Shown here: positions 1-64,000 of the stretch, piece by piece
How positions within the stretch are numbered: position 1 is the first letter of the stretch
How the letters are laid out: every line of letters begins with the position of its first letter
Assembly (NCBI GenBank): GCA_020444175.1
Contig: JAHLLM010000012.1
Span: 1-64,000, forward strand
Direction: 5' to 3'
DNA from: Desulfobulbaceae bacterium
GTDB taxonomy: Bacteria; Desulfobacterota; Desulfobulbia; Desulfobulbales; SURF-16
DNA length: 64,000 nt
The notes under the pieces: model-generated
What the model was told of the DNA's origin: nothing
The model's database searches: none
The model's input: the letters and a program-made list of their open reading frames with translations, nothing else
Made by a program: the position numbers and the translations under genes

Positions 1-20
1 TAGCTGGCTAGTCCGCCTAG

Positions 21-40
21 ATTCCCGCTTTCGCGGGAAT
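21..40. repeat. Short perfect hairpin repeat (8-bp stem)
   Basis: ATTCCCGC (21-28) pairs perfectly with GCGGGAAT (33-40) around a 4-nt loop. This motif, followed by GACG, resembles short palindromic repeats scattered between genes in many proteobacterial genomes. It could also serve as a terminator for a gene left of the window, but no T-run follows it. Only one copy is seen here. Confidence 0.45.
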
Positions 41-180
41 GACGTATAAAAAGGTTGAAGATGAGTGGCAATCAAATTTTTCTTTGCAACAAGGTGCTTA
101 AAATTCATAACGCAACACGCTATACTGATATGGACAGCCTAACAGATTCACCATCACACCTGACCAGATAAGGACTTCCC

Positions 181-1008
181 ATGAAATGGAAACAATTTTT
201 TACCCCTGTGGCATCCATCAACGGCAACGAAGCAAAGCAGCTTGAATCAGACAGCTCCGATGATGTTGTTTATCTTGACGTCCGCCAGCCCCGCGAATAT
301 GAAAAATCCCATATTCCTGGTTCCACGTTAATCCCCATTGGTGAACTCGATAAGCGGCTGCATGAACTTGATCCGGACAAGCCAACGGTTGTTTACTGAG
401 CTGTAGGAGGACGCAGCCGGGTTGCTGCGCAGATGTTATCAGCAAAAGGATTCAAAAAAGTCTATAATCTGAGCGGAGGGATAAGAGCCTGGAACAAAGA
501 GGTTGCCATCGGACCCCAGGACATGGGACTTGAACTTTTCAGCGGAGACGAAAGTGCTGAAGACACCATTGTCACTGGTTTTGGCCTTGAACAGGGACTG
601 AGGGAATTCTACCTGAATTCTAAAAACAGGGTGGCAAACGACGATGCAGCGCAACTGTTTGCCAAACTTGCCGAAATCGAAATCAGGCATCAGGAATTTC
701 TGGTCTCGCTCTATCAGGAGGTAACGGGAAAGTCGGTTTCCATGGAAGAGTTTGCGGACAAAATAGTGACCCCTGCCATGGAGGGAGGTTTGACCACGGA
801 AGAATATCTCAGGCGTTTCAACTCGAACCTTGAGTCAACGGAAGATATTCTCGATCTGGCCCTTTCAATAGAGGCCCAGGCCCTGGATCTCTACCAGAGG
901 GCCGCAGAGCGGGCGGCAGATGAAAAGATCAAATCCGTACTGCAAAAAATTGCCGATGAGGAAAGAGCGCATATCGCAAGTCTTGCCAATTACATTGACA
1001 CCATGTAA
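181..1008 (+). CDS. Probable selenoprotein: rhodanese domain (Sec73) fused to ferritin-like/rubrerythrin domain
   Basis: Translated as one 275-residue protein by reading the in-frame TGA at 397-399 as selenocysteine. Residues about 10-100 are a rhodanese domain: it has the DVR..EY..SHIPGS segment and an active-site loop in which the catalytic Cys position is the TGA (VVY-U-AVGGRS, canonical VVYC..G.RS). Residues about 115-275 are a four-helix ferritin-like domain with a helix-1 LEQGLREFY segment, an EIEIRHQEF motif and a DEERAHI motif near the C-terminus, i.e. the Glu/His ligands of a di-iron site. The start ATG has AAGGA six bases upstream. Both halves lie in the same frame with no other stop. 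A hairpin suitable for a bacterial SECIS follows the TGA directly (separate entry). Likely role, by family: sulfur transfer or persulfide chemistry coupled to peroxide or oxygen defence. A plain nonsense mutation or a base-call error (TGC/TGT to TGA) is the main alternative. Confidence 0.85.
397..432 (+). promoter_or_regulatory. Candidate bacterial SECIS element after the Sec UGA
   Basis: Directly after TGA (397-399), CGCAGC (412-417) pairs perfectly with GCTGCG (424-429) around the six-base loop CGGGTT, which contains the G-rich/GU apical loop expected for SelB binding. CTG 401-403 can pair with CAG 430-432 to close a lower stem with a bulge. The apical loop lies about 18-24 bases from the UGA, the spacing expected for bacterial SECIS hairpins such as that of fdhF. 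No folding program was run. Confidence 0.7.
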
Positions 1009-1059
1009 GGCATGCAAATCAATTAATCGCCATTATGCAAGGCTGCTGGTTTCAGCCTG

Positions 1060-3486
1060 CTAAAACCAGCAGCGTCCCTCACCGATCACCTTATAGAGTA
1101 TGGCCGGCAGGCCGCCGGGCAGCTGATAATCCTTTTCCGGATCATTACGAAAAATAAACAGGGAGCGTTTATCCACCTCATTCCAGTTCATGTCAATCGG
1201 CCCCTGGGCTATGGTTTCAAAAAGAAAACGGTTGTACATGTTGTTGACAACCGTTTTACCGGCGCCGATACTGCCCAACAGGTCAATCTTGTTGCAGAAG
1301 GTCTGGGTGAGTTCATTGTAGATATTAATCCCCCCGCAGGCGCCGATACTTATAAAACGTTTTTTTGCTGCCATCTCTTCCCTTTTCAGTCTGCCGGATT
1401 GTAAGAGTTCATGAAGGGGGTTGAGAATATGCTCTTCCAGCCAGTAACTGTGACCGCGATGGGAAAACATTTCATGACCGCCGCTGATAAAGCGCTCAAC
1501 AAGCCGCTGCTGCATTTCCTTATTTTGAAAAACGAAAAAGCTGTGGGACAGCTGGAGCGAATCAAAACTTCTGACAAAATCAACCCCGACAGGCTTTGTT
1601 TTAAGAAAATCAAATAATGCCCCCAGGCTTTGTGGTTTATCAGCAACAACTGCCGACAGTTTTTCCGCAAGTTGCCGGGTCAAATCTTCATCATTCCGGT
1701 TATCGATAAACGAACTGTTCACCCTGGGTAAGTAGTCATTTTTCATCAGATACCGGCAATTGGAAACAAAGGAATTGCGGCCATCATCATCGTCATGGAA
1801 AACAGACAGGCCGCTGAGCATCCCATCCCCTATCCATTCAGCAAAAGGAGTCACAAGATACTGTTCCAGAGAAACGGTTTCGTATTCCGCCATAACTTTT
1901 TGTATCTCTGCAACACTGGCCTTGCCCAGCAGTTCAGGTTGTCTCTCCTCATAATATTGAAGAATAACCCTGATCTGTTTTGCAAAGAGAGTATCCCCCC
2001 TTGATTGGGAAATCATATTACCGATTATAAAGGAACGGGCCTGAGGGAGAACGCTTTGCAACAGTTTTTCAAAGGTAGCGGCAAAAAGAACAAGGCTGTT
2101 TTCATCACGAAAGGCGGAGGTGGCAACAAGCTGCAGGATCTCCTGCTGGCCATGTGCATCACCTGGGAGAAAATTGGTTAAGCGTCCCTTCTGAGACAGA
2201 CTTGAAACAAAATTGGCAACATAGGTGTTTTCCGGATCGATATCCCGGATGAAACGTAGGAGACTCCCCTGATGCGACTTGGCCAGTCGACTCTGCAACT
2301 CGGGAACAAGTACCAGACGATAGGAGCTGTCATAAAGCAGGGGGGCCCTTGAAAGCAATATATAGAGTTGCGCTGCACTCTGTCTTCTGGCCTTTTCCTT
2401 CCTGGCTCGGGCTGTTGCTCCGCGCAGAAGGTCGATGGTGCCTTTTTTATCCCCTTTCTTGACCAGCTTGCCAAACTGGGTTTTGTATATTTCCCTGACT
2501 TCGGCGGACAGTCTCTCAAATAATTCATGCAAGGCCGCAAAAGAATACTGATTCAGCTGTTCATCTGCAATCTCCTCGCCATCCGGATGAGTCAGGGAAT
2601 GCAGATTGTTGATATCGCGGATAACAAAATCAGAGGCATTATGATAGGCCTTTAAAAAAGTCATTTTTTCTGCCGGAGGAAGAAGCAGATAATCCTCATC
2701 ATGTTTTTCCAGAGGCTGGGCAAAAAAACCAGTTAACCAGGAATAAGCTTTGCTGCTCGTCATGTCATCAAGCCCGAACATGGACCGGATAACCCAGGAA
2801 TCGTCCTCATGGATATTTTCTATGGCCTCAATATTTCGTAAGGCCTCCGACACGGTAATCCCTTTTATTTTATTGCTTGCTTCGACTGGCCAGCAGAGAC
2901 TTTTAGGGAGTCTACTTATGGCCTCAAGCCCGCGGGTTACGGTTTCCGAACTCTGTCCTTTTATTTCAAAATATGACTTTGCCGCCCAACGGGCCGGATC
3001 ACTCAATCTGCTGACAACCGGCAGATTAACCAGGACGCCCTTTGCATTCATGCCCCTGATATTACAGAGATCCGTTGCCGCCCATATTGACGTGAAATCC
3101 AGATCCCTGATGATCTCAAGAGCAGCAAGGGCAGTTTTCAAGGTAATGCCGTCAAGTTTACAAAATTTCTCAAAAAGCCCCGTACCGTCATAGCTGATGT
3201 CCTTGCCTTCAAGTTCAGCAAGAGAACTGATAGCTTCAGGAGCTGATATACCGGGAATGGAGCAGAGAGCCGCCAGAATACGCAGATTGCTGTACTCAAG
3301 TTTTTCGATGCGCGGCCTGTTCTTGTCCAGTTGATCTTTGTTTGCACCGGGAAGCTGCTCTAAAAGATGAAAGGTCCTGTTCAAAAGAACTCCGGCACCA
3401 GCTTGGCCGGGAAAAAGACCAACTGCCAAAAGCAGAAGAAACACCCAGGCAAGCAACCGCATATTTAAAAAATTTTTCCTATACAC
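1060..3486 (-). CDS. Exported protein with helical repeats and possible caspase-like C-terminal domain
   Basis: 808 residues from a GTG with GAGAGG upstream; an ATG at 3462 (Met9) is an alternative start. Either gives a cleavable-looking signal peptide (charged start, LLAWVFLLLLAVGLF core, AGA end). Residues about 50-265 hold roughly six degenerate repeats of about 40 residues, each with a core like I-x-G-I/M-T/S-x-x-x-A-L-x-x-L, probably a helical solenoid. The middle is helical and unrecognised. Near the C-terminus are an SHRGHSYWL motif (His679) and a hydrophobic strand ending in ACGG (Cys717), 38 residues apart, followed by DLLGSIGAG. This order and spacing resemble clan CD (caspase/gingipain-like) peptidases, but the assignment is inference. 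It is monocistronic by appearance and convergent with the selenoprotein gene. No confident function. Confidence 0.75.
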   Translation of the reverse strand: MYRKNFLNMRLLAWVFLLLLAVGLFPGQAGAGVLLNRTFHLLEQLPGANKDQLDKNRPRIEKLEYSNLRILAALCSIPGISAPEAISSLAELEGKDISYDGTGLFEKFCKLDGITLKTALAALEIIRDLDFTSIWAATDLCNIRGMNAKGVLVNLPVVSRLSDPARWAAKSYFEIKGQSSETVTRGLEAISRLPKSLCWPVEASNKIKGITVSEALRNIEAIENIHEDDSWVIRSMFGLDDMTSSKAYSWLTGFFAQPLEKHDEDYLLLPPAEKMTFLKAYHNASDFVIRDINNLHSLTHPDGEEIADEQLNQYSFAALHELFERLSAEVREIYKTQFGKLVKKGDKKGTIDLLRGATARARKEKARRQSAAQLYILLSRAPLLYDSSYRLVLVPELQSRLAKSHQGSLLRFIRDIDPENTYVANFVSSLSQKGRLTNFLPGDAHGQQEILQLVATSAFRDENSLVLFAATFEKLLQSVLPQARSFIIGNMISQSRGDTLFAKQIRVILQYYEERQPELLGKASVAEIQKVMAEYETVSLEQYLVTPFAEWIGDGMLSGLSVFHDDDDGRNSFVSNCRYLMKNDYLPRVNSSFIDNRNDEDLTRQLAEKLSAVVADKPQSLGALFDFLKTKPVGVDFVRSFDSLQLSHSFFVFQNKEMQQRLVERFISGGHEMFSHRGHSYWLEEHILNPLHELLQSGRLKREEMAAKKRFISIGACGGINIYNELTQTFCNKIDLLGSIGAGKTVVNNMYNRFLFETIAQGPIDMNWNEVDKRSLFIFRNDPEKDYQLPGGLPAILYKVIGEGRCWF

Positions 3487-3589
3487 CTCACACCTCTCTC
3501 CTCACATCTTACGCTTCCCCCCTCACAGATTTTTATATTGATCACAGGGGAATTTATCTATAAAATTTCAAGAACCTGACGAAATGTGA

Positions 3590-3694
3590 CAACATCGCTA
3601 AAAAATTCTGAAGCTGACCATACGTCAGCCTGACATCAACACGTTGCATCCGTGTCGTGGGTGGCAGAGTGTTCTTTTTTTACGAAACCGTCAA
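3590..3694 (+). repeat. Interspersed repeat, copy A (divergent)
   Basis: It contains the family core CTGAAGCTGACCATACG (3608-3624) and ends in TTTTTACGAAACCGTCAA at 3694, both shared with copies C, D, E and F. The left terminus is degraded. It lies between the divergent gene for the exported repeat protein and the Cache-domain kinase, ending 55 bp before the kinase ATG, so it forms much of that upstream region. Confidence 0.7.
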
Positions 3695-3749
3695 ATTATT
3701 ATGCGGGGAAATCGTCAGACTCCCTGAATAAAAGGCAGAGTTCAGAGCA

Positions 3750-6215
3750 ATGACAAAAAATAAAAGCATTATTAAAATTTTCCTTGTCAGTGCCATCCTG
3801 CTTTTTGCCGCGTCAATCATAATAACCGGATTTATAAGTGTTTCAACCGACTATTCCGACTTTCTTCGGGATTCGAAACGTATTGAGAAAAATTACATCG
3901 AACAACAAAAATTTCTTATCAAAAATGAAGTTCAAAAAGCACTCGACTTTATTGGATATAAAAAATCTCAACTCGAAGAACGTGTTCAAGAACAAATCCA
4001 AAACAGAGTTTACGAAGCCCATTCAATTGCTACAAATATCTATAAAACAAATAAGGATACTCAATCTCTGACAGAGATAGAAGATCTTGTCAGAGAGGCA
4101 TTGCGACCCATACGCTTTCTCAATGGTCGGGGATACTTTTTTGCTGTCTCCCTCGATGGCAGGGAACAACTCTTTGCAGACCACCCTGAAATTGAAGGAC
4201 AAAACATGCTGCAGACGCAGGACACCCAAGGAAAATTTGTCATCAGGGACATGATCAACATTGTGCGGCGGGATGGCGAAGGATTCTACCAGTACACCTG
4301 GACGAAACCTGATTTCAAACAGCGTCATTTCCCCAAAATTGCCTTTGTTAAGTATTTTGAACCACTGAACTGGCTTATTGGCACAGGGGAGTATCTTGAC
4401 GATATGGAGCGTGATATCCAGAGGGAAGTACTTGATCGTATCGCCAAAATACGATTCGGCAGGGATGGCTATATCTTTGTTGTTGATTTTCAGGGCACAA
4501 CACTCATGAATGACACCCAGAGAAATTTGATCGGCAAAAACCTTTGGGAGCTTACCGACCCCAACGGAATCAAGGTTATCCAGGAAGAAAGAAAAGCTGC
4601 GGAAAATCCTGAAGGTGACTTTATCAACTATGTCTGGAATAAACCGACCAAGTCAAAACCCGTACCGAAAATATCTTTTATAAAGGCCTTCAGGGACTGG
4701 GAATGGATGGTGGGCGCAGGGGTTTATCTTGACGACATCGAAAACATTATTTCAAATGAAAAAAATATTTTACAACAAAAGGTTACTCAGCACATTATTG
4801 CCTCTTTCACCATCATGGTTGTAGCTGTTCTGTTGATGATCCTTTTTACTCGCTATCTTTCAGGAAAAATAGAAAAAGAATTTGATATATTTACGGCATT
4901 CTTTGAAAAAGCATCCTGGCGGTCGGCATCCATAGATATTGAACACCTCAATTTCTCTGAATTTAAACGACTGGCAATTCATGCAAACCGTATGGTTGCA
5001 AAACGAAAAGAGGCAGATGAAAAGCGCCTTCAGGCAGAATCAGAAAAGGACAAACTGAAACAACAGCTTCTTCAGGCCCAGAAATTAGAGGCTATCGGCA
5101 CATTAGCCGGTGGTATTGCCCACGATTTCAACAATATTCTCAGTATTATTATAGGCTACGCTGATATGGCCAAAGAAGATGCCCAACCAGACCCGGCAAT
5201 AACAAAAGACCTGGAAGAAATTCTTACTGCCTCAAATCGCGCCAAGGATCTGGTGCAACAAATCCTTCTTTTCAGCCGGCAGTCACAGGTGGAACGTATA
5301 AATATCAATCCTCAATCGGTACTAAGAGAAGCATTAAAAATGCTCCGTCCATCCATTCCGACAACAATTGAAATACAGGAAAACATCGCCACTGATTGCG
5401 GATGTATTGAGGCAGACCCCACCCAACTCTATCAGATCGTCATCAACATTTGCACAAACGCCTTCCATGCCATGGAAAAAAACGGCGGTGTATTGAAGCT
5501 TGAATTAAAAACTGCCGAAACCATACCTGAAGAATTAAAAAATAAACCAGGAGTTGATACAGATTTTATCGAAATAAGCATCAGCGACACAGGGCACGGA
5601 ATCAAACCGGACATCATTGATAAAATTTTCAATCCATTCTTTACCACCAAAGAACAGGGTAAAGGAACCGGTATGGGTCTGGCGATTGCCTACGGCATCA
5701 TACGTGATTATGGTGGCACCATCAGTGTTGAAAGTCGTATTGACATTGGCACGGTTTTTCATATATACCTTCCCAAAAAACAAAGTGAAGCTGCTCCAGC
5801 GCCTTTGCCTTCCAAAAAAATCTCAGGTGGAACTGAACGTATTCTTTTTGTTGATGATGAACAGCTTCTCGTTGAAATGGGCAAACTGATGCTTGAGAAA
5901 CTCGGCTACCAGGTCACCATAAAAATGAGCAGTCACGAAGCCCTGCACACTTTCCGTGAAAATCCGGAAAATTTTGACCTTGTTATTACAGACCAGACGA
6001 TGCCGGGTATGACCGGCCTCGAACTTTCGGAAAGAATGTTGCATATTCGCTCCACAATCCCTATAATCCTCTGCACAGGTTACAGCACCCTTGTTGATGA
6101 AAAAAAAGCCAAGGAAAAAGGGATAAAGGAATTTGCCCTCAAACCCCTGTCCAAGGAAAACATCGCCCTTCTCATTCGTAAAGTGCTTGACGGCATTGAC
6201 GATACAGACGAATAG
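3750..6215 (+). CDS. Hybrid sensor histidine kinase with tandem Cache sensors and C-terminal receiver
   Basis: 821 residues. TM1 is at about 10-30. A periplasmic region of about 60-325 holds two Cache_2-like domains, each with the family signatures F-L-N-G-R-G-Y-F-F / GRDGYIFVVD and W-L-I-G-T-G-E-Y-L-D-D / WMVGAGVYLDD. TM2 is at about 349-370, followed by a helical linker. The dimerisation domain has the H-box GGIAHDFNNIL (His458). The ATPase domain has an N-box (NICTNAFHAM), a G1 box (SDTGHGI) and G2 (GKGTGMGLAI). The receiver (about 690-815) has the acidic pair VDDE, phospho-acceptor Asp748 in ITDQTMPGM, and the conserved Lys (ALKPL). There is no output domain, so phosphate probably passes to an Hpt partner or the receiver self-regulates. 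Cache domains usually bind small organic acids or amines; the ligand is unknown. Its catalytic half closely resembles the kinase at 9162-11633. Confidence 0.93.
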   Translation: MTKNKSIIKIFLVSAILLFAASIIITGFISVSTDYSDFLRDSKRIEKNYIEQQKFLIKNEVQKALDFIGYKKSQLEERVQEQIQNRVYEAHSIATNIYKTNKDTQSLTEIEDLVREALRPIRFLNGRGYFFAVSLDGREQLFADHPEIEGQNMLQTQDTQGKFVIRDMINIVRRDGEGFYQYTWTKPDFKQRHFPKIAFVKYFEPLNWLIGTGEYLDDMERDIQREVLDRIAKIRFGRDGYIFVVDFQGTTLMNDTQRNLIGKNLWELTDPNGIKVIQEERKAAENPEGDFINYVWNKPTKSKPVPKISFIKAFRDWEWMVGAGVYLDDIENIISNEKNILQQKVTQHIIASFTIMVVAVLLMILFTRYLSGKIEKEFDIFTAFFEKASWRSASIDIEHLNFSEFKRLAIHANRMVAKRKEADEKRLQAESEKDKLKQQLLQAQKLEAIGTLAGGIAHDFNNILSIIIGYADMAKEDAQPDPAITKDLEEILTASNRAKDLVQQILLFSRQSQVERININPQSVLREALKMLRPSIPTTIEIQENIATDCGCIEADPTQLYQIVINICTNAFHAMEKNGGVLKLELKTAETIPEELKNKPGVDTDFIEISISDTGHGIKPDIIDKIFNPFFTTKEQGKGTGMGLAIAYGIIRDYGGTISVESRIDIGTVFHIYLPKKQSEAAPAPLPSKKISGGTERILFVDDEQLLVEMGKLMLEKLGYQVTIKMSSHEALHTFRENPENFDLVITDQTMPGMTGLELSERMLHIRSTIPIILCTGYSTLVDEKKAKEKGIKEFALKPLSKENIALLIRKVLDGIDDTDE

Positions 6216-6261
6216 TATTTTTTCATGATCCCCAGACAATACAATTTCAGAGGTGCGCCAT

Positions 6262-6990
6262 ATGGGACATAAGTCAAAGCACCATATTAAGAAAAAGAAA
6301 TCCGCTTCCCATGCAAAGCCCAACCCAACTGAAAACAACCTGTCGAAACCACTTGAAATTGTAATAAAAGGCGACACAGACGGCTGTGAAGAAGCTGTCT
6401 GTCAAACTATTGAATCAAGAGTTTCGCAAGGAGTACCCATCGAGATTATCCACAAGGGAGTTGGAGATATCTGCAAGAATGATATCCTTACTGCATCAAC
6501 GGGCAGCAAGCTTGTCGTAGGATTTAATGTCAATGTCCTGCCAAAGATATCGGAACTCTGCCTGGAACAGGGAGTCGAAGTCCGCCTCTATTCGGTTATT
6601 TATAAATTACAGGAAGATCTTCGGGAAATTTCCCAAACCCTCATACCGAAAGAACCAGAAGAACACATTCTTGGCAGCGCTCACGTTATCGCCCTTTTTA
6701 AAAGCTCCAGAAAAGGGATTATTCTCGGGTGTGAAGTAAACTCAGGGCGCCTCCAGCTCGGTGACAAATTCCGGGTTATCTCCGGAATGGGTCCTGTTTA
6801 TTCAGGCTCCATCGAATCACTGCATATTGAAAAAAACAACGTCAAGAAAGCAACTCAAGGACAACAGGTTGGACTGAAAATAACGAATTTTAATAAAGCG
6901 AAAATAGGCGACATAGTCGAAAGCTATGAAATCACACGTCCTGCCCACCAGTCTCCCTGGCAACCAAGCGGAAAAATTCTGCACCTATAG
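6262..6990 (+). CDS. GTPase-less IF2-like protein (IF2 C1 and C2 domains only)
   Basis: 242 residues from the ATG at 6262, which has AGAGG eight bases upstream; a GTG at 6253 is possible but less well placed. After a Lys/His-rich basic tail (residues 1-20), residues about 30-125 match the C1 domain of initiation factor IF2 (K-x-D-x-x-G pattern, GVGDICKNDI, VVGFNV, VEVRLYSVIY). Residues about 130-230 match the fMet-tRNA-binding C2 barrel (LGSAHVIALFKSS, GIILGCEVNSG, GDIVESYEI). The GTPase and domain II of InfB are absent, and nothing upstream could encode them. One C2 cysteine (GCEV) matches IF2; a second Cys site of the E. coli protein is replaced by V (GQQVG). Role unknown; it may bind tRNA or ribosomes. 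It lies 12 bp before the zinc-knuckle gene, so the two are probably co-transcribed. Confidence 0.85.
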   Translation: MGHKSKHHIKKKKSASHAKPNPTENNLSKPLEIVIKGDTDGCEEAVCQTIESRVSQGVPIEIIHKGVGDICKNDILTASTGSKLVVGFNVNVLPKISELCLEQGVEVRLYSVIYKLQEDLREISQTLIPKEPEEHILGSAHVIALFKSSRKGIILGCEVNSGRLQLGDKFRVISGMGPVYSGSIESLHIEKNNVKKATQGQQVGLKITNFNKAKIGDIVESYEITRPAHQSPWQPSGKILHL

Positions 6991-7002
6991 CAATTAAACT
7001 CC

Positions 7003-9111
7003 ATGCAAAAAGATCATTTTATAACGGTTGCACTGCATTTTTCCATCTATGCGGCAAAAGGCGACAGCAACTGGCCCTTTATTTTCAAGTCACTGGGCAA
7101 GCTCCTTTCTCAAAATGGCTGCGAGATACCAACACAAAAAAAGAATGCCCGCGTTTTCACATTTTTTCACCCAAATACGGCTTTTGCTTCCGTCCAGGCA
7201 AGCCTGCAGTATGTCAGGAGAAAATATGTCTCACGGGATTACATCAAGCCTTTGCCTTTCAGGATAATCTTTCATCTTGCTGCCCCGAACACGGTTGAGC
7301 TCCCTCTTGATGATGAATCGGATGAGACATGGAGCTTCATGGAGTTCGGTCATTTTTATGTGACAAAATTCCTGAGAGATTACCTCGAGCAGCATCATCT
7401 TCTTGAGGATCTTCCTGAGCATAGCTTCAAAAGAACAGAAAACATTAAGATCCTGGATCTTGAATTTAACGATCCGGCAGAACTGAAGCTGAAATTACTC
7501 TTTCCAAACCGGAACCTGCCCATGAAGGGCACAGGAAAAAACTGCTTTTACTGCGGCATGACGAATCATAAACCGGCGGAATGCCCCAGCAGATTTCTGA
7601 CAATGGAAACCCAGGGTCTTCTGGATTTAGGTTCTTTGACTTTTGAGGAAATCGACAAGGTTTACGGATCAGCATTTGCCGATTTTCCCAGGTATGCAAG
7701 TTCTCTCACATCGGATATCACACCGGAGGAGATCCGTAAAAAAAAGGAAATTATGGCCCTTGTTTCTTTTTTCGATGTTTCAAGCGTCTTTCAACTTCGC
7801 TTCTTTTTTTCTTTTTTTGGCTATTATGGTACTTCCTGGCCCCAACTCGGCCAAAAAGGCCAAAAAGAAATCAGCAACCTGCCTCTGAAAGCGGGCTATG
7901 ATTATCTGGTGAAAGGCAGATACCAGGATGCCTATGAACAGTTCGCCACCGAGGCGGCTAAAGCATCCGGCAAGCTCACCTATGCCCATATCGGTCTGGC
8001 ATTCATCGCCATGGAACAGGGTGCGGACATGACCAATCACCTCGGCAATGCAGTGACTCTTTCCTTGACCAATGAAGAAAAGATATACAGCTTTCTTCTT
8101 CTCTCCAGGCATTACCACACAACAGGCGAAAATCAAAAAGCGGAAAAAATGATATCCCGCATCAATAAACTCGATTGCCACTGCCTTGATGCCGTCTACA
8201 GATCTATTCAGCTTGCCGCACAAAATCAGATCACCCTTGAGGAGGCAAAAAAGTTCAAAAACCTGATTTCGGAAAAAAAATATTTCATGTCCGCTCTCAT
8301 TGACCCCTTTCTGACACCTGCCAGAGGCATAGTGGAGAGCCTGCTTCTGTATGTTTTCCAGACGAATATCCGAGCCTCCAGACGTCATTATGTAAATGCC
8401 TGCAATGCGCATAAAGAGCTGATGATCCTTGTTGACGAAAAAACTGAAATCCATGAAAAAATTGAAAAAACGTTACATGAGCTCAGTGAATTCGATCCAG
8501 CAGGGAAATATTCTAAAATCATGACTGCCGCCAAGAAAGCAAGGGATACCTGTACCTTGTGCAACAACCTCAAGGCCGGCATTGTCAAAGATATAAAAAT
8601 ACAGCAGGCAAGAATTGAAGAAAGAATCCGCCAACTACGGCTCTTTTGGAAAAAATATCCCTTTCCAGCCTATTTTAAAAAATTCAGCCGGAAATTAATC
8701 AGTCAAAGCAGGGAAGTAAGTAAAATCCGCCCACTTGATGACAAGGAAAACAATGAAGTTCTGTTCAAGAAAAATAAAGAATTACTGCAGAAAATAGACA
8801 AAGCCGTCTCGGCTCTGGAAAAGGAAAGGCAGAGGATGGAGTCATTGCAAAATACCCTGGAATATCTTACCGTTTTTTTCGGCATGCTCCTTATTTCCGA
8901 AGGCATAATGGTCTGCGGGGGAATTGCTCTGATCCTGATTACTTCTGCTCTACTGGGGGGCAAGCCATGGACTAACCCTGTGGGAGCATTTCAAGCCATG
9001 CCCCGTGTCAAGGAGATTATGTTTGTGCTGATCATATTTGCCGCTCCAGTACTTGCCCTGCTGCTTACTATGAAAAACTCTCTATTCAAAAAAATGAAGA
9101 AAAAAATGTGA
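7003..9111 (+). CDS. Membrane protein with CCHC zinc knuckle and TPR-like region
   Basis: 702 residues, function not recognised. The first 170 residues are a globular cytoplasmic-looking domain. Residues 181-194 form an exact zinc knuckle, C-x2-C-x4-H-x4-C (Cys181, Cys184, His189, Cys194), a motif typical of single-strand RNA/DNA binding and rare in bacteria. Residues about 300-420 look TPR-like (GRYQDAYEQFATEA; LTYAHIGLAFIAMEQG). Residues about 455-620 are highly charged and coiled-coil-like. The C-terminus has two hydrophobic segments (about 620-650 and 672-690), ending in a Lys-rich tail, so it is probably anchored with most of the chain in the cytoplasm. The start ATG has no strong ribosome-binding site, in keeping with translational coupling to the IF2-like gene 12 bp upstream. 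Confidence 0.8.
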   Translation: MQKDHFITVALHFSIYAAKGDSNWPFIFKSLGKLLSQNGCEIPTQKKNARVFTFFHPNTAFASVQASLQYVRRKYVSRDYIKPLPFRIIFHLAAPNTVELPLDDESDETWSFMEFGHFYVTKFLRDYLEQHHLLEDLPEHSFKRTENIKILDLEFNDPAELKLKLLFPNRNLPMKGTGKNCFYCGMTNHKPAECPSRFLTMETQGLLDLGSLTFEEIDKVYGSAFADFPRYASSLTSDITPEEIRKKKEIMALVSFFDVSSVFQLRFFFSFFGYYGTSWPQLGQKGQKEISNLPLKAGYDYLVKGRYQDAYEQFATEAAKASGKLTYAHIGLAFIAMEQGADMTNHLGNAVTLSLTNEEKIYSFLLLSRHYHTTGENQKAEKMISRINKLDCHCLDAVYRSIQLAAQNQITLEEAKKFKNLISEKKYFMSALIDPFLTPARGIVESLLLYVFQTNIRASRRHYVNACNAHKELMILVDEKTEIHEKIEKTLHELSEFDPAGKYSKIMTAAKKARDTCTLCNNLKAGIVKDIKIQQARIEERIRQLRLFWKKYPFPAYFKKFSRKLISQSREVSKIRPLDDKENNEVLFKKNKELLQKIDKAVSALEKERQRMESLQNTLEYLTVFFGMLLISEGIMVCGGIALILITSALLGGKPWTNPVGAFQAMPRVKEIMFVLIIFAAPVLALLLTMKNSLFKKMKKKM

Positions 9112-9161
9112 TGCTTTCGCACTGATCCTTCCTCTTTTTTCGGACAAACACGAACAGATGA

Positions 9162-11633
9162 TTATGTCCCATCAAGCACTTTACGCACCAGCCCGGCAAT
9201 ATCGCTTTTCACCAATGGCTTCAAGGCAAACTCTTTAATGCCGATTGCTTTTGCCTCTTCCTCGGAAATAATGGAGCTATAGCCCGTGCAGAGGATGATG
9301 GGAATATCAGGTCGAGCTTGCAGCATTTTTCCTGCCATCTCGGAACCTGGCATACCCGGCATTGTCTGGTCGGTAATGACAAGATCAAACTGCTCAGGCT
9401 GACTCAGAAAAGCGTCAAGTGCTTCCTGGCTGCCTGTCTTAACCGTGACCCGATACCCTAACCTCTCAAGAATATGCCCTCCCAATTCCGCGAGAGCCTC
9501 TTCATCATCAACAAAAAGAATTCTTTCGGTGCCGGTTTGAATGATCTTGAGCGATTCGGAATGCAGACCCGCAGCAACATCTTCCCTGGCAACCGGCAGG
9601 AAAATATGAAAGCTGGTCCCAACGCCAAGTTCACTGTAAAAAGATACAAAGCCGCCATAGCTTTTTACGATTCCATGGACAATGGACAGCCCCATGCCAG
9701 TGCCTTTGCCGATTTCTTTGGTGGTGAAATAAGGATTAAAGATTTTATCTTTGATATCAGGGGGAATACCCGGTCCGGAATCACTGATCGTCAGTTGTAT
9801 GAAAACGCCGGGCTCGACTGCTAGCTCATTTACCAGATAGTCCTTATCCAGAGTTATCTCCCTTAACGAAATTTCTATTCTTCCCCCGCTTTTCTCCATG
9901 GCCTGATAGGCATTGGTGCATATATTCATTATTATCTGCTGGATTTGGGTCGGATCGGCCAAAATACATCCAACCTCGGGATCGATGTTATGAATTATAT
10001 CAATGGTGGTAGGAAGCGATGGACGCAGCATTTTTAACGCCTCTTTCAGAAGAATTGCCGGCTGTAATAAAATGCGTTCCGTTTCTGCCTGACGACTGAA
10101 AGCAAGTATCTGCTTGACAAGCTCCCGTGCCCTTATTGCCGCTTTTAAGACCTCCTCCAGATCAGATGTTACAGGTGAATTCGGGTCACTCTCTGCCATT
10201 GCCATTTCTGCATAACCGAGCACAACACTTAAAATATTGTTAAAATCATGGGCAATGCCGCCTGCCAGCGTGCCGATGGCTTCCATCTTCTGGGCCTGGG
10301 TAAGACGTGCTTCCAGCTTTCTTTTTTCTTCCTCTTCTTTGCGACGCTCTGTAATGTCACGGGCAATTCCCAGTATTCCCATGAGATTTCCGTCTCTGTC
10401 AAACATGGGCGTCTTTATGGTTTCAAGAAGTTCACGATGGCCGTCATCGGCATAGGTAACTTCTTCCTCATTAAGGCACGGTTTCCCCGCCTCCATAGCC
10501 GCATTGTCATGCTTTCTGAAAAAGTCAGCCAATTCACGGTCAATAAAATCATGGTCAGTCTTGCCGATAATATCTTTTTCAGACGCCCCGAAAAAACGCT
10601 CAAACCTGGCATTGCATAAAAGGTAAATACCCTTCTCGTCCTTCATCCAGATCAGGTCTGGAATGGTGTTAATCAGCGTTCTGAGGTGCGCCTCGCTCTT
10701 TGCCAGGGCCTCCTCAGCCGTTTTGCGCTCGGCAATGTTGTTGCTCAACTCTCTATTTACAGCGACAAGGGAGCGACATCGCCAGTAGGCCATGAGGCAA
10801 ATGGAGAGGAACAATAAAACGACACTGACAGTGCCGATTCTTTTCCCGGTCCAATATGTTTCGGCAACACCGAACCATCTTCTTTCGAATCTATAATAGA
10901 GTGAGGAGTTGTCCGCCTTTAACTGCCTGGCGTATTTGTCCAGGGTGTCGAGTATCCTTTGATCGCCTCCCATTTTGGGAACGGCAAAATAAGCGGAAAA
11001 TGGGTTAAAGACAATGGGCGTTTTATGAAAATGACTTTGGGTCTGTTTTTTAAAGGCATAGGTATTATTAACGGCAACGGCATCAACTGTTCCATCCTGC
11101 AGGGCTTTAAAAGCTTTTTCGTAAACCGGAAATTCTGCATACTCTACCGGGATCTCAAAATCAGACAGTAATTTTTTAACCGCGGCAGTTATCTTGTTTT
11201 TTGACCTGACTCCAATTTTTTTCCCTTTGAGATCAAAGACACTGTTGATTTTGATGTCGTGGGATAAAATTGTCCCCCAGAATGTCCAGATAGGTTCTTT
11301 GGAAAAAGTCAGATATCTTGCCCTTTCAGGGCTTTCACCCAAAGAAGTCATAAGATCGATTTTATTCGATCTTATGAGGCTGAGGCATTCTTTCAAGTCG
11401 CAGGAAACATATTCAAGCTGCCAGCCTTCTTTCTGGGCGACATGGTCAAGAATTTCAACAAACAGCCCCTGTGGGCGCTCATCTTCAAAATAGACGATGG
11501 GTTTGTTCTGGAAGATGCCGACCTTGATTGTTTCTTCGGACCAGGCAAAATTGACGGTAAAAGCAAAAATGAGAAGTATGGCAGAGGAGACGACAAGAAT
11601 TTTCTGATAAAAATAACACTTATGCATTTTCAT
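9162..11633 (-). CDS. Hybrid histidine kinase with periplasmic solute-binding sensor, PAS and receiver
   Basis: 823 residues. A signal/anchor lies at 1-32. Residues about 34-255 form a family-3 extracellular solute-binding domain (ETIKVGIFQNKPIVYFE, DLKGKKIGVRSKN, AVAVNNTYAF), the sensor type of BvgS/EvgS-like kinases, which usually binds amino acids or similar small molecules. A TM follows at about 265-285, then a PAS domain with a PAC tail (about 310-430: LIWMKDEKGIYLLCN, GILGIARDITERR). The H-box has His462 (GGIAHDFNNIL). The ATPase has NICTNAYQAM, SDSGPGI and GKGTGMGLSI. The receiver has Asp755 in ITDQTMPGMPG and the Lys in ALKPL. It is convergent with the zinc-knuckle gene (50-bp gap). 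Its kinase and receiver are close paralogues of those at 3750-6215. Confidence 0.93.
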   Translation of the reverse strand: MKMHKCYFYQKILVVSSAILLIFAFTVNFAWSEETIKVGIFQNKPIVYFEDERPQGLFVEILDHVAQKEGWQLEYVSCDLKECLSLIRSNKIDLMTSLGESPERARYLTFSKEPIWTFWGTILSHDIKINSVFDLKGKKIGVRSKNKITAAVKKLLSDFEIPVEYAEFPVYEKAFKALQDGTVDAVAVNNTYAFKKQTQSHFHKTPIVFNPFSAYFAVPKMGGDQRILDTLDKYARQLKADNSSLYYRFERRWFGVAETYWTGKRIGTVSVVLLFLSICLMAYWRCRSLVAVNRELSNNIAERKTAEEALAKSEAHLRTLINTIPDLIWMKDEKGIYLLCNARFERFFGASEKDIIGKTDHDFIDRELADFFRKHDNAAMEAGKPCLNEEEVTYADDGHRELLETIKTPMFDRDGNLMGILGIARDITERRKEEEEKRKLEARLTQAQKMEAIGTLAGGIAHDFNNILSVVLGYAEMAMAESDPNSPVTSDLEEVLKAAIRARELVKQILAFSRQAETERILLQPAILLKEALKMLRPSLPTTIDIIHNIDPEVGCILADPTQIQQIIMNICTNAYQAMEKSGGRIEISLREITLDKDYLVNELAVEPGVFIQLTISDSGPGIPPDIKDKIFNPYFTTKEIGKGTGMGLSIVHGIVKSYGGFVSFYSELGVGTSFHIFLPVAREDVAAGLHSESLKIIQTGTERILFVDDEEALAELGGHILERLGYRVTVKTGSQEALDAFLSQPEQFDLVITDQTMPGMPGSEMAGKMLQARPDIPIILCTGYSSIISEEEAKAIGIKEFALKPLVKSDIAGLVRKVLDGT

Positions 11634-11752
11634 TTTGACTCATTTACACCAAAAACACACCTTATTCAAGTCAGGAAAAATCCCCTATCCTCCCCTCCCC
11701 AGTAGACCGCCGGACTGAAAAATATGTGTATTGAAGACCTATTTTTTATTTA

Positions 11753-11976
11753 ATGATTACCAACGTATTTCAACCAACACAAAGAGAGTTCTTCGTTTTT
11801 CCTGTCATCTCGGTGTCTCACAAACTCGCTTACCGGAACGGATGTGAGAAATCTTAATATCTGTAGTGACAGATTTCTCCCGTTGGTCGAAATGACACCA
11901 TTTACATTTTATGTCTACAAATCAACCTGTTAATGAGCCGATAATATATCATTGGCTGAAATTCGTTGGTAATCAT
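11753..11976. mobile_element. MITE-like element with 25-bp terminal inverted repeats
   Basis: ATGATTACCAACG... at 11753-11777 is the reverse complement of 11952-11976 with two mismatches in 25 positions. The 224-bp interval has no open frame of note and carries an internal hairpin (GAGAAATCT / AGATTTCTC around 11847-11880). This is the layout of a miniature inverted-repeat element. The AT-rich flanks do not give a clear target duplication. It fills most of the 553-bp gap between the solute-binding kinase and the ABC operon; nothing else was seen in that gap. Confidence 0.6.
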
Positions 11977-12186
11977 ATTTTATTTTAGGCACATGGAATA
12001 GGAAAAGGCAATGTGAAAAATACAATTGCCAAGCCAAGTTAACAATAACAATTGTTCCTAATAACATATGGAATTTTTTCAGTTTTTATTTGAAACTTTT
12101 CTTGTTTTTATATGTCATCTGAAAGTTAAGGAACAAATCACAATCAAAATATCCATAGCACCCTGATTTTATAGGTATAAACCACC

Positions 12187-13119
12187 ATGATCCACGCACA
12201 GGAGTTATGCAAAAGCTACGATAAAATCCCAGCTCTCCAAGATGTCACCTTTTCTGTTCAGGAAGGAGAGGTAATTGGCCTTCTCGGCCCCAACGGTGCC
12301 GGAAAAACAACCCTTATGAAGATACTTACCGGCTACCTGCATCCCACTTCCGGCAGTGCGCAGGTTGCCGGGTTTGATATCCTGGATCAAAGCAGAGAAA
12401 TTCAGGCCAATATCGGCTATCTGCCGGAAAACGCGCCACTCTACCCCGAACTGACAGTTCAATCATATCTGACTATGATTGCCGACCTCAGAAAGATCCC
12501 TAAAACAGAACAGCTAGACAATTTATCCGAGACCATCAGCAGTGTCGGTCTAGAAGACAGGCTGACGCGACCAATCGGCACATTGAGCAAAGGCTACCGG
12601 CAACGGGTCGGCCTTGCCCAGGCCATCCTGCATCGCCCCAAACTCCTTATTCTGGACGAACCGACAAACGGACTTGATCCGACACAGATCGTTCATGTTC
12701 GCACCCTTATAAAGAAACTGGCCAAACAGAGCACTGTTGTTATTTCCACCCATATTCTTTCCGAAGTTGAGGCTACATGCGACAGGGCCCTCATTATCAT
12801 CAACGGCAAGCTGCAGGCTGATGCCAAACTGTCTGAACTTGCAGCGAGCAGCAAGGCCAGGCTGATTCTGGAAACCGATGATCCTGAAATTGCCAGAAGT
12901 AAGCTGAAAAACCTTGCCGGAGTGACCCATGTCTCCTGCGAACAGGATGACGAAAGGCATGTTGCCTATTTCATTGAAAACAGCAGCAACCGCGATCTCT
13001 GCCCGGAAATATATCAGTTGGCCAGAAACGAGGACTGGCAACTGTGCGAATTGCGCAGGGAAGTCCGCACCCTGGAAGCGGTCTTTAATACGCTTGTTCA
13101 GGAAGGAGGTGAGCTGTGA
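12187..13119 (+). CDS. ABC transporter ATP-binding protein (GldA-like)
   Basis: 310 residues. Walker A is GPNGAGKTT at about 34-42, the signature is LSKGYRQR at about 133-140, and Walker B is LLILDEPTNGLD at about 153-164, with a switch His in STHILSE. A C-terminal domain of about 90 residues follows the NBD, as in GldA/CcmA-type exporters. It powers the permease encoded next, whose GTG start overlaps this stop by four bases (GTGA), so they form one operon with translational coupling. Systems of this make-up (ATPase, ABC-2 permease, GldG, DUF4340) are widespread in non-gliding bacteria and their substrate is not settled; gliding should not be inferred. Confidence 0.93.
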   Translation: MIHAQELCKSYDKIPALQDVTFSVQEGEVIGLLGPNGAGKTTLMKILTGYLHPTSGSAQVAGFDILDQSREIQANIGYLPENAPLYPELTVQSYLTMIADLRKIPKTEQLDNLSETISSVGLEDRLTRPIGTLSKGYRQRVGLAQAILHRPKLLILDEPTNGLDPTQIVHVRTLIKKLAKQSTVVISTHILSEVEATCDRALIIINGKLQADAKLSELAASSKARLILETDDPEIARSKLKNLAGVTHVSCEQDDERHVAYFIENSSNRDLCPEIYQLARNEDWQLCELRREVRTLEAVFNTLVQEGGEL

Positions 13120-16043
13120 GTCCGATTCTTGCCATTACCTGTAAAGAACTGAAAATCTATTTCGGCACTCCCATGGCCGCCATTTTTATCGGTGCCTTTC
13201 TGCTTGTCAGCCTTTTTTCCTTTTTCTGGCTTGAAACATTTTTTGCCAGAAACATTGCCGATATCAGACCACTCTTTCGCTGGATGCCGATGCTGATGGT
13301 CTTTCTGTCTGCAGCGCTGACCATGCGGCAATGGAGTGAAGAACAGAAAATGGGCACCCTGGAGGTCCTGCTCACTCTACCGGTCAAAATTTACCAACTG
13401 GTACTTGGAAAATTCCTGGCCGTGATCATACTGAGTGCAATCGCTCTGCTCCTTACCCTTGGACTGCCCTTTTCCGTTGCCACCATAGGAAATCTTGACT
13501 GGGGCCCGGTCATTGCAGGCTACTTCGGCACACTGCTTATGACATGCGCCTATATCAGCATCGGCCTCTTTATCTCCAGCCGTACCGATAACCAGATCAT
13601 AGCCCTCATGCTCACCGTTCTTGTGTCCGGTTTTTTCTATGCCATCGGCTCAAGCGGCATCACTGATTTTTTTGGCAACAGTGCCGCCGACTTTTTACGA
13701 AATATCGGCACAGGAAGCAGATTTGCCAGTATCGAGCGCGGTGTTATTGATCTGCGGGACATCATGTACTACCTCACCCTCTGCTTTTTCTTTTTATCGG
13801 CAAACATCTTTTATCTTGACCGCAAGCGTTGGAGTTTCGGCGAAAACACCAGAACTTATAGAAAAAAAGCGCTAATGGCCTTTGTGCTTATCAGCCTGAA
13901 CCTTGTTGCCGTCAATATCTGGCTGGCACAGGTTGATTCAGCCAGGTTCGATATCACGGAAAACAAAGAATACTCCCTGTCTGCAGCAACAAAAGATCTT
14001 ATCGGCTCCCTTCCGGAACCACTTACCATGCGCGGCTATTTCAGCGCTAAAACGCATCCCCTTCTCTCCCCTCTCGTGCCGCACATTAAAGACCTGATGA
14101 CGGAATACCGGATCGCTTCAAACGGCATGATCAATGTCTCGTTTGTTGACCCGAAATTTGATGAAAAGCTTGAGGAGTCAGCCGCCCATTACGGCATCAA
14201 GCCTGTGCCTTTTCAGGTTGCAGGCCGCTATGAGGCTGCGGTGATCAACTCCTATTTTCATATCCTCATCCAGTACGGCGATCAATTTGTAACCCTGGGC
14301 TTTAATGATCTTATTGAGGCAAAGCAGCGGGCAGACGGCCAACTTGAAGTAAACTTGCGCAATCTGGAATACGATTTGACCCGATCCGTTAAAAAGGTGG
14401 TCTACGGTTTTCAGTCCCTGGCATCAATTTTTGAAAAAAATCCTGAGGGCTTCAAGGTTGTCAGCGTCATCACCCCGGAAACGCTTCCCGAACCCTTCCA
14501 AGCTCTTCCGGGCATGATATCCGAAGCCGTTGACGATCTGCAGAAAAAAACAGGAAAGAAACTCCTTTTTGAAGAGATCAATCTCGACGGGCAGCCTGAC
14601 CCCGTCCGCAGGCAGATAAAAGAACAGTACGGCATTGAGCCTGTTTCCGTTTCCTTTTTTTCAGATGATACCTTTTATCTTCATCTGCTTCTGCAATCCG
14701 GTGACAGGGTTGAACGTATTTATCTGGCACCGGACATGGACAAGTCAGGCATTGGCCGCGAAATAGAGGCAGCCCTGAAACGCAATGGTTCCGGCTTTAC
14801 CAAAACCATCGGCATCTGGTCACCTGAAGCCGACCAGGCCGCCCAGATGGGCATGATGCAGCATGGCGCCTCATCCGGGAACTATCAGATTGTCCAGCAG
14901 ATCCTGCGGGAAAACTATAACCTGCAGAGAATTGATATGACTGAAGGCCGGGTGGGCGGCAACGTTGACGTACTGCTGGTCCTTGCTCCCCAGGATATGA
15001 CGGATGTGGAACGGCTGGCTGTTGACCAGTATCTCATGCAGGGTGGAACGGTGGTGGCTCTGGCCGGGACCTATCAGCTTGATATGTCTCCCTATGCCCA
15101 GTCGTTGCAGGTGAGAAAAATCGAATCAGGCATCAATGAACTCCTTGACCATTACGGCGTGTCAGTCGGCAGCTCCCTTGTCATGGATAAGCAGAATGAA
15201 CCGTTTCCCATTCCGGTGAACCGTGATATCGGCGGCATGGTTATCCAGGAAATCCAGCTCATTGATTACCCGTTTTTTGTTGATGTGCGACCTGAAAATA
15301 TGGTTTCCGACACGACTATTACCTCCCAACTGCCAGCCGTTACCCTGAACTGGGTTTCACCTCTTACTTTGCAGGAAGAAAAACTGGCAGGCAAAAAAGT
15401 AGATGTCCTGCTAAAATCAAGCCAGCAGGCCTGGATTCAGGATACACCGGAAATAGAGCCTGACTTTGACCGCTTTCCGCAGAGCGGTTTTGCCGAAGGG
15501 ACAGATATGAGCCAGCAGGATCTTGCCGTGGCCATAAACGGTTCTTTTTCCAGCTTTTTCAAAGACAAACCGGATCCCCGCCTTGAAAAAGAGCAGGAGG
15601 AAACAACCATCAGCGACCAGGATGAACCGGAAAATGAAGAAAAATCATCTTTACCGGCAGAGGAAACAAATCCCCTTTTCATGCCTCTTGTTACCAAATC
15701 TCCTTCCAACACGAGGCTCATTGTCATCGGTTCGTCCGAATTTGTCAGTGACCCGGTTATCAGCATGTCACAGGGACTTGGCATCGACCGTTTTATGAAC
15801 AGCCTGGAATTTCTCCAGAATGTCATCGACTGGTCGGTTGCTGACGACGATCTTCTTTCTATCCGCTCCAGAGGCGGGCATGCACGAATTCTTGCCCCAA
15901 TGACCCACCGGCAGCAGACCGCACTTGAATGGCTTAACTACGGCCTGGCCCTTCTGGCTCTCATTGTTATCAGCCTTTACGGCGCTGGGAGAAGGAAAAA
16001 AGAAAAACCTCTTGTTTTAAACACTGGGAGGAAGAGATCATGA
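13116..16043 (+). CDS. Fused ABC-2 permease (GldF-like) and GldG-type auxiliary protein
   Basis: 975 residues from a GTG preceded by AGGAGG. Residues 1-245 form a six-helix ABC-2 permease (LRVLLTLPV-type coupling region seen as MGTLEVLLTLPVK). A further TM at about 250-272 (LMAFVLISLNLVAVNIWLA) leads into a large extracytoplasmic GldG-like domain: DITENKEYSLSAATKDLI, a segment equivalent to ABC-type uncharacterised transport PF09822, and a stretch of acidic low-complexity sequence near residue 830. A final TM at about 945-963 anchors the C-terminus. In Bacteroidota GldF and GldG are separate; fusion of the two is common elsewhere. It overlaps the DUF4340 start by four bases (ATGA). Confidence 0.9.
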   Translation: MSPILAITCKELKIYFGTPMAAIFIGAFLLVSLFSFFWLETFFARNIADIRPLFRWMPMLMVFLSAALTMRQWSEEQKMGTLEVLLTLPVKIYQLVLGKFLAVIILSAIALLLTLGLPFSVATIGNLDWGPVIAGYFGTLLMTCAYISIGLFISSRTDNQIIALMLTVLVSGFFYAIGSSGITDFFGNSAADFLRNIGTGSRFASIERGVIDLRDIMYYLTLCFFFLSANIFYLDRKRWSFGENTRTYRKKALMAFVLISLNLVAVNIWLAQVDSARFDITENKEYSLSAATKDLIGSLPEPLTMRGYFSAKTHPLLSPLVPHIKDLMTEYRIASNGMINVSFVDPKFDEKLEESAAHYGIKPVPFQVAGRYEAAVINSYFHILIQYGDQFVTLGFNDLIEAKQRADGQLEVNLRNLEYDLTRSVKKVVYGFQSLASIFEKNPEGFKVVSVITPETLPEPFQALPGMISEAVDDLQKKTGKKLLFEEINLDGQPDPVRRQIKEQYGIEPVSVSFFSDDTFYLHLLLQSGDRVERIYLAPDMDKSGIGREIEAALKRNGSGFTKTIGIWSPEADQAAQMGMMQHGASSGNYQIVQQILRENYNLQRIDMTEGRVGGNVDVLLVLAPQDMTDVERLAVDQYLMQGGTVVALAGTYQLDMSPYAQSLQVRKIESGINELLDHYGVSVGSSLVMDKQNEPFPIPVNRDIGGMVIQEIQLIDYPFFVDVRPENMVSDTTITSQLPAVTLNWVSPLTLQEEKLAGKKVDVLLKSSQQAWIQDTPEIEPDFDRFPQSGFAEGTDMSQQDLAVAINGSFSSFFKDKPDPRLEKEQEETTISDQDEPENEEKSSLPAEETNPLFMPLVTKSPSNTRLIVIGSSEFVSDPVISMSQGLGIDRFMNSLEFLQNVIDWSVADDDLLSIRSRGGHARILAPMTHRQQTALEWLNYGLALLALIVISLYGAGRRKKEKPLVLNTGRKRS

Positions 16044-16639
16044 TGTCCAAGAAAAACAGCATACTTCTGGGGCTGTTGCTTATCCAGGCGCTCCTCATTA
16101 TCCTGTTTTACCGCCCCGCTTCTGCCCCTGGGCTCAAAGAGATACACCTGGCAGAGGGAATAACAGCCGACAATATCGTGGAGCTTGCAATCGTTGACAA
16201 CGCAGGAAAACAGGTAGTTATAAAGAGAAACAGTGACAAGGAATGGCAAATCGTTTCCAAAGAGGACAGTCCCGAGGCGGCAGATTCAGATAAAATAAAT
16301 GCCATCCTGGCGCGCTTGAGCGCGCTGACGGCAGACAGACTGGTAACGCGTACTCCGGCAAGCCACTTGAGATTGAAGGTTGCTGACAATGATTTTGAAA
16401 AAAAAATCAGCGTAAAAACCAAGAATGGTCAGAGCACAATCTTTTTTCTTGGAAGTGCTTCCAGGGCTCAGGGCGTGCATATCCGTGTTGCTTCCCAGGA
16501 TGAAGTCTATATTACCCAGGGAATCTCGTCATGGGAATTTGGCACGGATACCGACTTCTGGAAAAAAAAGAAGTCCGAAATGCCCCAAAATGACGAGGGA
16601 GAACAGACGGAGAACCCTGAACCCGATGCAGCTCAATAG
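16040..16639 (+). CDS. DUF4340 domain protein, third gene of the ABC operon
   Basis: 199 residues. An N-terminal TM anchor (SILLGLLLIQALLIILFY) is followed by a periplasmic domain with the DUF4340 pattern: a VELAIVDNAGKQVVIKR strand pair, a K-E-W-Q-I segment, an AILARLSALTADRLVT helix and an IFFLGSASRAQGVHIR strand. It ends in an acidic Glu/Asp-rich tail. It is shorter than many DUF4340 proteins. The start overlaps the permease stop by four bases, so it belongs to the same transcript. Its role is unknown but it accompanies GldG-type ABC systems consistently, suggesting a structural or substrate-handling partner outside the membrane. Confidence 0.85.
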   Translation: MMSKKNSILLGLLLIQALLIILFYRPASAPGLKEIHLAEGITADNIVELAIVDNAGKQVVIKRNSDKEWQIVSKEDSPEAADSDKINAILARLSALTADRLVTRTPASHLRLKVADNDFEKKISVKTKNGQSTIFFLGSASRAQGVHIRVASQDEVYITQGISSWEFGTDTDFWKKKKSEMPQNDEGEQTENPEPDAAQ

Positions 16640-16690
16640 ATTAAAAGGGGGGAAACAGCTCACAATTTTTTTACAAAAAAAAACACTTTC

Positions 16691-16710
16691 AAGTCTGCTT
16701 TCCCAGACTT
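16691..16710 (+). terminator. Weak hairpin downstream of the ABC operon
   Basis: AAGTCTG (16691-16697) pairs with CAGACTT (16704-16710) around a 6-nt loop, 51 bp after the DUF4340 stop. It is followed by TCCCC rather than a T-run, so termination is only suggested. The rest of 16640-16938 shows no gene. Confidence 0.35.
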
Positions 16711-16938
16711 TCCCCACCCCTCAGACAGCCAATTGAGGTAATTTCAGACATCTTGATCCAGACGGGTAATCCATACTGTAAGAAGATATGAAGTCCAAAC
16801 ATAAATGGCTGGCAATTTACATAAATCACCTGCCACGTTCAAAGTTTACCTTCTCGCAGAGAAAATTAACCTGAGGAGGATTTTCAAAGTTGTGAGCTTA
16901 GCTGTCAATGTTGAGTATCTGGCCCAGAATTTTTGATA

Positions 16939-17250
16939 CTACATTGTCGCTTCACGAATAGATTTTGCCCTCTCAATACGAGCTTTTCTTTTCGGGGTAT
17001 GGAATGCAGCCCAAATATCGTTTCGCCGTTGAAGATTGAGCCAAAAATCAGCCGTATTGTCAAAAACTTTTGCCAGCATTAAAGCTGTGTCTACAGTAAT
17101 AGACCTCTTATTGGTACAGAGTTCATTTGCAGTGCGCCTACTTACACCCATTGCCTCTGCAAGTTGAGTTTGGGTAATATTTAATGGCTCCAAAAATTCC
17201 TCAACCAACATTTCCCCAACACTCACCGGTTGTCGTTTTGTGATAATCAT
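16939..17250 (-). CDS. higA: HigA-type antitoxin
   Basis: 103 residues, XRE helix-turn-helix of the HigA/VapI family. VSVGEMLVEEFLEPLNITQTQLAEAMGVSR is split over the first 40 residues and is followed by NELCTNKRSITVDTALMLAKVF and the W-L-N-L-Q motif typical of HigA. It should neutralise HigB and repress the shared promoter by binding the palindrome before higB. Toxin first, antitoxin second with an 11-bp gap is the usual higBA order. Confidence 0.92.
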   Translation of the reverse strand: MIITKRQPVSVGEMLVEEFLEPLNITQTQLAEAMGVSRRTANELCTNKRSITVDTALMLAKVFDNTADFWLNLQRRNDIWAAFHTPKRKARIERAKSIREATM

Positions 17251-17261
17251 TGCAATATCGC

Positions 17262-17558
17262 CTATCTGTATTCGTGATTGTCTAAATATACACCTGACGC
17301 TTCTCCTGTGGATTCATCCCAAACAAAAATTAAACGCCACTGCTTGTTTACCCTGATACTCACTTTGCCAATTAACGCCCCTGAAAGTTTTTCAAAATGA
17401 TTACTGGGAGGACTACGTAAATCTTTATCACATGTTGCATCATCAATGATCTGTAGTTTGCGAAATAATCTATCTTTGATTTCGGCTGGAATTTTTTTGC
17501 TATACGTATCATTTTCAAAAAAATTCCATAGCCACGAGTCACGACAATTCTTTATCAT
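17262..17558 (-). CDS. higB: HigB-type ribosome-dependent mRNA interferase toxin
   Basis: 98 residues, RelE/ParE superfamily, HigB branch. Residues 30-98 carry the family pattern RKLQIIDDA...DLRSPPSNHFEKL, VSIRVNKQWRLIFVWDE and VYLDNHEYR, including the catalytic-region Arg/Lys residues and the terminal H-x-Y-R. The N-terminal 30 residues are slightly longer than the commonest HigB (about 92). By family it cleaves mRNA on the ribosome. The start ATG abuts a perfect palindrome, so the operon is probably autoregulated. Confidence 0.92.
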   Translation of the reverse strand: MIKNCRDSWLWNFFENDTYSKKIPAEIKDRLFRKLQIIDDATCDKDLRSPPSNHFEKLSGALIGKVSIRVNKQWRLIFVWDESTGEASGVYLDNHEYR

Positions 17559-17559
17559 A

Positions 17560-17572
17560 GTTACACTGTAAC
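17560..17572. promoter_or_regulatory. Palindromic operator candidate of higBA
   Basis: GTTACA-C-TGTAAC is a perfect 6-1-6 palindrome lying one base upstream of the higB start codon, over the ribosome-binding region. HigA proteins bind short palindromes in their own promoters, so this is the likely operator. Only one copy is seen. Confidence 0.55.
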
Positions 17573-17989
17573 TCTCATGGGTGCAAGAAGCAAATAATAT
17601 ATTGCCTGACTAGAAAAAAACAGAGCCATTGATCAGCGACTATGAGTCTCACAGAGTATGTCAATGTTGGGCAGATTGTCCCCGCTGAGAACTTCGCAAT
17701 GACAAGATTCAGCAAAAAACAATGTTATGAGCCTCCATTTTTTCACATCACCCGGAGATCTCTATGCAAATTTGTCTTTATTTGAATTTAAAAATGGAGT
17801 TGCAGAAAAAAATGCAAATCAGTTTCATCTTATGGAACCTTGCTCCTTAATCTGCGGGATACGGTGGACCGAAGCTTGACTGAACAGCAGTAATTCCCAA
17901 AGCAAGCCATATTTTGCCGGGAAATTACGACATAATAGGCTTTTGATTAACCAACATACTGTTTTCGCCTAAAAATTCGCCGAATTGAC
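17573..17989. other. Gene-free stretch between higBA and the IS
   Basis: No open frame with a plausible start and no recognised RNA. It contains a short fragment around 17665-17700 (CCCCGCTGAGAACTTCGC) resembling debris of dispersed repeats. Otherwise nothing is seen. Confidence 0.5.
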
Positions 17990-18099
17990 TCGTCTGGCCT
18001 TGAAAACAGTGAAAAATTGCATTTTTTGAGCATAATGCTCCATCCGCCCACCTTGGATGTCCGGGGAGGGGCCAATGTTCTTTGAAAAATTAATAGGAT

Positions 18100-19475
18100 C
18101 TACTGGCGCAGATCGATTGGTATCCAACCAAGAAGGGTACGATACAATTGCTCCATGCTTTCGTAAATAAAACCATGGAACCAAAAACGTATCTTCTCCC
18201 AAAGAGATCTCTTTGTTTTCCATTCTTTCCACAATGCGTTGAATAAAGGACAGCATAGCTGTTGAATTTGATCAACCAGGAATGCCAACATCATGAGCAT
18301 GACAAAGACTACGCTCAGGTTCTTTTGGCCCAGTCCGTAGTTATGGCCGAAATTATATCCTTGATTCTTGAGGGTGTTAAACGTCTCATTCTCAATTTTC
18401 CAGCGTGCCCGACCGCCTCGCATTATTTGCATGGCATTTTGCTTGGTGATTACAAAATCGGTAATCCAGCTGAAGCGTTTTATTTTGCCGGTGGCTGTAT
18501 TTTCTTCCCAGTATTCGAAAAAATTAACCCGCACATCCTGATTGGACTTATTCAAGGGAACATCATTCATAATGCGGAAATAATGCTGAATGTCGGAGTT
18601 GTTTGCATCTGTAAAGACAAATTCTGTCGTTGCTCCTGTCTCGGAGGCCATATCGACATCCTCAAAAAGATATTTGTGGTCTCCTGGTTTAACGCCAAGG
18701 ATATAATGGATGTTGTTTGCCTCGAGATCTCGAATATGGGGTGCGTTTGAACTGAGTGCATCTTCGTTTATGATCAAGGGAAGATGAGGATGCTCCCTGC
18801 GTAAATGGCCAAGAAAGCGTTTGGCTGCATTGCGTTCACAATCATTTTTGTTGGCACCGTCCTGTTTTATAATCATCTCAGGGCAGAGGGGAATAACCTC
18901 CTTGTGGTCGGGGTGGACAATGGCTGCCCCTAGCATCTGGAGATAATAGGTCACTTCCCCTGTGGATCGGTTGAGTTTTTCCATGCAGGCCGCGCTGTGA
19001 CGTACTTTGGATGAAAAATAACCGGTGCCGTCAAGGTTCAAAAGATAGCATCCTTCCATAAAGACCATTTTTTCAAGGACCTTACCTCGTTGCAGTTGTC
19101 GAAATGAATCTTTGAAAAGTGGTCGGAGATCATTGGGATCGACATCATCAAGAATGTCACGCATGGATGTGTCACAGGGAATTTTGCCGATCCCATAATC
19201 CCATAAATGCTCATGAGGTTCAGAGGTCCTTTTCTACGCCTCTCATCAAAGGCTAACAAGGAAGGATCTTTCAGGAAAAAAACGGCAAAGCCGGACATCA
19301 GCGCATCAGTCAAAGAGATTTCCACCTTGCCTCTGCGATGATCGTCAATTTTGTCAAAGCCTTTTCGCAAGGTGCTGAAAAGGGCATCTGCATTGAGATG
19401 CTTACGCAGTTTGATTTTGTTAACTTGATCGGTTGCCTTCTTTGCTTCTTTCATAAATGACTTGAGATACGACAT
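18100..19475 (-). pseudogene. Frameshifted IS transposase (DDE type, ISNCY/IS4-like)
   Basis: Two overlapping frames together make one transposase. The first (from 19475) encodes the N-terminus to LMSIYGI; the second (to the stop at 18100) continues as IPCDTSMRDILDDVDP. The junction holds an exact tandem duplication of 8 bp, ATCCCATA at 19190-19197 and again at 19198-19205. Removing one copy restores a single frame of 455 codons reading ...SIYGIGKIPCDTS.... Catalytic-type motifs are intact downstream: LDGTGYFSS (Asp), INEDALSSN (Asp) and RWKIENETFNTLKNQGY (Glu). The family name is from memory of the LDGTGYFSS and NDCERNAAKRF motifs and is not certain. Programmed frameshifting is less likely because no slippery heptamer is seen at the junction. 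Confidence 0.85.
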
Positions 19476-19514
19476 TGGGCGGCTCCTTGTAAGTTGTTGA
19501 TATTCTTATCAAAG

Positions 19515-19545
19515 ATAATCGCGCCCATTATGGGCATTATGTCAA
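19515..19545 (-). promoter_or_regulatory. Transposase promoter with internal palindrome
   Basis: On the minus strand, TTGACA (19540-19545) and GATTAT (19515-19520) stand 19 bp apart, about 40 bp before the transposase start. Between them GCCCAT-T-ATGGGC (19523-19535) is a perfect 6-1-6 palindrome, a possible operator. The 19-bp spacing is longer than ideal. Confidence 0.4.
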
Positions 19546-19565
19546 GAAAAAAATCACCTGCGCCG

Positions 19566-20411
19566 TATTTTTTTATAATGTAAAATTGAATAGTTATATG
19601 CCATCATCTATCAAACAACGATGGCGCTATTATAGCCAAAATTGCCAAAAGTTTACGAAACAAAAATCAGGACTTGCAGTTATTGCCATGATTCAAGCAT
19701 GTCCGGGAACCGCTGTAAAACCATTAAGTCAACATAGCAAGATTTGCACCAATCTAACCAGAGGCAAGAACTTACTTTATTTTAAATAGATATACTTCGT
19801 TGTGTATTTCTTGGATGTGATTTTTTGTTCGGATTTACGGTAAAGTGGAAAAAGGTTCCCAAAATGCGGAAAATTTTAATTTTTAAAGTTGAGTTGCTGG
19901 ATTTTTTAAAAGAATTTTGGAGAAAGACTTGTCTCACGATTTTTGAAGAGAAGAGGTTATGCTATGCCGTTGCCCATATTAAGCGATTTAGCATTCTCTG
20001 AATTTAAGATATATCGTAACCGGACTCGCCAAGGCCTTGGCAAATTATCATTAAAAACAGCCTACTCCCCACATACAATTGCCATTTGACACATAAAATA
20101 AGTTTGGCAATCCATGAAAAATACCACGGCAGACGCATGCTTCAGTTTAGCCAGGAAAGCTGATTGAAAACATTTTCAGTCAAAATAAACTAAGTGGTGC
20201 GCCTGCCATGGTAAATCAATATGAGGATCTCCGCCTCTCGCAGAGAAGACCAACAGTGGCCAGGCTATACTCGGCTTGAATTTCAAACTGGCAAGATTAA
20301 GAAAGAACTTAAGAAAAGTGTTGGCGCATCAACTGAGCTTAACCAAGTTTCATTATAGATTATAAATCTGTATCCAGGCAACAAAGCAGCTGTTAAATCG
20401 TTAGGGAAAGT
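19566..20411. other. Long gene-free AT-rich region
   Basis: About 850 bp between the IS and the O-antigen-ligase gene. The one short open frame (19586-19789, TTG start) has no ribosome-binding site and unremarkable composition and was not accepted. TCTCGCAGAGAA near 20239 also occurs near 16852, on the other side of the higBA/IS segment; this may be chance. No RNA gene is recognised. Confidence 0.5.
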
Positions 20412-22418
20412 TCATCTGACTTGAGATTCAAGATATTTACTCCTGTGGTAGGAGCTTTTTCTCTCGTCATTGAGGTATTTACTGTAGATAACCGCTAAAC
20501 TTTTATGCACCCGATAAAGAGAAGGATCAAGCCTTATTGCCAATTCATATTCCCCTGCCGCTCTGGTGAATGATTTTTTTCTGCCGTATAAGTAGCCAAG
20601 GTTAGCGTGGATTTTCGCATTGTCTGCCAAGACGTTCACCGCCTGTTCAAAGTAGATCAAGGCCTGTTCATATTTTTTCTGTCTTAAGTAAATATTGGCA
20701 ATACCTTTAAGAGAGTTCCCGTCATCAGGTAAAATTTTCAATATTTGCTTTAATGTTGCCAAGGTTTTTTCTTCATTTCCAGATTCTTTATATGCGCTGG
20801 ACAGATTGATCAAGGCATTGACGTTATACGGGTACGTTTGAAGGACTGCCTCCAGGGACTGAATGCTTTGCTGCAGATTTCCGGTACGAGCAAAGGCAAG
20901 TCCCGCTGTAGACAGTGCCTCCATATTATGGGGATTGTGTTTATTCGCCTGTAAGCTTGCATCTATTGCTTCACTCCACCTGCCTCTCTTTTCAGCTTGC
21001 TGTGCGATTTTATAATAATAGTCACTCTGTAGATTCCCCACGTTGAAACGCAAAATAAACAGATTCATAAGCAAAATAATTATGGCTGAAAGCAAGGCTA
21101 CAAAAGAAGGGAACCTAAGTATGCACTTCCTTTGTTTCCCATGGTTGAAAGATGAAATCATCCCAAGAGTTGCAAAAAAAATTAATGCAGATACAGAGCG
21201 ATACATGGGGAAACTGGCCAGGCAGATAACCATAAAGGCGACAAGCACACCTCCCAGGCATAAGACTGTAATTTTTCGATCACTCGGCAAATCAGAATAT
21301 TTGAGTAAAATGAAAATATTCCAAAACGCGGTAAACAATATCAGCACAAAAAACAAGAGCCCCGTGATTCCCAATTCTACGCCGATTTGGATATAATCGT
21401 TGTGTACATTGCGAGGTTGATGCAGAGCATTAAAATTGAATTCGTTAACCGCCTTTGTGCGGTAGAAGGGATAAAAGATTTTAAAATTTCCTAAACCATA
21501 TCCTGTAAAGGGACGTTCTTTAATCATTTGCAGTGAATTCTGCCAAATCATATAACGGGTATTGAATGATCCTTGCGGATTTACAATTTTATTTTTGTAT
21601 GCAGCAACCACACTGTTTTTTAGATCATTGCCCCATTTTGATTGATTGAACCCAACCGTAAGAAGAAGAAAAATCCCTATAACAACCAAGATGGCTTTAG
21701 TCGGTATGCGTCGTTCTTTTTTAAGTTGGTAATTTTTAAAAATAAATGATCCGGCGATGAAACATCCCGCAGTGATGACAGCTCCCCATGCAGCCCATGT
21801 CGCGGCAAAAAACAGGAAACAGAGGCCTGAAAAGAGAGTGAGCAGGCAAAGTATTCTGAATCTGACCGAGTCTTCCTTGAAAAATAAGGCAATGGAGAAA
21901 GGAACAGTAAGACATACAAAATGGGCGGCCATGTTCTTATTGCCGAAAGTTGCTGCCGGCGGCACAACCTGAGTTACCAAAGAGATATCAAACAAAGATT
22001 GCGCACAACCCAGGAGCGCGATCCCAAGGCAGGAAAGAACCAAGGCAATCATCATTTTTTCTTGCCATTTTTCCGGCTGCAGACGTGATACTGCAAAATA
22101 AATGACCCCACAGGCTGACCAGTGGATAACTACCTGAAGGGATTCATATCTATTTGTCGACCAAAATAAGCTGATGAGCCCCCACAGAAAGAAAAAGAGT
22201 AGAGCAGTATCAAGGACACTCATTGAGAGAGTTTTTTTATGGTCTTTATATGCTTTCAGGCACAGGAGAAAAAGTAAGGCGAAAGAGGAAGTTTGGATAA
22301 AAACAGCCTGGGGAAGATTAGCAAAATCATAGAGTGCGTTTACGTGGACAAAAGAGGCAGCGAGTAAGATGAAAACTACCAAATATCCGCTTATCGAATC
22401 GAGAAAAATTAAACGCAT
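20412..22418 (-). CDS. O-antigen ligase/polymerase-like (Wzy_C) protein with C-terminal TPR repeats
   Basis: 668 residues. Ten or more TM segments fill residues 10-450, with the Wzy_C/WaaL-type loop between them: NTRYMIWQNSLQMIKERPF, GYGLGNF and then HNDYIQIGVELGITGLL. From about 465 to 655 there are at least five TPR units (AEKRGRWSEAIDASLQANKH; AGLAFARTGNLQQSIQSLEA; LGYLYGRKKSFTRAAGEYEL). Such fusions are found among bacterial O-antigen ligases and pilin glycan ligases; the TPR part probably binds the acceptor or a partner outside the inner membrane. No sugar-transferase cluster is adjacent, so whether it ligates LPS, a protein glycan or an exopolysaccharide is open. It lies downstream of the giant secreted protein, separated by a strong hairpin. 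Confidence 0.88.
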   Translation of the reverse strand: MRLIFLDSISGYLVVFILLAASFVHVNALYDFANLPQAVFIQTSSFALLFLLCLKAYKDHKKTLSMSVLDTALLFFFLWGLISLFWSTNRYESLQVVIHWSACGVIYFAVSRLQPEKWQEKMMIALVLSCLGIALLGCAQSLFDISLVTQVVPPAATFGNKNMAAHFVCLTVPFSIALFFKEDSVRFRILCLLTLFSGLCFLFFAATWAAWGAVITAGCFIAGSFIFKNYQLKKERRIPTKAILVVIGIFLLLTVGFNQSKWGNDLKNSVVAAYKNKIVNPQGSFNTRYMIWQNSLQMIKERPFTGYGLGNFKIFYPFYRTKAVNEFNFNALHQPRNVHNDYIQIGVELGITGLLFFVLILFTAFWNIFILLKYSDLPSDRKITVLCLGGVLVAFMVICLASFPMYRSVSALIFFATLGMISSFNHGKQRKCILRFPSFVALLSAIIILLMNLFILRFNVGNLQSDYYYKIAQQAEKRGRWSEAIDASLQANKHNPHNMEALSTAGLAFARTGNLQQSIQSLEAVLQTYPYNVNALINLSSAYKESGNEEKTLATLKQILKILPDDGNSLKGIANIYLRQKKYEQALIYFEQAVNVLADNAKIHANLGYLYGRKKSFTRAAGEYELAIRLDPSLYRVHKSLAVIYSKYLNDERKSSYHRSKYLESQVR

Positions 22419-22433
22419 AATTACTGACAGATT

Positions 22434-22471
22434 TCACAGGATATCAAAGGAAAAACTTTGATATCCTGTGA
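22434..22471. terminator. Perfect 16-bp-stem hairpin between the secreted protein and O-antigen-ligase genes
   Basis: TCACAGGATATCAAAG (22434-22449) is the exact reverse complement of 22456-22471, with loop GAAAAA. It lies 26 bp after the giant-protein stop and 15 bp before the ligase start codon. No T-run follows on the minus strand, so it may act as a transcript stabiliser or attenuator rather than a simple terminator. Confidence 0.55.
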
Positions 22472-22497
22472 GTACAGGTTGGTCTCTGTTAAAAAAA

Positions 22498-25400
22498 TCA
22501 CATAGGAGGTTCAAGACCAGACGGGGGAGGCGGGAGACTGATGTGGCGCCGGCCAAAATCCTGGGTAAAGAGGAACAGGTCAATATCATCAACAACACTA
22601 TCCCGATTCAGGTCAAAGAAACAGAAATTGACAAGAGAACAATCCATTTTTCCTAATTCATTGCTGAAATGCATTAAATCTTCACCATCTATGTCATCGT
22701 CATAGTCACTGTCGGCAATGAGTTCCGGCAGTTCATTTATATCATCAGGGTTGCTTGAACCAAGGAATTCATGAAGATTCGTGAAACCATCTCCATCAAG
22801 ATCATCCAGCGCGTCATTGGCAGCAGGGTCCAAGCCATTATCGATCTCCCAGTAGTTGTTCATGCCATCCTGATCTATATCATTTTGGCTCAAGGAACAA
22901 CCGTATTCATCCACCTGTTCACCCGGCATTGTTCCGGGACAGAGATCGACATCACCGCACACACCGTCATCATCCAAGTCGTTCTCTGCATCAAGTGGAC
23001 AAACGTCACAAACATCACCAAAGCCGTCATTATCACTATCAGACTGATCAGGATTATAGCCAGGGATCTCCACCACAGGGTCATAAGGAAGTATGACATT
23101 GTCTATCCAGGCAGCATCTGTCCCGGCAGCATTCGCACCATCTTTCTCATAGACCCATTTGAATGTGTGGAGCCCGGCGCTCACTTGAGAGGTGAAGGGG
23201 TGTCCCCCGGATGCAGTATACGAAGCACTGCTTGAAAAAGTGTACCATGAGGAGCTTGAGGCTGTGTAATAAAAGCTGTTAGAGAGAGTGTAACCTTGGG
23301 CGCCGGACCAGGTTTGCTGTAATTCGTCATCAATATAAAAGGCCAGGAAATCATGGTCCTGCTCCGAGTCAACCCGGTAGCGAAAACTCATCTCACCTTC
23401 GTTTGTGAAAGCCTTCAAGCTTAATCTTGCCTGCTGGTTATCGTAAAGCCACGGCGTACGTGCTGCGTATTGTCCTTCAAATGCTGGAGACGAAAAGATC
23501 CAGCTACCGGCATATTGATACCAGGTAGCTTCTGATGTAACAAACCAATCACCATCACCGCCTGTTACCCAAGGGAAATTTGAGAAATCGCCGGATTCAA
23601 AACTGTCAAAAAAACCGATGTTATCTGTTTCGCAGATGTCGCCGATTTTATCGTGATCTAAATCGCTTTGCGGAGAGTTAACTATTTCAGGGCAGTTGTC
23701 AAAAATATCAGGGATAAAGTCGTTGTCAATGTCCGGCCATGTGGGTGTTCCCGGGCCAAAGAAAACATTATCTATCCAGACCTTGTCCTGGCCCGCTGCG
23801 AGAGATTCATCCTTGTTAAATGTCCATTTGAATGAATGCAAACCAAATAAGACCGGGTAAATAGCAGATGTATAAGAACCTGCAGAAGAAGATGTGTAAC
23901 CGGTTGATCCCGACCACTCACCTTGCAATTCATCATCTATATAGAATTGAAGAAAGTCGTAATCCTCTTCAGTGTCAACCCGGTGGATAAATCCGATGAC
24001 TCCCGTGTCACAGTGTTTAATAAGTTTCAGATCCGCACTTTCACCATCGTTAAGATCCGGAGAGCTCATGGAAAAATTTCCGAGAAGAGGATTATCAGAG
24101 CTGATCTCCCAGTCGCCGTCACCACTTGTCATCCATTCCAGGCGTGCAGACTCCGGCTCAAAATCGTCAAGAACGGCACTTGGGAAATTTGGGTACCCAT
24201 CATCAAGACAGTTGTCTACATCATCAAATATACCATCATAGTCACGGTCTTCGGAGCAGGGAGAATTCAGATCACACTTGTCTCCAGTTCCATCATTGTC
24301 GCAGTCTTTCTGTTCCGGATTGAAAGTATATTCGCAGTTATCATTGCCGCAGATCAAATCACCATCAATGTCATTATTTGCAGCTTCAAAAGGACAGGGG
24401 TCCGAGTTGTCACCGGTTCCATCATTATCGCTATCTATCCATTCCTGGGGGTCTGTTGGAAAGATATCAATGTTGTCTTGGTAAAGGTCTCCATCGCTAT
24501 CGCTTTTACATGGATCGGTTTCTTGCCCATTCACAATGCCATCATGATTTTCATCTTCAAGTCCGTCTAACAGGGTATCATTGTCGGAATCAGGATTCTC
24601 TGGGTCGGTGCAACCAATTTCCTCCAAGGCATCCAGCAAACCATCATTGTCGGAATCACCCATAGCGCTGGCTGCTAACGCCCAATAAATGACCATCCCT
24701 CTGGAATTACTATCATAAATATCAAATATAAAGCTAAGATCCTTTGGATTATCACCACTGGTAATTTCCCGGGTATTTGTTTCACCCCACCAGTTGTAGT
24801 GGGCAGAAATGTCGAAAGTGGTGTTGTTATAAATGGCATAATAAGTAATTAAGTCGCTTGATGATGCACCATTGCCATAAATATCATTGAAACGAATGAC
24901 AGGCTTAGCATAGCTGTTCAGAAAGATGCCATGTTTGCTGTTATTTGTTATCTGGTTGCCACTGATAGCAAAAGTTCCGTCAGCATTGACATCTGCAAAG
25001 TCAACTGAAAGGCCATATTCATTGGCGCTGATTACATTGTCGATGATATCGGCAATTACTTTTCCCGAAATATACAGCCCATAGTAACCATTCGATACAG
25101 TATTGCCTTCAATACGATATCGGGTATCACAAGAGTAAGAATCCTTATTATGATACAATTTGATACCATATCCATTTCCTATGCCATTCGCGGTTATTGT
25201 ATTATTTTCTATTAATGGGGAATCGGAACTACTAATATGATTTGTGATTATTCCTCCAGCACCGTTTTGGGAAAAATTATTGCCGGAAACAACGAGTTCT
25301 CCACTACTGTAAAGATAATTTAGGCCAGCCTCGTTGTTCTCATAAATATCATTATTAACAATCAGGCTATTAGAATAGTTAAATAAAATGGATATCCCGC

Positions 25401-26505
25401 TTCCGGCATTATGCCTTAGAGCAGAACCACTTACCGTTATTGATCCCTGCCCTTTGTCGATGTTATTTACATAAATACCATGATTACTGCTATTGCTGAT
25501 GACACTGTTAGTAATAGTCAAATGACGGTACCCTTCTGTCCATATTCCATATCCAGAATAGTCAACCACAATTTGTTGAAGCAGAGTAGAAAGAGACTGG
25601 CAGCATGGAGTTTTTAAGTAAATCCCTCCCCAATCTCCTTTAAACGGCTCTTGGGCACTGCTGGTAAAAATAATTGGTTCGGCTTCTGTACCAACTGCAT
25701 CAAGTTGACCATAAATAATCAATTCACTCGCATTGAAGCTTTGTCCAGAGCTTGTATCCCCTTGATCGTCACTGTTTGCTAAAAACATGACTGTAACTCC
25801 GGGTTCGATGGTCAATGCGAAGCCCTCTTTTACCGTTACATCTCCAGTAACCAGATAAGGGCTATTCGCTTTGCTCCAGAGAATATCCTCAGTCCGCTCA
25901 CCGCCACTCACTTCAGTTGCACCGTAGATTGCATTGTCTTTCAGGTCCTGAGGAAGTCCTAATTCATTAGCGGGATCATGATAATAAACTATGAGGCGAT
26001 CAAAGATATTAACTTCAAGAAGGTTATTCTCTTCTATCGGCACAGGATTTTCGTTTGTAGCAATGTTGCCGGCAAAAATTCCGGAGTCTGGGTTTGTCTC
26101 GATAAGGATAATGCTTTCGCCTATGTTTTCCCTGGTACTGGTGACTAAAACTGTTGTGCTGTCAATCGTTAGCGGGTCAATGTTGAGGTCGGGGTCTTCA
26201 AGCTTGATAGAGACTTCTGAGCCTGTTTGATAATTTTCAACATCCGATCCTAATTGATCTGTGAAATTCACTCGTCCGGTTGTCGCAGCAAATATTTGTG
26301 GAGTGAAAATAAATAGGAAAAAAATGGTGTGGCAAATTAGTTTAGATAGTGCCTGTCCATAAATGGCCCTTTTGACCGATATCTGCGTCATGCTTAAAAA
26401 ATTATCCTCGGAATATCGTATATATGCCTCCGGTAATTTTTTGCGCAATCCTTGATCTCGAACAAAATGACCTATTTCTGGACAGACACTAGATAACATT
26501 TTCAT
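22498..26505 (-). CDS. Giant secreted beta-helix protein with calcium-binding repeats and dockerin-like C-terminus
   Basis: 1335 residues. The start ATG is followed after five codons by 49 codons derived from a MITE (see entry); then the signal peptide resumes (KLICHTIFFLFIFTPQIFA). Residues about 75-190 form a domain common at the front of large exported proteins (DPDLNIDP, ETNPDSGIFAG). Residues about 230-610 are a right-handed parallel beta-helix with many NNxIxxN-type turns. From about 640 there are thrombospondin-type-3-like Asp-rich repeats (DSDNDG, DCDNDGTGDKCD). Two homologous beta-sandwich modules of about 130-150 residues (about 800-930 and 960-1120) each end in F-K-W-x-x-x-K-D...WIDNV; the second carries a Ser/Tyr-rich insert. 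The C-terminus has two Ca-loop motifs, DSDYDDDIDGEDL and DLNRDSVVDDIDL, as in dockerin-like pairs, and ends in a Pro-rich tail. Probably a cell-surface or matrix protein; no catalytic residues are evident. Confidence 0.85.
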   Translation of the reverse strand: MKMLSSVCPEIGHFVRDQGLRKKLPEAYIRYSEDNFLSMTQISVKRAIYGQALSKLICHTIFFLFIFTPQIFAATTGRVNFTDQLGSDVENYQTGSEVSIKLEDPDLNIDPLTIDSTTVLVTSTRENIGESIILIETNPDSGIFAGNIATNENPVPIEENNLLEVNIFDRLIVYYHDPANELGLPQDLKDNAIYGATEVSGGERTEDILWSKANSPYLVTGDVTVKEGFALTIEPGVTVMFLANSDDQGDTSSGQSFNASELIIYGQLDAVGTEAEPIIFTSSAQEPFKGDWGGIYLKTPCCQSLSTLLQQIVVDYSGYGIWTEGYRHLTITNSVISNSSNHGIYVNNIDKGQGSITVSGSALRHNAGSGISILFNYSNSLIVNNDIYENNEAGLNYLYSSGELVVSGNNFSQNGAGGIITNHISSSDSPLIENNTITANGIGNGYGIKLYHNKDSYSCDTRYRIEGNTVSNGYYGLYISGKVIADIIDNVISANEYGLSVDFADVNADGTFAISGNQITNNSKHGIFLNSYAKPVIRFNDIYGNGASSSDLITYYAIYNNTTFDISAHYNWWGETNTREITSGDNPKDLSFIFDIYDSNSRGMVIYWALAASAMGDSDNDGLLDALEEIGCTDPENPDSDNDTLLDGLEDENHDGIVNGQETDPCKSDSDGDLYQDNIDIFPTDPQEWIDSDNDGTGDNSDPCPFEAANNDIDGDLICGNDNCEYTFNPEQKDCDNDGTGDKCDLNSPCSEDRDYDGIFDDVDNCLDDGYPNFPSAVLDDFEPESARLEWMTSGDGDWEISSDNPLLGNFSMSSPDLNDGESADLKLIKHCDTGVIGFIHRVDTEEDYDFLQFYIDDELQGEWSGSTGYTSSSAGSYTSAIYPVLFGLHSFKWTFNKDESLAAGQDKVWIDNVFFGPGTPTWPDIDNDFIPDIFDNCPEIVNSPQSDLDHDKIGDICETDNIGFFDSFESGDFSNFPWVTGGDGDWFVTSEATWYQYAGSWIFSSPAFEGQYAARTPWLYDNQQARLSLKAFTNEGEMSFRYRVDSEQDHDFLAFYIDDELQQTWSGAQGYTLSNSFYYTASSSSWYTFSSSASYTASGGHPFTSQVSAGLHTFKWVYEKDGANAAGTDAAWIDNVILPYDPVVEIPGYNPDQSDSDNDGFGDVCDVCPLDAENDLDDDGVCGDVDLCPGTMPGEQVDEYGCSLSQNDIDQDGMNNYWEIDNGLDPAANDALDDLDGDGFTNLHEFLGSSNPDDINELPELIADSDYDDDIDGEDLMHFSNELGKMDCSLVNFCFFDLNRDSVVDDIDLFLFTQDFGRRHISLPPPPSGLEPPM
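26348..26490. mobile_element. 143-bp MITE inserted in frame within signal-peptide codons
   Basis: Ends are AGTGCCTGTCCATAAATGG (from 26348) and, on the opposite strand, AGTGTCTGTCCAGAAATAGG (from 26490), imperfect inverted repeats of about 25 bp. The element is flanked by AGAT at 26344-26347 and at 26491-26494, a 4-bp target duplication. Element plus duplication is 147 bp, exactly 49 codons, with no stop in the gene frame. Excising it rejoins the chain as MKMLSKLICHTIFFLF..., a textbook signal peptide. An internal ATG (Met39 of the present frame) could serve as a substitute start. Confidence 0.88.
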
Positions 26506-26810
26506 AAACCCTAAAGCATTCCCTTAATTTTAATTTTCGATTCATCGCCAATCCTTGAAAAGCCTCATCGACAACACTGAACCACAATTCATTCCCGAAA
26601 CATAACAAGCAATATCTGCACCGACAACAAAATGTTGGGATATTTCTTTAATTTCTCTACAATTACGGATTATTACGTTGATTTACACTGCTTAGGGAAT
26701 TTAAAAAAGAATGTGCGGATTCCGGGAATACGAACAAAATCGAACAGAAAAACGGAATTTACAGCCAAGAGAGGAAAAAATTTGCGGGGACAGCAGCCAA
26801 CGCAAATCAC
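26506..26810. other. Intergenic region upstream of the giant secreted protein
   Basis: About 305 bp between the giant-protein start and the lipoprotein stop (both minus strand). It should hold the promoter of the secreted protein. No clear -35/-10 pair stands out, and the overlapping plus-strand frame (26632-26883) is not convincing. Confidence 0.4.
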
Positions 26811-27500
26811 TTACATCACAATAGATAAAAACAGGGTCGACATGCCGAACATGTATTTCTGCGGCAGGCCTCCCCGCAGGTAGATGTCGTCTTCCACGCG
26901 GGTCAGGATTCTGGTCATGATCACCTCATATCCCATGTTCAGATAGCCGTTTTCAGACATGCCGTTGGTCAGGAAAAGCAGATCGCCATTCATATCCTTG
27001 TATGTTTTCAAACGCCAGTTCACCTGACTCAAATTAAAATGAAGACGCTCGATTCTTTCAAGCGACAGCTGCAGCCCTGTCAGAAAATACTTCATTTCAT
27101 CAAGTCCATAGGCCTCTTGTATACTTTTTACCAGCCCCAACCCCAGAAGATAGACACGGTCTTCGGCGGTATCCTGGGCAAAAGAAAGGGAAAGCAGCTC
27201 TTTGGACGTCTTGTTCTCAAGGCCGTTGCGGTATCGTCCATTTTGCGGCCTGAATATTGAATCTATTTTCTGACGGCGGACACTCAGATTCTTTTCATAT
27301 TTAGGATTGCGGGCATAGAGGCGGACCACAAAGTCCTCCAGGTCGGAGATTGTGGATTGTATATGGTATTCAAATATGGAAACTTCAGCAGGTTTTATCA
27401 CCTTGGCAAAATCGGCTGCATCCCTGTTCTTGGAGCTGCAGCCGGTTATTGCCTGAATAAAAAGAAAAACAGAAAGGAAAAAGAAAAAATTGTATCTCAC
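26811..27500 (-). CDS. Putative lipoprotein, function unknown
   Basis: 229 residues. A lipoprotein signal (hydrophobic F/L-rich segment, lipobox AITGC, Cys21) places it in the envelope. The rest is largely helical with charged segments (SIFEYHIQSTISDLEDFVVRL; GLENKTSKELLSLSF) and no recognised domain. The start ATG overlaps the purC stop by four bases (ATGA), so it is translated from the purC transcript although a metabolic link is not obvious. Confidence 0.8.
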   Translation of the reverse strand: MRYNFFFFLSVFLFIQAITGCSSKNRDAADFAKVIKPAEVSIFEYHIQSTISDLEDFVVRLYARNPKYEKNLSVRRQKIDSIFRPQNGRYRNGLENKTSKELLSLSFAQDTAEDRVYLLGLGLVKSIQEAYGLDEMKYFLTGLQLSLERIERLHFNLSQVNWRLKTYKDMNGDLLFLTNGMSENGYLNMGYEVIMTRILTRVEDDIYLRGGLPQKYMFGMSTLFLSIVM

Positions 27501-28393
27501 CCAAGCAGGCTCTTTCCGGTTATGCGTTCAACTGCCTCGAGGTATCGAGCGCTTGTTTTTTCTAGGATCTCTGACGGCAGTTTGGGAGCAGGCGGTGTTT
27601 TATCCCAATCAAGAGACGAGAGATAATCCCTGAGAAACTGCTTATCAAAACTTGCCTGTCCACGGCCGGTTTCGTAATCATCCTCTGGCCAGAAGCGGGA
27701 AGAATCAGGAGTCAGCACCTCGTCAATGAGGATCAATTCGCCATCAAACCAACCCAGCTCAAATTTGGTATCAGCAATAATAATCCCTTTGCTGCGGGCA
27801 TAATCTGCGGCTTTCTGATAGATCCTGACACAAATATCGGCAATCTTTTTGGTTTCTTCAACACCGACAATCTCGGCCATCCTGTCGATTGAGATGTTTT
27901 CATCATGCAGACCCAATTCCGCTTTGGTTGAGGGAGTAAAGAGAACCTCTGGAAACTGCTCTGACTCTTTCATGCCGGCCGGCAGTTCAAAACCGCAGAC
28001 CGTTGTGTTTTTCTGATAGGCACTCCAGAAAGACCCGGAGATATAGCCCCGGACAATACACTCAACCGGCAGGGGTTTGGCTTTTTTTACCAGCATGCTG
28101 CGGCCTTTGAGTTCTTCGCGATAAGGGGCGCATACTTCAGGATAGTCATCAGGGTTGGCGGATATCAAATGATTGGGAATAATATCCTTGAGATAATCGA
28201 ACCAGAAAAGAGAGAGACCGGTTAATACCGCTCCCTTGTTTGGAATCGGCTCCTGCATAACCACATCATAGGCCGAGATGCGGTCCGTGGCCACCATGAG
28301 CAGCTTGTCCTCCACCTCATAGAGATCACGAACCTTGCCGCGGTGGATAAGTTTCAAATTTTCAAAGTTAGTCTGGGTAACTGGCTTTATCAT
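27497..28393 (-). CDS. purC: Phosphoribosylaminoimidazole-succinocarboxamide synthase
   Basis: 298 residues, the long form of SAICAR synthetase. It ligates aspartate to CAIR with ATP in purine synthesis. Motifs seen: LIHRGKVRDLYEV (nucleotide-binding start), ATDRISAYDVVM, ECIVRGYISGSFW, GIIIADTKFELG and LIDEVLTPDSSRFW, all family hallmarks in order. It is followed by an overlapping lipoprotein gene. Another purine locus, the purD-purE fusion, lies about 20 kb away in the same window. Confidence 0.97.
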   Translation of the reverse strand: MIKPVTQTNFENLKLIHRGKVRDLYEVEDKLLMVATDRISAYDVVMQEPIPNKGAVLTGLSLFWFDYLKDIIPNHLISANPDDYPEVCAPYREELKGRSMLVKKAKPLPVECIVRGYISGSFWSAYQKNTTVCGFELPAGMKESEQFPEVLFTPSTKAELGLHDENISIDRMAEIVGVEETKKIADICVRIYQKAADYARSKGIIIADTKFELGWFDGELILIDEVLTPDSSRFWPEDDYETGRGQASFDKQFLRDYLSSLDWDKTPPAPKLPSEILEKTSARYLEAVERITGKSLLG

Positions 28394-28432
28394 TGTTTTG
28401 TCCTTTTTATTAAGAAGTTAAAGAATATAAAA

Positions 28433-28503
28433 AAGTTAGAGAAGGTAAAGAATGCCGGAACCGGCGTGGTCAATTCTATTTTTTTCTTTAACTTCTCTAA
28501 CTT
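28433..28503. terminator. Long inverted repeat between mutL and purC
   Basis: AAGTTAGAGAAGGTAAAGAA (28433-28452) pairs with 28484-28503 with one mismatch in 20. The loop contains a second palindrome, GCCGG-AA-CCGGC (28454-28465). The left arm ends in A-rich and the right arm in T-rich sequence, so it could terminate mutL transcription before purC (both minus strand). Confidence 0.5.
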
Positions 28504-28530
28504 CTTTTACTTCAGTCTTCCTTCCCTTCT

Positions 28531-30411
28531 CTATCTATAAAACCATTTCTTGATATCATTCTCACTGAAATGTTTCAGAACCGGCCGGCCGTGGGGGCAG
28601 TGGGAAAAAATATCAGCATCCTCCATTTTACGGATAAGCGCCTCGCCCTCCTCCGGCAGGAGTGCATCGTGTGCTTTGACAGCAGCCTTGCAGGCCATGA
28701 CGGCGAGGATATCTTCAATGCGGGTCGCAACTCCTTTTGCCGTGTTGGTCCGGTTCAGGTAATGATCAAACACACCGTTTGTGATTTCAAGCGGACCAAG
28801 GTGACTCAGTATAGCGGGAATAGCCTTTATTGCGTAACTGCCGCCACCGAACTCCACTATATGCAATCCGAGCCGCTTAATTTCCTCGCCGTACTTCTTA
28901 ATGACTTCCGTCTGGGCGGGGGTACACTCTATTATTTCAGGGAAAAGAAGGGCCTGACCCGGCACTGCCATATCATTATACTCTTTTTTCATCTTTTCAA
29001 AAAGCAGCCTTTCATGGGCAGCATGCTGATCGATCACAACTATCCCATCAAGAGTTTCACAGAGGATGTAGGAACGCATGAATTGCCCGACATATTTAAA
29101 GCGTCTCTGTTTATTCTCCACATGCGCCGGGAATAAAGAAAGAGTTTCTTCAGGTTGTTGAATGGACTCTGGGATATCCGGGGGTTCAAAAGCCGGGCTC
29201 GGAGGAGAGACCTCCTCCACAACGTGAGCCTCTTGTCTGTGTCCCTCTTTTTTCCTTTCAAAATTGACCCTGGGCTCCTTGACCTGCTCTCTACCGGCAG
29301 GAACAGCAGGCTGCCACTTATCCCGGGGAATATGTTCTTCGCGGGATAAGGAATGATCTGCGGGCAGATCGGCTTCAGAGCGAGCAGGTTTTCCAAACAC
29401 ACTATGCTGTATGGAGTATTGGTACGACTCCATCGCCTTTTTCACGGCCTGTACGACCTGCTGGTGCACATGCTGGGATTGATGAAAACGAATCTCCTGT
29501 TTTGTCGGATGGACGTTTACATCAATTGACTGCGGATCAACCTCTAAAAACAACACCCCGGCAATATGGCGGCCTTTCATTAAAAAACCCTGCGCCCCTT
29601 CCGTAACGCCATGGCTGACCATTCTATCTCTCACTGCCCGGTTGTTGACAAAAGTCCGCAGTCTCGCTGTTGCGCTGCGAGGTTCGTCCGGAGGCAGAAG
29701 AAAGCCGTAAATCGCAAGGGAATCCAGACGCGAGTCAACCGGTATAAGCTGATTGTCGATAGTGCGCCCCATGATTTTTTTCACCCGATCAGACAGGGCA
29801 TCGACTCCTGCGGAAAAAGACCAGACATCCTTGCCATTTACCGTGTAGGTCAGCCCTAAATGAGGAAAGGCCAAAGCTGAATTAACAATGACCTCTTCAA
29901 TATGGGACAGCTCTGTGCGTACGGTTTTGAGAAATTTTCTCCGGGCGGGAACATTTCCGAAGAGATCGCGAACCTCCATCACAGTGCCCAAGCTGCATCC
30001 CATTTCGTGCACTTTGCGCAATTGCCCGAAGCGAACTTCAGCCCGCTGACCGAGATCGTCTGCCGCAATCCTTGAGGTGATTGTCAAACGGGATACCGAG
30101 GCTATGCTGGGTATGGCTTCTCCGCGAAAACCAAGGGTTTTGATGGAGGATAATTGTTCGCTGTTCAACAGCTTGCTGGTGGCATGGCGCTCCAGGGAAA
30201 GCAGCATATCATCCTGATCCATTCCCTCCCCATCATCAATAATCCTGATCAGCCGGCTTCCTCCCCCCTCCACCTGCACAACGATATTGCGGGCTCCGGC
30301 ATCGATGCTGTTTTCGACAAACTCCTTGACCACCGAGGCCGGTCGCTCAATAACCTCGCCGGCAGCAATCTGGTTGGCAAGATTCTCAGGAAGGATTCTT
30401 ATTTTAGACAT
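28531..30411 (-). CDS. mutL: DNA mismatch repair protein MutL with endonuclease motif
   Basis: 626 residues. The GHKL ATPase motifs are in the first 110 residues (EVIERPASVVKEFVENSID; IDDGEGM; GFRGEAIPSI). The transducer domain runs to about 330 (VDVNVHPTKQEIRF), followed by a variable linker rich in Pro/Glu. The C-terminal dimerisation domain has DQHAAHERLLFE (Asp461), matching the DQHAx2Ex4E metal-binding endonuclease motif, plus ACKAAVKA and CPHGRP. This marks the nicking type of MutL that works in bacteria lacking MutH. No mutS is in the window. Confidence 0.97.
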   Translation of the reverse strand: MSKIRILPENLANQIAAGEVIERPASVVKEFVENSIDAGARNIVVQVEGGGSRLIRIIDDGEGMDQDDMLLSLERHATSKLLNSEQLSSIKTLGFRGEAIPSIASVSRLTITSRIAADDLGQRAEVRFGQLRKVHEMGCSLGTVMEVRDLFGNVPARRKFLKTVRTELSHIEEVIVNSALAFPHLGLTYTVNGKDVWSFSAGVDALSDRVKKIMGRTIDNQLIPVDSRLDSLAIYGFLLPPDEPRSATARLRTFVNNRAVRDRMVSHGVTEGAQGFLMKGRHIAGVLFLEVDPQSIDVNVHPTKQEIRFHQSQHVHQQVVQAVKKAMESYQYSIQHSVFGKPARSEADLPADHSLSREEHIPRDKWQPAVPAGREQVKEPRVNFERKKEGHRQEAHVVEEVSPPSPAFEPPDIPESIQQPEETLSLFPAHVENKQRRFKYVGQFMRSYILCETLDGIVVIDQHAAHERLLFEKMKKEYNDMAVPGQALLFPEIIECTPAQTEVIKKYGEEIKRLGLHIVEFGGGSYAIKAIPAILSHLGPLEITNGVFDHYLNRTNTAKGVATRIEDILAVMACKAAVKAHDALLPEEGEALIRKMEDADIFSHCPHGRPVLKHFSENDIKKWFYR

Positions 30412-30532
30412 GGGACACAGTTCTGCGTTTTTAGTTTTGAGCTCAGAGAGTAAGTTCCGTTTCCACGAGACATAAGCTTAATAACTCCATGATATTAAGC
30501 CAGAAACCCAGAACCAGGAACTCAAAACGAAA

Positions 30533-31903
30533 TCATTTCAAATAACTGAGAATATGCAGATCGAGCCAGCTTTCATCCCACCATTCCAGGGGATTCACCA
30601 TGATACCGTTGACGAGCATACTGAAATGAAGGTGATCACCGCCCGCCATACCTGTTTTGCCAGTCGCACCCAGGATTCCACCTTTTTCAACAAGGTCTCC
30701 AGGTTTCACATCGATTGTGCTCATATGTGAATAGAGACTGAATACCCCCAGCCCATGATCAAGAATAACCATATTGCCGTAAATACCAAGATAGTCGGCA
30801 TAGATGACTTTTCCTTTATTAGCGGCAGTCACCTGTGCATGGCGGGTTGAGGCAAGATCAATACCCAGGTGAACCTGTTTATCCACCTCCTGGCCTCCAA
30901 AATAATAGGTGCGATGATCTGCATACCCTGCCCGGTTGCTGCTTCGGGCCATACGGTTAAATCGTCCGTGCCATAATTGTTCGGGAATTGAATTCTGGCA
31001 GATTTCCATTATTTTTTTATTATTGGCAAGCCGCACGCTGTTATTAACATAAAGATACTTTTCCAGTTGGTTGCCTGTCATTTCCGGATAGTACTGAGAG
31101 AATTCGGGAATTTTCAGATCAAGAAAACTCTCCGGAACATTGATTCTGTCCTTCTTGAAGATCACTTTTTTAAAGATCATGCCAAAAGGGGCCTTCCCGA
31201 TGTTCCCGGCTTCATCAACTGCCTCCACGGCAGCGGACCCGATTTTTTCCGTATCATAAGGAAGTGCAATAGTGGCTCCGTAGAGACCTTCTTTTCCTGA
31301 TACAGGAAAGCCTTTATGAAAATATCCGTTTATACGAACGCCATGGCTGACTGCCTTTTCACTCATTTTATAAATAACTATTCCCGCTCCGCCCGGTTTT
31401 ATATAGCGGGGAGAATCCATTCGATCAACCTTGGGCGGTTGCGTATCAAAGGTAATCGGAAAAACACGGTGCACCATGTTGCCCTTGAACAGGTTCCAGA
31501 AAGAAAAATCCTGAGCCGTAAAAACGATAGCCGCATCCCCGTCCTTCACTCCGAGAGCCGTTGTATCAATATTAACTTGCCCGTCAATGTGATTTGGACC
31601 TGCTTTGCTGAAGTAGCCCTGCCTTTCAAAATTCTGCTCATAGAGTTTTTTTTCGGTTTTCCCTTGTCTGACGATGACATCAAAATGCCTTATACCGCTC
31701 TTTTTATCCGATACAGCAAAAGAAATCTTCTTTTGGGCTCCAAGGAGAGAAAGTTCCCCATTGACTTCGATGGAAGGTTTTTCCCTTTCCAGAAGAAAAA
31801 ACAAACAGATCAGAAATCCAAGAAAAAGAACCCCCAGGATAAAAAGAAAGTTGAGTGGTGTATTCTTACCTGATTTAGCCATATGTAATGAATTAGATGC
31901 CAT
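30533..31903 (-). CDS. M23 family metallopeptidase, membrane-anchored
   Basis: 456 residues from an ATG with GAGG eight bases upstream. One N-terminal TM (about 18-38) anchors it with the body in the periplasm. Residues 40-290 look like beta-rich, Ig-like modules. The C-terminal LytM/M23 domain has HLGID (His345, Asp349), SHM (His393) and HLH (His424, His426), so the zinc site is complete. By family it cleaves peptidoglycan cross-links, in cell separation or wall remodelling. It lies upstream of mutL in the same direction, with a 121-bp gap. Confidence 0.93.
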   Translation of the reverse strand: MASNSLHMAKSGKNTPLNFLFILGVLFLGFLICLFFLLEREKPSIEVNGELSLLGAQKKISFAVSDKKSGIRHFDVIVRQGKTEKKLYEQNFERQGYFSKAGPNHIDGQVNIDTTALGVKDGDAAIVFTAQDFSFWNLFKGNMVHRVFPITFDTQPPKVDRMDSPRYIKPGGAGIVIYKMSEKAVSHGVRINGYFHKGFPVSGKEGLYGATIALPYDTEKIGSAAVEAVDEAGNIGKAPFGMIFKKVIFKKDRINVPESFLDLKIPEFSQYYPEMTGNQLEKYLYVNNSVRLANNKKIMEICQNSIPEQLWHGRFNRMARSSNRAGYADHRTYYFGGQEVDKQVHLGIDLASTRHAQVTAANKGKVIYADYLGIYGNMVILDHGLGVFSLYSHMSTIDVKPGDLVEKGGILGATGKTGMAGGDHLHFSMLVNGIMVNPLEWWDESWLDLHILSYLK

Positions 31904-32197
31904 GGAAAAACCTCAGAAACCGGCATGGCCGGAAATTTTATATGTGGGTGCCAGATAACAGTTATCAAAAAGTAAAAAAGAGTACCATAATTAGCATGAA
32001 AATAAAACCTTTGCGCTCATGAGACTTTCAATTACATTTCATAACTATCTGAGTCGTTTAGCTTTTTAATAGGTATCCTTGAGGAAGGGGAAAGTTCCGA
32101 ACTTTTTTCCGTTGCCAGAATAAACTTCCTTCATTACAAGGAGGCACACTTTGTTATTAAAATCCCTTTCAGTTCATTTAGCTGAAGTTCGAACACT

Positions 32198-33223
32198 ATG
32201 ACACGTACGAAACATTTCCATACGATTGTAATAGGGGCTGGCCCGGGAGGACTCACCTGCGCCACTCTGCTTGCCGAAAAAGGCATGGATGTTCTTGTTG
32301 TTGAGCGAAACACCAGCATAGGGATGAAAGTCTGTGCAGGAGGCGTCACCTGGTCAGGCCTGGCCCGCCATCTCCCTGAAGAGTTGATCGAAAAGCCCTT
32401 TAACAGGCAATACATTCACTCCGGCATGCAGAAGACGGTTATCAGAGAGACAGAACCAATCATTTCCACCATAAACAGGGAAAAAATCGGCAAATGGATG
32501 GCGGATAAAGCACTCAAAGCAGGAGTGACACTTCTATCAGGAACCGCAGTCACCCAAATCACCGATTCAGAGGTTGTTACCAAATCAGGGCGTTACACCT
32601 TTCGTTATCTCGTCGGAGCCGACGGCAGCAACTCCCTTGTGCGGAGGACTCTGAATATTCCGACAAAACGAATAGGTGTCGGAGTGCACTATCAGGTTCC
32701 CGGTAATTTTCCGAAAATGATATGGCATCTGGACCCCGATCTTTTTAAAACAGGATATGCCTGGGTCTTCCCGCACAGCAACAGTGCCTCAGTAGGAGCA
32801 TATGCCAATCGTGCAGATCTTTCTCCCAAAACCCTCAAAGAAAAATTACACAACTGGATCAAAAAACATGATATAAATATAAACGGTCTGAAACCGGAAG
32901 CCGCAACCGTTAACTTTGATTACAGAGGCTGGCATTTTGGCAACACATTCCTTGTCGGCGATGCAGCCGGCCTTGCCTCCGGGTTAACCGGTGAAGGTAT
33001 TTATCCTGCTGTCTGTTCCGGAGAGACCGTGGCCAAAACGATTATTGATCCGGGCTATGAGAGTAAGACGTTTACGGGGCTTATAAAAAAACACCGCCGC
33101 CACACTCGACTTCTCAGCCTTTGCAGCACCAACACTTTTTTTGCTAAAATTATACTGGAAAGCCTTATAGCAGCCCTGCGGTTCAATATTATTAACTTCA
33201 AGGCATTGGAAATGGGTGATTAA
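32198..33223 (+). CDS. FAD-dependent geranylgeranyl-reductase-family oxidoreductase
   Basis: 341 residues. The N-terminal Rossmann motif is VIGAGPGGLTCATLLAE with the acidic end VVER. Further FAD motifs are GADGSNSLVRR and FLVGDAAGLASGLTGEGIYPA. These are features of the geranylgeranyl reductase/FixC-like flavoproteins that reduce isoprenoid chains of quinones or lipids. A Cys after the motif (KVCAGGVTW) matches the conserved Cys-containing loop of the family. The substrate cannot be told. It is followed at 63 bp by the small di-heme protein gene, so an electron-transfer link is possible but unproven. Confidence 0.88.
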   Translation: MTRTKHFHTIVIGAGPGGLTCATLLAEKGMDVLVVERNTSIGMKVCAGGVTWSGLARHLPEELIEKPFNRQYIHSGMQKTVIRETEPIISTINREKIGKWMADKALKAGVTLLSGTAVTQITDSEVVTKSGRYTFRYLVGADGSNSLVRRTLNIPTKRIGVGVHYQVPGNFPKMIWHLDPDLFKTGYAWVFPHSNSASVGAYANRADLSPKTLKEKLHNWIKKHDININGLKPEAATVNFDYRGWHFGNTFLVGDAAGLASGLTGEGIYPAVCSGETVAKTIIDPGYESKTFTGLIKKHRRHTRLLSLCSTNTFFAKIILESLIAALRFNIINFKALEMGD

Positions 33224-33286
33224 AAAAAATCATGCCCTCTCTTCCCTTGCCACTTGATTTCCATACAACATCATAAAGCCGGAAAA

Positions 33287-33562
33287 ATGCCAACTAACAC
33301 CAAACCATCCAAGACACTTATCTTTAATATTGTTTTTCTTCTTTTTTGCGGAGGAGTCTTTCTTTTCCTCTGGAATGCCCCTCCCGAATCAACAGCTTTT
33401 ATTCCCCATGACGACAACCATGAACGTTTCTTTGCCATGGGCAAGAAAGAAGCTGAAAAATTTTGTGAAACCTGCCACAATCCTTCCGGAGAAAGTCCTT
33501 TGCCGGAAGATCACCCTCCCAAATACCGCTGTCTTTTCTGTCACAAGAGAATGGATAAATAA
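33287..33562 (+). CDS. Small membrane-anchored c-type cytochrome-like protein (two CxxCH)
   Basis: 91 residues from ATG 33287, which has GGA a few bases upstream; a TTG at 33254 would add 11 residues and looks worse. One N-terminal TM (FNIVFLLFCGGVFLFLW, about 14-32) is followed by about 55 periplasmic residues with two haem-c sites, CETCH and CLFCH. Upstream HDDNH and a C-terminal K-R-M-D-K could give axial ligands. It resembles tiny di-haem proteins of sulfate reducers, but no named family was recognised. It lies between the flavoprotein and tsaE. Confidence 0.78.
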   Translation: MPTNTKPSKTLIFNIVFLLFCGGVFLFLWNAPPESTAFIPHDDNHERFFAMGKKEAEKFCETCHNPSGESPLPEDHPPKYRCLFCHKRMDK

Positions 33563-33591
33563 ACATTAAATTTGAAACGTTTATTGCCTGT

Positions 33592-34086
33592 ATGACTCCT
33601 TCACATCTGCTTCACCTGCCAGATCTTCAAGACACGATTGCCTTTGGCAGTCATCTCGGCAGAAACGCCCAGCCGGGAGATATCTTCACCCTTACAGGAG
33701 ACTTGGGAGCAGGAAAAACAACCCTTACCCAGGCAATCGGCCAGGGGCTGGAAGTTCCTCCTGATTTTTATATAACCAGCCCCACCTTCAGCCTGCTCCA
33801 TGAATATCCCGGACGCATTCCGCTCTACCACATGGATCTCTATCGCCTTGGCTCAATGGAAGAAATTGAAGAGCTCGGCTTTGAAGACTATCTTTACGGG
33901 AATGGATTAACCGTTGTTGAGTGGCCGGACAGACTTGAAGAACTCATGCCGGATTCACGGCTGGATATCCATCTGACTCTCATCAACGAACATGAAAGAT
34001 CTGCTTTACTCACCCCCTATGGGGACATCATCCCTCGTTTTTCATCTTTTTTTCATCGCAATACACCGTTTTTAAATAAAATTTGA
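33592..34086 (+). CDS. tsaE: tRNA t6A biosynthesis ATPase TsaE
   Basis: 164 residues. Walker A is GDLGAGKTTLTQAIGQGL (about 37-54); then SPTFSLLHEY, LYHMDLYRL, and VVEWPDRLEELMP near 125 follow in the TsaE order. It assists TsaB/TsaD in threonylcarbamoylation of A37 in ANN-decoding tRNAs. The C-terminal 15 residues extend past the usual end with no pattern. The tsaC/sua5 gene for the first step of the pathway is also in this window at 47984-48625. Confidence 0.94.
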   Translation: MTPSHLLHLPDLQDTIAFGSHLGRNAQPGDIFTLTGDLGAGKTTLTQAIGQGLEVPPDFYITSPTFSLLHEYPGRIPLYHMDLYRLGSMEEIEELGFEDYLYGNGLTVVEWPDRLEELMPDSRLDIHLTLINEHERSALLTPYGDIIPRFSSFFHRNTPFLNKI

Positions 34087-34338
34087 CTTTTGATCGCTCT
34101 TAATTAGATAATATTTCACAGTTTCGCTTCTATGCCTCTTGAGGGAAAAAACAGCTCTCAAAAGTTGTCGGTATATTTCAAATTTATTGATTTTGCCAAG
34201 GCGCATTCCAAGCGGCGATTTTTTTTTAAGAGTTCATCAAATGGAATTTTAAAACACCTGTTCACTGCATTTTGTACTCAAAATGAAAGAACAGACCATG
34301 CCGATACAATCATATAAATAAAGACTGTCACAAAAGAT

Positions 34339-34443
34339 TGATGGATTCACAAAAAGTCTCAAAACGAGCCAGATCAATACGGCGAATCAATAAATTATAT
34401 ACCTGCCGGCGGCGGTTGAGCGTTTTTGTGCGTGACCGTCAAC
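34339..34443 (+). repeat. Interspersed repeat, copy B
   Basis: It begins TTGATGGATTCACAAAAAG and ends GTGCGTGACCGTCAA; it carries the shared GCCGGCGGCGGTTGAG core. It ends 31 bp before the ATG of the receiver-SpoIIE gene. The rest of the 388-bp gap 34087-34474 shows only one unconvincing 61-codon frame. Confidence 0.8.
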
Positions 34444-34474
34444 CCTTGCCGCTCCATTCGATAATCCACAATTC

Positions 34475-35596
34475 ATGATAGCGACCAAAGAAATAACCAT
34501 ACTTGTCGTTGATGACACACCCATCAACCTCAAACTTCTGCAGATCTCACTTCAGAGGGAGGGATACAGTGTCATTTCAGCAAGTAATGGCCTTGACGCG
34601 AGAATACTTGTCGACAAGTACCATCCTGACCTCATTCTCATGGATATTATCATGCCGAAGGAGAGTGGCTTTGAGGTTATCGAAAAACTGCAGCACAATC
34701 CGAAAACCAATTCCATACCCGTCATTTTTCTTACCGGGAATGATGATGTTGCGACTAAGATAAAAGGATTCGAACTTGGGGCTGTTGACTACATTATCAA
34801 GCCGTTTAATACAACAGAGGTCCTCGCTCGAATAAGAACCCATCTCAAATTAAGTCTTGCCACCCAGGCTCTGGTCAAAACACAGACAGAAAAACTGAAA
34901 CAGATCCATGATGCCCAATCCGCCATGCTGGTTAAACCTGTTGATTTACCCCAGGCAAATTTTGGTATTTTTTATGCCTCTCTTCTTGAGGCCGGCGGAG
35001 ATTTTTATGATGTGCTTCAGGTTTCTGAAAACATCTTTATTTACATGGTGGCCGATGTCTCCGGTCATGACATCGGGACAAGTTTTATTACAGCTTCTGT
35101 CAAGGCACTGCTTCAACAGAATTCCTCTCTGATATACAGTCCATTGGACAGCATGAACATGATGAACAGCGTTCTCATGGAAATTCTTCCTGAAGGAAAA
35201 TATCTGACAGCGGCCTATGCCCGTTTAAACAGACAAACTCTGGTTATGTCCATTGTGAATGCAGGTCACCCTCCTGTTCTTTATCTTCCGGTTGACGGGG
35301 CCGCACAATTTGTCCCCATTCATGGCACACCAGTGGGTATTTTAGAAGATGCTTTTTTTGAGGCATGCGATTTGAAAGTAAAAAAAGGAGATCGTTTTTT
35401 TATATATTCCGATGGACTGCTGGAAAGGGGCAAATCCCGCAAGGTCTGGACTTCAATGACCCATGAACTGCTGCCGCTTGCTGAAAAAATGCGCGAGACG
35501 CCGATCCTTGAGGCCGCGGACCAGCTCAACGCAAAAGTCAATATTCTCAATGACAACCCTGATGACGACGTGGTCATTATGTCGATAGAGGTTTAG
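34475..35596 (+). CDS. Response regulator with SpoIIE-type PP2C phosphatase output (RsbU-like)
   Basis: 373 residues. The receiver (about 8-125) has VVDD, phospho-acceptor Asp57 in LILMDIIMP, and Lys in YIIKPF. A helical linker is followed by a PP2C/SpoIIE domain (about 165-370) with the metal-binding segments EAGGDFYD, VADVSGHDIGTSF, NAGHPP and YSDGLLE. In partner switching, such phosphatases dephosphorylate a STAS antagonist; the STAS protein and its RsbW-like kinase are encoded directly downstream. Two bases separate this stop from the next ATG. Confidence 0.95.
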   Translation: MIATKEITILVVDDTPINLKLLQISLQREGYSVISASNGLDARILVDKYHPDLILMDIIMPKESGFEVIEKLQHNPKTNSIPVIFLTGNDDVATKIKGFELGAVDYIIKPFNTTEVLARIRTHLKLSLATQALVKTQTEKLKQIHDAQSAMLVKPVDLPQANFGIFYASLLEAGGDFYDVLQVSENIFIYMVADVSGHDIGTSFITASVKALLQQNSSLIYSPLDSMNMMNSVLMEILPEGKYLTAAYARLNRQTLVMSIVNAGHPPVLYLPVDGAAQFVPIHGTPVGILEDAFFEACDLKVKKGDRFFIYSDGLLERGKSRKVWTSMTHELLPLAEKMRETPILEAADQLNAKVNILNDNPDDDVVIMSIEV

Positions 35597-35598
35597 AA

Positions 35599-36024
35599 AT
35601 GCAGGATTTCACCTCAACTCATACCCCCAACGGCATCTCCTGCACTCTTTCGTCAACCCTGGCAAATATAGACAGAGCCATTGCCTGTTTTAAAGAATTT
35701 CTGGATTCAAAACCGAAAATTACAGTTAATAAATTCGAGATCCATTATGCAATCAGGGAAGCCCTGAACAATGCGGTTATCCACGGCAATCAGAAAAATG
35801 ACCTTTTACAGGTCGAATGTACCCTGGAGATCAACAGGAAAATACTCACTATTTCAGTTACCGATGAAGGGAAAGGCTTTGACTGGCGCAACCAGCTTCA
35901 TAAAAAGCAGGCCGGCTCTGATGCGACCTCCGGTCGCGGCTTGGAGAGCATGTTCATGTATGGTTTTGATGTTCAATTTAATGACTCTGGCAATACGCTT
36001 TATTTAACAAAAAAAATCATGTAA
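35599..36024 (+). CDS. RsbW-like anti-sigma/serine kinase (HATPase)
   Basis: 141 residues, single GHKL ATPase domain. N-box is HYAIREALNNAVIHGNQ, G1 is VTDEGKGFDW and a G2-like GRGLESMFMYGFDV follows. This short single-domain form matches the RsbW/SpoIIAB group, which phosphorylates a STAS protein and sequesters a sigma factor or another partner. It sits between the phosphatase and the STAS gene. No alternative sigma gene is adjacent, so the final target could be non-transcriptional. Confidence 0.92.
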   Translation: MQDFTSTHTPNGISCTLSSTLANIDRAIACFKEFLDSKPKITVNKFEIHYAIREALNNAVIHGNQKNDLLQVECTLEINRKILTISVTDEGKGFDWRNQLHKKQAGSDATSGRGLESMFMYGFDVQFNDSGNTLYLTKKIM

Positions 36025-36137
36025 TATTTTAATTGAGATGTTTTTTGCCGATTTTTTTTAGCACCGCCTCAAAAAAATTCAACCCGCAAAATCGTTTCAG
36101 CTCCGTCACTTAATATTTACCTAAAAAGGAAGACAGC

Positions 36138-36440
36138 ATGAGCCTCATTGAAAGAAAAGATGGTGTTGTCACCATAAAACCGGGAATTGACATTGTCGCC
36201 TCACAATGTGAGACATTAAAGCAGGAATTCCTTGAAATCATCAACAGTGGTGAAAAAAAACTTGTCATTGATTTTTCCGAGACCGAGATGATTGATTCGT
36301 CCGGCATAGGTCTTCTGATTTCAATACGGAACAGTCTTACGAACAGTGGCGGTGGGGAAATTGAATTAAGCAACCTGTCTGACGACCTGCACCAACTTTT
36401 TAAAGTGATGCGGTTGGATAATCATTTTACGATCAGCTGA
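36138..36440 (+). CDS. STAS-domain anti-sigma factor antagonist
   Basis: 100 residues. The whole protein is a STAS domain: an IKPGIDIVASQCETLKQE strand-helix, then LVIDFSETEMIDSSGIGLL, in which the conserved DSSG supplies the Ser that the RsbW-like kinase would phosphorylate and the SpoIIE phosphatase would release. AAGGA lies upstream of the ATG. With the two preceding genes it completes a partner-switching module. Confidence 0.94.
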   Translation: MSLIERKDGVVTIKPGIDIVASQCETLKQEFLEIINSGEKKLVIDFSETEMIDSSGIGLLISIRNSLTNSGGGEIELSNLSDDLHQLFKVMRLDNHFTIS

Positions 36441-36462
36441 CACAGCTTCAACAATGCAAAAC

Positions 36463-36568
36463 TTGATGGATTCGCAAAAAGCTCTGAAGCTGACCATCCG
36501 CCAGCCTGGTATCAATAAAATTACCTACGTGCCGGCGGCGGTTGAGTCTTTTTTTACGAAACCGTCAA
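36463..36568 (+). repeat. Interspersed repeat, copy C
   Basis: It begins TTGATGGATTCGCAAAAAG, contains CTGAAGCTGACCATCCGCC and GTGCCGGCGGCGGTTGAG, and ends TTTTTACGAAACCGTCAA. Its right end is 30 bp before the cheA ATG, almost the same distance as copy B from its downstream gene. Confidence 0.85.
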
Positions 36569-36598
36569 AACTTAGGGATAAGCTGAGGAGAATGAAAT

Positions 36599-39500
36599 AT
36601 GCCCTTGATTGATGATGACGAAACCCTACAGGCTTTTATAGAAGAATCCAAAGAGCACCTTGATGGCATTGAGTCTGATCTGCTGGCCATTGAAGAAGGC
36701 GGGGCAAATATTGATACAGAGCTTGTCAATAAGGTTTTCAGAGCCGTGCATTCCTTAAAAGGAGGGGCAGGCTTTCTGGGATTGGACAAGGTAAAAGAAC
36801 TTGCCCATTCATCAGAAAATCTGATGAACCTCATTCGGAATGAAGAACTTGTTCCCACTCCGGCTGTGGTCAGCACTCTGCTTGATGCAACTGATCTTCT
36901 TGGGAACATGATAGACTCGGCATCAACAAGTAATGACGTGGATATTTCCTCCCATGTCGAAGCACTGCAAAATGCTGTTTCCTCTTCACTTGATGAAGAA
37001 GAAAAACCATCTCTTGAAAACAATATCCTGCTCGGCACGGAAAATTTCAGCAATCTCTTTGAAATTACCCAGTTCGAACTTAACAACACCCTTAAAGGAG
37101 GGAACAACCTCTTTATACTTGAGTATGACCTGATAAGTGACATCGAGCAGCAGGGCAAGACTCCTATGGCGGTAATCAAGGAACTCCAACAAACAGGCCA
37201 ACTGCTTGACAGCAAAGTTGACATCACCCGTGTTGGTGATCTTGATTCAGATCTGTCGGAAATGCATATTCCTTTTTTTGCTCTGTTTGCAACCATTATG
37301 GAAATCGATCTTCTTACCGGTTTCCTGGGCATTGACGCTTCGCAAATACACCCGGTCGAAACAACAGGTTCTCCTGCTGCAGCAACTGAACCCCAGGAGG
37401 TTGAAGAAGTTGTACCGCAGGAATCTGTTCCCCAAACACCCGAACCAGTCATCCCTGCGCCGGAAACAGTTGAGGTTGCCCCTTCACCAACTGAATCTGT
37501 TCCGGAGCCACCTGCTCCTGCAGCAGAAAAGAAAAAACCAGCACCTTCTCCGAAAGCAAATTCTACTCCAAAAGAAATGCCCAAAATTAAAACAGAGACA
37601 AACCTCAGGGTAAATGTCAAGATCCTTGACAACCTGATGACTCTGGCAGGAGAGCTGGTTTTGACAAGAAACCAGCTTGTTCAGGCGGTTTCTTCGCGCA
37701 ATCAACAGGGGGTGGACACAGTATCCCAACGTCTTGACCTTGTTACTTCCGAACTTCAGGAAGCGATCATGTCCACCAGAATGCAGCCCATTGGTAACAC
37801 CTTTAACAAATTTAAAAGGGTGGTGCGTGATCTTTCCAAAAATCTGGGCAAACAAATCGATCTGATTATTGAAGGCGAAGAGGTTGAACTCGATAAAACC
37901 ATTATCGAGGCCATAGGTGATCCTCTGACCCATCTTGTCAGAAATTCCGTTGATCATGGTATTGAAACTCCGGACAAAAGAGCCCTTAGCAACAAACCGG
38001 CCGAAGGCACTCTCCGTCTCAGCGCCTTTCACGAAGGCGGCCAGGTTATTATTGAAATTCAGGATGACGGTGCCGGCATCAACACCGAACGCCTGAAAGC
38101 CAAAGTCCTGGAAATGGGACTGTTTGACAGGGCGCAACTGGAATCCATGTCGCACAAGGAACTGGCGAAACTGATCTTCACCCCGGGACTATCAACGGCA
38201 AAAGAGGTTACCGATGTCTCCGGGCGCGGCGTCGGCATGGACGTTGTCCATACCAATCTATCGAAACTCGGCGGTGTCATTGATGTTGAAACGGCCATGG
38301 GAACCGGCACAACCATATCAATAAAATTACCTCTGACATTGGCCATTATTCCAAGTCTCATCGTAACCTGTCAGCAGGAACGCTTTGCCATTCCCCAGGT
38401 GAATCTGGTTGAGCTTGTCAGAGTTCCTGCATCCCAGATCAAGGAACGAATTGAAAAAATCGGTGATGCCCTGGTCATGCGACTTCGAGGTGAATTGCTT
38501 CCTCTGGTTCATTTACGGGATGCCCTGGAAATTAAGGATTGGACATATATTACCCCGGGAAGTCAAGAGCCGCAAAAAGATCGAAGATCCAATATCTGCG
38601 ACCCGCGAGGGAATATACTGGATGAGTCAGTTGATTCCCCGGCTGCAGAAGAATCTCCCAACACCGAATTTGAAGAGAAAAGATCAGGGGATGACAGGCG
38701 GACAAGTCCACTCAGTGCGTACAATATCCTTGTTCTTTCTGCAGGGGACTTTCATTACGGGCTCATCGTTGACCAACTCCTTGATTCAGAAGAAATTGTC
38801 GTCAAACCACTGGGATCTCATTTACGCAACTGCAAATGCTACGCAGGTGCAACTATCCAGGGTGATGGACGAGTGGCTCTTATCCTGGACGTGGTTGGCA
38901 TCAGCTCACAGATGAACCTCAATATGGTGGCGGAAAAGGTAAATTCGCAAATGCTGCACCAGAAAGAAAACAAGTCAGGCGGAGAGGATTCGCAGTCGCT
39001 GCTCATTGTTATGAATGCCCCTGAGGAACAGATGGCTATTCCGCTTGGCCTTATTTCCAGGATTGAGCGAATTAAAACAAACGATATTATTATTACCGCC
39101 GGACGAAGAAACATACAGTACCGGGATGGAACCTTATCGCTTTTCGGGGTTGAAGAGGTGGCGAATGTCGGCTTGCGAGATGAGGCAAGCGAATCATGTT
39201 ATGTCATTGTCTTTCCCATGGCCGGTCGGGAAGTCGGCATACTGGCAAGTGAAATCGTCGACATTCTCGATGCCAAAATAACGATCGATGATGTTACCCA
39301 TAAACAACCGGGCATCCTGGGCTCCATGATCATTTTTGATAAAATCACCCTTCTTGTCGACCTTTATGGAGTGGTTTCGACAGTAATGCCGGAATGGGCA
39401 GCTCTTACAGCGGCAAAAGAGAGTGAAACAGGAGATGGATATAATGTCCTTGTGGTTGAAGATTCAAAATTTTTCATGAACCAGATCGTCAACTTCGTTA

Positions 39501-39802
39501 CGGAAGCGGGCTACACCGCATATTCTGCTGAAGATGGCATTGAAGCACTGCAGGTGCTTGAAGAAGAAAATATTCAACTTGTGCTTACGGATATCGAAAT
39601 GCCCAATATGGATGGCCTGGAATTGACACGCCGTATCAGACAGGACCCCAACTTTAAAGCATTGCCGGTTATCGCCGTCACATCCGTTGCCGGTGAGGCG
39701 GCAGAGGAACGGGGACGTGATGCCGGTGTCGATGAGTATCTCATTAAACTTGACAGAGAACAGATCGTTAAAAAAATGGATTACTATATGAAAGGCGCTT
39801 AG
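36599..39802 (+). CDS. cheA: CheA-type chemosensory histidine kinase with two CheW-like domains and a receiver
   Basis: 1067 residues from an ATG preceded by GAGGAG. Hpt domain: about 5-105 with His51 in AVHSLKGGAGFLG. A second domain of unknown type (about 140-255) and a long Pro/Glu-rich linker (about 265-325) follow. P3 dimerisation is at about 332-395 (NLMTLAGELVLTRNQL); the HATPase has LVRNSVDHGIE near 447 and DVSGRGVGMDVV. CheW-like domain 1 begins near 571 and is interrupted by a charged insert (about 650-705). CheW-like domain 2 is at about 800-925. The C-terminal receiver has Asp998 in LTDIEMPNMDG. A CheA-receiver fusion with two CheW modules is typical of pathways controlling pili or other functions rather than flagella. 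The partner cheW follows 36 bp later. Confidence 0.95.
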   Translation: MPLIDDDETLQAFIEESKEHLDGIESDLLAIEEGGANIDTELVNKVFRAVHSLKGGAGFLGLDKVKELAHSSENLMNLIRNEELVPTPAVVSTLLDATDLLGNMIDSASTSNDVDISSHVEALQNAVSSSLDEEEKPSLENNILLGTENFSNLFEITQFELNNTLKGGNNLFILEYDLISDIEQQGKTPMAVIKELQQTGQLLDSKVDITRVGDLDSDLSEMHIPFFALFATIMEIDLLTGFLGIDASQIHPVETTGSPAAATEPQEVEEVVPQESVPQTPEPVIPAPETVEVAPSPTESVPEPPAPAAEKKKPAPSPKANSTPKEMPKIKTETNLRVNVKILDNLMTLAGELVLTRNQLVQAVSSRNQQGVDTVSQRLDLVTSELQEAIMSTRMQPIGNTFNKFKRVVRDLSKNLGKQIDLIIEGEEVELDKTIIEAIGDPLTHLVRNSVDHGIETPDKRALSNKPAEGTLRLSAFHEGGQVIIEIQDDGAGINTERLKAKVLEMGLFDRAQLESMSHKELAKLIFTPGLSTAKEVTDVSGRGVGMDVVHTNLSKLGGVIDVETAMGTGTTISIKLPLTLAIIPSLIVTCQQERFAIPQVNLVELVRVPASQIKERIEKIGDALVMRLRGELLPLVHLRDALEIKDWTYITPGSQEPQKDRRSNICDPRGNILDESVDSPAAEESPNTEFEEKRSGDDRRTSPLSAYNILVLSAGDFHYGLIVDQLLDSEEIVVKPLGSHLRNCKCYAGATIQGDGRVALILDVVGISSQMNLNMVAEKVNSQMLHQKENKSGGEDSQSLLIVMNAPEEQMAIPLGLISRIERIKTNDIIITAGRRNIQYRDGTLSLFGVEEVANVGLRDEASESCYVIVFPMAGREVGILASEIVDILDAKITIDDVTHKQPGILGSMIIFDKITLLVDLYGVVSTVMPEWAALTAAKESETGDGYNVLVVEDSKFFMNQIVNFVTEAGYTAYSAEDGIEALQVLEEENIQLVLTDIEMPNMDGLELTRRIRQDPNFKALPVIAVTSVAGEAAEERGRDAGVDEYLIKLDREQIVKKMDYYMKGA

Positions 39803-39838
39803 CAAGCAGCTACAATCTTTCAGATAAAAGGAATAAGA

Positions 39839-40294
39839 ATGCAAGAATCAATGGATAAATCTCCATCAAACACGCAGGAGCTGGCAATTTTCCAGGTCGG
39901 TGACATGCCATGCGGCCTTGATACATCCCTGGTGAGAGAAATAATAAAAAACACACAACTTACCAAGGTTCATTTAGCACCTGATTATGTTCGAGGCGTT
40001 ATTAACCTGCGTGGTGAAATTGCCACTGTCATTGATCTTAGAAAAAAATTCTCCATGGAAACCGTGGATGACGGTGAAAACATGGAAATTGTTGTTGTGA
40101 AAAGCGGTTCTGAAAATATAGGCCTTATGGTAGACAGAGTGCGGGACGTGGTCTGGGCGGACAGAAAAGAGATTACCCCCCCACCTTCAAACATAGGGGG
40201 AGTTACTGGAATTTTCTTCAGCGGAATTTTTAAGATGAAAACTGAACTTGTGTCCATTTTGAACAGTGAGGAACTGCTGAAGACAGAAGAATAG
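39839..40294 (+). CDS. cheW: CheW coupling protein
   Basis: 151 residues, one CheW domain: FQVGDMPCGLDTSLVREII, PDYVRGVINLRGEIATVIDL and LMVDRVRDVV. It bridges chemoreceptors to CheA. AAAAGGA precedes the ATG. It ends the forward operon; a long inverted repeat separates it from the convergent operon. Confidence 0.95.
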   Translation: MQESMDKSPSNTQELAIFQVGDMPCGLDTSLVREIIKNTQLTKVHLAPDYVRGVINLRGEIATVIDLRKKFSMETVDDGENMEIVVVKSGSENIGLMVDRVRDVVWADRKEITPPPSNIGGVTGIFFSGIFKMKTELVSILNSEELLKTEE

Positions 40295-40337
40295 CACACC
40301 ATGCATAATTCTCTAGTCGTGAGTTCTTGGTTAGTCG

Positions 40338-40408
40338 AACCACAAAGGCACGGAGACACACAAACGAAACCCAAAATGGAATAGGAGTGTCTCTGTGCCT
40401 TTGTGGTT
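40338..40408. terminator. Inverted repeat between the two convergent chemosensory operons
   Basis: AACCACAAAGGCACGGAGACAC-type arm at 40338-40359 pairs with 40387-40408 with one mismatch in 22. The motif CCACAAAGGCAC.GAGACAC is known as a dispersed repeat in many bacterial genomes. Its place between two convergent stops suits a bidirectional terminator. Confidence 0.6.
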
Positions 40409-40437
40409 TATATCAAGGTGTTACACTCACTTCCCCA

Positions 40438-42087
40438 TTAAAATTCCGGCAGATCGCTTCCCCTGTCCAAAACCGCATCCATTGCCTTTTTTAAGTCCTC
40501 AGCTGTAAAGGGCTTGGAAACAATCATATCAATTCCCGCCTCATACGCCTCCTTGTGATCAGGATTTTCACTCTGAGTCGTCACCATGACAATGGGAAGT
40601 TCCACTTTCGAGTAGAGTGCCCGTAACTGCTTGGCTAACGCTATCCCGGTTATATCAGGCATATTCAGGTCGGTAAAAACGATATCCGGTTTGGTTTCCC
40701 GGGCCTTTTCAATGGCCGATGCCGGAAACTCAAAGAGTTGCGGTTCTACTCCCAGCTGGAAAAGCGTATTTTTATAAATTGACAGAATCATCCGGGAATC
40801 ATCAACGGCAAACACAAGCAGTTTCTCCAGTTCACCGACTTCTTCTTCAAGCAACTTATCTGCAAGATCAGTGTATCCCTTTTCTCTGAATAATACTTCA
40901 TACCGATTTTTCAGATCAGGATGGGCCTTACTCGTTAAAAAATCAATAGTCATTTGCTGAAATCCTTCCAGATCAATGGCGCTGAAAACGATTTTATGCG
41001 ACTCAGAGTTAAGAAAGGCTTCAACAACATGCCGTGCATCCGCCCCCCCTTGCCTGATAAGATTCTGCACCCCGGCAATAAGGATATCATCACAATTCCA
41101 TTCAATGGCCTTTGCCGCGGCAATCCGTACCTGATCGACCGGATCGGTGAGCCCTTCGGCAAGGACATAGGCCCCTTTGGCAAGAGGCATCATGCCCAGA
41201 GATTCATAGGCGGCAAAACGAACGTTGGCATCAGCGGGTTCATTATGAAGAAGCTTTCGCACCGCCCTGACAGCACTTTCATCTCCGATATACCCCAACA
41301 CGTTCAGAGAATGAACAACAAAATCCTGGTCAGGATTCTTCAGATTTTCAATGAGCATGGGAATAGCTTTTGCGCCGATTTTAGCCAGTCTTTTTTTGAC
41401 ATGCGTTCTGATATAGGCATGCTGCGAGGCCAGTTCCTTATTCAAGTGGTCAAGCGCCAGGGAATCCTCAAGATTGGCAAGGGCGTCTATAATGATGAGA
41501 TCAAGATCGCTGTCAGTACCCATTCGCTCGACAAGACGCTGCACGGAAAGAGGGGTATCAATGTTTGACAAGGCGTTAATAGCAGCGATGACAAGTTCTC
41601 TATGCCCGGAATAGAGAAAATCACTCAGGGTATTTGTCGGTGCAGGGTCCCCTATTTTTCCCAAGGCAATGAGGCAGGCTTTCATGACCTGGAGGTCATC
41701 GGAAGAGGTAAGAATTTCTTCAAGCAAAGGGATAGACTTTTCGAGCTGGATCTCACCGGCAAGCTCAACAAAGACATCCTTCCTGAAGATGTGGTCGCTC
41801 TTCAGTAAAAGAAGGAGCTGTTCGGGGTCTTCCATTACCTGAGCCAGCAGAATATTGCGCAATACGGCCTGCGGAACCATAACTTCTATGTCGCCGCCGA
41901 TAAGTCGGCCTAAAATCGTTATGGCAATTTCGCCCTTCGAAGCTCCCAGAACGGAAATAAATTGATTCTGCTCTTTTGCATTGAGATTTTCTATATAATT
42001 CAAAAGCATTGTCGCTTTAATGAGGTCATTTTCGGCAATTACATGACGCAACTCATGCAGCACATCGTCGATTGTGATACTTGTCAT
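40438..42087 (-). CDS. HEAT-repeat protein with C-terminal receiver domain
   Basis: 549 residues from the ATG at 42087, which has AGG seven bases upstream and begins one base after the PilZ stop; a GTG at 42117 would overlap that gene. Residues about 60-400 are HEAT/PBS-type repeats (KACLIALGKIGDPAPTNTL, LNVLGYIGDESAVRAV, FAAYESLGMM). Residues about 425-545 are a receiver with VDDSR, the acceptor Asp in IVFTDLNMPDITG, and Lys in VSKPF. The HEAT part is probably a docking scaffold whose state is set by CheA or hybrid-kinase phosphorylation. It is the last gene of the reverse operon. Confidence 0.9.
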   Translation of the reverse strand: MTSITIDDVLHELRHVIAENDLIKATMLLNYIENLNAKEQNQFISVLGASKGEIAITILGRLIGGDIEVMVPQAVLRNILLAQVMEDPEQLLLLLKSDHIFRKDVFVELAGEIQLEKSIPLLEEILTSSDDLQVMKACLIALGKIGDPAPTNTLSDFLYSGHRELVIAAINALSNIDTPLSVQRLVERMGTDSDLDLIIIDALANLEDSLALDHLNKELASQHAYIRTHVKKRLAKIGAKAIPMLIENLKNPDQDFVVHSLNVLGYIGDESAVRAVRKLLHNEPADANVRFAAYESLGMMPLAKGAYVLAEGLTDPVDQVRIAAAKAIEWNCDDILIAGVQNLIRQGGADARHVVEAFLNSESHKIVFSAIDLEGFQQMTIDFLTSKAHPDLKNRYEVLFREKGYTDLADKLLEEEVGELEKLLVFAVDDSRMILSIYKNTLFQLGVEPQLFEFPASAIEKARETKPDIVFTDLNMPDITGIALAKQLRALYSKVELPIVMVTTQSENPDHKEAYEAGIDMIVSKPFTAEDLKKAMDAVLDRGSDLPEF

Positions 42088-42088
42088 C

Positions 42089-42463
42089 TCACACCTTTTT
42101 CTCTTTTTCAATACCACCCTGGTATTTAATGACGTTATAAAGATTAAGGGAACTATCCGGGTCCAGTCTCACATACTCCAGTCCCATCCCCCAAGGAAGG
42201 CCATTGTCTGAGCCGACCACTCTGGCAACTTTAGATTCCGCCCGAACCTCAAGTCGATTCTCACCACACTCAAGAACGATAAGAAGGTTTCCCCGTGTCC
42301 CGACAGGAAGGGGATTCTCAGTACGCAAGAAAAGGCCGGACATACTGATATTCCGGCACTGAAGATCTTCTCGAATCTGCCCTTCAGTTTCAAAAATGGC
42401 TCTGATTATAAATTCTACACGAACATGTTTTCGTTTTTCATTAATCACCATATTCACCGGCAA
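42089..42463 (-). CDS. PilZ-domain protein
   Basis: 124 residues. The c-di-GMP-binding signature is present: R-K-H-V-R near the N-terminus and C-R-N-I-S-M-S-G-L-F about 25 residues later (RxxxR and D/NxSxxG). A WGMGLEYVRL strand closes the barrel. It probably couples c-di-GMP to the chemosensory output. It lies between cheR and the HEAT-receiver gene in the same operon. Confidence 0.92.
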   Translation of the reverse strand: MPVNMVINEKRKHVRVEFIIRAIFETEGQIREDLQCRNISMSGLFLRTENPLPVGTRGNLLIVLECGENRLEVRAESKVARVVGSDNGLPWGMGLEYVRLDPDSSLNLYNVIKYQGGIEKEKKV

Positions 42464-42504
42464 TGCTGTTTACAAAAATTAATTGGAAAATTTGATCGGC
42501 CATT

Positions 42505-43335
42505 TTACTTTGGAGAATAATAAACGGAGTTATGGTATTCACGACGTTCATAGCAGTCTGTAACTCCAAAAAGAGATTCTGTCGATCCAATAATCAGTGC
42601 TCCATGGGGATTGAGCTGGGAAGCAAGTCGTTCAAACAGAGATTTCCGATTCGCCATACTGAAATAAATTGCCACATTACGACAAAAAATAATGTCAAAT
42701 TTACCCATGGAAGTAAACGGTTCCATCAAATTTATTTTTCTAAAAAAAGTAATGGCGCGCAGTTCATCTTTTACCCGCCAGCTCTGCCCATCCTGGGTAA
42801 AATATTTGCTTAACAGGGTCTGGGGAAATCCACGACCGACCTCAAACTGAGAATAGCACCCCCGGCTTGACTGCACTATTGCCGTATCAGAAATATCAGT
42901 TCCGGTGATCTTTATCCGGTATTGAGACAGAGAACTGCCGAGCAACTCATGAAGAGTAACGGCAATTGTGTATACTTCCTGACCTGTGGAGCAGGCGGCA
43001 CTCCAGATGTTTATTGATTTTCCACCGATGCCCGAGCGTCCAGCCTGGGCATCGAGCACATCAGGAATAATTTTAAACTTTAACAATTCAAACGGTTTCT
43101 GGTCCCTAAAAAATGAAGTTTCATTTGTGCTGATGGCATCTATAACCCGATTGGCAAGCTCTGGATTGCGCAATGTCTGGTTATAGAGATCAGAAAAACT
43201 GGAAAAACTGTTCTCACGAATAAGAGGCAAGAGCCGGCTTTCTAAAAGATATGCCTTGGTGGCATCAAGGACAATTCCACTCTTCGTGTTAACAAATTGA
43301 GCAATACGCTGAAGCTCTTCCGGGGTTATCTTCAT
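42505..43335 (-). CDS. cheR: CheR chemoreceptor methyltransferase
   Basis: 276 residues. N-terminal helical CheR domain, then a SAM-binding domain: ISTNETSFFRDQKPFELL, NIWSAACSTGQEVYTIA, TGTDISDTAI, FDIIFCRNVAIYF and GSTESL, all CheR landmarks. It methylates glutamates of chemoreceptors for adaptation. Its ATG overlaps the cheB stop by one base. No receptor gene is in the window, so the target is encoded elsewhere. Confidence 0.96.
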   Translation of the reverse strand: MKITPEELQRIAQFVNTKSGIVLDATKAYLLESRLLPLIRENSFSSFSDLYNQTLRNPELANRVIDAISTNETSFFRDQKPFELLKFKIIPDVLDAQAGRSGIGGKSINIWSAACSTGQEVYTIAVTLHELLGSSLSQYRIKITGTDISDTAIVQSSRGCYSQFEVGRGFPQTLLSKYFTQDGQSWRVKDELRAITFFRKINLMEPFTSMGKFDIIFCRNVAIYFSMANRKSLFERLASQLNPHGALIIGSTESLFGVTDCYERREYHNSVYYSPK

Positions 43336-44474
43336 TATTTGACCCGATGTGTAATTTCAGAGGCAATCTGAACTAAGGGGACAATCACATCGGTCACTCC
43401 GGCCCGTATAGCTTCCATTGGCATACCAAAAACAACACAGCTTGATTCATCCTGGGCAATGACCTGGGCTCCCTGCTGTTTCATCGTTTTCAGTCCCTTA
43501 ACGCCGTCAGCACCCATCCCCGTCATAATAACGCCAAGAGCTCTGTTTCCGTAGACTGTCGAAATAGAGCGAAACAGATAATCAACAGCCGGCTTGCAAT
43601 GATTTTCAGGGGGGTCATCGGTGAGCTGCAGAAACTCACCTGCAGCTTTCTTTACGACCTTCATCTGTTTTCCACCAGGTGCTATATAAATATTGCCTGG
43701 CTCAAGCCTCTCGTTTCCCGAGGCCTCAATGACTTGCAACACACTTTTGTTATTCAGAGACTCGGCAAGGGCCTTGGTAAAAACCGGAGGCATATGCTGT
43801 ACTATGACCACAGGCACGCGAAAATTCTTGGGCAGCTTTGGAATCACTTCAGCAAGTGCATTGGGACCTCCGGTTGAAATTCCAATGGCAACAACAGAAA
43901 CCCGGCCTGGCGGCGGACTTGAAACAGTATGGGATATTGTTTGCGCTGCCGGTTGTGGTGCTGCTGGAGGCCTGACAACAGTCGCGGAGGGCTTTCTGAC
44001 CGGCGCAGAAGGCCGCACAGGAACCTGCCTTTCCGGTTTTGTCAACGCAGGTCTGAGTATTTTTCTGGTAGCAACCGACAGGATAACCGGACGCAACTGC
44101 TGAAGCAGGGACTTCCTGTTTTCTTCCAGAGATAAACCATCCGGCTTGGCAATAAAATCATAGGCCCCGCGTTCCAGGGCTTTCATGGTGACGGCTGCGC
44201 CTTCACTGGTGTGGGCGCTCACCATGACAACTGCCACATCTTTTTTGAGACGCTGCAATTCCCGCAATGTGGTCAAACCATCCATCACAGGCATCTCCAG
44301 GTCAAGAGTCATCAAATCAGGTTTCAGCTGATCAATCTTATCAAGGGCGATCTTTCCGTTATTAGCCGTCCCCACCACTTCAACATCAGGCAGAAGAGAC
44401 AGAACATCCTTGAGTACTTTACGATAAAGAACCGTGTCGTCAACAATCAGAACACGTACTTTTTTTTGAGTCAT
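43335..44474 (-). CDS. cheB: CheB receptor methylesterase/deamidase
   Basis: 379 residues. The N-terminal receiver has VDDT, the acceptor Asp in LMTLDLEMPVMDG, and FIAKPD. A Pro/Ala-rich linker (about 150-195) is followed by the methylesterase domain with catalytic Ser in GISTGGPNAL, His in VQHMPP, and Asp in MTGMGADGV. It reverses CheR methylation. It overlaps the hybrid-kinase stop by four bases (ATGA) and cheR by one base. Confidence 0.96.
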   Translation of the reverse strand: MTQKKVRVLIVDDTVLYRKVLKDVLSLLPDVEVVGTANNGKIALDKIDQLKPDLMTLDLEMPVMDGLTTLRELQRLKKDVAVVMVSAHTSEGAAVTMKALERGAYDFIAKPDGLSLEENRKSLLQQLRPVILSVATRKILRPALTKPERQVPVRPSAPVRKPSATVVRPPAAPQPAAQTISHTVSSPPPGRVSVVAIGISTGGPNALAEVIPKLPKNFRVPVVIVQHMPPVFTKALAESLNNKSVLQVIEASGNERLEPGNIYIAPGGKQMKVVKKAAGEFLQLTDDPPENHCKPAVDYLFRSISTVYGNRALGVIMTGMGADGVKGLKTMKQQGAQVIAQDESSCVVFGMPMEAIRAGVTDVIVPLVQIASEITHRVK

Positions 44475-46273
44475 GCTTTCTGCCGCCTCATATCTTCTAT
44501 AACTTGCATAAGTTTTTCTTTTACAATGGGCTTTGTCAGGTAATGATCCATTCCCGCTTCATAGCACTGCAGTTCATCTTCTTTACGGGCATGTGCCGTA
44601 AGTCCAACTATATATAGGGGCTTGCTGCGTCCCACTAACGATCTAAACGACTCTTTTTCCTCAGAGCTTTCAATTTCCCTGATTTTTCTGGTTGCAGCAT
44701 GCCCGTCCATATTGGGCATCTGGACATCCATCAGAACAAAATCATATTGATTTGCTTTTAATTTTTCCAGTGCCTTTACGCCGTCCCCTGCAACATCACT
44801 GGAGCAACCTGCTTTTTTCAGCATGATCGAAACAAGCCTCTGGTTAACCAGATTATCCTCCACAACCAGTATCTTGAGACCTGTTTCAACAGCTTTCTTT
44901 TCAGTTCTTCCGTCCTCTGCCTCTGTACGTTCTGAAACGCCAGTGCTCTCTGATTCGACCCCGGAATCAACGGGCAATGTTTCTTTTTGCGCCTCTGACT
45001 TTTTAAGGCAAATAATGAAACTGAAAGTACTTCCTTTCCCCTCAATACTTTCTATCCCGATTTTGCCGCCCATCAAACTGACCAATTGATTTGTGATTGC
45101 CAGTCCAAGACCCGTTCCACCGTATTTTCTTGTTGTTGAGCCGTCCGCCTGGGTGAATTTGTCGAAAATTGCCTTCTGTCTTTCTTTAGGAATACCAATC
45201 CCCGTATCCTTAACAGAGAAACGAAGACGTACATCCTCTTCAGTGTCATCAATCTTATCCACCTCAATAGCTACTTCACCCTTGCTTGTAAATTTCAGGG
45301 CATTACCAACGAGATTAATAAGAATCTGACGGAGACGATTCTCATCCCCTATAAGATGGGAAGGAAGGGAGGGATCTATTCGATATTTCAGCGTGTTGTT
45401 TTTTTCCAGAGCCTGGGACCGGAACATTTCCTCCGCATTTTTTGCCAAGCCATCAAGATTGAATGAATCAACATAGAGTTCAAGTTTTCCTGCCTCAATT
45501 TTGGCAAGATCAAGTATGTCATTAATAAGTACCAACAGACTTGATGAGGCTTTTTTGATTGTGTCGGCAAACTCAGCCTGCTCCACTGTCAATTCCGTTT
45601 CAGACAGCAGACCGATAAAACCGATAATTGCATTCAGTGGAGTTCGGAGCTCATGGCTCATGTTTGCCAGGAATTCACTTTTCAATCGACTTGCCTCTTC
45701 AAGCCGGGCGTTGGTTTTACGCAAAACCTTGGTCTGTCTGGCAATCTCGCTTTCCAGTTTTTTGGCGTACTCCTTTTCTTTTTCTCGAATAAGAAGAAAC
45801 TGCCTGTGATTGTCGTCAAGAAGCTGGGTATGCTTGCTGCTGACCACCTCTATGCGTCGCCCAAGCTGCTCATTTTCTATGACAGCTTCTTCATGAATTT
45901 TCTGCAGGAGAGCCAGCTTTATTGAATTATGATAAAGAGTTGCCAATTGAGGGACTTCAGACAGGGTTGTTTTCTGTCCTTCGGCAACAATAAAGAAAAG
46001 CGCCTGATGCTCATCTACCCGAATACCATTCAACCATTCTCCGGTTGGAAGCTGACACAAACTTTTCACAGTTGTACAGTCAGCCTGTTCCCGGCATCCA
46101 TCAAGCATTTCAGTGGAGAATTGCGGTAGAGGGTCCCCTATCACAGTTCCTCTATCAGAATAAATGACCACCGCAGCATCCGGCAGAATGTTCGACAAAT
46201 GCTGGAGCAAGTCACGGAGGTCTTCATCGCCGTCGGCAATATCCGCAAAAACATCATCAAAAAAATTAGTCAT
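44471..46273 (-). CDS. Cytosolic hybrid histidine kinase with receiver
   Basis: 600 residues with no TM segment. Residues 1-130 form an unassigned sensor, possibly GAF-like (VVIYSDRGTVIGDPL). A coiled coil runs from about 125 to 195. HisKA has His207 in ANMSHELRTPLNAI. The ATPase has NLVGNALKFT, KDTGIGI and GGTGLGLAI. The receiver (about 470-595) has VEDN, the acceptor Asp in FVLMDVQMPNMDG, and LTKPI. The separate Hpt protein two genes upstream is a natural relay partner. It overlaps its neighbours by one base (HDOD) and four bases (cheB). Confidence 0.94.
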   Translation of the reverse strand: MTNFFDDVFADIADGDEDLRDLLQHLSNILPDAAVVIYSDRGTVIGDPLPQFSTEMLDGCREQADCTTVKSLCQLPTGEWLNGIRVDEHQALFFIVAEGQKTTLSEVPQLATLYHNSIKLALLQKIHEEAVIENEQLGRRIEVVSSKHTQLLDDNHRQFLLIREKEKEYAKKLESEIARQTKVLRKTNARLEEASRLKSEFLANMSHELRTPLNAIIGFIGLLSETELTVEQAEFADTIKKASSSLLVLINDILDLAKIEAGKLELYVDSFNLDGLAKNAEEMFRSQALEKNNTLKYRIDPSLPSHLIGDENRLRQILINLVGNALKFTSKGEVAIEVDKIDDTEEDVRLRFSVKDTGIGIPKERQKAIFDKFTQADGSTTRKYGGTGLGLAITNQLVSLMGGKIGIESIEGKGSTFSFIICLKKSEAQKETLPVDSGVESESTGVSERTEAEDGRTEKKAVETGLKILVVEDNLVNQRLVSIMLKKAGCSSDVAGDGVKALEKLKANQYDFVLMDVQMPNMDGHAATRKIREIESSEEKESFRSLVGRSKPLYIVGLTAHARKEDELQCYEAGMDHYLTKPIVKEKLMQVIEDMRRQKA

Positions 46274-47127
46274 TAGTGTCCGTCATCAGATTCATACATT
46301 TCCTTTGCCTTGGACATCTCCTCGGGGAATGCCTTGAGCAAAACCTTATAATCAGCCATCTTGCTCTTTAAATGAGCGGTTAAATAGTGAGGCAAAGGAT
46401 CGCAACGTCCTGTTACAACACCATAGTTTAATTTTCCTGCCATAAATTCGGCAAGCTGCAGTATGCTGATGACACTCGGAATTGGATAAGACTTGTCCTG
46501 GCGATGATGAAATCGTATGGCATCGATGACGTCATCCGGCAACTTCCACTGAGCAGCCAGTAATCGGCCTATTTTTGAATGATTCGTACCGATAACTTCG
46601 TCTTCAATATCTGAAATAATCTGACTCCCATTGCTATAGCCTTGAAATACCTGAACCAGGTCTTTGTTGACCAGTTGGTCCTCCACTATTAAACCAATAT
46701 CATGAATAATTCCGGCAAGGAAAACATCCTCACCATCCTCACCGAAAATCCTTCGGGAAATCATCTGGGCCAGAATCGCAACGGTTGCCGAATGAATCCA
46801 TATATTTTTTCTGGGAAATTGAACCCCGTCGTTCTCATCTTTAAACAAATTCCTGAGGCCCTCAACTGCTACAAGGTTACGAAGATGTTTCATTCCTATG
46901 AAAACAACAGCCTTTGCAATGGAGTCCACCTGATTGTTTAACCCGAAATAAGGACTATTTACCAGACGCAAAAGGCGAACAACAAGAATGGGATCAAGCT
47001 TGATTACCTCTTCAAAATCCTGCATGGTAGTTGAATCGGAACCAGCCATCTGCGTGACCCGAATGGCCACATGGGGGAGAGTTTTCAAGTCATTAAACTT
47101 GTTGACAAGGGATTGGGCTGAGGGCAT
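46273..47127 (-). CDS. HDOD-domain protein
   Basis: 284 residues, one HDOD domain (about 15-215): LKTLPHVAIRVTQMAG, DPILVVRLLRLVNSPYFG and LAGIIHDIGLIVEDQ. HDOD proteins are HD-related, mostly without catalytic metal ligands, and act in signalling and motility control in environmental bacteria. It is translationally coupled to the hybrid kinase by a one-base overlap. Confidence 0.92.
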   Translation of the reverse strand: MPSAQSLVNKFNDLKTLPHVAIRVTQMAGSDSTTMQDFEEVIKLDPILVVRLLRLVNSPYFGLNNQVDSIAKAVVFIGMKHLRNLVAVEGLRNLFKDENDGVQFPRKNIWIHSATVAILAQMISRRIFGEDGEDVFLAGIIHDIGLIVEDQLVNKDLVQVFQGYSNGSQIISDIEDEVIGTNHSKIGRLLAAQWKLPDDVIDAIRFHHRQDKSYPIPSVISILQLAEFMAGKLNYGVVTGRCDPLPHYLTAHLKSKMADYKVLLKAFPEEMSKAKEMYESDDGH

Positions 47128-47225
47128 AGAACTTCACTTTCTTTGCTTAAATATTAACGTGCTTCCCTTATTACTGATAAACAGAGAAGTACGATTTTTC
47201 TGGTTATGTTTGTCCGTTTCGCATT

Positions 47226-47552
47226 TCAGGTTGCAGACTTAAATTCCTGCAAAAGTCGAACAAGGTTCACCACAAGAGGTTCTGCCCCTTTCAAGTCACC
47301 ATCACGACCGGCCTGTTCCAGAGATGCGGCAACATCCCTGATTCCATCAATACCAAGGCTTGCAGCCGCCCCCTTTATACTATGAGCAGCGTCACCGACC
47401 CCCTGAGAGTCCCCCTGAGAGGCACTATCCCTGATCTTGTCCATATCACTGGAAGATGAGTCGTGAAACAGATCCAACAATTCCTCAAGCAATTCTTCAT
47501 CATCACCGGCCTGCTCCAAAGCAAACAACCTGTCCCATTTCAACTCACCCAT
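47226..47552 (-). CDS. Hpt phosphotransfer protein
   Basis: 108 residues, a single histidine-phosphotransfer domain with His57 in GDAAHSIKGAAASLG. AAGGAGAG lies just before the ATG. It probably shuttles phosphate between receivers, such as that of the downstream hybrid kinase, and other regulators. It is the first gene of the reverse operon, 98 bp before the HDOD gene. Confidence 0.93.
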   Translation of the reverse strand: MGELKWDRLFALEQAGDDEELLEELLDLFHDSSSSDMDKIRDSASQGDSQGVGDAAHSIKGAAASLGIDGIRDVAASLEQAGRDGDLKGAEPLVVNLVRLLQEFKSAT

Positions 47553-47649
47553 AGATCTCTCCTTTTATACCTTGAAAATTTTTCTACGCAGCTGACCGTA
47601 TGATTCGCTTCAACAGCAGACTGAAAGAAAAACAGAAATCACGCAAATA

Positions 47650-47754
47650 TTGACGGTTTCGTAAAAACCCCCTCAACCGCCGCCGACAAGTATGTAACTT
47701 GTTGATATTTCGTTGGCGGATGGTCAGCTTGAGAGCTTTTTGCGAGACCATCAA
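47650..47754 (-). repeat. Interspersed repeat, copy D (inverted)
   Basis: On the minus strand it begins TTGATGGTCTCGCAAAAAG, contains CAAGCTGACCATCCGCCAAC and TTGTCGGCGGCGGTTGAG, and ends TTTTTACGAAACCGTCAA. Its termini are imperfect inverted repeats of about 18 bp. It lies three bases from copy E in opposite orientation. Confidence 0.88.
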
Positions 47755-47757
47755 ATA

Positions 47758-47865
47758 TTGATGGTCTTCTAAAAAAAACTCTAAAGCTGGCCGGTCGCCA
47801 ACGTGACTTAAACAGGCTACATAGGTGGCAACGGCGGTCGAAATATTTTATTACGAAACCGTCAA
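47758..47865 (+). repeat. Interspersed repeat, copy E
   Basis: It begins TTGATGGTCTTCTAAAAAA and ends TTATTACGAAACCGTCAA, with a more diverged core (AAAGCTGGCCGGTCGCCAAC). Copies D and E together form a head-to-head pair of about 215 bp in the gap 47553-47983, where no gene is seen. Confidence 0.82.
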
Positions 47866-47983
47866 AGAGTACAAAAAAGAAGCAATTCCGCGGAGTGGGA
47901 TCATTTAAGCTTCTCTAAAAAAAGCCTGATAAACAAAACTTCAATACATGTTATATAAAAAAAAATGCACTGAAACCAGCTTT

Positions 47984-48625
47984 TTATGGTGTAATTTCTT
48001 TGGTAATTTCTGCAAGAATTTCAAATTCAATGACGCCTCGCCGGATGAGAACAAGTTTACTCCCTTCCAGGCCAATCAGTGTTGAACCTTCTCCTCCCGG
48101 GGTCCTGCCACCATCAAGAATATAATCAATGCTGTTACCAAAAGCCGCCCTCACCTCTTCAGCGGAAACAGCAGCAGGAAAACCGGAAATATTAGCGCTC
48201 GTTGCAGTTACAGGTTGTTCCAGCCGACTGACAAGCATGTTGGCCAGCGGATGGGGAGAGATCCGCGCAGCCACTGTTCCTGTGTTTCCTGTAACAAGGG
48301 AAGAAAGGCTGGCATGGGCTTTGAAAACAAGAGTAAGAGGACAAGGCCATAAGGACATGAGTGGGATATAAAGAGGAGGAATTTCCGGTGTAAGTTGATC
48401 AAGCTGGCTTTGTTTTGAAATGAGCGTAAGAAGGGGTTTAGCCGTTGGCCTTTTTTTGAGATGAAACAGACGCTCCACTGCATGTATATTAAAAGGATCA
48501 ACAGCAAGACCGTAGTAGGTCTCCGTAGGAAAAGCAACAACTCCTCCCGACTTGATTACTGCCAAGGCATACTCCAGGTCCTGACAGGGCTTTTCATCTG
48601 TACCATCCCCATTGCAGACAACCAT
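47984..48625 (-). CDS. tsaC: Threonylcarbamoyl-AMP synthase (TsaC/Sua5/YrdC family)
   Basis: 213 residues, YrdC fold without the Sua5 C-terminal domain. Motifs: GGVVAFPTETYYGLAVDP, the KKRP....P loop for ATP (LKKRPTAKPLLTLI), WPCPLTLVF, VAARISPHP and TATSANISG. It makes threonylcarbamoyl-AMP for t6A; TsaE is encoded at 33592. The start ATG has a poor ribosome-binding site. It lies 130 bp downstream of the purD-purE fusion, in the same direction. Confidence 0.94.
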   Translation of the reverse strand: MVVCNGDGTDEKPCQDLEYALAVIKSGGVVAFPTETYYGLAVDPFNIHAVERLFHLKKRPTAKPLLTLISKQSQLDQLTPEIPPLYIPLMSLWPCPLTLVFKAHASLSSLVTGNTGTVAARISPHPLANMLVSRLEQPVTATSANISGFPAAVSAEEVRAAFGNSIDYILDGGRTPGGEGSTLIGLEGSKLVLIRRGVIEFEILAEITKEITP

Positions 48626-48647
48626 ACAATCACCATAGCAATAAACA

Positions 48648-48675
48648 GCCCTACCTGTTTTCAGGCAGGCAGGGC
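48648..48675. terminator. GC-rich hairpin between purDE and tsaC
   Basis: GCCCTACCTG (48648-48657) pairs with CAGGCAGGGC (48666-48675) with one mismatch around an 8-nt loop. On the minus strand, where both genes lie, it is not followed by a T-run; on the plus strand ACTGTTTTT follows. Probably a weak terminator or a processing site. Confidence 0.4.
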
Positions 48676-48755
48676 ACTGTTTTTCTCAAAAAACCTTAAC
48701 AGAACAGATATAATCTGAGGCGGAGGCCTGTTTTGCAGGATTTACCGAAGAATCC

Positions 48756-50522
48756 TTAAAATACAAGCTTTCGTGCTTTTTCTTCAACCTGCCTTGCCAT
48801 ATCCTTTTTATACTCTGCCAATTTCCGGGCCAATCCTTCATCAGACAAAGAAAGTATCTGAGTTGCCAAAATAGCGGCGTTTTTGGCACCAGCTTTCCCT
48901 ATTGCCATGGTTGCTACAGGTATTCCCGGAGGCATCTGCACGGTTGCCAGCAGGGCATCCATACCTTTTAAAGAGGAAGCATCTATGGGAACCCCGATAA
49001 CAGGCAAAGTGGTATGCGCCGCCAGCACTCCGGCAAGATGGGCAGCCATCCCGGCACCTGCTATTATTACCTTCACTCCGCGGTCTCTGGCAGTTGACGC
49101 CAATTCAGCAGCCCTTTCCGGAGTACGATGGGCAGAGGCCACTGTCATTGCAACAGTGATCCCCATGGATTGCAAGAAATCGCTGGCTGCTTTCATTATC
49201 GGCAAATCAGAATCACTTCCCATCACAATAGAAACCCGGGCATCGCCCATATCTCGCCTTAACGCCTTTTGACCGATATCAGTCCTGAAATAACAATTAT
49301 CCCAAGAAATAAGTTTTACGGCATCATAGGCTTTCCGAATGGCGTTTTGCAAATCTTCTCCCAGTGCCGTCACTCCGAGAACCCTGCCCCCGACATTAAC
49401 CAATTTGCCGTTTTCCCTTGCAGTACCGGCATGGAATACAAAAACATCATCCTGCTTCGCTGCCTCTTCAAGTCCACCCATGACCTTCCCTTTTTCATAG
49501 GAAGCAGGATAGCCACCCGAGGCCATCACCACGCAGACAGTAGGACGAGGATCTATATCCAGGGTGATTTGGGATAGTTTTCCATCTATAACGGCATCAA
49601 AAATATCAACAAGATCACTCTTTAAACGCATGAGCAGGGGCTGGGCTTCAGGATCACCGAATCGGCAGTTGAATTCGAGGACTTTTATTGTATCGCCATC
49701 AATCATAAGCCCGGCATAAAGCATTCCTTTATAAGGGCGGCCTTCAGACTCCATGGCCTTCACCGTGGGCAGCATGACCTTTTCCATAACCTGTTTATAA
49801 AGAGCATCCGTTACAACAGGAGCAGGGGAATAGGCTCCCATCCCGCCGGTATTGGGGCCTTTATCCCCATCATACACAGCTTTATGATCCTGGGAAGTCG
49901 GCAGAGGCAAAACAGTTTCACCATCAGTAAAGGCGATAAAGGAAGCCTCCTCTCCCCTTAGAAATTCTTCTATTACGACTTCGTTGCCGGCTTCACCAAA
50001 GGCCTTGTCCGACATGATAAGATCGACTGCTTTGCGGGCCTCATCTCTTGTTTCGGCAACGATAACACCTTTGCCGGCAGCGAGCCCATCGGCCTTCACC
50101 ACCAGAGGCGCATCTATTTCATCAAGATAAGCCATGGCCATATCATGATCGGAAAACACCTTGAAGAAACCTGAGGGGATGCCGTATTTTTCCATAAGAT
50201 TTTTGGTAAAAACCTTGCTTCCTTCAAGTAAGGCAGCCTTGCTGTTCGGTCCGAAAATACGTAGTCCCTTCTCTTCAAAAGAATCAACTATCCCGCAGGC
50301 AAGTGAATCCTCCGGACCGACAACAGTCAAATCAATTTTATTTTGCAGGGCAAACTGAAGAAGACCTTCAACATCAGAGGCCTTAATGGCTACACATTCG
50401 GCAAGTGCCTCAATACCGGCATTTCCTGGTGCACAAAATATTTTTTTCACTCTCGTGCTTTGAGCAAGTTTCCATACCAGAGCATGTTCACGCCCTCCGG
50501 AACCGACAACTAAAATGTTCAT
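48756..50522 (-). CDS. purD-purE: PurD-PurE fusion: GAR synthetase and N5-CAIR mutase
   Basis: 588 residues from the ATG at 50522, which has GGAG upstream and gives the classic MNILVVGSGGREHAL start; an ATG at 50534 would add four residues. Residues 1-424 are a complete PurD (phosphoribosylamine-glycine ligase): ADGLAAGKGVIVA, NTGGMGAYSP, LEFNCRFGDPEAQ. Residues 425-588 are a complete PurE: VSIVMGSDSDLPIM, TVASAHRTPERA, VIIAGAGMAAHLAGV and the PVIGVP...DALLATVQMPPG segment. The two are in one frame with no stop. An internal ATG (Met425) has AAGG about eight bases upstream, so a free PurE may also be made. It acts in purine synthesis, making GAR and converting N5-CAIR to CAIR, the substrate of PurC encoded at 27497. 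Confidence 0.95.
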   Translation of the reverse strand: MNILVVGSGGREHALVWKLAQSTRVKKIFCAPGNAGIEALAECVAIKASDVEGLLQFALQNKIDLTVVGPEDSLACGIVDSFEEKGLRIFGPNSKAALLEGSKVFTKNLMEKYGIPSGFFKVFSDHDMAMAYLDEIDAPLVVKADGLAAGKGVIVAETRDEARKAVDLIMSDKAFGEAGNEVVIEEFLRGEEASFIAFTDGETVLPLPTSQDHKAVYDGDKGPNTGGMGAYSPAPVVTDALYKQVMEKVMLPTVKAMESEGRPYKGMLYAGLMIDGDTIKVLEFNCRFGDPEAQPLLMRLKSDLVDIFDAVIDGKLSQITLDIDPRPTVCVVMASGGYPASYEKGKVMGGLEEAAKQDDVFVFHAGTARENGKLVNVGGRVLGVTALGEDLQNAIRKAYDAVKLISWDNCYFRTDIGQKALRRDMGDARVSIVMGSDSDLPIMKAASDFLQSMGITVAMTVASAHRTPERAAELASTARDRGVKVIIAGAGMAAHLAGVLAAHTTLPVIGVPIDASSLKGMDALLATVQMPPGIPVATMAIGKAGAKNAAILATQILSLSDEGLARKLAEYKKDMARQVEEKARKLVF

Positions 50523-50604
50523 TTCTATCTCCATAATCTATTTTAAAAAGCATCCCCAAAAGAGATTGTTCATACTGAAATCTCGAAAGTCTCGTATTTA
50601 TACC

Positions 50605-50705
50605 CTTTAGGGTGAAAAATCCTGAAGCTGACCATTCGCCAACGTAATCTCAACAAGTTACAGACGTGTCGGCGGCGGTTGAGTGGCTTTTTACGAAACC
50701 GTCAA
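50605..50705 (+). repeat. Interspersed repeat, copy F
   Basis: CCTGAAGCTGACCATTCGCC, GTGTCGGCGGCGGTTGAG and the terminus TTTTTACGAAACCGTCAA match the family; the left end is degraded. It lies in the 627-bp gap upstream of purDE and the TetR gene. Confidence 0.82.
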
Positions 50706-50924
50706 CTATTTATTCAGTCCAGCAGGCTATTTACTTAAAATATGCAATCCTAATCAAGCAACATACACAAAAAGGAATTTTTTTTTGTTCATTTAATGCA
50801 ACCATTGAGAATTTCAGCCCTTTATCCGTGCCGTGAAAAAGACTCAATTCTCAATGGCAAAACGTTCGCCCCTCCAACAAACAGAGAAAACTTCAAACAA
50901 GTGCCATAAATTATCATTTTACCC

Positions 50925-50953
50925 TTGACATAGTGCAACCGTGTTTCTATCAT
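50925..50953 (+). promoter_or_regulatory. Sigma-70-type promoter candidate upstream of the TetR gene
   Basis: TTGACA (50925-50930) and TATCAT (50948-50953) are separated by 17 bp, the optimal spacing. It lies about 200 bp before the TetR start, so a long leader would result unless another start is used. No gene is seen between 50706 and 51149. Confidence 0.5.
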
Positions 50954-50978
50954 AGTCAAAATGAATAGCAATTCATAA

Positions 50979-50997
50979 TTGACACACACTTTGTCAA
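50979..50997. promoter_or_regulatory. Operator-like palindrome upstream of the TetR gene
   Basis: TTGACA (50979-50984) and TGTCAA (50992-50997) form an inverted repeat with a 7-bp centre, 25 bp downstream of the promoter candidate. TetR-family regulators bind such short palindromes in their own promoters; this is inference from position and symmetry. Confidence 0.4.
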
Positions 50998-51149
50998 AAG
51001 TGCAATATAAATTTTCCCACAACTAAAGCTTCGAAGATCAAAACACAAAATTAATCAAGCTACAACTATCTGATTTCACTTATTCATTACACTTAGAAAA
51101 TTCACCCTAACAACAAAAACACATCAACTCAAAATAAGATCGTCTACTG

Positions 51150-51740
51150 ATGAGAGTTTCAGACAAACACCAAAAAATCACCCAGGCGGCTGTAAAGGTC
51201 TTTGCTCGTAAAGGTTTTTTTAATGCCAGAATCTCAGATATAGCCAAAGAAGCAAAAGTTGCGGACGGGACTATATATCTCTACTTTAACAACAAGTACG
51301 ATATCCTGATCTCCCTCTTTGAGGACGAAATCGGCAAAATAATTGTCAAAGTAAAACTGCTTCTTGAAAACGAGACAGATCCCCAGAAAATGCTTCAAAT
51401 ATATGCCTTGCACCACCTGAACCTTCTCCAGGAGCAAAAAGAGCTTGTTGAAGTTCTGCAGATGGAATTAAGGCAAAGCAATAAATTTATCAAGGAATAT
51501 CGAAACACGAAATTTATTGAATATATTGACATTGTTTCAGACATTGTCCACAAAGGACAGCAGGAAGGCCATTTCCGGCAAGAGGTCAAACCAGGTATTA
51601 TCAAGCGGGCTTTTTTCGGCGCACTTGATGAGATGTCCCGGCTCTGGTCCCTATCCGCCAAACCTCACTATACCCTTGAAGAAACAGCGGAACAGATAAG
51701 CGATATCTTTCTGTATGGCTTGACAAAGCGGGACAATTAG
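51150..51740 (+). CDS. TetR/AcrR-family transcriptional regulator
   Basis: 196 residues. N-terminal HTH (about 8-55): ITQAAVKVFARKGFFNARIS, DIAKEAKVADGTIYLYFNNK, the TetR signature. The C-terminal ligand domain is of the kind seen in fatty-acid regulators (FadR/PsrA-like), with IKRAFFGALDEMSRLW. The likely ligand is an acyl-CoA or hydrophobic compound, but this is only by similarity. It is convergent with greA; no obvious target operon is adjacent other than itself. Confidence 0.9.
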   Translation: MRVSDKHQKITQAAVKVFARKGFFNARISDIAKEAKVADGTIYLYFNNKYDILISLFEDEIGKIIVKVKLLLENETDPQKMLQIYALHHLNLLQEQKELVEVLQMELRQSNKFIKEYRNTKFIEYIDIVSDIVHKGQQEGHFRQEVKPGIIKRAFFGALDEMSRLWSLSAKPHYTLEETAEQISDIFLYGLTKRDN

Positions 51741-51879
51741 CTCCAGCCAGCGATCACAGAGAGGCCTTCGAGCCATTTCGATCTTATAAAAAGATCTTGA
51801 TCCTTTTCCACTTGGCGGTTTAGGGAGTAAAGCGTCAGGCCCGGCATAACTACCGAGCCCATAATGGCAATACCAGGAA

Positions 51880-52365
51880 TCAGGCATCAGTTCCTTGCTG
51901 AATATCCAGAACTTCCAGCTGCCGAAGGCCAGCCGGTGTCTTCACTTCAAATTCGTCTCCGATTGTCTTGCCAATCATTGCCTTGCCCCAGGGAGAGAGA
52001 ACAGAGATACTCCCTTTCTTCACATCAGCCTCTTCAGGACCCAACAATTGATAGATTATCTCCTGACCGCTGTCTAAATCCTCCAGTGTTACTACTGTTC
52101 CGAATATAACCTTATCGCACTTCACAGTGGAACAATCAATAACTTCAGCTCTGCCGAGCTTATCTTTCAACTCCATGATGCGGCCTTCAATATGCCCCTG
52201 GCGCTCTTTGGCGGCATGATATTCTGCGTTCTCCTTTAAATCGCCATGACCACGCGCAACTTCGATGGACTTTATCACTTCAATACGATCAATTCTTTCC
52301 AAACGAATCAATTCATTTCGTAAACGGGCATGGCCAGCCTTAGACAATGGCACTCGCTCAATCAT
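51880..52365 (-). CDS. greA: Transcript cleavage factor GreA
   Basis: 161 residues from the ATG at 52365, which has GGAGG eight bases upstream. The N-terminal coiled coil carries GHGDLKENAEYHAAKERQ, with the acidic tip (D-x-x-E) that enters the RNA polymerase secondary channel. The C-terminal FKBP-like domain has VTLEDLDSGQEIIYQLLGPEEAD and ISVLSPWGKAMIGKTIGDEF. It rescues backtracked polymerase. A GreB assignment is less likely but not excluded. Confidence 0.93.
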   Translation of the reverse strand: MIERVPLSKAGHARLRNELIRLERIDRIEVIKSIEVARGHGDLKENAEYHAAKERQGHIEGRIMELKDKLGRAEVIDCSTVKCDKVIFGTVVTLEDLDSGQEIIYQLLGPEEADVKKGSISVLSPWGKAMIGKTIGDEFEVKTPAGLRQLEVLDIQQGTDA

Positions 52366-52521
52366 CAACAAAACCTCCTAACCGGTTAATCCGGTCATTT
52401 AACAATTAATAGTCCTCAACAGTAAAACAGCATATATTATATAACTCTGATTTTGAGACAGGAAAGAACCCTAAATTCAGAATTCGAAACATTCATTTAC
52501 ACTTTGAACTTTGAAAAAAGG

Positions 52522-55500
52522 TTACCATCGATAAATCGCAGAAAGAGTAAAATCACTGGAGCGGTACTCATCAGAAGAGACAATACCGACAGAAGACTCA
52601 AGCATGAAATTTGTTGTCAGCTCTATGACAAAAGCACCTTTAACAGTCTGCATAATATGACCATCTGAATCATAGTCAAGCATAAAAGCTGCACTATAAT
52701 AACTTGGTGTCCCACGTTCAAGCGTATCAGCTGACAATTTATGTTTCCACAAAAGCCCATAACTGTTTTTCCAGTAGTCCCTCGGCGTCCAGTATGGAGA
52801 ATCGCCTTCAAGAAACCCATCAGCCAAAAGAGACCCGCTCCTGCTCGCTTTTACACTTGTATCTTTAAATTCATAATGGAATTTGAACTCTAAAGACGTT
52901 GGTTCCGGCAACAGAATATAAGAAGCCCAGACAGAATATCCTTCTATGTCGTTACCATCCGAGTAATATGTAAATTCATAGTCCGCACCTGTCAATAGTC
53001 TCGGCAGAATTCCGAGATAAAATCCGGCATGCACGTTTTCTGAAACAATACTTCGTGTCAAACTTGCAAGGGTATCGGCCACAACATCTCTGGCATAGCT
53101 GAATTCACCTTGAATCCTGTCGCCCATCTTGCCATTTATAGCGCACTCTATGATACCTGTATCATTATTTCCATCATCAAAACTTTCCACACCGCCACCA
53201 AGGCGGACATCCAACCGGTTAAATAGATTGGTTGCTTCATATCGCGCAACGGCACGGCTTGACAGCAGGCTGTCTTTCGTGTCTGTGGAACTGTATTTGA
53301 TTCTGGAAAGTGACGCGTCACCTTCTTGACCAGGCTTGAACGAAACCCAGGAGCCGAAATCAGCAGCACTCTGCTTCATGGCTTTATAACCATTGCGTCC
53401 CTCTTCTTTTTTTAATCGATAGGTCAGATCCATCCTCGGCTGGAGCTTGAGCCTGTTCCTTTCCATTGCCTCAGCAAGCCCAGGGTATTCCTTATCTTTT
53501 TGGGCAAGTTGCTCGTAGAGCATAGCCTCTTCCCCCAGCTTGTCCAATCGGCTGTATACACCGGCAAGATCATAAATCAGGGACATGTCTTCAGGGTGCT
53601 TCCTGATCAGTTCGGCGAACTGATTCGCGGCCTGAAAGTAGTCACCATCGTTCACGGCCCTGCGTGCATACATTTCCGCCGCAAAACGTTGCTGCCACAT
53701 ATAATGGGAATAAAGAGGCACGGCAATTTCATTCACAGCCGTGTTCCCTTCAGCACCGGCAAAAGAAGGCGCCATGACACGCTCAACAAGCTCCTGATTA
53801 TCAGGAATTGAAAAGCGAAATCGCTGCCAGAAGCTTCCTTTTTCCTCCAAGGGTAAGGCTAAGCCTGCCTGGTGTGATTTTTCCACAAAAAGCTCAAAAA
53901 CAGAATCAGCAGCATATCTCTTATAAACGTCCAAAGAATCTTGCCATTCATTTCTTCTCCAATAAATTCTGCCCTTGAGGAGCTCCATATCAGCCCTGTC
54001 CGGTTGCCGCTTCAAGACCGCCTCACAGTAGCTCAGGGACTCCTGATAAAGTCCCATTTGAAATGTTACATGGGCAGCCTGACTTTCAACAACCGCAGAG
54101 GAAAAAAATTTCCCTTCCATTTCCTGCAGCATGTCACGGGCTCGGGCAAGCTGCCCGGAAGCACGCAATGCCTTGACATACCAGAGAGACACGGCAAGTG
54201 AATCCGGCTCCATCCCCAGGGCAAGTAAGGCGGAATGCTCCATTTGTTTAAGCAGACCAACATTTGCATAGGCCTCGGTCAGCTCCAGCATCCTCCACAA
54301 ATCTTTCCCTGCCGTGGCGATACTCTGACGTGAGGCCGTTTCTGCCTGCGGCTGGTTCCCAGAAACAATATAAATTTTTTCCAGGAGAGCCAGTGCGGAA
54401 GGGTTAAAGCTCGTGTGGCTCAACATCAGCTGGCATATTTTAGCCGCTTCATCTGTTTTTCTTTCTTCAAGATATGACTTTGCAAGTTCAAAAAGCACCA
54501 GATCATGGAGTTGCTGCCCCTGACACTCAAATGGCTGTCCGGATTCAAGTTCAGCTCTTAGTTTTTGTCCGGTTCTTGCTGCAGCCCGATATTTGGAAAT
54601 GGTGTTATATCGTCTCATTTCCAGCCATTCACGCACTATTCTCCTTTGATAATCTGAACTGCATTGCGAGGAAGAAGAATTATCCGCATACTGCAGCTGG
54701 GTCAGCCAGAGCCCTGCTGCCTCCGGTGCGCCGGCTTCAAGCTGCAATGCAACAAGACGGGCAATTATTCCGGCTCGATCCAGATTCCCAAGAAGGGCCT
54801 GGCGCAAGGCCTGTTCAGCCTCAAAGAAAAGCCCCTGTCTCTGGTAGAGAGTTGCTAACTCAAGAAAGAGTTTCTGTCGAAAATCCCCAGAAAGGCTGGG
54901 GTAAACGGCGAGGTTGTCATACAGTCCCAAGGCTGTTTCAAAATCCCCTCCATCGCGAAAGGCATTGGCCGCAAGAAGCCTTTCTTCCTGGCTCAAGCCA
55001 ACAGATTGCAAAAACTCGTAATGCCTACCAAGCAACTCTATCTTGCCCAGCAATCCGCACAGATGTATACATTTGAGATGCAACGAACGACTCTCTTCTC
55101 CTGAACGAATTATCTCTTCGTAATCTTTCAGGGCATGGGCATACATTTCCATTTTTTCAAAATTATCTGCCCGCAGCTTGAGGATCTCTATGGAAAAAAT
55201 TTCTTTGCCGCTCACCTCCTGAAAAACTGTCTCAGCCTTTTCCCTGTTTCCTTTGTCAAGAAGAGAGGCAACGAGCTTCAGAGTGATTGTCAGATCTTCA
55301 GGGTCAAGACGGTGGAGTTTGTCAAGAAGAGCTATACGTTCGTCCTGCCGGTCCAGTTTGCCGAGAAGTTCAAGCATATCAAGATATATCTCTTTTCTAT
55401 TCGGAGATATTCGAGCCAGGTGTTCCCAGATCCGCAAGGCTCCTTCATCTTCACCAATCGACAGCAAATCCTGCGCCAGGGTTGCCAGCACCTCAGGATC

Positions 55501-56733
55501 ATTTGGATTCGTTTTCAACAGGCGACGATAGAGAGGTATGGCATCATGATAGCGGCCTGCAGCGTCATAAAGCTGTGCGGCTTGGCGAAGATTTACGGGC
55601 GAAGGATCGGGTTCAACCTCAAAATACCGGTCTAGAGCGGCAAGTGTTGCCTCTCCCTGCCCTAACGATGCATGTATATTTACCAGCTGCCGGATGACTT
55701 CCTTGTCTCCGGGAAAATAGGCCAGGAATTTTTCAAAATGCGCCATGGCCTTTGACGGGTCATTGAGCTTTACATAGCACTCACCAATACCGGCATGCAA
55801 TTTTGGATCGGCATCCGTTTGCTTGAGGGCAAAAAGCAGGTGCGGCAGCGCATCACTGCAGCGCCCTTCATTTCTATAATAAGAAGCAAGCCAGACATGA
55901 GCCGTTTCATCCGAGTCATCTTTTTCAAGAACCTTCTGCCAATACTCAGCGGCGAGGTTTTTCAACTCAAGCCCGTCATGCACCTGCGCACCAAGTTTCA
56001 GATAAGCCAAAGGAGCATCCGGCTGTTCCGCAAGTTGCACGACAAGAGGACGGGCTTTCCCATACATGCCCAGTTGGGCATAGACAGTTGCCAACTGTTC
56101 TTTCAAGGCAAGATCCTGAGCATTCAGGAGATAGGTTTTCTCAATATACGGAAGTGCTTCAGCCGGTTTGCCGAGGGAGAGCAATGTCTGGCTCAAACCG
56201 ACGAGGGTGACATGATTTTCAGGATCAACAGCAATGGCACGATCAAGAAGCTCGACGGCACGATCAAGATAACCTTGTTGTATCGTCACAAAAGCCAGAC
56301 CATTCAAGTACCTCACCTGATTTGGAAACGCCTCAATCAACTTTTCAAGCCGGACAGCTGCCTGATCGAATCGACCAAGGACCAAAAGAAGGGAAGAATA
56401 CTCCCACTGAGCCTGGTTACTCTTTTCTCTGCGCTTCGAAACAATCTCGTATTTTCGTAAAGCGGTCTCAAAGTCTCCGCTCTGAACCAAACTTCTCGCC
56501 TCTTGCCACAATTTAACCCATTCCGGGAAAGCTTCCAGGCTCTGAAAAATCTTTTGCTCAGGGATAGCAGGCTTCAGATAAAATGACGATAATGACGCGG
56601 CATTATCCGTTGAGGCCAGCGAAAAGGCGGGACCTACAAAAAGAAAACAGAGAAAAGACAGTAAAAGAGCTGTGATGCATTTATTTCTTTTCTCTGAACA
56701 AGTAGGGATCTTTACAAAACAAGAGTTGCGCAT
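52522..56733 (-). CDS. Giant TPR protein with C-terminal outer-membrane beta-barrel
   Basis: 1403 residues. A signal peptide (CITALLLSFLCFLFVGPAFSLA) is followed by more than twenty TPR-like units from about 65 to 1080 (AQWEYSSLLLVLGRFDQAAV; LAFVTIQQGYLDRAVELLDR; LAQDLLSIGEDEGALRIWEH). The last 300 residues alternate hydrophobic and polar residues in barrel-like strands (FNRLDVRLGGGVESF, GDRIQGEFSYARDV) and end in A-I-Y-R-W, an aromatic C-terminus as in outer-membrane proteins. The layout (periplasmic TPR plus barrel) matches polysaccharide exporters such as BcsC, PgaA and PelB, though sequence kinship cannot be judged by eye. Six bases separate it from the upstream sugar aminotransferase gene, supporting a role in glycan export. 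Confidence 0.85.
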   Translation of the reverse strand: MRNSCFVKIPTCSEKRNKCITALLLSFLCFLFVGPAFSLASTDNAASLSSFYLKPAIPEQKIFQSLEAFPEWVKLWQEARSLVQSGDFETALRKYEIVSKRREKSNQAQWEYSSLLLVLGRFDQAAVRLEKLIEAFPNQVRYLNGLAFVTIQQGYLDRAVELLDRAIAVDPENHVTLVGLSQTLLSLGKPAEALPYIEKTYLLNAQDLALKEQLATVYAQLGMYGKARPLVVQLAEQPDAPLAYLKLGAQVHDGLELKNLAAEYWQKVLEKDDSDETAHVWLASYYRNEGRCSDALPHLLFALKQTDADPKLHAGIGECYVKLNDPSKAMAHFEKFLAYFPGDKEVIRQLVNIHASLGQGEATLAALDRYFEVEPDPSPVNLRQAAQLYDAAGRYHDAIPLYRRLLKTNPNDPEVLATLAQDLLSIGEDEGALRIWEHLARISPNRKEIYLDMLELLGKLDRQDERIALLDKLHRLDPEDLTITLKLVASLLDKGNREKAETVFQEVSGKEIFSIEILKLRADNFEKMEMYAHALKDYEEIIRSGEESRSLHLKCIHLCGLLGKIELLGRHYEFLQSVGLSQEERLLAANAFRDGGDFETALGLYDNLAVYPSLSGDFRQKLFLELATLYQRQGLFFEAEQALRQALLGNLDRAGIIARLVALQLEAGAPEAAGLWLTQLQYADNSSSSQCSSDYQRRIVREWLEMRRYNTISKYRAAARTGQKLRAELESGQPFECQGQQLHDLVLFELAKSYLEERKTDEAAKICQLMLSHTSFNPSALALLEKIYIVSGNQPQAETASRQSIATAGKDLWRMLELTEAYANVGLLKQMEHSALLALGMEPDSLAVSLWYVKALRASGQLARARDMLQEMEGKFFSSAVVESQAAHVTFQMGLYQESLSYCEAVLKRQPDRADMELLKGRIYWRRNEWQDSLDVYKRYAADSVFELFVEKSHQAGLALPLEEKGSFWQRFRFSIPDNQELVERVMAPSFAGAEGNTAVNEIAVPLYSHYMWQQRFAAEMYARRAVNDGDYFQAANQFAELIRKHPEDMSLIYDLAGVYSRLDKLGEEAMLYEQLAQKDKEYPGLAEAMERNRLKLQPRMDLTYRLKKEEGRNGYKAMKQSAADFGSWVSFKPGQEGDASLSRIKYSSTDTKDSLLSSRAVARYEATNLFNRLDVRLGGGVESFDDGNNDTGIIECAINGKMGDRIQGEFSYARDVVADTLASLTRSIVSENVHAGFYLGILPRLLTGADYEFTYYSDGNDIEGYSVWASYILLPEPTSLEFKFHYEFKDTSVKASRSGSLLADGFLEGDSPYWTPRDYWKNSYGLLWKHKLSADTLERGTPSYYSAAFMLDYDSDGHIMQTVKGAFVIELTTNFMLESSVGIVSSDEYRSSDFTLSAIYRW

Positions 56734-56739
56734 GAGCAG

Positions 56740-57927
56740 CTAGCTCTTATAAAATGCGGTGATTCGGTCAACAACATACTCGCGCATGGATGCAGTCAGC
56801 TCCGGATAAATGGGGAGAGCCAAGGTTTCTGCGGCAGCCTTATCTGCCTCAGCATAGGAACATTTACTCAGCGGCAGATGAGACACGCACTTCTGCTTGT
56901 GCAATGGTGCGGGGTAATAAACCGCCACTCCGACCCCCTGTTCAAGCAGAAAATTTCTTAATGCATCCCTATTGTGCGTTCGTATAACAAACTGGTTATA
57001 AATATGAAAATCAACTTCATGGTTTTCTGCTGCCTTTTCCTGGTAAACTGCCTTTGGCGGAACAATAAGACCTTTTTCCACAAGTCCAGCCTGCTTAAAA
57101 AGTTCATTGTAATGTGCAGCATTACTCCGTCTTGCAGCATGCCATTTGTGAAGATAGTGCAGCTTGACATCAAGTACGGCGGCCTGGATGACATCAAGCC
57201 GGAAATTCCCTCCAATAACGGCATGATCGTAAGTCAGTATATCACCATGAACCCGGATAACTCGCAACTGATCAGCCAGCAGACTGTCACTTGTGACAAT
57301 CATCCCTCCGTCACCCATTCCACCAAGATTCTTACTGGGGAAGAAAGAAAAACAACCGCAATCACCCATACTTCCGGCCCGTTGCCACGTTAAGACGCCG
57401 TCAACCATCATAGGATAGGAAGCCCCAATTGCCTGGGCAGCGTCTTCAATTACGGGGAGGTTATGCTGTTTGGCCAGAGCAAGAAGAGGCGCCATATCGC
57501 AACACTGCCCAAAGAGGTGAACAGGAACAATGGCCTTTATTTTAGCAGCACGTTTTTTTTCTGACAGTATATCAGCAACTAGTTTCGGATCTATGTTGAA
57601 ACTATCAGATTCAATATCAACAAAAACCGGCTCAGCGCCCAGGCGCAGGATACTCCCCATGGTGGCAAAAAATGTATAGGGTGTTGTCAGCACCTGATCA
57701 CCGGGTCCGACTCCAAGCGCCATCAGACTGGCAAGAAGAGCATCTGTTCCGCTTGAGACACCAATGGCATCAGTTGTGCCTGAATAAGACGCTACATTCT
57801 TTTCAAAGGCCTCTATCTTGGGCCCCATGATGTAACGTGTCGAATCAACTGTCTCCTTTATAGCGGCCATAATTTCATTATAAAGAGGATCAAGCTGTGC
57901 TTTTATATCAAGTAAAGGGATATTCAT
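56740..57927 (-). CDS. DegT/DnrJ/EryC1/StrS-family sugar aminotransferase
   Basis: 395 residues, PLP fold type I. Motifs: GVSSGTDALLASLMALGVGPGD, PYTFFATMGSI, PVHLFGQCCDM, EDAAQAIGA (Asp162 contacts the PLP nitrogen) and FSFFPSKNLGGMGDGGM with the Schiff-base Lys199. It transaminates nucleotide-linked keto-sugars for surface glycans. It is transcribed just ahead of the TPR/beta-barrel gene (6-bp gap), so its product probably feeds that exporter or its glycan. Confidence 0.94.
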   Translation of the reverse strand: MNIPLLDIKAQLDPLYNEIMAAIKETVDSTRYIMGPKIEAFEKNVASYSGTTDAIGVSSGTDALLASLMALGVGPGDQVLTTPYTFFATMGSILRLGAEPVFVDIESDSFNIDPKLVADILSEKKRAAKIKAIVPVHLFGQCCDMAPLLALAKQHNLPVIEDAAQAIGASYPMMVDGVLTWQRAGSMGDCGCFSFFPSKNLGGMGDGGMIVTSDSLLADQLRVIRVHGDILTYDHAVIGGNFRLDVIQAAVLDVKLHYLHKWHAARRSNAAHYNELFKQAGLVEKGLIVPPKAVYQEKAAENHEVDFHIYNQFVIRTHNRDALRNFLLEQGVGVAVYYPAPLHKQKCVSHLPLSKCSYAEADKAAAETLALPIYPELTASMREYVVDRITAFYKS

Positions 57928-58024
57928 AAGAAAAGTTCAAATTTAAATTTTATGTAACTCACGCTTACTGTCTTCGACTCGCGCGATATCAAGATACTAC
58001 GTTGAAAGATTCCAATTTTAAAAA

Positions 58025-58063
58025 GCTATGAGCTATGAGCTATGAGCTATGAGCTATGAGCTA
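58025..58063. repeat. Tandem heptamer array at the 3' end of rpoH
   Basis: Five perfect copies of GCTATGA plus GCTA run from 58025 to 58063. The last bases include the rpoH stop codon (TAG on the minus strand at 58061-58063), so the array begins at the stop and extends downstream. Such short arrays change length by slippage. Some copies could be read as stop codons in other frames; none changes the protein. Confidence 0.9.
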
Positions 58064-59020
58064 AACCATCCACTGTTTGTACACCTTTTCCAGGAAAAAG
58101 TGAATATCAGGAACTTCCTGCTCAAAATATTTTTTCATTTTCTTAAGCAGGTTCGCCTCTATCTGCCTCACCCGCTCTCTGGAAATACCAAACTGATCGG
58201 CAATATCCTGCAGGGTAAGGGGTTCGTCACTGAGAAGACGGGCCGCAAGAATTGTCTGCTCCTTCTCATTCAAAGTATCTTTCAACCTGTCCAGGATCTC
58301 TCCCATCCTCTCCTTGATCTCTTTATCCGCAACAGTTTCTTCAACAGAGGGACCAAGGTCGGGCAGAAAACTTTTCTGTTCATCATCGGAATCGTCCCGC
58401 ACAGGGCTTTCCAGTGATACGTCCCAGTTATCCATGCGCTGAGACATTTCAATAACTTCGCTTTCCTTAACCCCTAATCGTTCGGCAAGCAGCTTTGTCT
58501 CCGGCTTAAACCCCTGTGATTCAAGCAGCTTTTTTTCCTTGTTGAGACTGAAGAAAAGCTTGCGCTGAGCCTGAGTGGTGCCGATTTTCACCAGACGCCA
58601 GTTATCCATTATAAATTTAAGGATATAGGCTCTTATCCAGTATGCGGCATAATAGGAAAATTTAACCCCCCTGTAAGGATCAAATTTCTTTACGGCCTGT
58701 ACCAGTCCCACATTGCCTTCCTGGATAAGATCGAGAAAATTCTGCATCCAGTATTTCTGGAAATCCATTGCAACCTTCACAACCAGGCGCAAGTTAGCGG
58801 TAACAAGTTCATAGGCGGCATCAGGGTCACCACTTTCATGAAAACGCTTGGACAACTCCTCCGTTTCTTCCCGTGTAAGAAGCTTATGCTGGCTGATCTC
58901 CTGCAGATAACGATGCAGACCCGGATGACTGACCGCTGGAAGGTTTTTATCATCCGGCAGTGCCACCAGGGAATGAAAGTTCTTCTTATCAGGCTGTTTT
59001 TTCGTACTTTTTTTCGACAT
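58061..59020 (-). CDS. rpoH: RNA polymerase sigma factor RpoH (sigma-32 type)
   Basis: 319 residues. Region 1.2/2: YLQEISQHKLLTREETEELS, NLRLVVKVAMDFQKYWMQ, DLIQEGNVGLVQAVKKFDP and FSYYAAYWIRAYI. The RpoH box QRKLFFSLNKEKK follows near residue 145. Region 4 has LTLQDIADQFGISRERVRQIE. The RpoH box, and the lack of region 1.1, distinguish it from RpoD. It should direct heat-shock gene transcription. The gene is divergent from lepA. Its C-terminus (HFFLEKVYKQWMV) extends slightly beyond region 4. Confidence 0.92.
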   Translation of the reverse strand: MSKKSTKKQPDKKNFHSLVALPDDKNLPAVSHPGLHRYLQEISQHKLLTREETEELSKRFHESGDPDAAYELVTANLRLVVKVAMDFQKYWMQNFLDLIQEGNVGLVQAVKKFDPYRGVKFSYYAAYWIRAYILKFIMDNWRLVKIGTTQAQRKLFFSLNKEKKLLESQGFKPETKLLAERLGVKESEVIEMSQRMDNWDVSLESPVRDDSDDEQKSFLPDLGPSVEETVADKEIKERMGEILDRLKDTLNEKEQTILAARLLSDEPLTLQDIADQFGISRERVRQIEANLLKKMKKYFEQEVPDIHFFLEKVYKQWMV

Positions 59021-59262
59021 ATCTATTAATTTAAGAACCTAAAAGACAGAGTTTCTTTCTTGACAAGAGTTAGTCACCCCTTTATATGCTCCACAAGCGA
59101 GGCTTGCATAAAAAAGAAGAGATGACCTAAATGAAAAGTTGAAGCAAAAGGCAAGACATACTATCTTGATTGATTCTACTTAAGATTACTTCAACACAGA
59201 AACAATAAATTTTACATTATTTTATACAATCATGCCAGTCAAAACGAGGTCTATCACTTATC

Positions 59263-61065
59263 ATGTCCGATAAAAACATCCGAAATTTCAGCATTATTGC
59301 CCACATCGACCACGGGAAATCAACCCTTTCAGACAGACTTATCCAGGTATGCGGCATGGTGACCGATCGAGAATTCAAAGATCAACTTCTGGATAATATG
59401 GATATTGAAAGGGAGCGGGGAATCACCATAAAAAGCCAGACAATCTGTCTGCCCTACAAAGCAAAGGACGGAAAAACATATTTCCTGAACCTTATTGACA
59501 CCCCGGGGCATGTTGATTTCAGTTATGAAGTTTCACGAGCCCTTGCCTCCTGTGAAGGCGCCCTGCTTCTCATAGATGCTGCCCAGGGAGTGGAGGCACA
59601 AACTCTGGCAAATCTGTATCTGGCTATGGACAATGACCTTGAAATCATTCCAGTCATAAACAAAATTGACCTTCCATCCGCTGATCCGGATGCAGTTGCC
59701 ATGCAGATTGAAGATGATCTGGGGCTTGAAGGTGAACATATTCAGCGCTGCTCTGCAAAAACGGGGGAAGGCATCGAAGACATCCTGGAAGCCATCGTCA
59801 ACTTCCTGCCGCCTCCTGAAGGCGATCCGAATGCTCCCCTCCAGGCCCTCATTTTTGATGCCAACTACGATCCGTTCCGAGGTACTGTGATTTCCTGTCG
59901 AATCATAAACGGCAGAGTAAAAGCAGGTGATACCATCTTCTTTATGGCAAACAAAGCCACCTACAAGGTGGATGAGGTTGGACTCTTCGGGCTTACACGC
60001 AAACCCCAGAAGGAATTGCGAGCCGGACAGGTCGGGTATATTCTGGCAGGGATCAAGACCGTGACCGACACAAAACCGGGTGACACCATCACCCTGAAAG
60101 ATGCTCCAGCCGCCGCCCCTCTGCCCGGCTTTAAAGAAATCCAGCAGGTTGTATTTTCGTCGCTGTACCCGATCTCAACAGATGATTACGAAAATCTGGC
60201 AGCAGCCATGGACAAACTGACCCTGAATGATGCATCACTGACCTTTCAGAAAGATTCGTCTTCCGCCCTTGGGTTTGGCTTCCGTTGCGGCTTTCTCGGC
60301 CTTCTCCATCTTGAAGTGGTCCAGGAGCGGCTAGAACGTGAATTTGACATTCCGCTCATACTCACCGTTCCATCGGTTTCCTATCATTTCTACCTGGAAG
60401 ACGGCAGCATGAAAGAGGTTGACAACCCTGCCTATTTCCCCGACCCTTCAACCATCTCCAGAACTGAGGAACCTTTTATCAAGGCGACCATTCATATTCC
60501 TGAGCGTTACATGGGTGCGGTCATGACACTCTGCATGGAGAGGCGTGGCGAGAATACCCATTACCATTATCCCATGCCGGGACGCATAGAGTTTACCTGC
60601 GAGCTGCCGCTCGCCGAAGTAATATACGATTTCTACGACAAACTCAAATCAATTACCCAGGGTTACGGCTCTTTTGATTATGCCCTGATCGATTATCGAA
60701 AAAGCGAACTGGTAAAACTCGACATCCTGGTCAACGGAGAAAAAGTTGACGCCCTCTCCCAGCTTGTTCACCGCAACAACGCACGCGAACGCGGACTTCA
60801 CGCCTGCGAAAGACTCAAGGAAGAAATTCCGCGGCAGATGTTTAAGATCGCCATTCAGGGGGCCATCGGAGGGACAATTATTTCCAGGACAACAATTGCA
60901 GCTCTCAGAAAAGACGTTACCGCAAAATGCTACGGAGGGGATATCAGTCGCAAGCGAAAGCTTCTGGAAAAACAGAAGGCCGGGAAAAAGCGCATGAAAA
61001 CAGTCGGCAATGTTGATATTCCGCAAAAGGCCTTTCTTGCCGTTTTAAAATCAGAAAAAAAATAA
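59263..61065 (+). CDS. lepA: Elongation factor 4 (LepA), ribosome back-translocase GTPase
   Basis: 600 residues, full length. GTPase motifs: [14 protein letters not shown] (G1), RGITIKS (G2), DTPGHVDFS (G3), NKIDLP (G4) and SAKTG (G5). The LepA-specific C-terminal domain carries RRGE...[13 protein letters not shown] and the end [22 protein letters not shown]. It acts on stalled or mistranslocated ribosomes. A complex repeat of about 115 bp follows its stop. Confidence 0.98.
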
Positions 61066-61071
61066 ATACTG

Positions 61072-61186
61072 TTGATTGGTTTGATTGGTTTCGTTGGTTG
61101 ATTAGTTTTCGCCACCACGACAACCAACCAACTAGCCAACTAATTAAACCAATCAAACCAATCAAACCAATCAAACCAATCAAAAC
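61072..61186. repeat. AAACCAATC tandem/inverted repeat cluster after lepA
   Basis: Two tandem copies of GATTGGTTT (61074-61091) are the reverse complement of four tandem copies of AAACCAATC (61146-61181). Between them lie further related stretches (GGTTGATTAG; CAACCAACCAACTAG). The whole can fold into a large hairpin between lepA and the hydantoinase-B gene and may work as a terminator; it is close to the downstream ATG (61195). Confidence 0.85.
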
Positions 61187-61194
61187 TTATCTCC

Positions 61195-62760
61195 ATGAAC
61201 GTCATTGAAGTAGAAGTTTTCAACAAACTCTTTGCCTCTGTTGCCGAGGAAATGGGCATTATCCTCACCCGATCGTCCTTTTCCTCAAACATTAAAGAAA
61301 GGCGGGATTTTTCCTGCGCACTTTTCGACGCAAAAGGTGATCTGGTGGCGCAAGCGGCCCATATCCCTGTTCACCTTGGAGCCATGCCGGAAACCCTCAA
61401 GTACGTGCTGGCCGATCACACATTTGGACCAGGAGATATCGTTATTACAAACGACCCTTTCAAAGGAGGCAGTCACCTGCCGGACATTACCCTCATTGAA
61501 GCAATATGTGACGAAGACGGTTCGCCACTTTTTTATGCAGCCAACAGGGCACACCATGCTGATGTGGGAGGAAAGACTCCGGGTTCAATGGGCCTGGCCA
61601 CGAAACTGGCCGACGAAGGGGTTCTCATCCCTCCCACCCTGCTCTACAGCCAAAAAGGAGTAAACAAAGGTTTCTGGGACGATTTCCTCTCCAAAGTAAG
61701 AAATCCGGAAGAGAGAAAAGGCGACTTACGTGCCCAGATTGCCGCTTTGGCCAGGGCCAGGGTCCGTGTCCTCGAACTCACTGAAATCCACGGGAAAAGA
61801 CATATAGCAGATGTGCTTGAGGAACTGAAATCCTATACAGAGCGCCTCATGCGGGCAACAATAAGCCAAATTCCGGACGGACCTTACAGGTATTGCGACT
61901 ACCTGGACAACGACGGAATTTCGACATCAAAAATCCCGCTGCGAGTCACGTTAAAAATTGATAAAGATGAAGCATTAGTCGATTTCAGCGAATCCGCCGA
62001 CCAGGTTCCCTCTCCGGTAAACACTGTGGAGTCGGTAGTTATCTCAGCAACCGTATATGCCTTTCAGTGCATCATGGGTGACGGTTTTCCAATAAACCAG
62101 GGAAGTTATCGACCAATTACGATTGTAACACGCCGCGGGTCCATACTCAATGCCAAGCCCCCTGCCCCGGTGGCAGCAGGCAACGTTGAAACATCTCAAC
62201 GAATTGTCGATACTCTTTTTGGAGCACTGGCCCAGGCCCTGCCGTTGAAAATTCCGGCTGCAAGCTGCGGCTCAATGAACAATGTCGCCATTGGAGGAAC
62301 GAAGGGGCATACGGATCAACATTACACCTATTATGAAACAATCGGCGGCGGCATGGGAGCAAGACCAACAAAGGCAGGTCTTTCAGCGATCCATACCCAT
62401 ATGACAAATACAATGAACACACCGATTGAAGCCCTTGAACACAGCTATCCGTTGCAGGTGGAAAAATACGCTGTGCGATATGGCTCCGGCGGCAAGGGCA
62501 AAAAAAAAGGCGGGGACGGCATTATACGATCTTACCGCTTTCTCTCCGATGGTCACATTTCACTTCTCACAGAGAGAAGGACAATAGCGCCTTATGGGCT
62601 TGAAGGGGGAGGCAACGGCAAAAAAGGTGAAAATCTTCTAACTCGCATGGGGCTAACCAGAAAATTAACCGGAAAAATCAACATAAAAGCCAAAAAAAAC
62701 GACCTGCTCACCATTAAAACACCTGGCGGCGGCGGATGGGGCAAAGAACAGAAAAAATAA
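61195..62760 (+). CDS. Hydantoinase B/oxoprolinase-family protein
   Basis: 521 residues, full-length HyuB family. Motifs: MNVIEVEVFNKLFASVAEEMG split over the first 22 residues, SSNIKERRDFSCALFD, AHIPVHLGAMP, PGDIVITNDPFKGGSHLPD and HHADVGGKTPGSM. The metal-binding His/Asp residues of the family are in the HxxDVGG segment. The family includes N-methylhydantoinase B and acetone carboxylase alpha-type subunits, which work with an ATP-using HyuA partner. No HyuA gene is adjacent, so the substrate is unknown. Confidence 0.93.
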   Translation: MNVIEVEVFNKLFASVAEEMGIILTRSSFSSNIKERRDFSCALFDAKGDLVAQAAHIPVHLGAMPETLKYVLADHTFGPGDIVITNDPFKGGSHLPDITLIEAICDEDGSPLFYAANRAHHADVGGKTPGSMGLATKLADEGVLIPPTLLYSQKGVNKGFWDDFLSKVRNPEERKGDLRAQIAALARARVRVLELTEIHGKRHIADVLEELKSYTERLMRATISQIPDGPYRYCDYLDNDGISTSKIPLRVTLKIDKDEALVDFSESADQVPSPVNTVESVVISATVYAFQCIMGDGFPINQGSYRPITIVTRRGSILNAKPPAPVAAGNVETSQRIVDTLFGALAQALPLKIPAASCGSMNNVAIGGTKGHTDQHYTYYETIGGGMGARPTKAGLSAIHTHMTNTMNTPIEALEHSYPLQVEKYAVRYGSGGKGKKKGGDGIIRSYRFLSDGHISLLTERRTIAPYGLEGGGNGKKGENLLTRMGLTRKLTGKINIKAKKNDLLTIKTPGGGGWGKEQKK

Positions 62761-62766
62761 CGGGCA

Positions 62767-63060
62767 TCATTTCAAGCACTTCTTTTTCAGAATACAGATT
62801 CCTTTTTTCTCTAAAATCGTTTCGATTTCTTCTTTGGAAAGTGTCGCATTCTCTTGCTTGCTCACATAAACAAGACAATCCGAACAAACGTTTAAAGCGG
62901 TTCGATAATCCTCAAACTCGCTAGCAACCTCCCAACATGGCTTGTTTCCCTGTTTACGGGCAAGACATTCATCATTGTTGCATTGCATAATATTCCAGCA
63001 ATGCCAATCAGATTCTGAAGACATCTCAAACACCTCATCTACGACTCTCAATCCAAGCAT
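62767..63060 (-). CDS. Small cysteine-rich two-CW domain protein
   Basis: 97 residues from an ATG with GAGGAGGAAGGG just upstream. The Cys pattern is HCWNIMQC, NNDEC, KPCWEVASE, CSDCLVY and a C-terminal GICILKKKC. The paired CW dipeptides define a small family known from Desulfobacterota and relatives, with Cys residues suited to bind a metal or an Fe-S cluster. Function unknown. It is convergent with the hydantoinase-B gene (6-bp gap). Confidence 0.85.
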   Translation of the reverse strand: MLGLRVVDEVFEMSSESDWHCWNIMQCNNDECLARKQGNKPCWEVASEFEDYRTALNVCSDCLVYVSKQENATLSKEEIETILEKKGICILKKKCLK

Positions 63061-63100
63061 AACCCTTCCTCCTCAGAAAGTACTTTACCTATCAGAATTT

Positions 63101-63185
63101 TTGACAGTTTCGCGAAAGCCATCTCAAGCGCAATAGACCGACTTGTAACTTAGAGTTGTTCCTCGGGTGAATGGACATTTTCATG
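63101..63185 (-). repeat. Interspersed repeat, copy G (degenerate)
   Basis: It starts TTGACAGTTTCGCGAAAGCC on the plus strand, matching the reverse complement of the repeat-family terminus, then CTTGTAACTT matches the core of copy D. The distal end is poorly conserved. Confidence 0.5.
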
Positions 63186-63257
63186 TCTTTTCACCATTAA
63201 GGGCATAAATGCGAATTTATCAATTTTTTGGTGCTTACATTGAATTAGTAAAAACGA

Positions 63258-63848
63258 TCAAAGATACTGATCAAGCATCGAAATTAAATTATCTTTCCCA
63301 TCTCCTGTTTTGGCAGAAAAAAGCACCCTGTCAGTTTTGGAAATACCAAACCCTGCATCAAGAATGGATGCCTGCTGCCTTTTTTTGTTTGCAGTGAGCT
63401 TATCCTGTTTTGTGTAAACGATCAAAAGCGGTATATTTTCATTTTTCAACCAGGTAACGAGTTCCAGATCCTGGTCTTTTACTCCATGCCGAATATCAAC
63501 GATAACGACCACGCATTTCAGAGTTTGACGATTCAGAATATAAGAGGAAATCAATCCCTTCCAGTCATTCTGCACTTTACGTGGAACCTTGGCAAAGCCA
63601 TACCCCGGCAGATCGACCAAATAAACGTCCTCATTTACCAGAAAAAAATTAAGACTCTGTGTCTTACCGGGCCTGGAACTGATTTTAACCAGGTTTCTAC
63701 GATTCAACAACTTGTTAATCAGGCTGGATTTCCCCACATTTGATCGCCCGGCAAAGGCAAATTCAGGAAATTCAGGCTCAGGAAGCTGACTCGTCTTAAA
63801 GACGCTTTTAATGAATTGGGCTTGCCCCCCCTGCCATCGGTCTTTCAC
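63258..63848 (-). CDS. engB: Ribosome biogenesis GTPase EngB (YsxC/YihA)
   Basis: 196 residues. G1 is AGRSNVGKSSLINKLL, G3 is VDLPGYGFAKV, G4 is YTKQDKL and G5 is FSAKTG, all in the EngB order, with ARPGKT-like SRPGKTQSLNFF as G2. It is required for 50S assembly. It ends near repeat copy G. Confidence 0.96.
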   Translation of the reverse strand: MKDRWQGGQAQFIKSVFKTSQLPEPEFPEFAFAGRSNVGKSSLINKLLNRRNLVKISSRPGKTQSLNFFLVNEDVYLVDLPGYGFAKVPRKVQNDWKGLISSYILNRQTLKCVVVIVDIRHGVKDQDLELVTWLKNENIPLLIVYTKQDKLTANKKRQQASILDAGFGISKTDRVLFSAKTGDGKDNLISMLDQYL

Positions 63849-63861
63849 TTATCACCTTCTC

Positions 63862-64000
63862 TTATGAGTAACGACACAGGTCGATTAGCCTTTTAACCTG
63901 TCGACTTTTAGCAGAGACTTCATTCAGCTTCTCCAGGGTAACCGCAGAACCAGGACTCTCCACAGGAAAAATCCGGTTACAACAGCTTAAAGTACCTTGT
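63862..64000 (-). CDS. Partial CDS, C-terminus of an unidentified protein
   Basis: An open frame runs in from the right edge on the minus strand for 45 codons and stops with TAA at 63862-63864, 13 bp before the engB start. The end reads ...TLEKLNEVSAKSRQ then VKRLIDLCRYS. The helical, charged composition and the tight spacing to engB suggest a real gene, but too little is visible to name it. Confidence 0.4.
   Translation of the reverse strand, partial: QGTLSCCNRIFPVESPGSAVTLEKLNEVSAKSRQVKRLIDLCRYS

Follow-up and report, generated by a model that had tools for sequence, protein, structure and literature searches.

Close to one end of this stretch of DNA (64,000 nucleotides, referred to here as the window) lies a gene with an in-frame TGA at positions 397–399, and the question is whether that codon breaks the gene or is read as selenocysteine (Sec). 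Our answer is that the gene encodes a selenoprotein, with a probability of roughly 97%, and we are nearly as confident that the product has a two-domain architecture in which the active sites are intact. The answer comes from comparison, which shows, at the level of sequence, conserved recoding of the codon, selection on a SECIS hairpin, a complete Sec machinery in the genome, and conservation of both active sites. The features that the argument requires are as follows.

169–174, + strand: likely ribosome-binding stretch (TAAGGA) upstream of ATG181; putative, read from the sequence
181–1008, + strand: selenoprotein gene, complete (translation with TGA as Sec, Pfam, and 99 aligned homologues)
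238–498, + strand: rhodanese domain, residues ~20–106 (PF00581)
397–399, + strand: in-frame TGA, Sec73, at the catalytic position of the rhodanese loop U-A-V-G-G-R-S
412–429, + strand: SECIS hairpin CGCAGC-CGGGTT-GCTGCG (folding and published bacterial SECIS rules)
547–1005, + strand: rubrerythrin/ferritin-like four-helix domain, residues ~123–275 (PF02915, ligands, and structure model)

The gene runs from ATG181 to the TAA stop at 1006–1008 and encodes 275 residues, including Sec73. There is only one in-frame TGA between these points, and its context, VVY-U-AVGGRS, is that of the catalytic position in a CxxGxRS rhodanese loop. Translation thus bears out the original prediction, made from the letters of the window, that a lone TGA falls at the rhodanese catalytic position of an otherwise open frame. 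The same is true of the claim that the two sides of the TGA belong to one frame, as the read-through protein matches both Pfam Rhodanese (PF00581; residues 20–106, 1.2e-22, 80.7 bits against a cutoff of 22.2), with a six-residue loop of the CxxGxRS type (here U-A-V-G-G-R-S), and Pfam Rubrerythrin (PF02915; residues 136–269, 1.2e-9, 39.1 bits against a cutoff of 22.8). As was anticipated, a standard gene caller splits the gene, giving pieces at 181–399 (72 aa) and 433–1008 (191 aa).

Those two pieces could be real products if UGA acts mainly as a stop, in which case the cell would make a short piece of the rhodanese and, separately, the ferritin-like domain, and Sec insertion would be minor or selenium dependent. 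SECIS-directed recoding is generally in competition with termination, and ATG433 could in principle restart translation. However, the first piece would stop short of the GGRS of the rhodanese loop, ATG433 lies inside a rhodanese helix in the structure model, and the homologues with Cys at this position (see below) show that selection acts on a continuous protein. We consider termination as the main outcome to be very unlikely.

The start of the gene is ~180 bp from the start of the contig, no partner gene adjoins it, and a convergent gene (1060–3486) faces it. Close to the contig end there is a palindrome (ATTCCCGC..GCGGGAAT, window positions 20–45), which may be a dispersed repeat where the assembly broke. 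Elsewhere in the window (6253–6990, + strand), a 245-aa ORF resembles, by eye, the C-terminal domains of IF-2 without the GTPase domain.

Homologues were drawn from 22 genomes of the family, 258 genomes of the order, named genome contigs, and further fetched loci, resulting in 99 aligned genes. The codon for residue 73 is TGA, TGC, or TGT in all 99, within conserved flanks (VY[U/C]xxGxRS). Removal of duplicates leaves 96 genes, 58 with TGA and 38 with TGC or TGT, and no other codon is used; the alignment suggested as a check on the original prediction therefore returned only Sec or Cys at this position. On a tree built without the residue-73 column there are at least 13 switches between Sec and Cys, eight of them forced by well-supported branches. 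In a sample of 395 genomes from across the phylum, 106 contain matches to the family, and a Cys paralogue, 39% identical to the window protein, is present in the window's own genome (C61:172–978). Cys forms are common, so the family can do without Sec.

These counts also decide whether the gene is simply a pseudogene or the product of a sequencing error, with a TGC or TGT turned into TGA by misreading or mutation and the gene consequently broken. TGA is indeed one substitution from both Cys codons. However, a TGA at this same codon is found in 58 nonredundant genes from many genera, the downstream domain is intact with invariant ligands, and selection on the hairpin is specific to the TGA genes (both described below). 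We rejected the pseudogene and the sequencing error because homologues carry the same TGA; the pattern of TGA and Cys codons, with its repeated switches across homologues, excludes them, and the probability that we leave to them is close to nil. The TGA is thus genuine, as originally read.

The hairpin agrees in every detail with its first description, which placed its start 12 nt past the TGA and gave it a 6-bp stem and a GGGTT-containing loop. The stem is perfect, the 6-nt loop (CGGGTT) has G at its second position and lies 18 nt after the TGA, and the folding energy is −8.8 kcal/mol. The published rules for bacterial SECIS elements call for a loop of 3–9 nt, a stem of 4–16 bp, a G among the first two bases of the loop, a loop 16–37 nt from the UGA, and an energy of −7.5 kcal/mol or lower (PMC13188914). 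Scored in this way, as had been proposed, the window gene passes, and it is one of 54 of the 58 TGA genes to do so, compared with 6 of the 38 Cys genes. It should be noted that the single window sequence proves little, because the 67-nt stretch folded alone is not unusual compared with its shuffles (z −0.73). Rfam searches of the window at the gathering threshold, and of positions 300–600 at E ≤ 10, returned nothing relevant, with the presence of a bacterial SECIS model in the set unconfirmed.

It is the family that carries this part of the argument. Where a SECIS element is expected, the best hairpin has a mean energy of −9.6 kcal/mol in TGA genes versus −3.4 kcal/mol in Cys genes, and under a null model in which the protein is kept and synonymous codons are drawn, the mean z is −2.2 versus −0.3. 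An uninterrupted stem of at least 5 bp is present in 57 of 58 TGA genes but in only 10 of 38 Cys genes, and codon 82 (Ala) is GCT in 51 and 5 of these, respectively. The family has two stem registers, so the hairpin is retained while its sequence shifts. Taken as sequence comparisons, these results indicate that the hairpin is under selection in TGA genes only and decays in the Cys forms.

The genome from which the window comes (5.42 Mb in 90 contigs) contains selA (622 bits), selB (368 bits), selC (67 bits against a gathering score of 47, with the tRNA-Sec also found by ARAGORN), and selD (379 bits), which settles favorably the check on sel genes that accompanied the original prediction. The selD gene is a selenoprotein gene itself, with an in-frame TGA at KAAGUAAK and a similar hairpin at 20 nt, and this recoded gene with its own hairpin is an internal positive control. 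Across the order, the presence of selB fails to distinguish Sec forms from Cys forms, and it is uninformative in this respect because the gene is nearly universal (matched in 218 of 258 genomes). Eight relatives that have the TGA form, all fragmented, lacked a selB match at E ≤ 1e-60. Six of them have tRNA-Sec, which was not found in the other two, so in those six the selB gap probably reflects incomplete assemblies. The alternation at residue 73, the SECIS rules, and the sel genes all agree with the placement of Sec at a sulfurtransferase active site.

Both halves of the protein retain what their chemistry should require. In the rhodanese half, D33, R35, Y72, G76, R78, and S79 are invariant, and in the helical half (apart from gaps) so are E137, E167, H170, E201, E231, E261, and H264. 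Six of the latter (E137, E167/H170, E231, and E261/H264) occupy the di-iron ligand positions in the order E, ExxH, E, ExxH, which is the pattern of rubrerythrin di-iron sites. Together with the PF02915 match, this upholds the rubrerythrin-like di-iron domain that was first proposed. The AlphaFold model has a mean pLDDT of 83.7, with low confidence in a linker at residues 108–119. Structural matches of the rhodanese half are to persulfide reductases and other rhodaneses; the best for the helical half is nigerythrin (Z 13.7, 138 residues, rmsd 2.4), with rubrerythrin (1ryt) at Z 12.2, and Z values of 12–14 are common to many ferritin-like bundles. The window protein has no cysteine at all, and in 50 of 57 Sec forms the Sec is likewise unaccompanied by any cysteine. 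Sec73 is therefore its only chalcogen nucleophile, and oxidized or persulfidated Sec must be resolved from outside the protein.

How the protein relates to known systems can be judged from several comparisons. Reviews distinguish five forms of rhodanese with Sec, of which forms 2 and 4 (references MBM9537886.1 and MCY3690685.1) have the motif UxxG (PMC13188914). The window protein is likewise a rhodanese with Sec in a UxxG motif (U-A-V-G), and it is set apart from forms 2 and 4 by description only, in that no ferritin or rubrerythrin domain is named for them in that source; it is possible that the window protein is already listed among them under a generic name. Form 3 (Rhodanese_LYCAU, NF041203) also has Sec in the active-site region of a rhodanese, but in a CxU motif with Sec two residues after Cys, and the window protein scores 49 bits against its cutoff of 115. 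Form 5 (TsoB, NF045694) is not reached either (24 bits versus 805).

Rubrerythrin and nigerythrin share the four-helix di-iron domain and its E, ExxH, E, ExxH positions. Classical rubrerythrin has a rubredoxin domain, whereas the window protein has none and instead carries the Sec-rhodanese at its N terminus; it scores 13.5 bits against the cutoff of 200 for the NCBIfam rubrerythrin model. The NADH-dependent persulfide reductases (CoADR-RHD; 3nta, 3icr) pair a rhodanese with an FAD pyridine-nucleotide reductase in one fused Cys protein without di-iron, whereas the window type combines Sec with a di-iron domain and leaves the FAD reductase as a separate protein. In BpPRF (5ve3), a rhodanese is similarly fused to an iron enzyme, but the latter is a dioxygenase of the metallo-beta-lactamase fold and the Cys rhodanese is C-terminal (match at chain residues 281–368), as opposed to the di-iron helical bundle and N-terminal Sec rhodanese here. 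The window protein reaches no NCBIfam model at its cutoff. Sec rhodaneses are thus already known, and our literature search, which covered rhodanese-rubrerythrin fusions and named Sec rhodanese fusions, found no description of the fusion.

Two further loci in the set are candidate Sec rhodaneses of other types. One (L152; G000:C20:68800-71800), in the same genome, encodes two tandem double-rhodanese proteins, each having an in-frame TGA a few residues after an active-site Cys (YCMGRSUPYS and HCLSERUTYS). The other (L153; G000:C54:31500-34500) encodes a multi-rhodanese protein whose loop FFCGGPTUGMS would hold both Cys and Sec.

Genomic context points to a partner. Of 56 Sec loci, 38 have an FAD pyridine-nucleotide oxidoreductase gene beside the rhodanese gene, as do 13 of 37 Cys loci, and the two genes often overlap by 4 bp; what is a fusion in CoADR-RHD is a pair of neighboring genes in these relatives. 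The best NCBIfam match of this neighbor is TIGR03169 (“Nterm_to_SelD”), and weaker matches include CoA-disulfide reductases. At 251 bits against a cutoff of 310, it is related to TIGR03169 and not a certified member. One cysteine (GGGDC) is present in 51 of 52 FAD partners. Neither in the window nor at two other loci (L004 and L005) does the FAD gene adjoin the rhodanese gene, and the link to an electron donor is therefore indirect in the window genome, which does encode a full-length homologue of this partner elsewhere (C78:50484–51572; 61% identical to the neighbor at L003). The Cys paralogue mentioned above (L021) has a 4-bp overlap with a different downstream gene, whose product resembles a GGDEF diguanylate cyclase and is not the FAD gene.

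In one subclade (L114, L116, L118, L121, L122, and L125), an ArsC-family gene directly upstream has an in-frame TGA of its own (YFRKGUTSC and the like) and is a candidate selenoprotein gene related to NF041106. The order is FAD oxidoreductase, ArsC-family gene, and then Sec-rhodanese, a putative case of two selenoproteins in one operon.

On this evidence, UGA 397–399 is almost certainly read as Sec by the SelA, SelB, SelC, and SelD of the cell, as directed by the downstream hairpin, and Sec73 stands in for the catalytic Cys of a single-domain rhodanese. A mechanism can also be sketched. Sec73 may take up sulfane sulfur as rhodaneses do, forming an Se-S(−) intermediate that would be resolved by an external thiol or a partner. 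Electrons from NAD(P)H could arrive via the FAD pyridine-nucleotide oxidoreductase, a relative of disulfide and persulfide reducers, and the di-iron site, having no rubredoxin, could spend them on the reduction of peroxide or oxygen. Overall, the protein would act as a persulfide/peroxide redox enzyme, a reasonable role and the one suggested in the original prediction, and would protect an anaerobe living in sulfide. We propose such a relay, fed by the FAD partner, only tentatively, as the odds are against it.

Two other functions were weighed. The Sec-rhodanese might hand sulfur or selenium to a partner, with the ferritin-like domain binding or sensing iron and having no part in redox catalysis. 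The relationship of the FAD neighbor to TIGR03169, which is named for a SelD fusion in other bacteria, and to CoA-disulfide reductases is consistent with such trafficking, as is the ArsC-family selenoprotein partner in one subclade. However, the score of that neighbor stops short of TIGR03169 membership, and the complete set of di-iron ligands argues for redox chemistry; we regard trafficking as unlikely, if still worth weighing. Alternatively, the di-iron site might oxidize persulfide with O2 or peroxide, making the protein a functional analogue of persulfide dioxygenase-rhodanese fusions. BpPRF is the precedent, being such a fusion with a rhodanese half that matches that of the window protein, but the ETHE1-type metallo-beta-lactamase part is absent here and, to our knowledge, di-iron domains of the rubrerythrin/nigerythrin type are known for peroxide reduction and not for sulfur oxygenation. 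Persulfide oxidation thus appears improbable.

To return to the relay, its fullest version is a little more doubtful than the relay itself. In that version, the cysteine-free protein would be a selenoenzyme class not yet described as such. Its Sec-rhodanese half would link the chemistry of sulfane sulfur directly with the reduction of peroxide or oxygen at the rubrerythrin-type di-iron site, with a TIGR03169-like FAD oxidoreductase supplying the power and, in one subclade, a second selenoprotein, of the ArsC family and encoded upstream, taking part.

The family is common and conserved in bacteria of the sulfate-reducer type, and ordinary annotation splits its Sec members into two fragments. 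The repeated exchange of Sec and Cys, with decay of the SECIS element in the Cys forms, offers a clean natural experiment for asking why a lineage should bear the cost of selenium. In a single polypeptide with one chalcogen nucleophile, selenium would be linked to both sulfane sulfur and di-iron chemistry.
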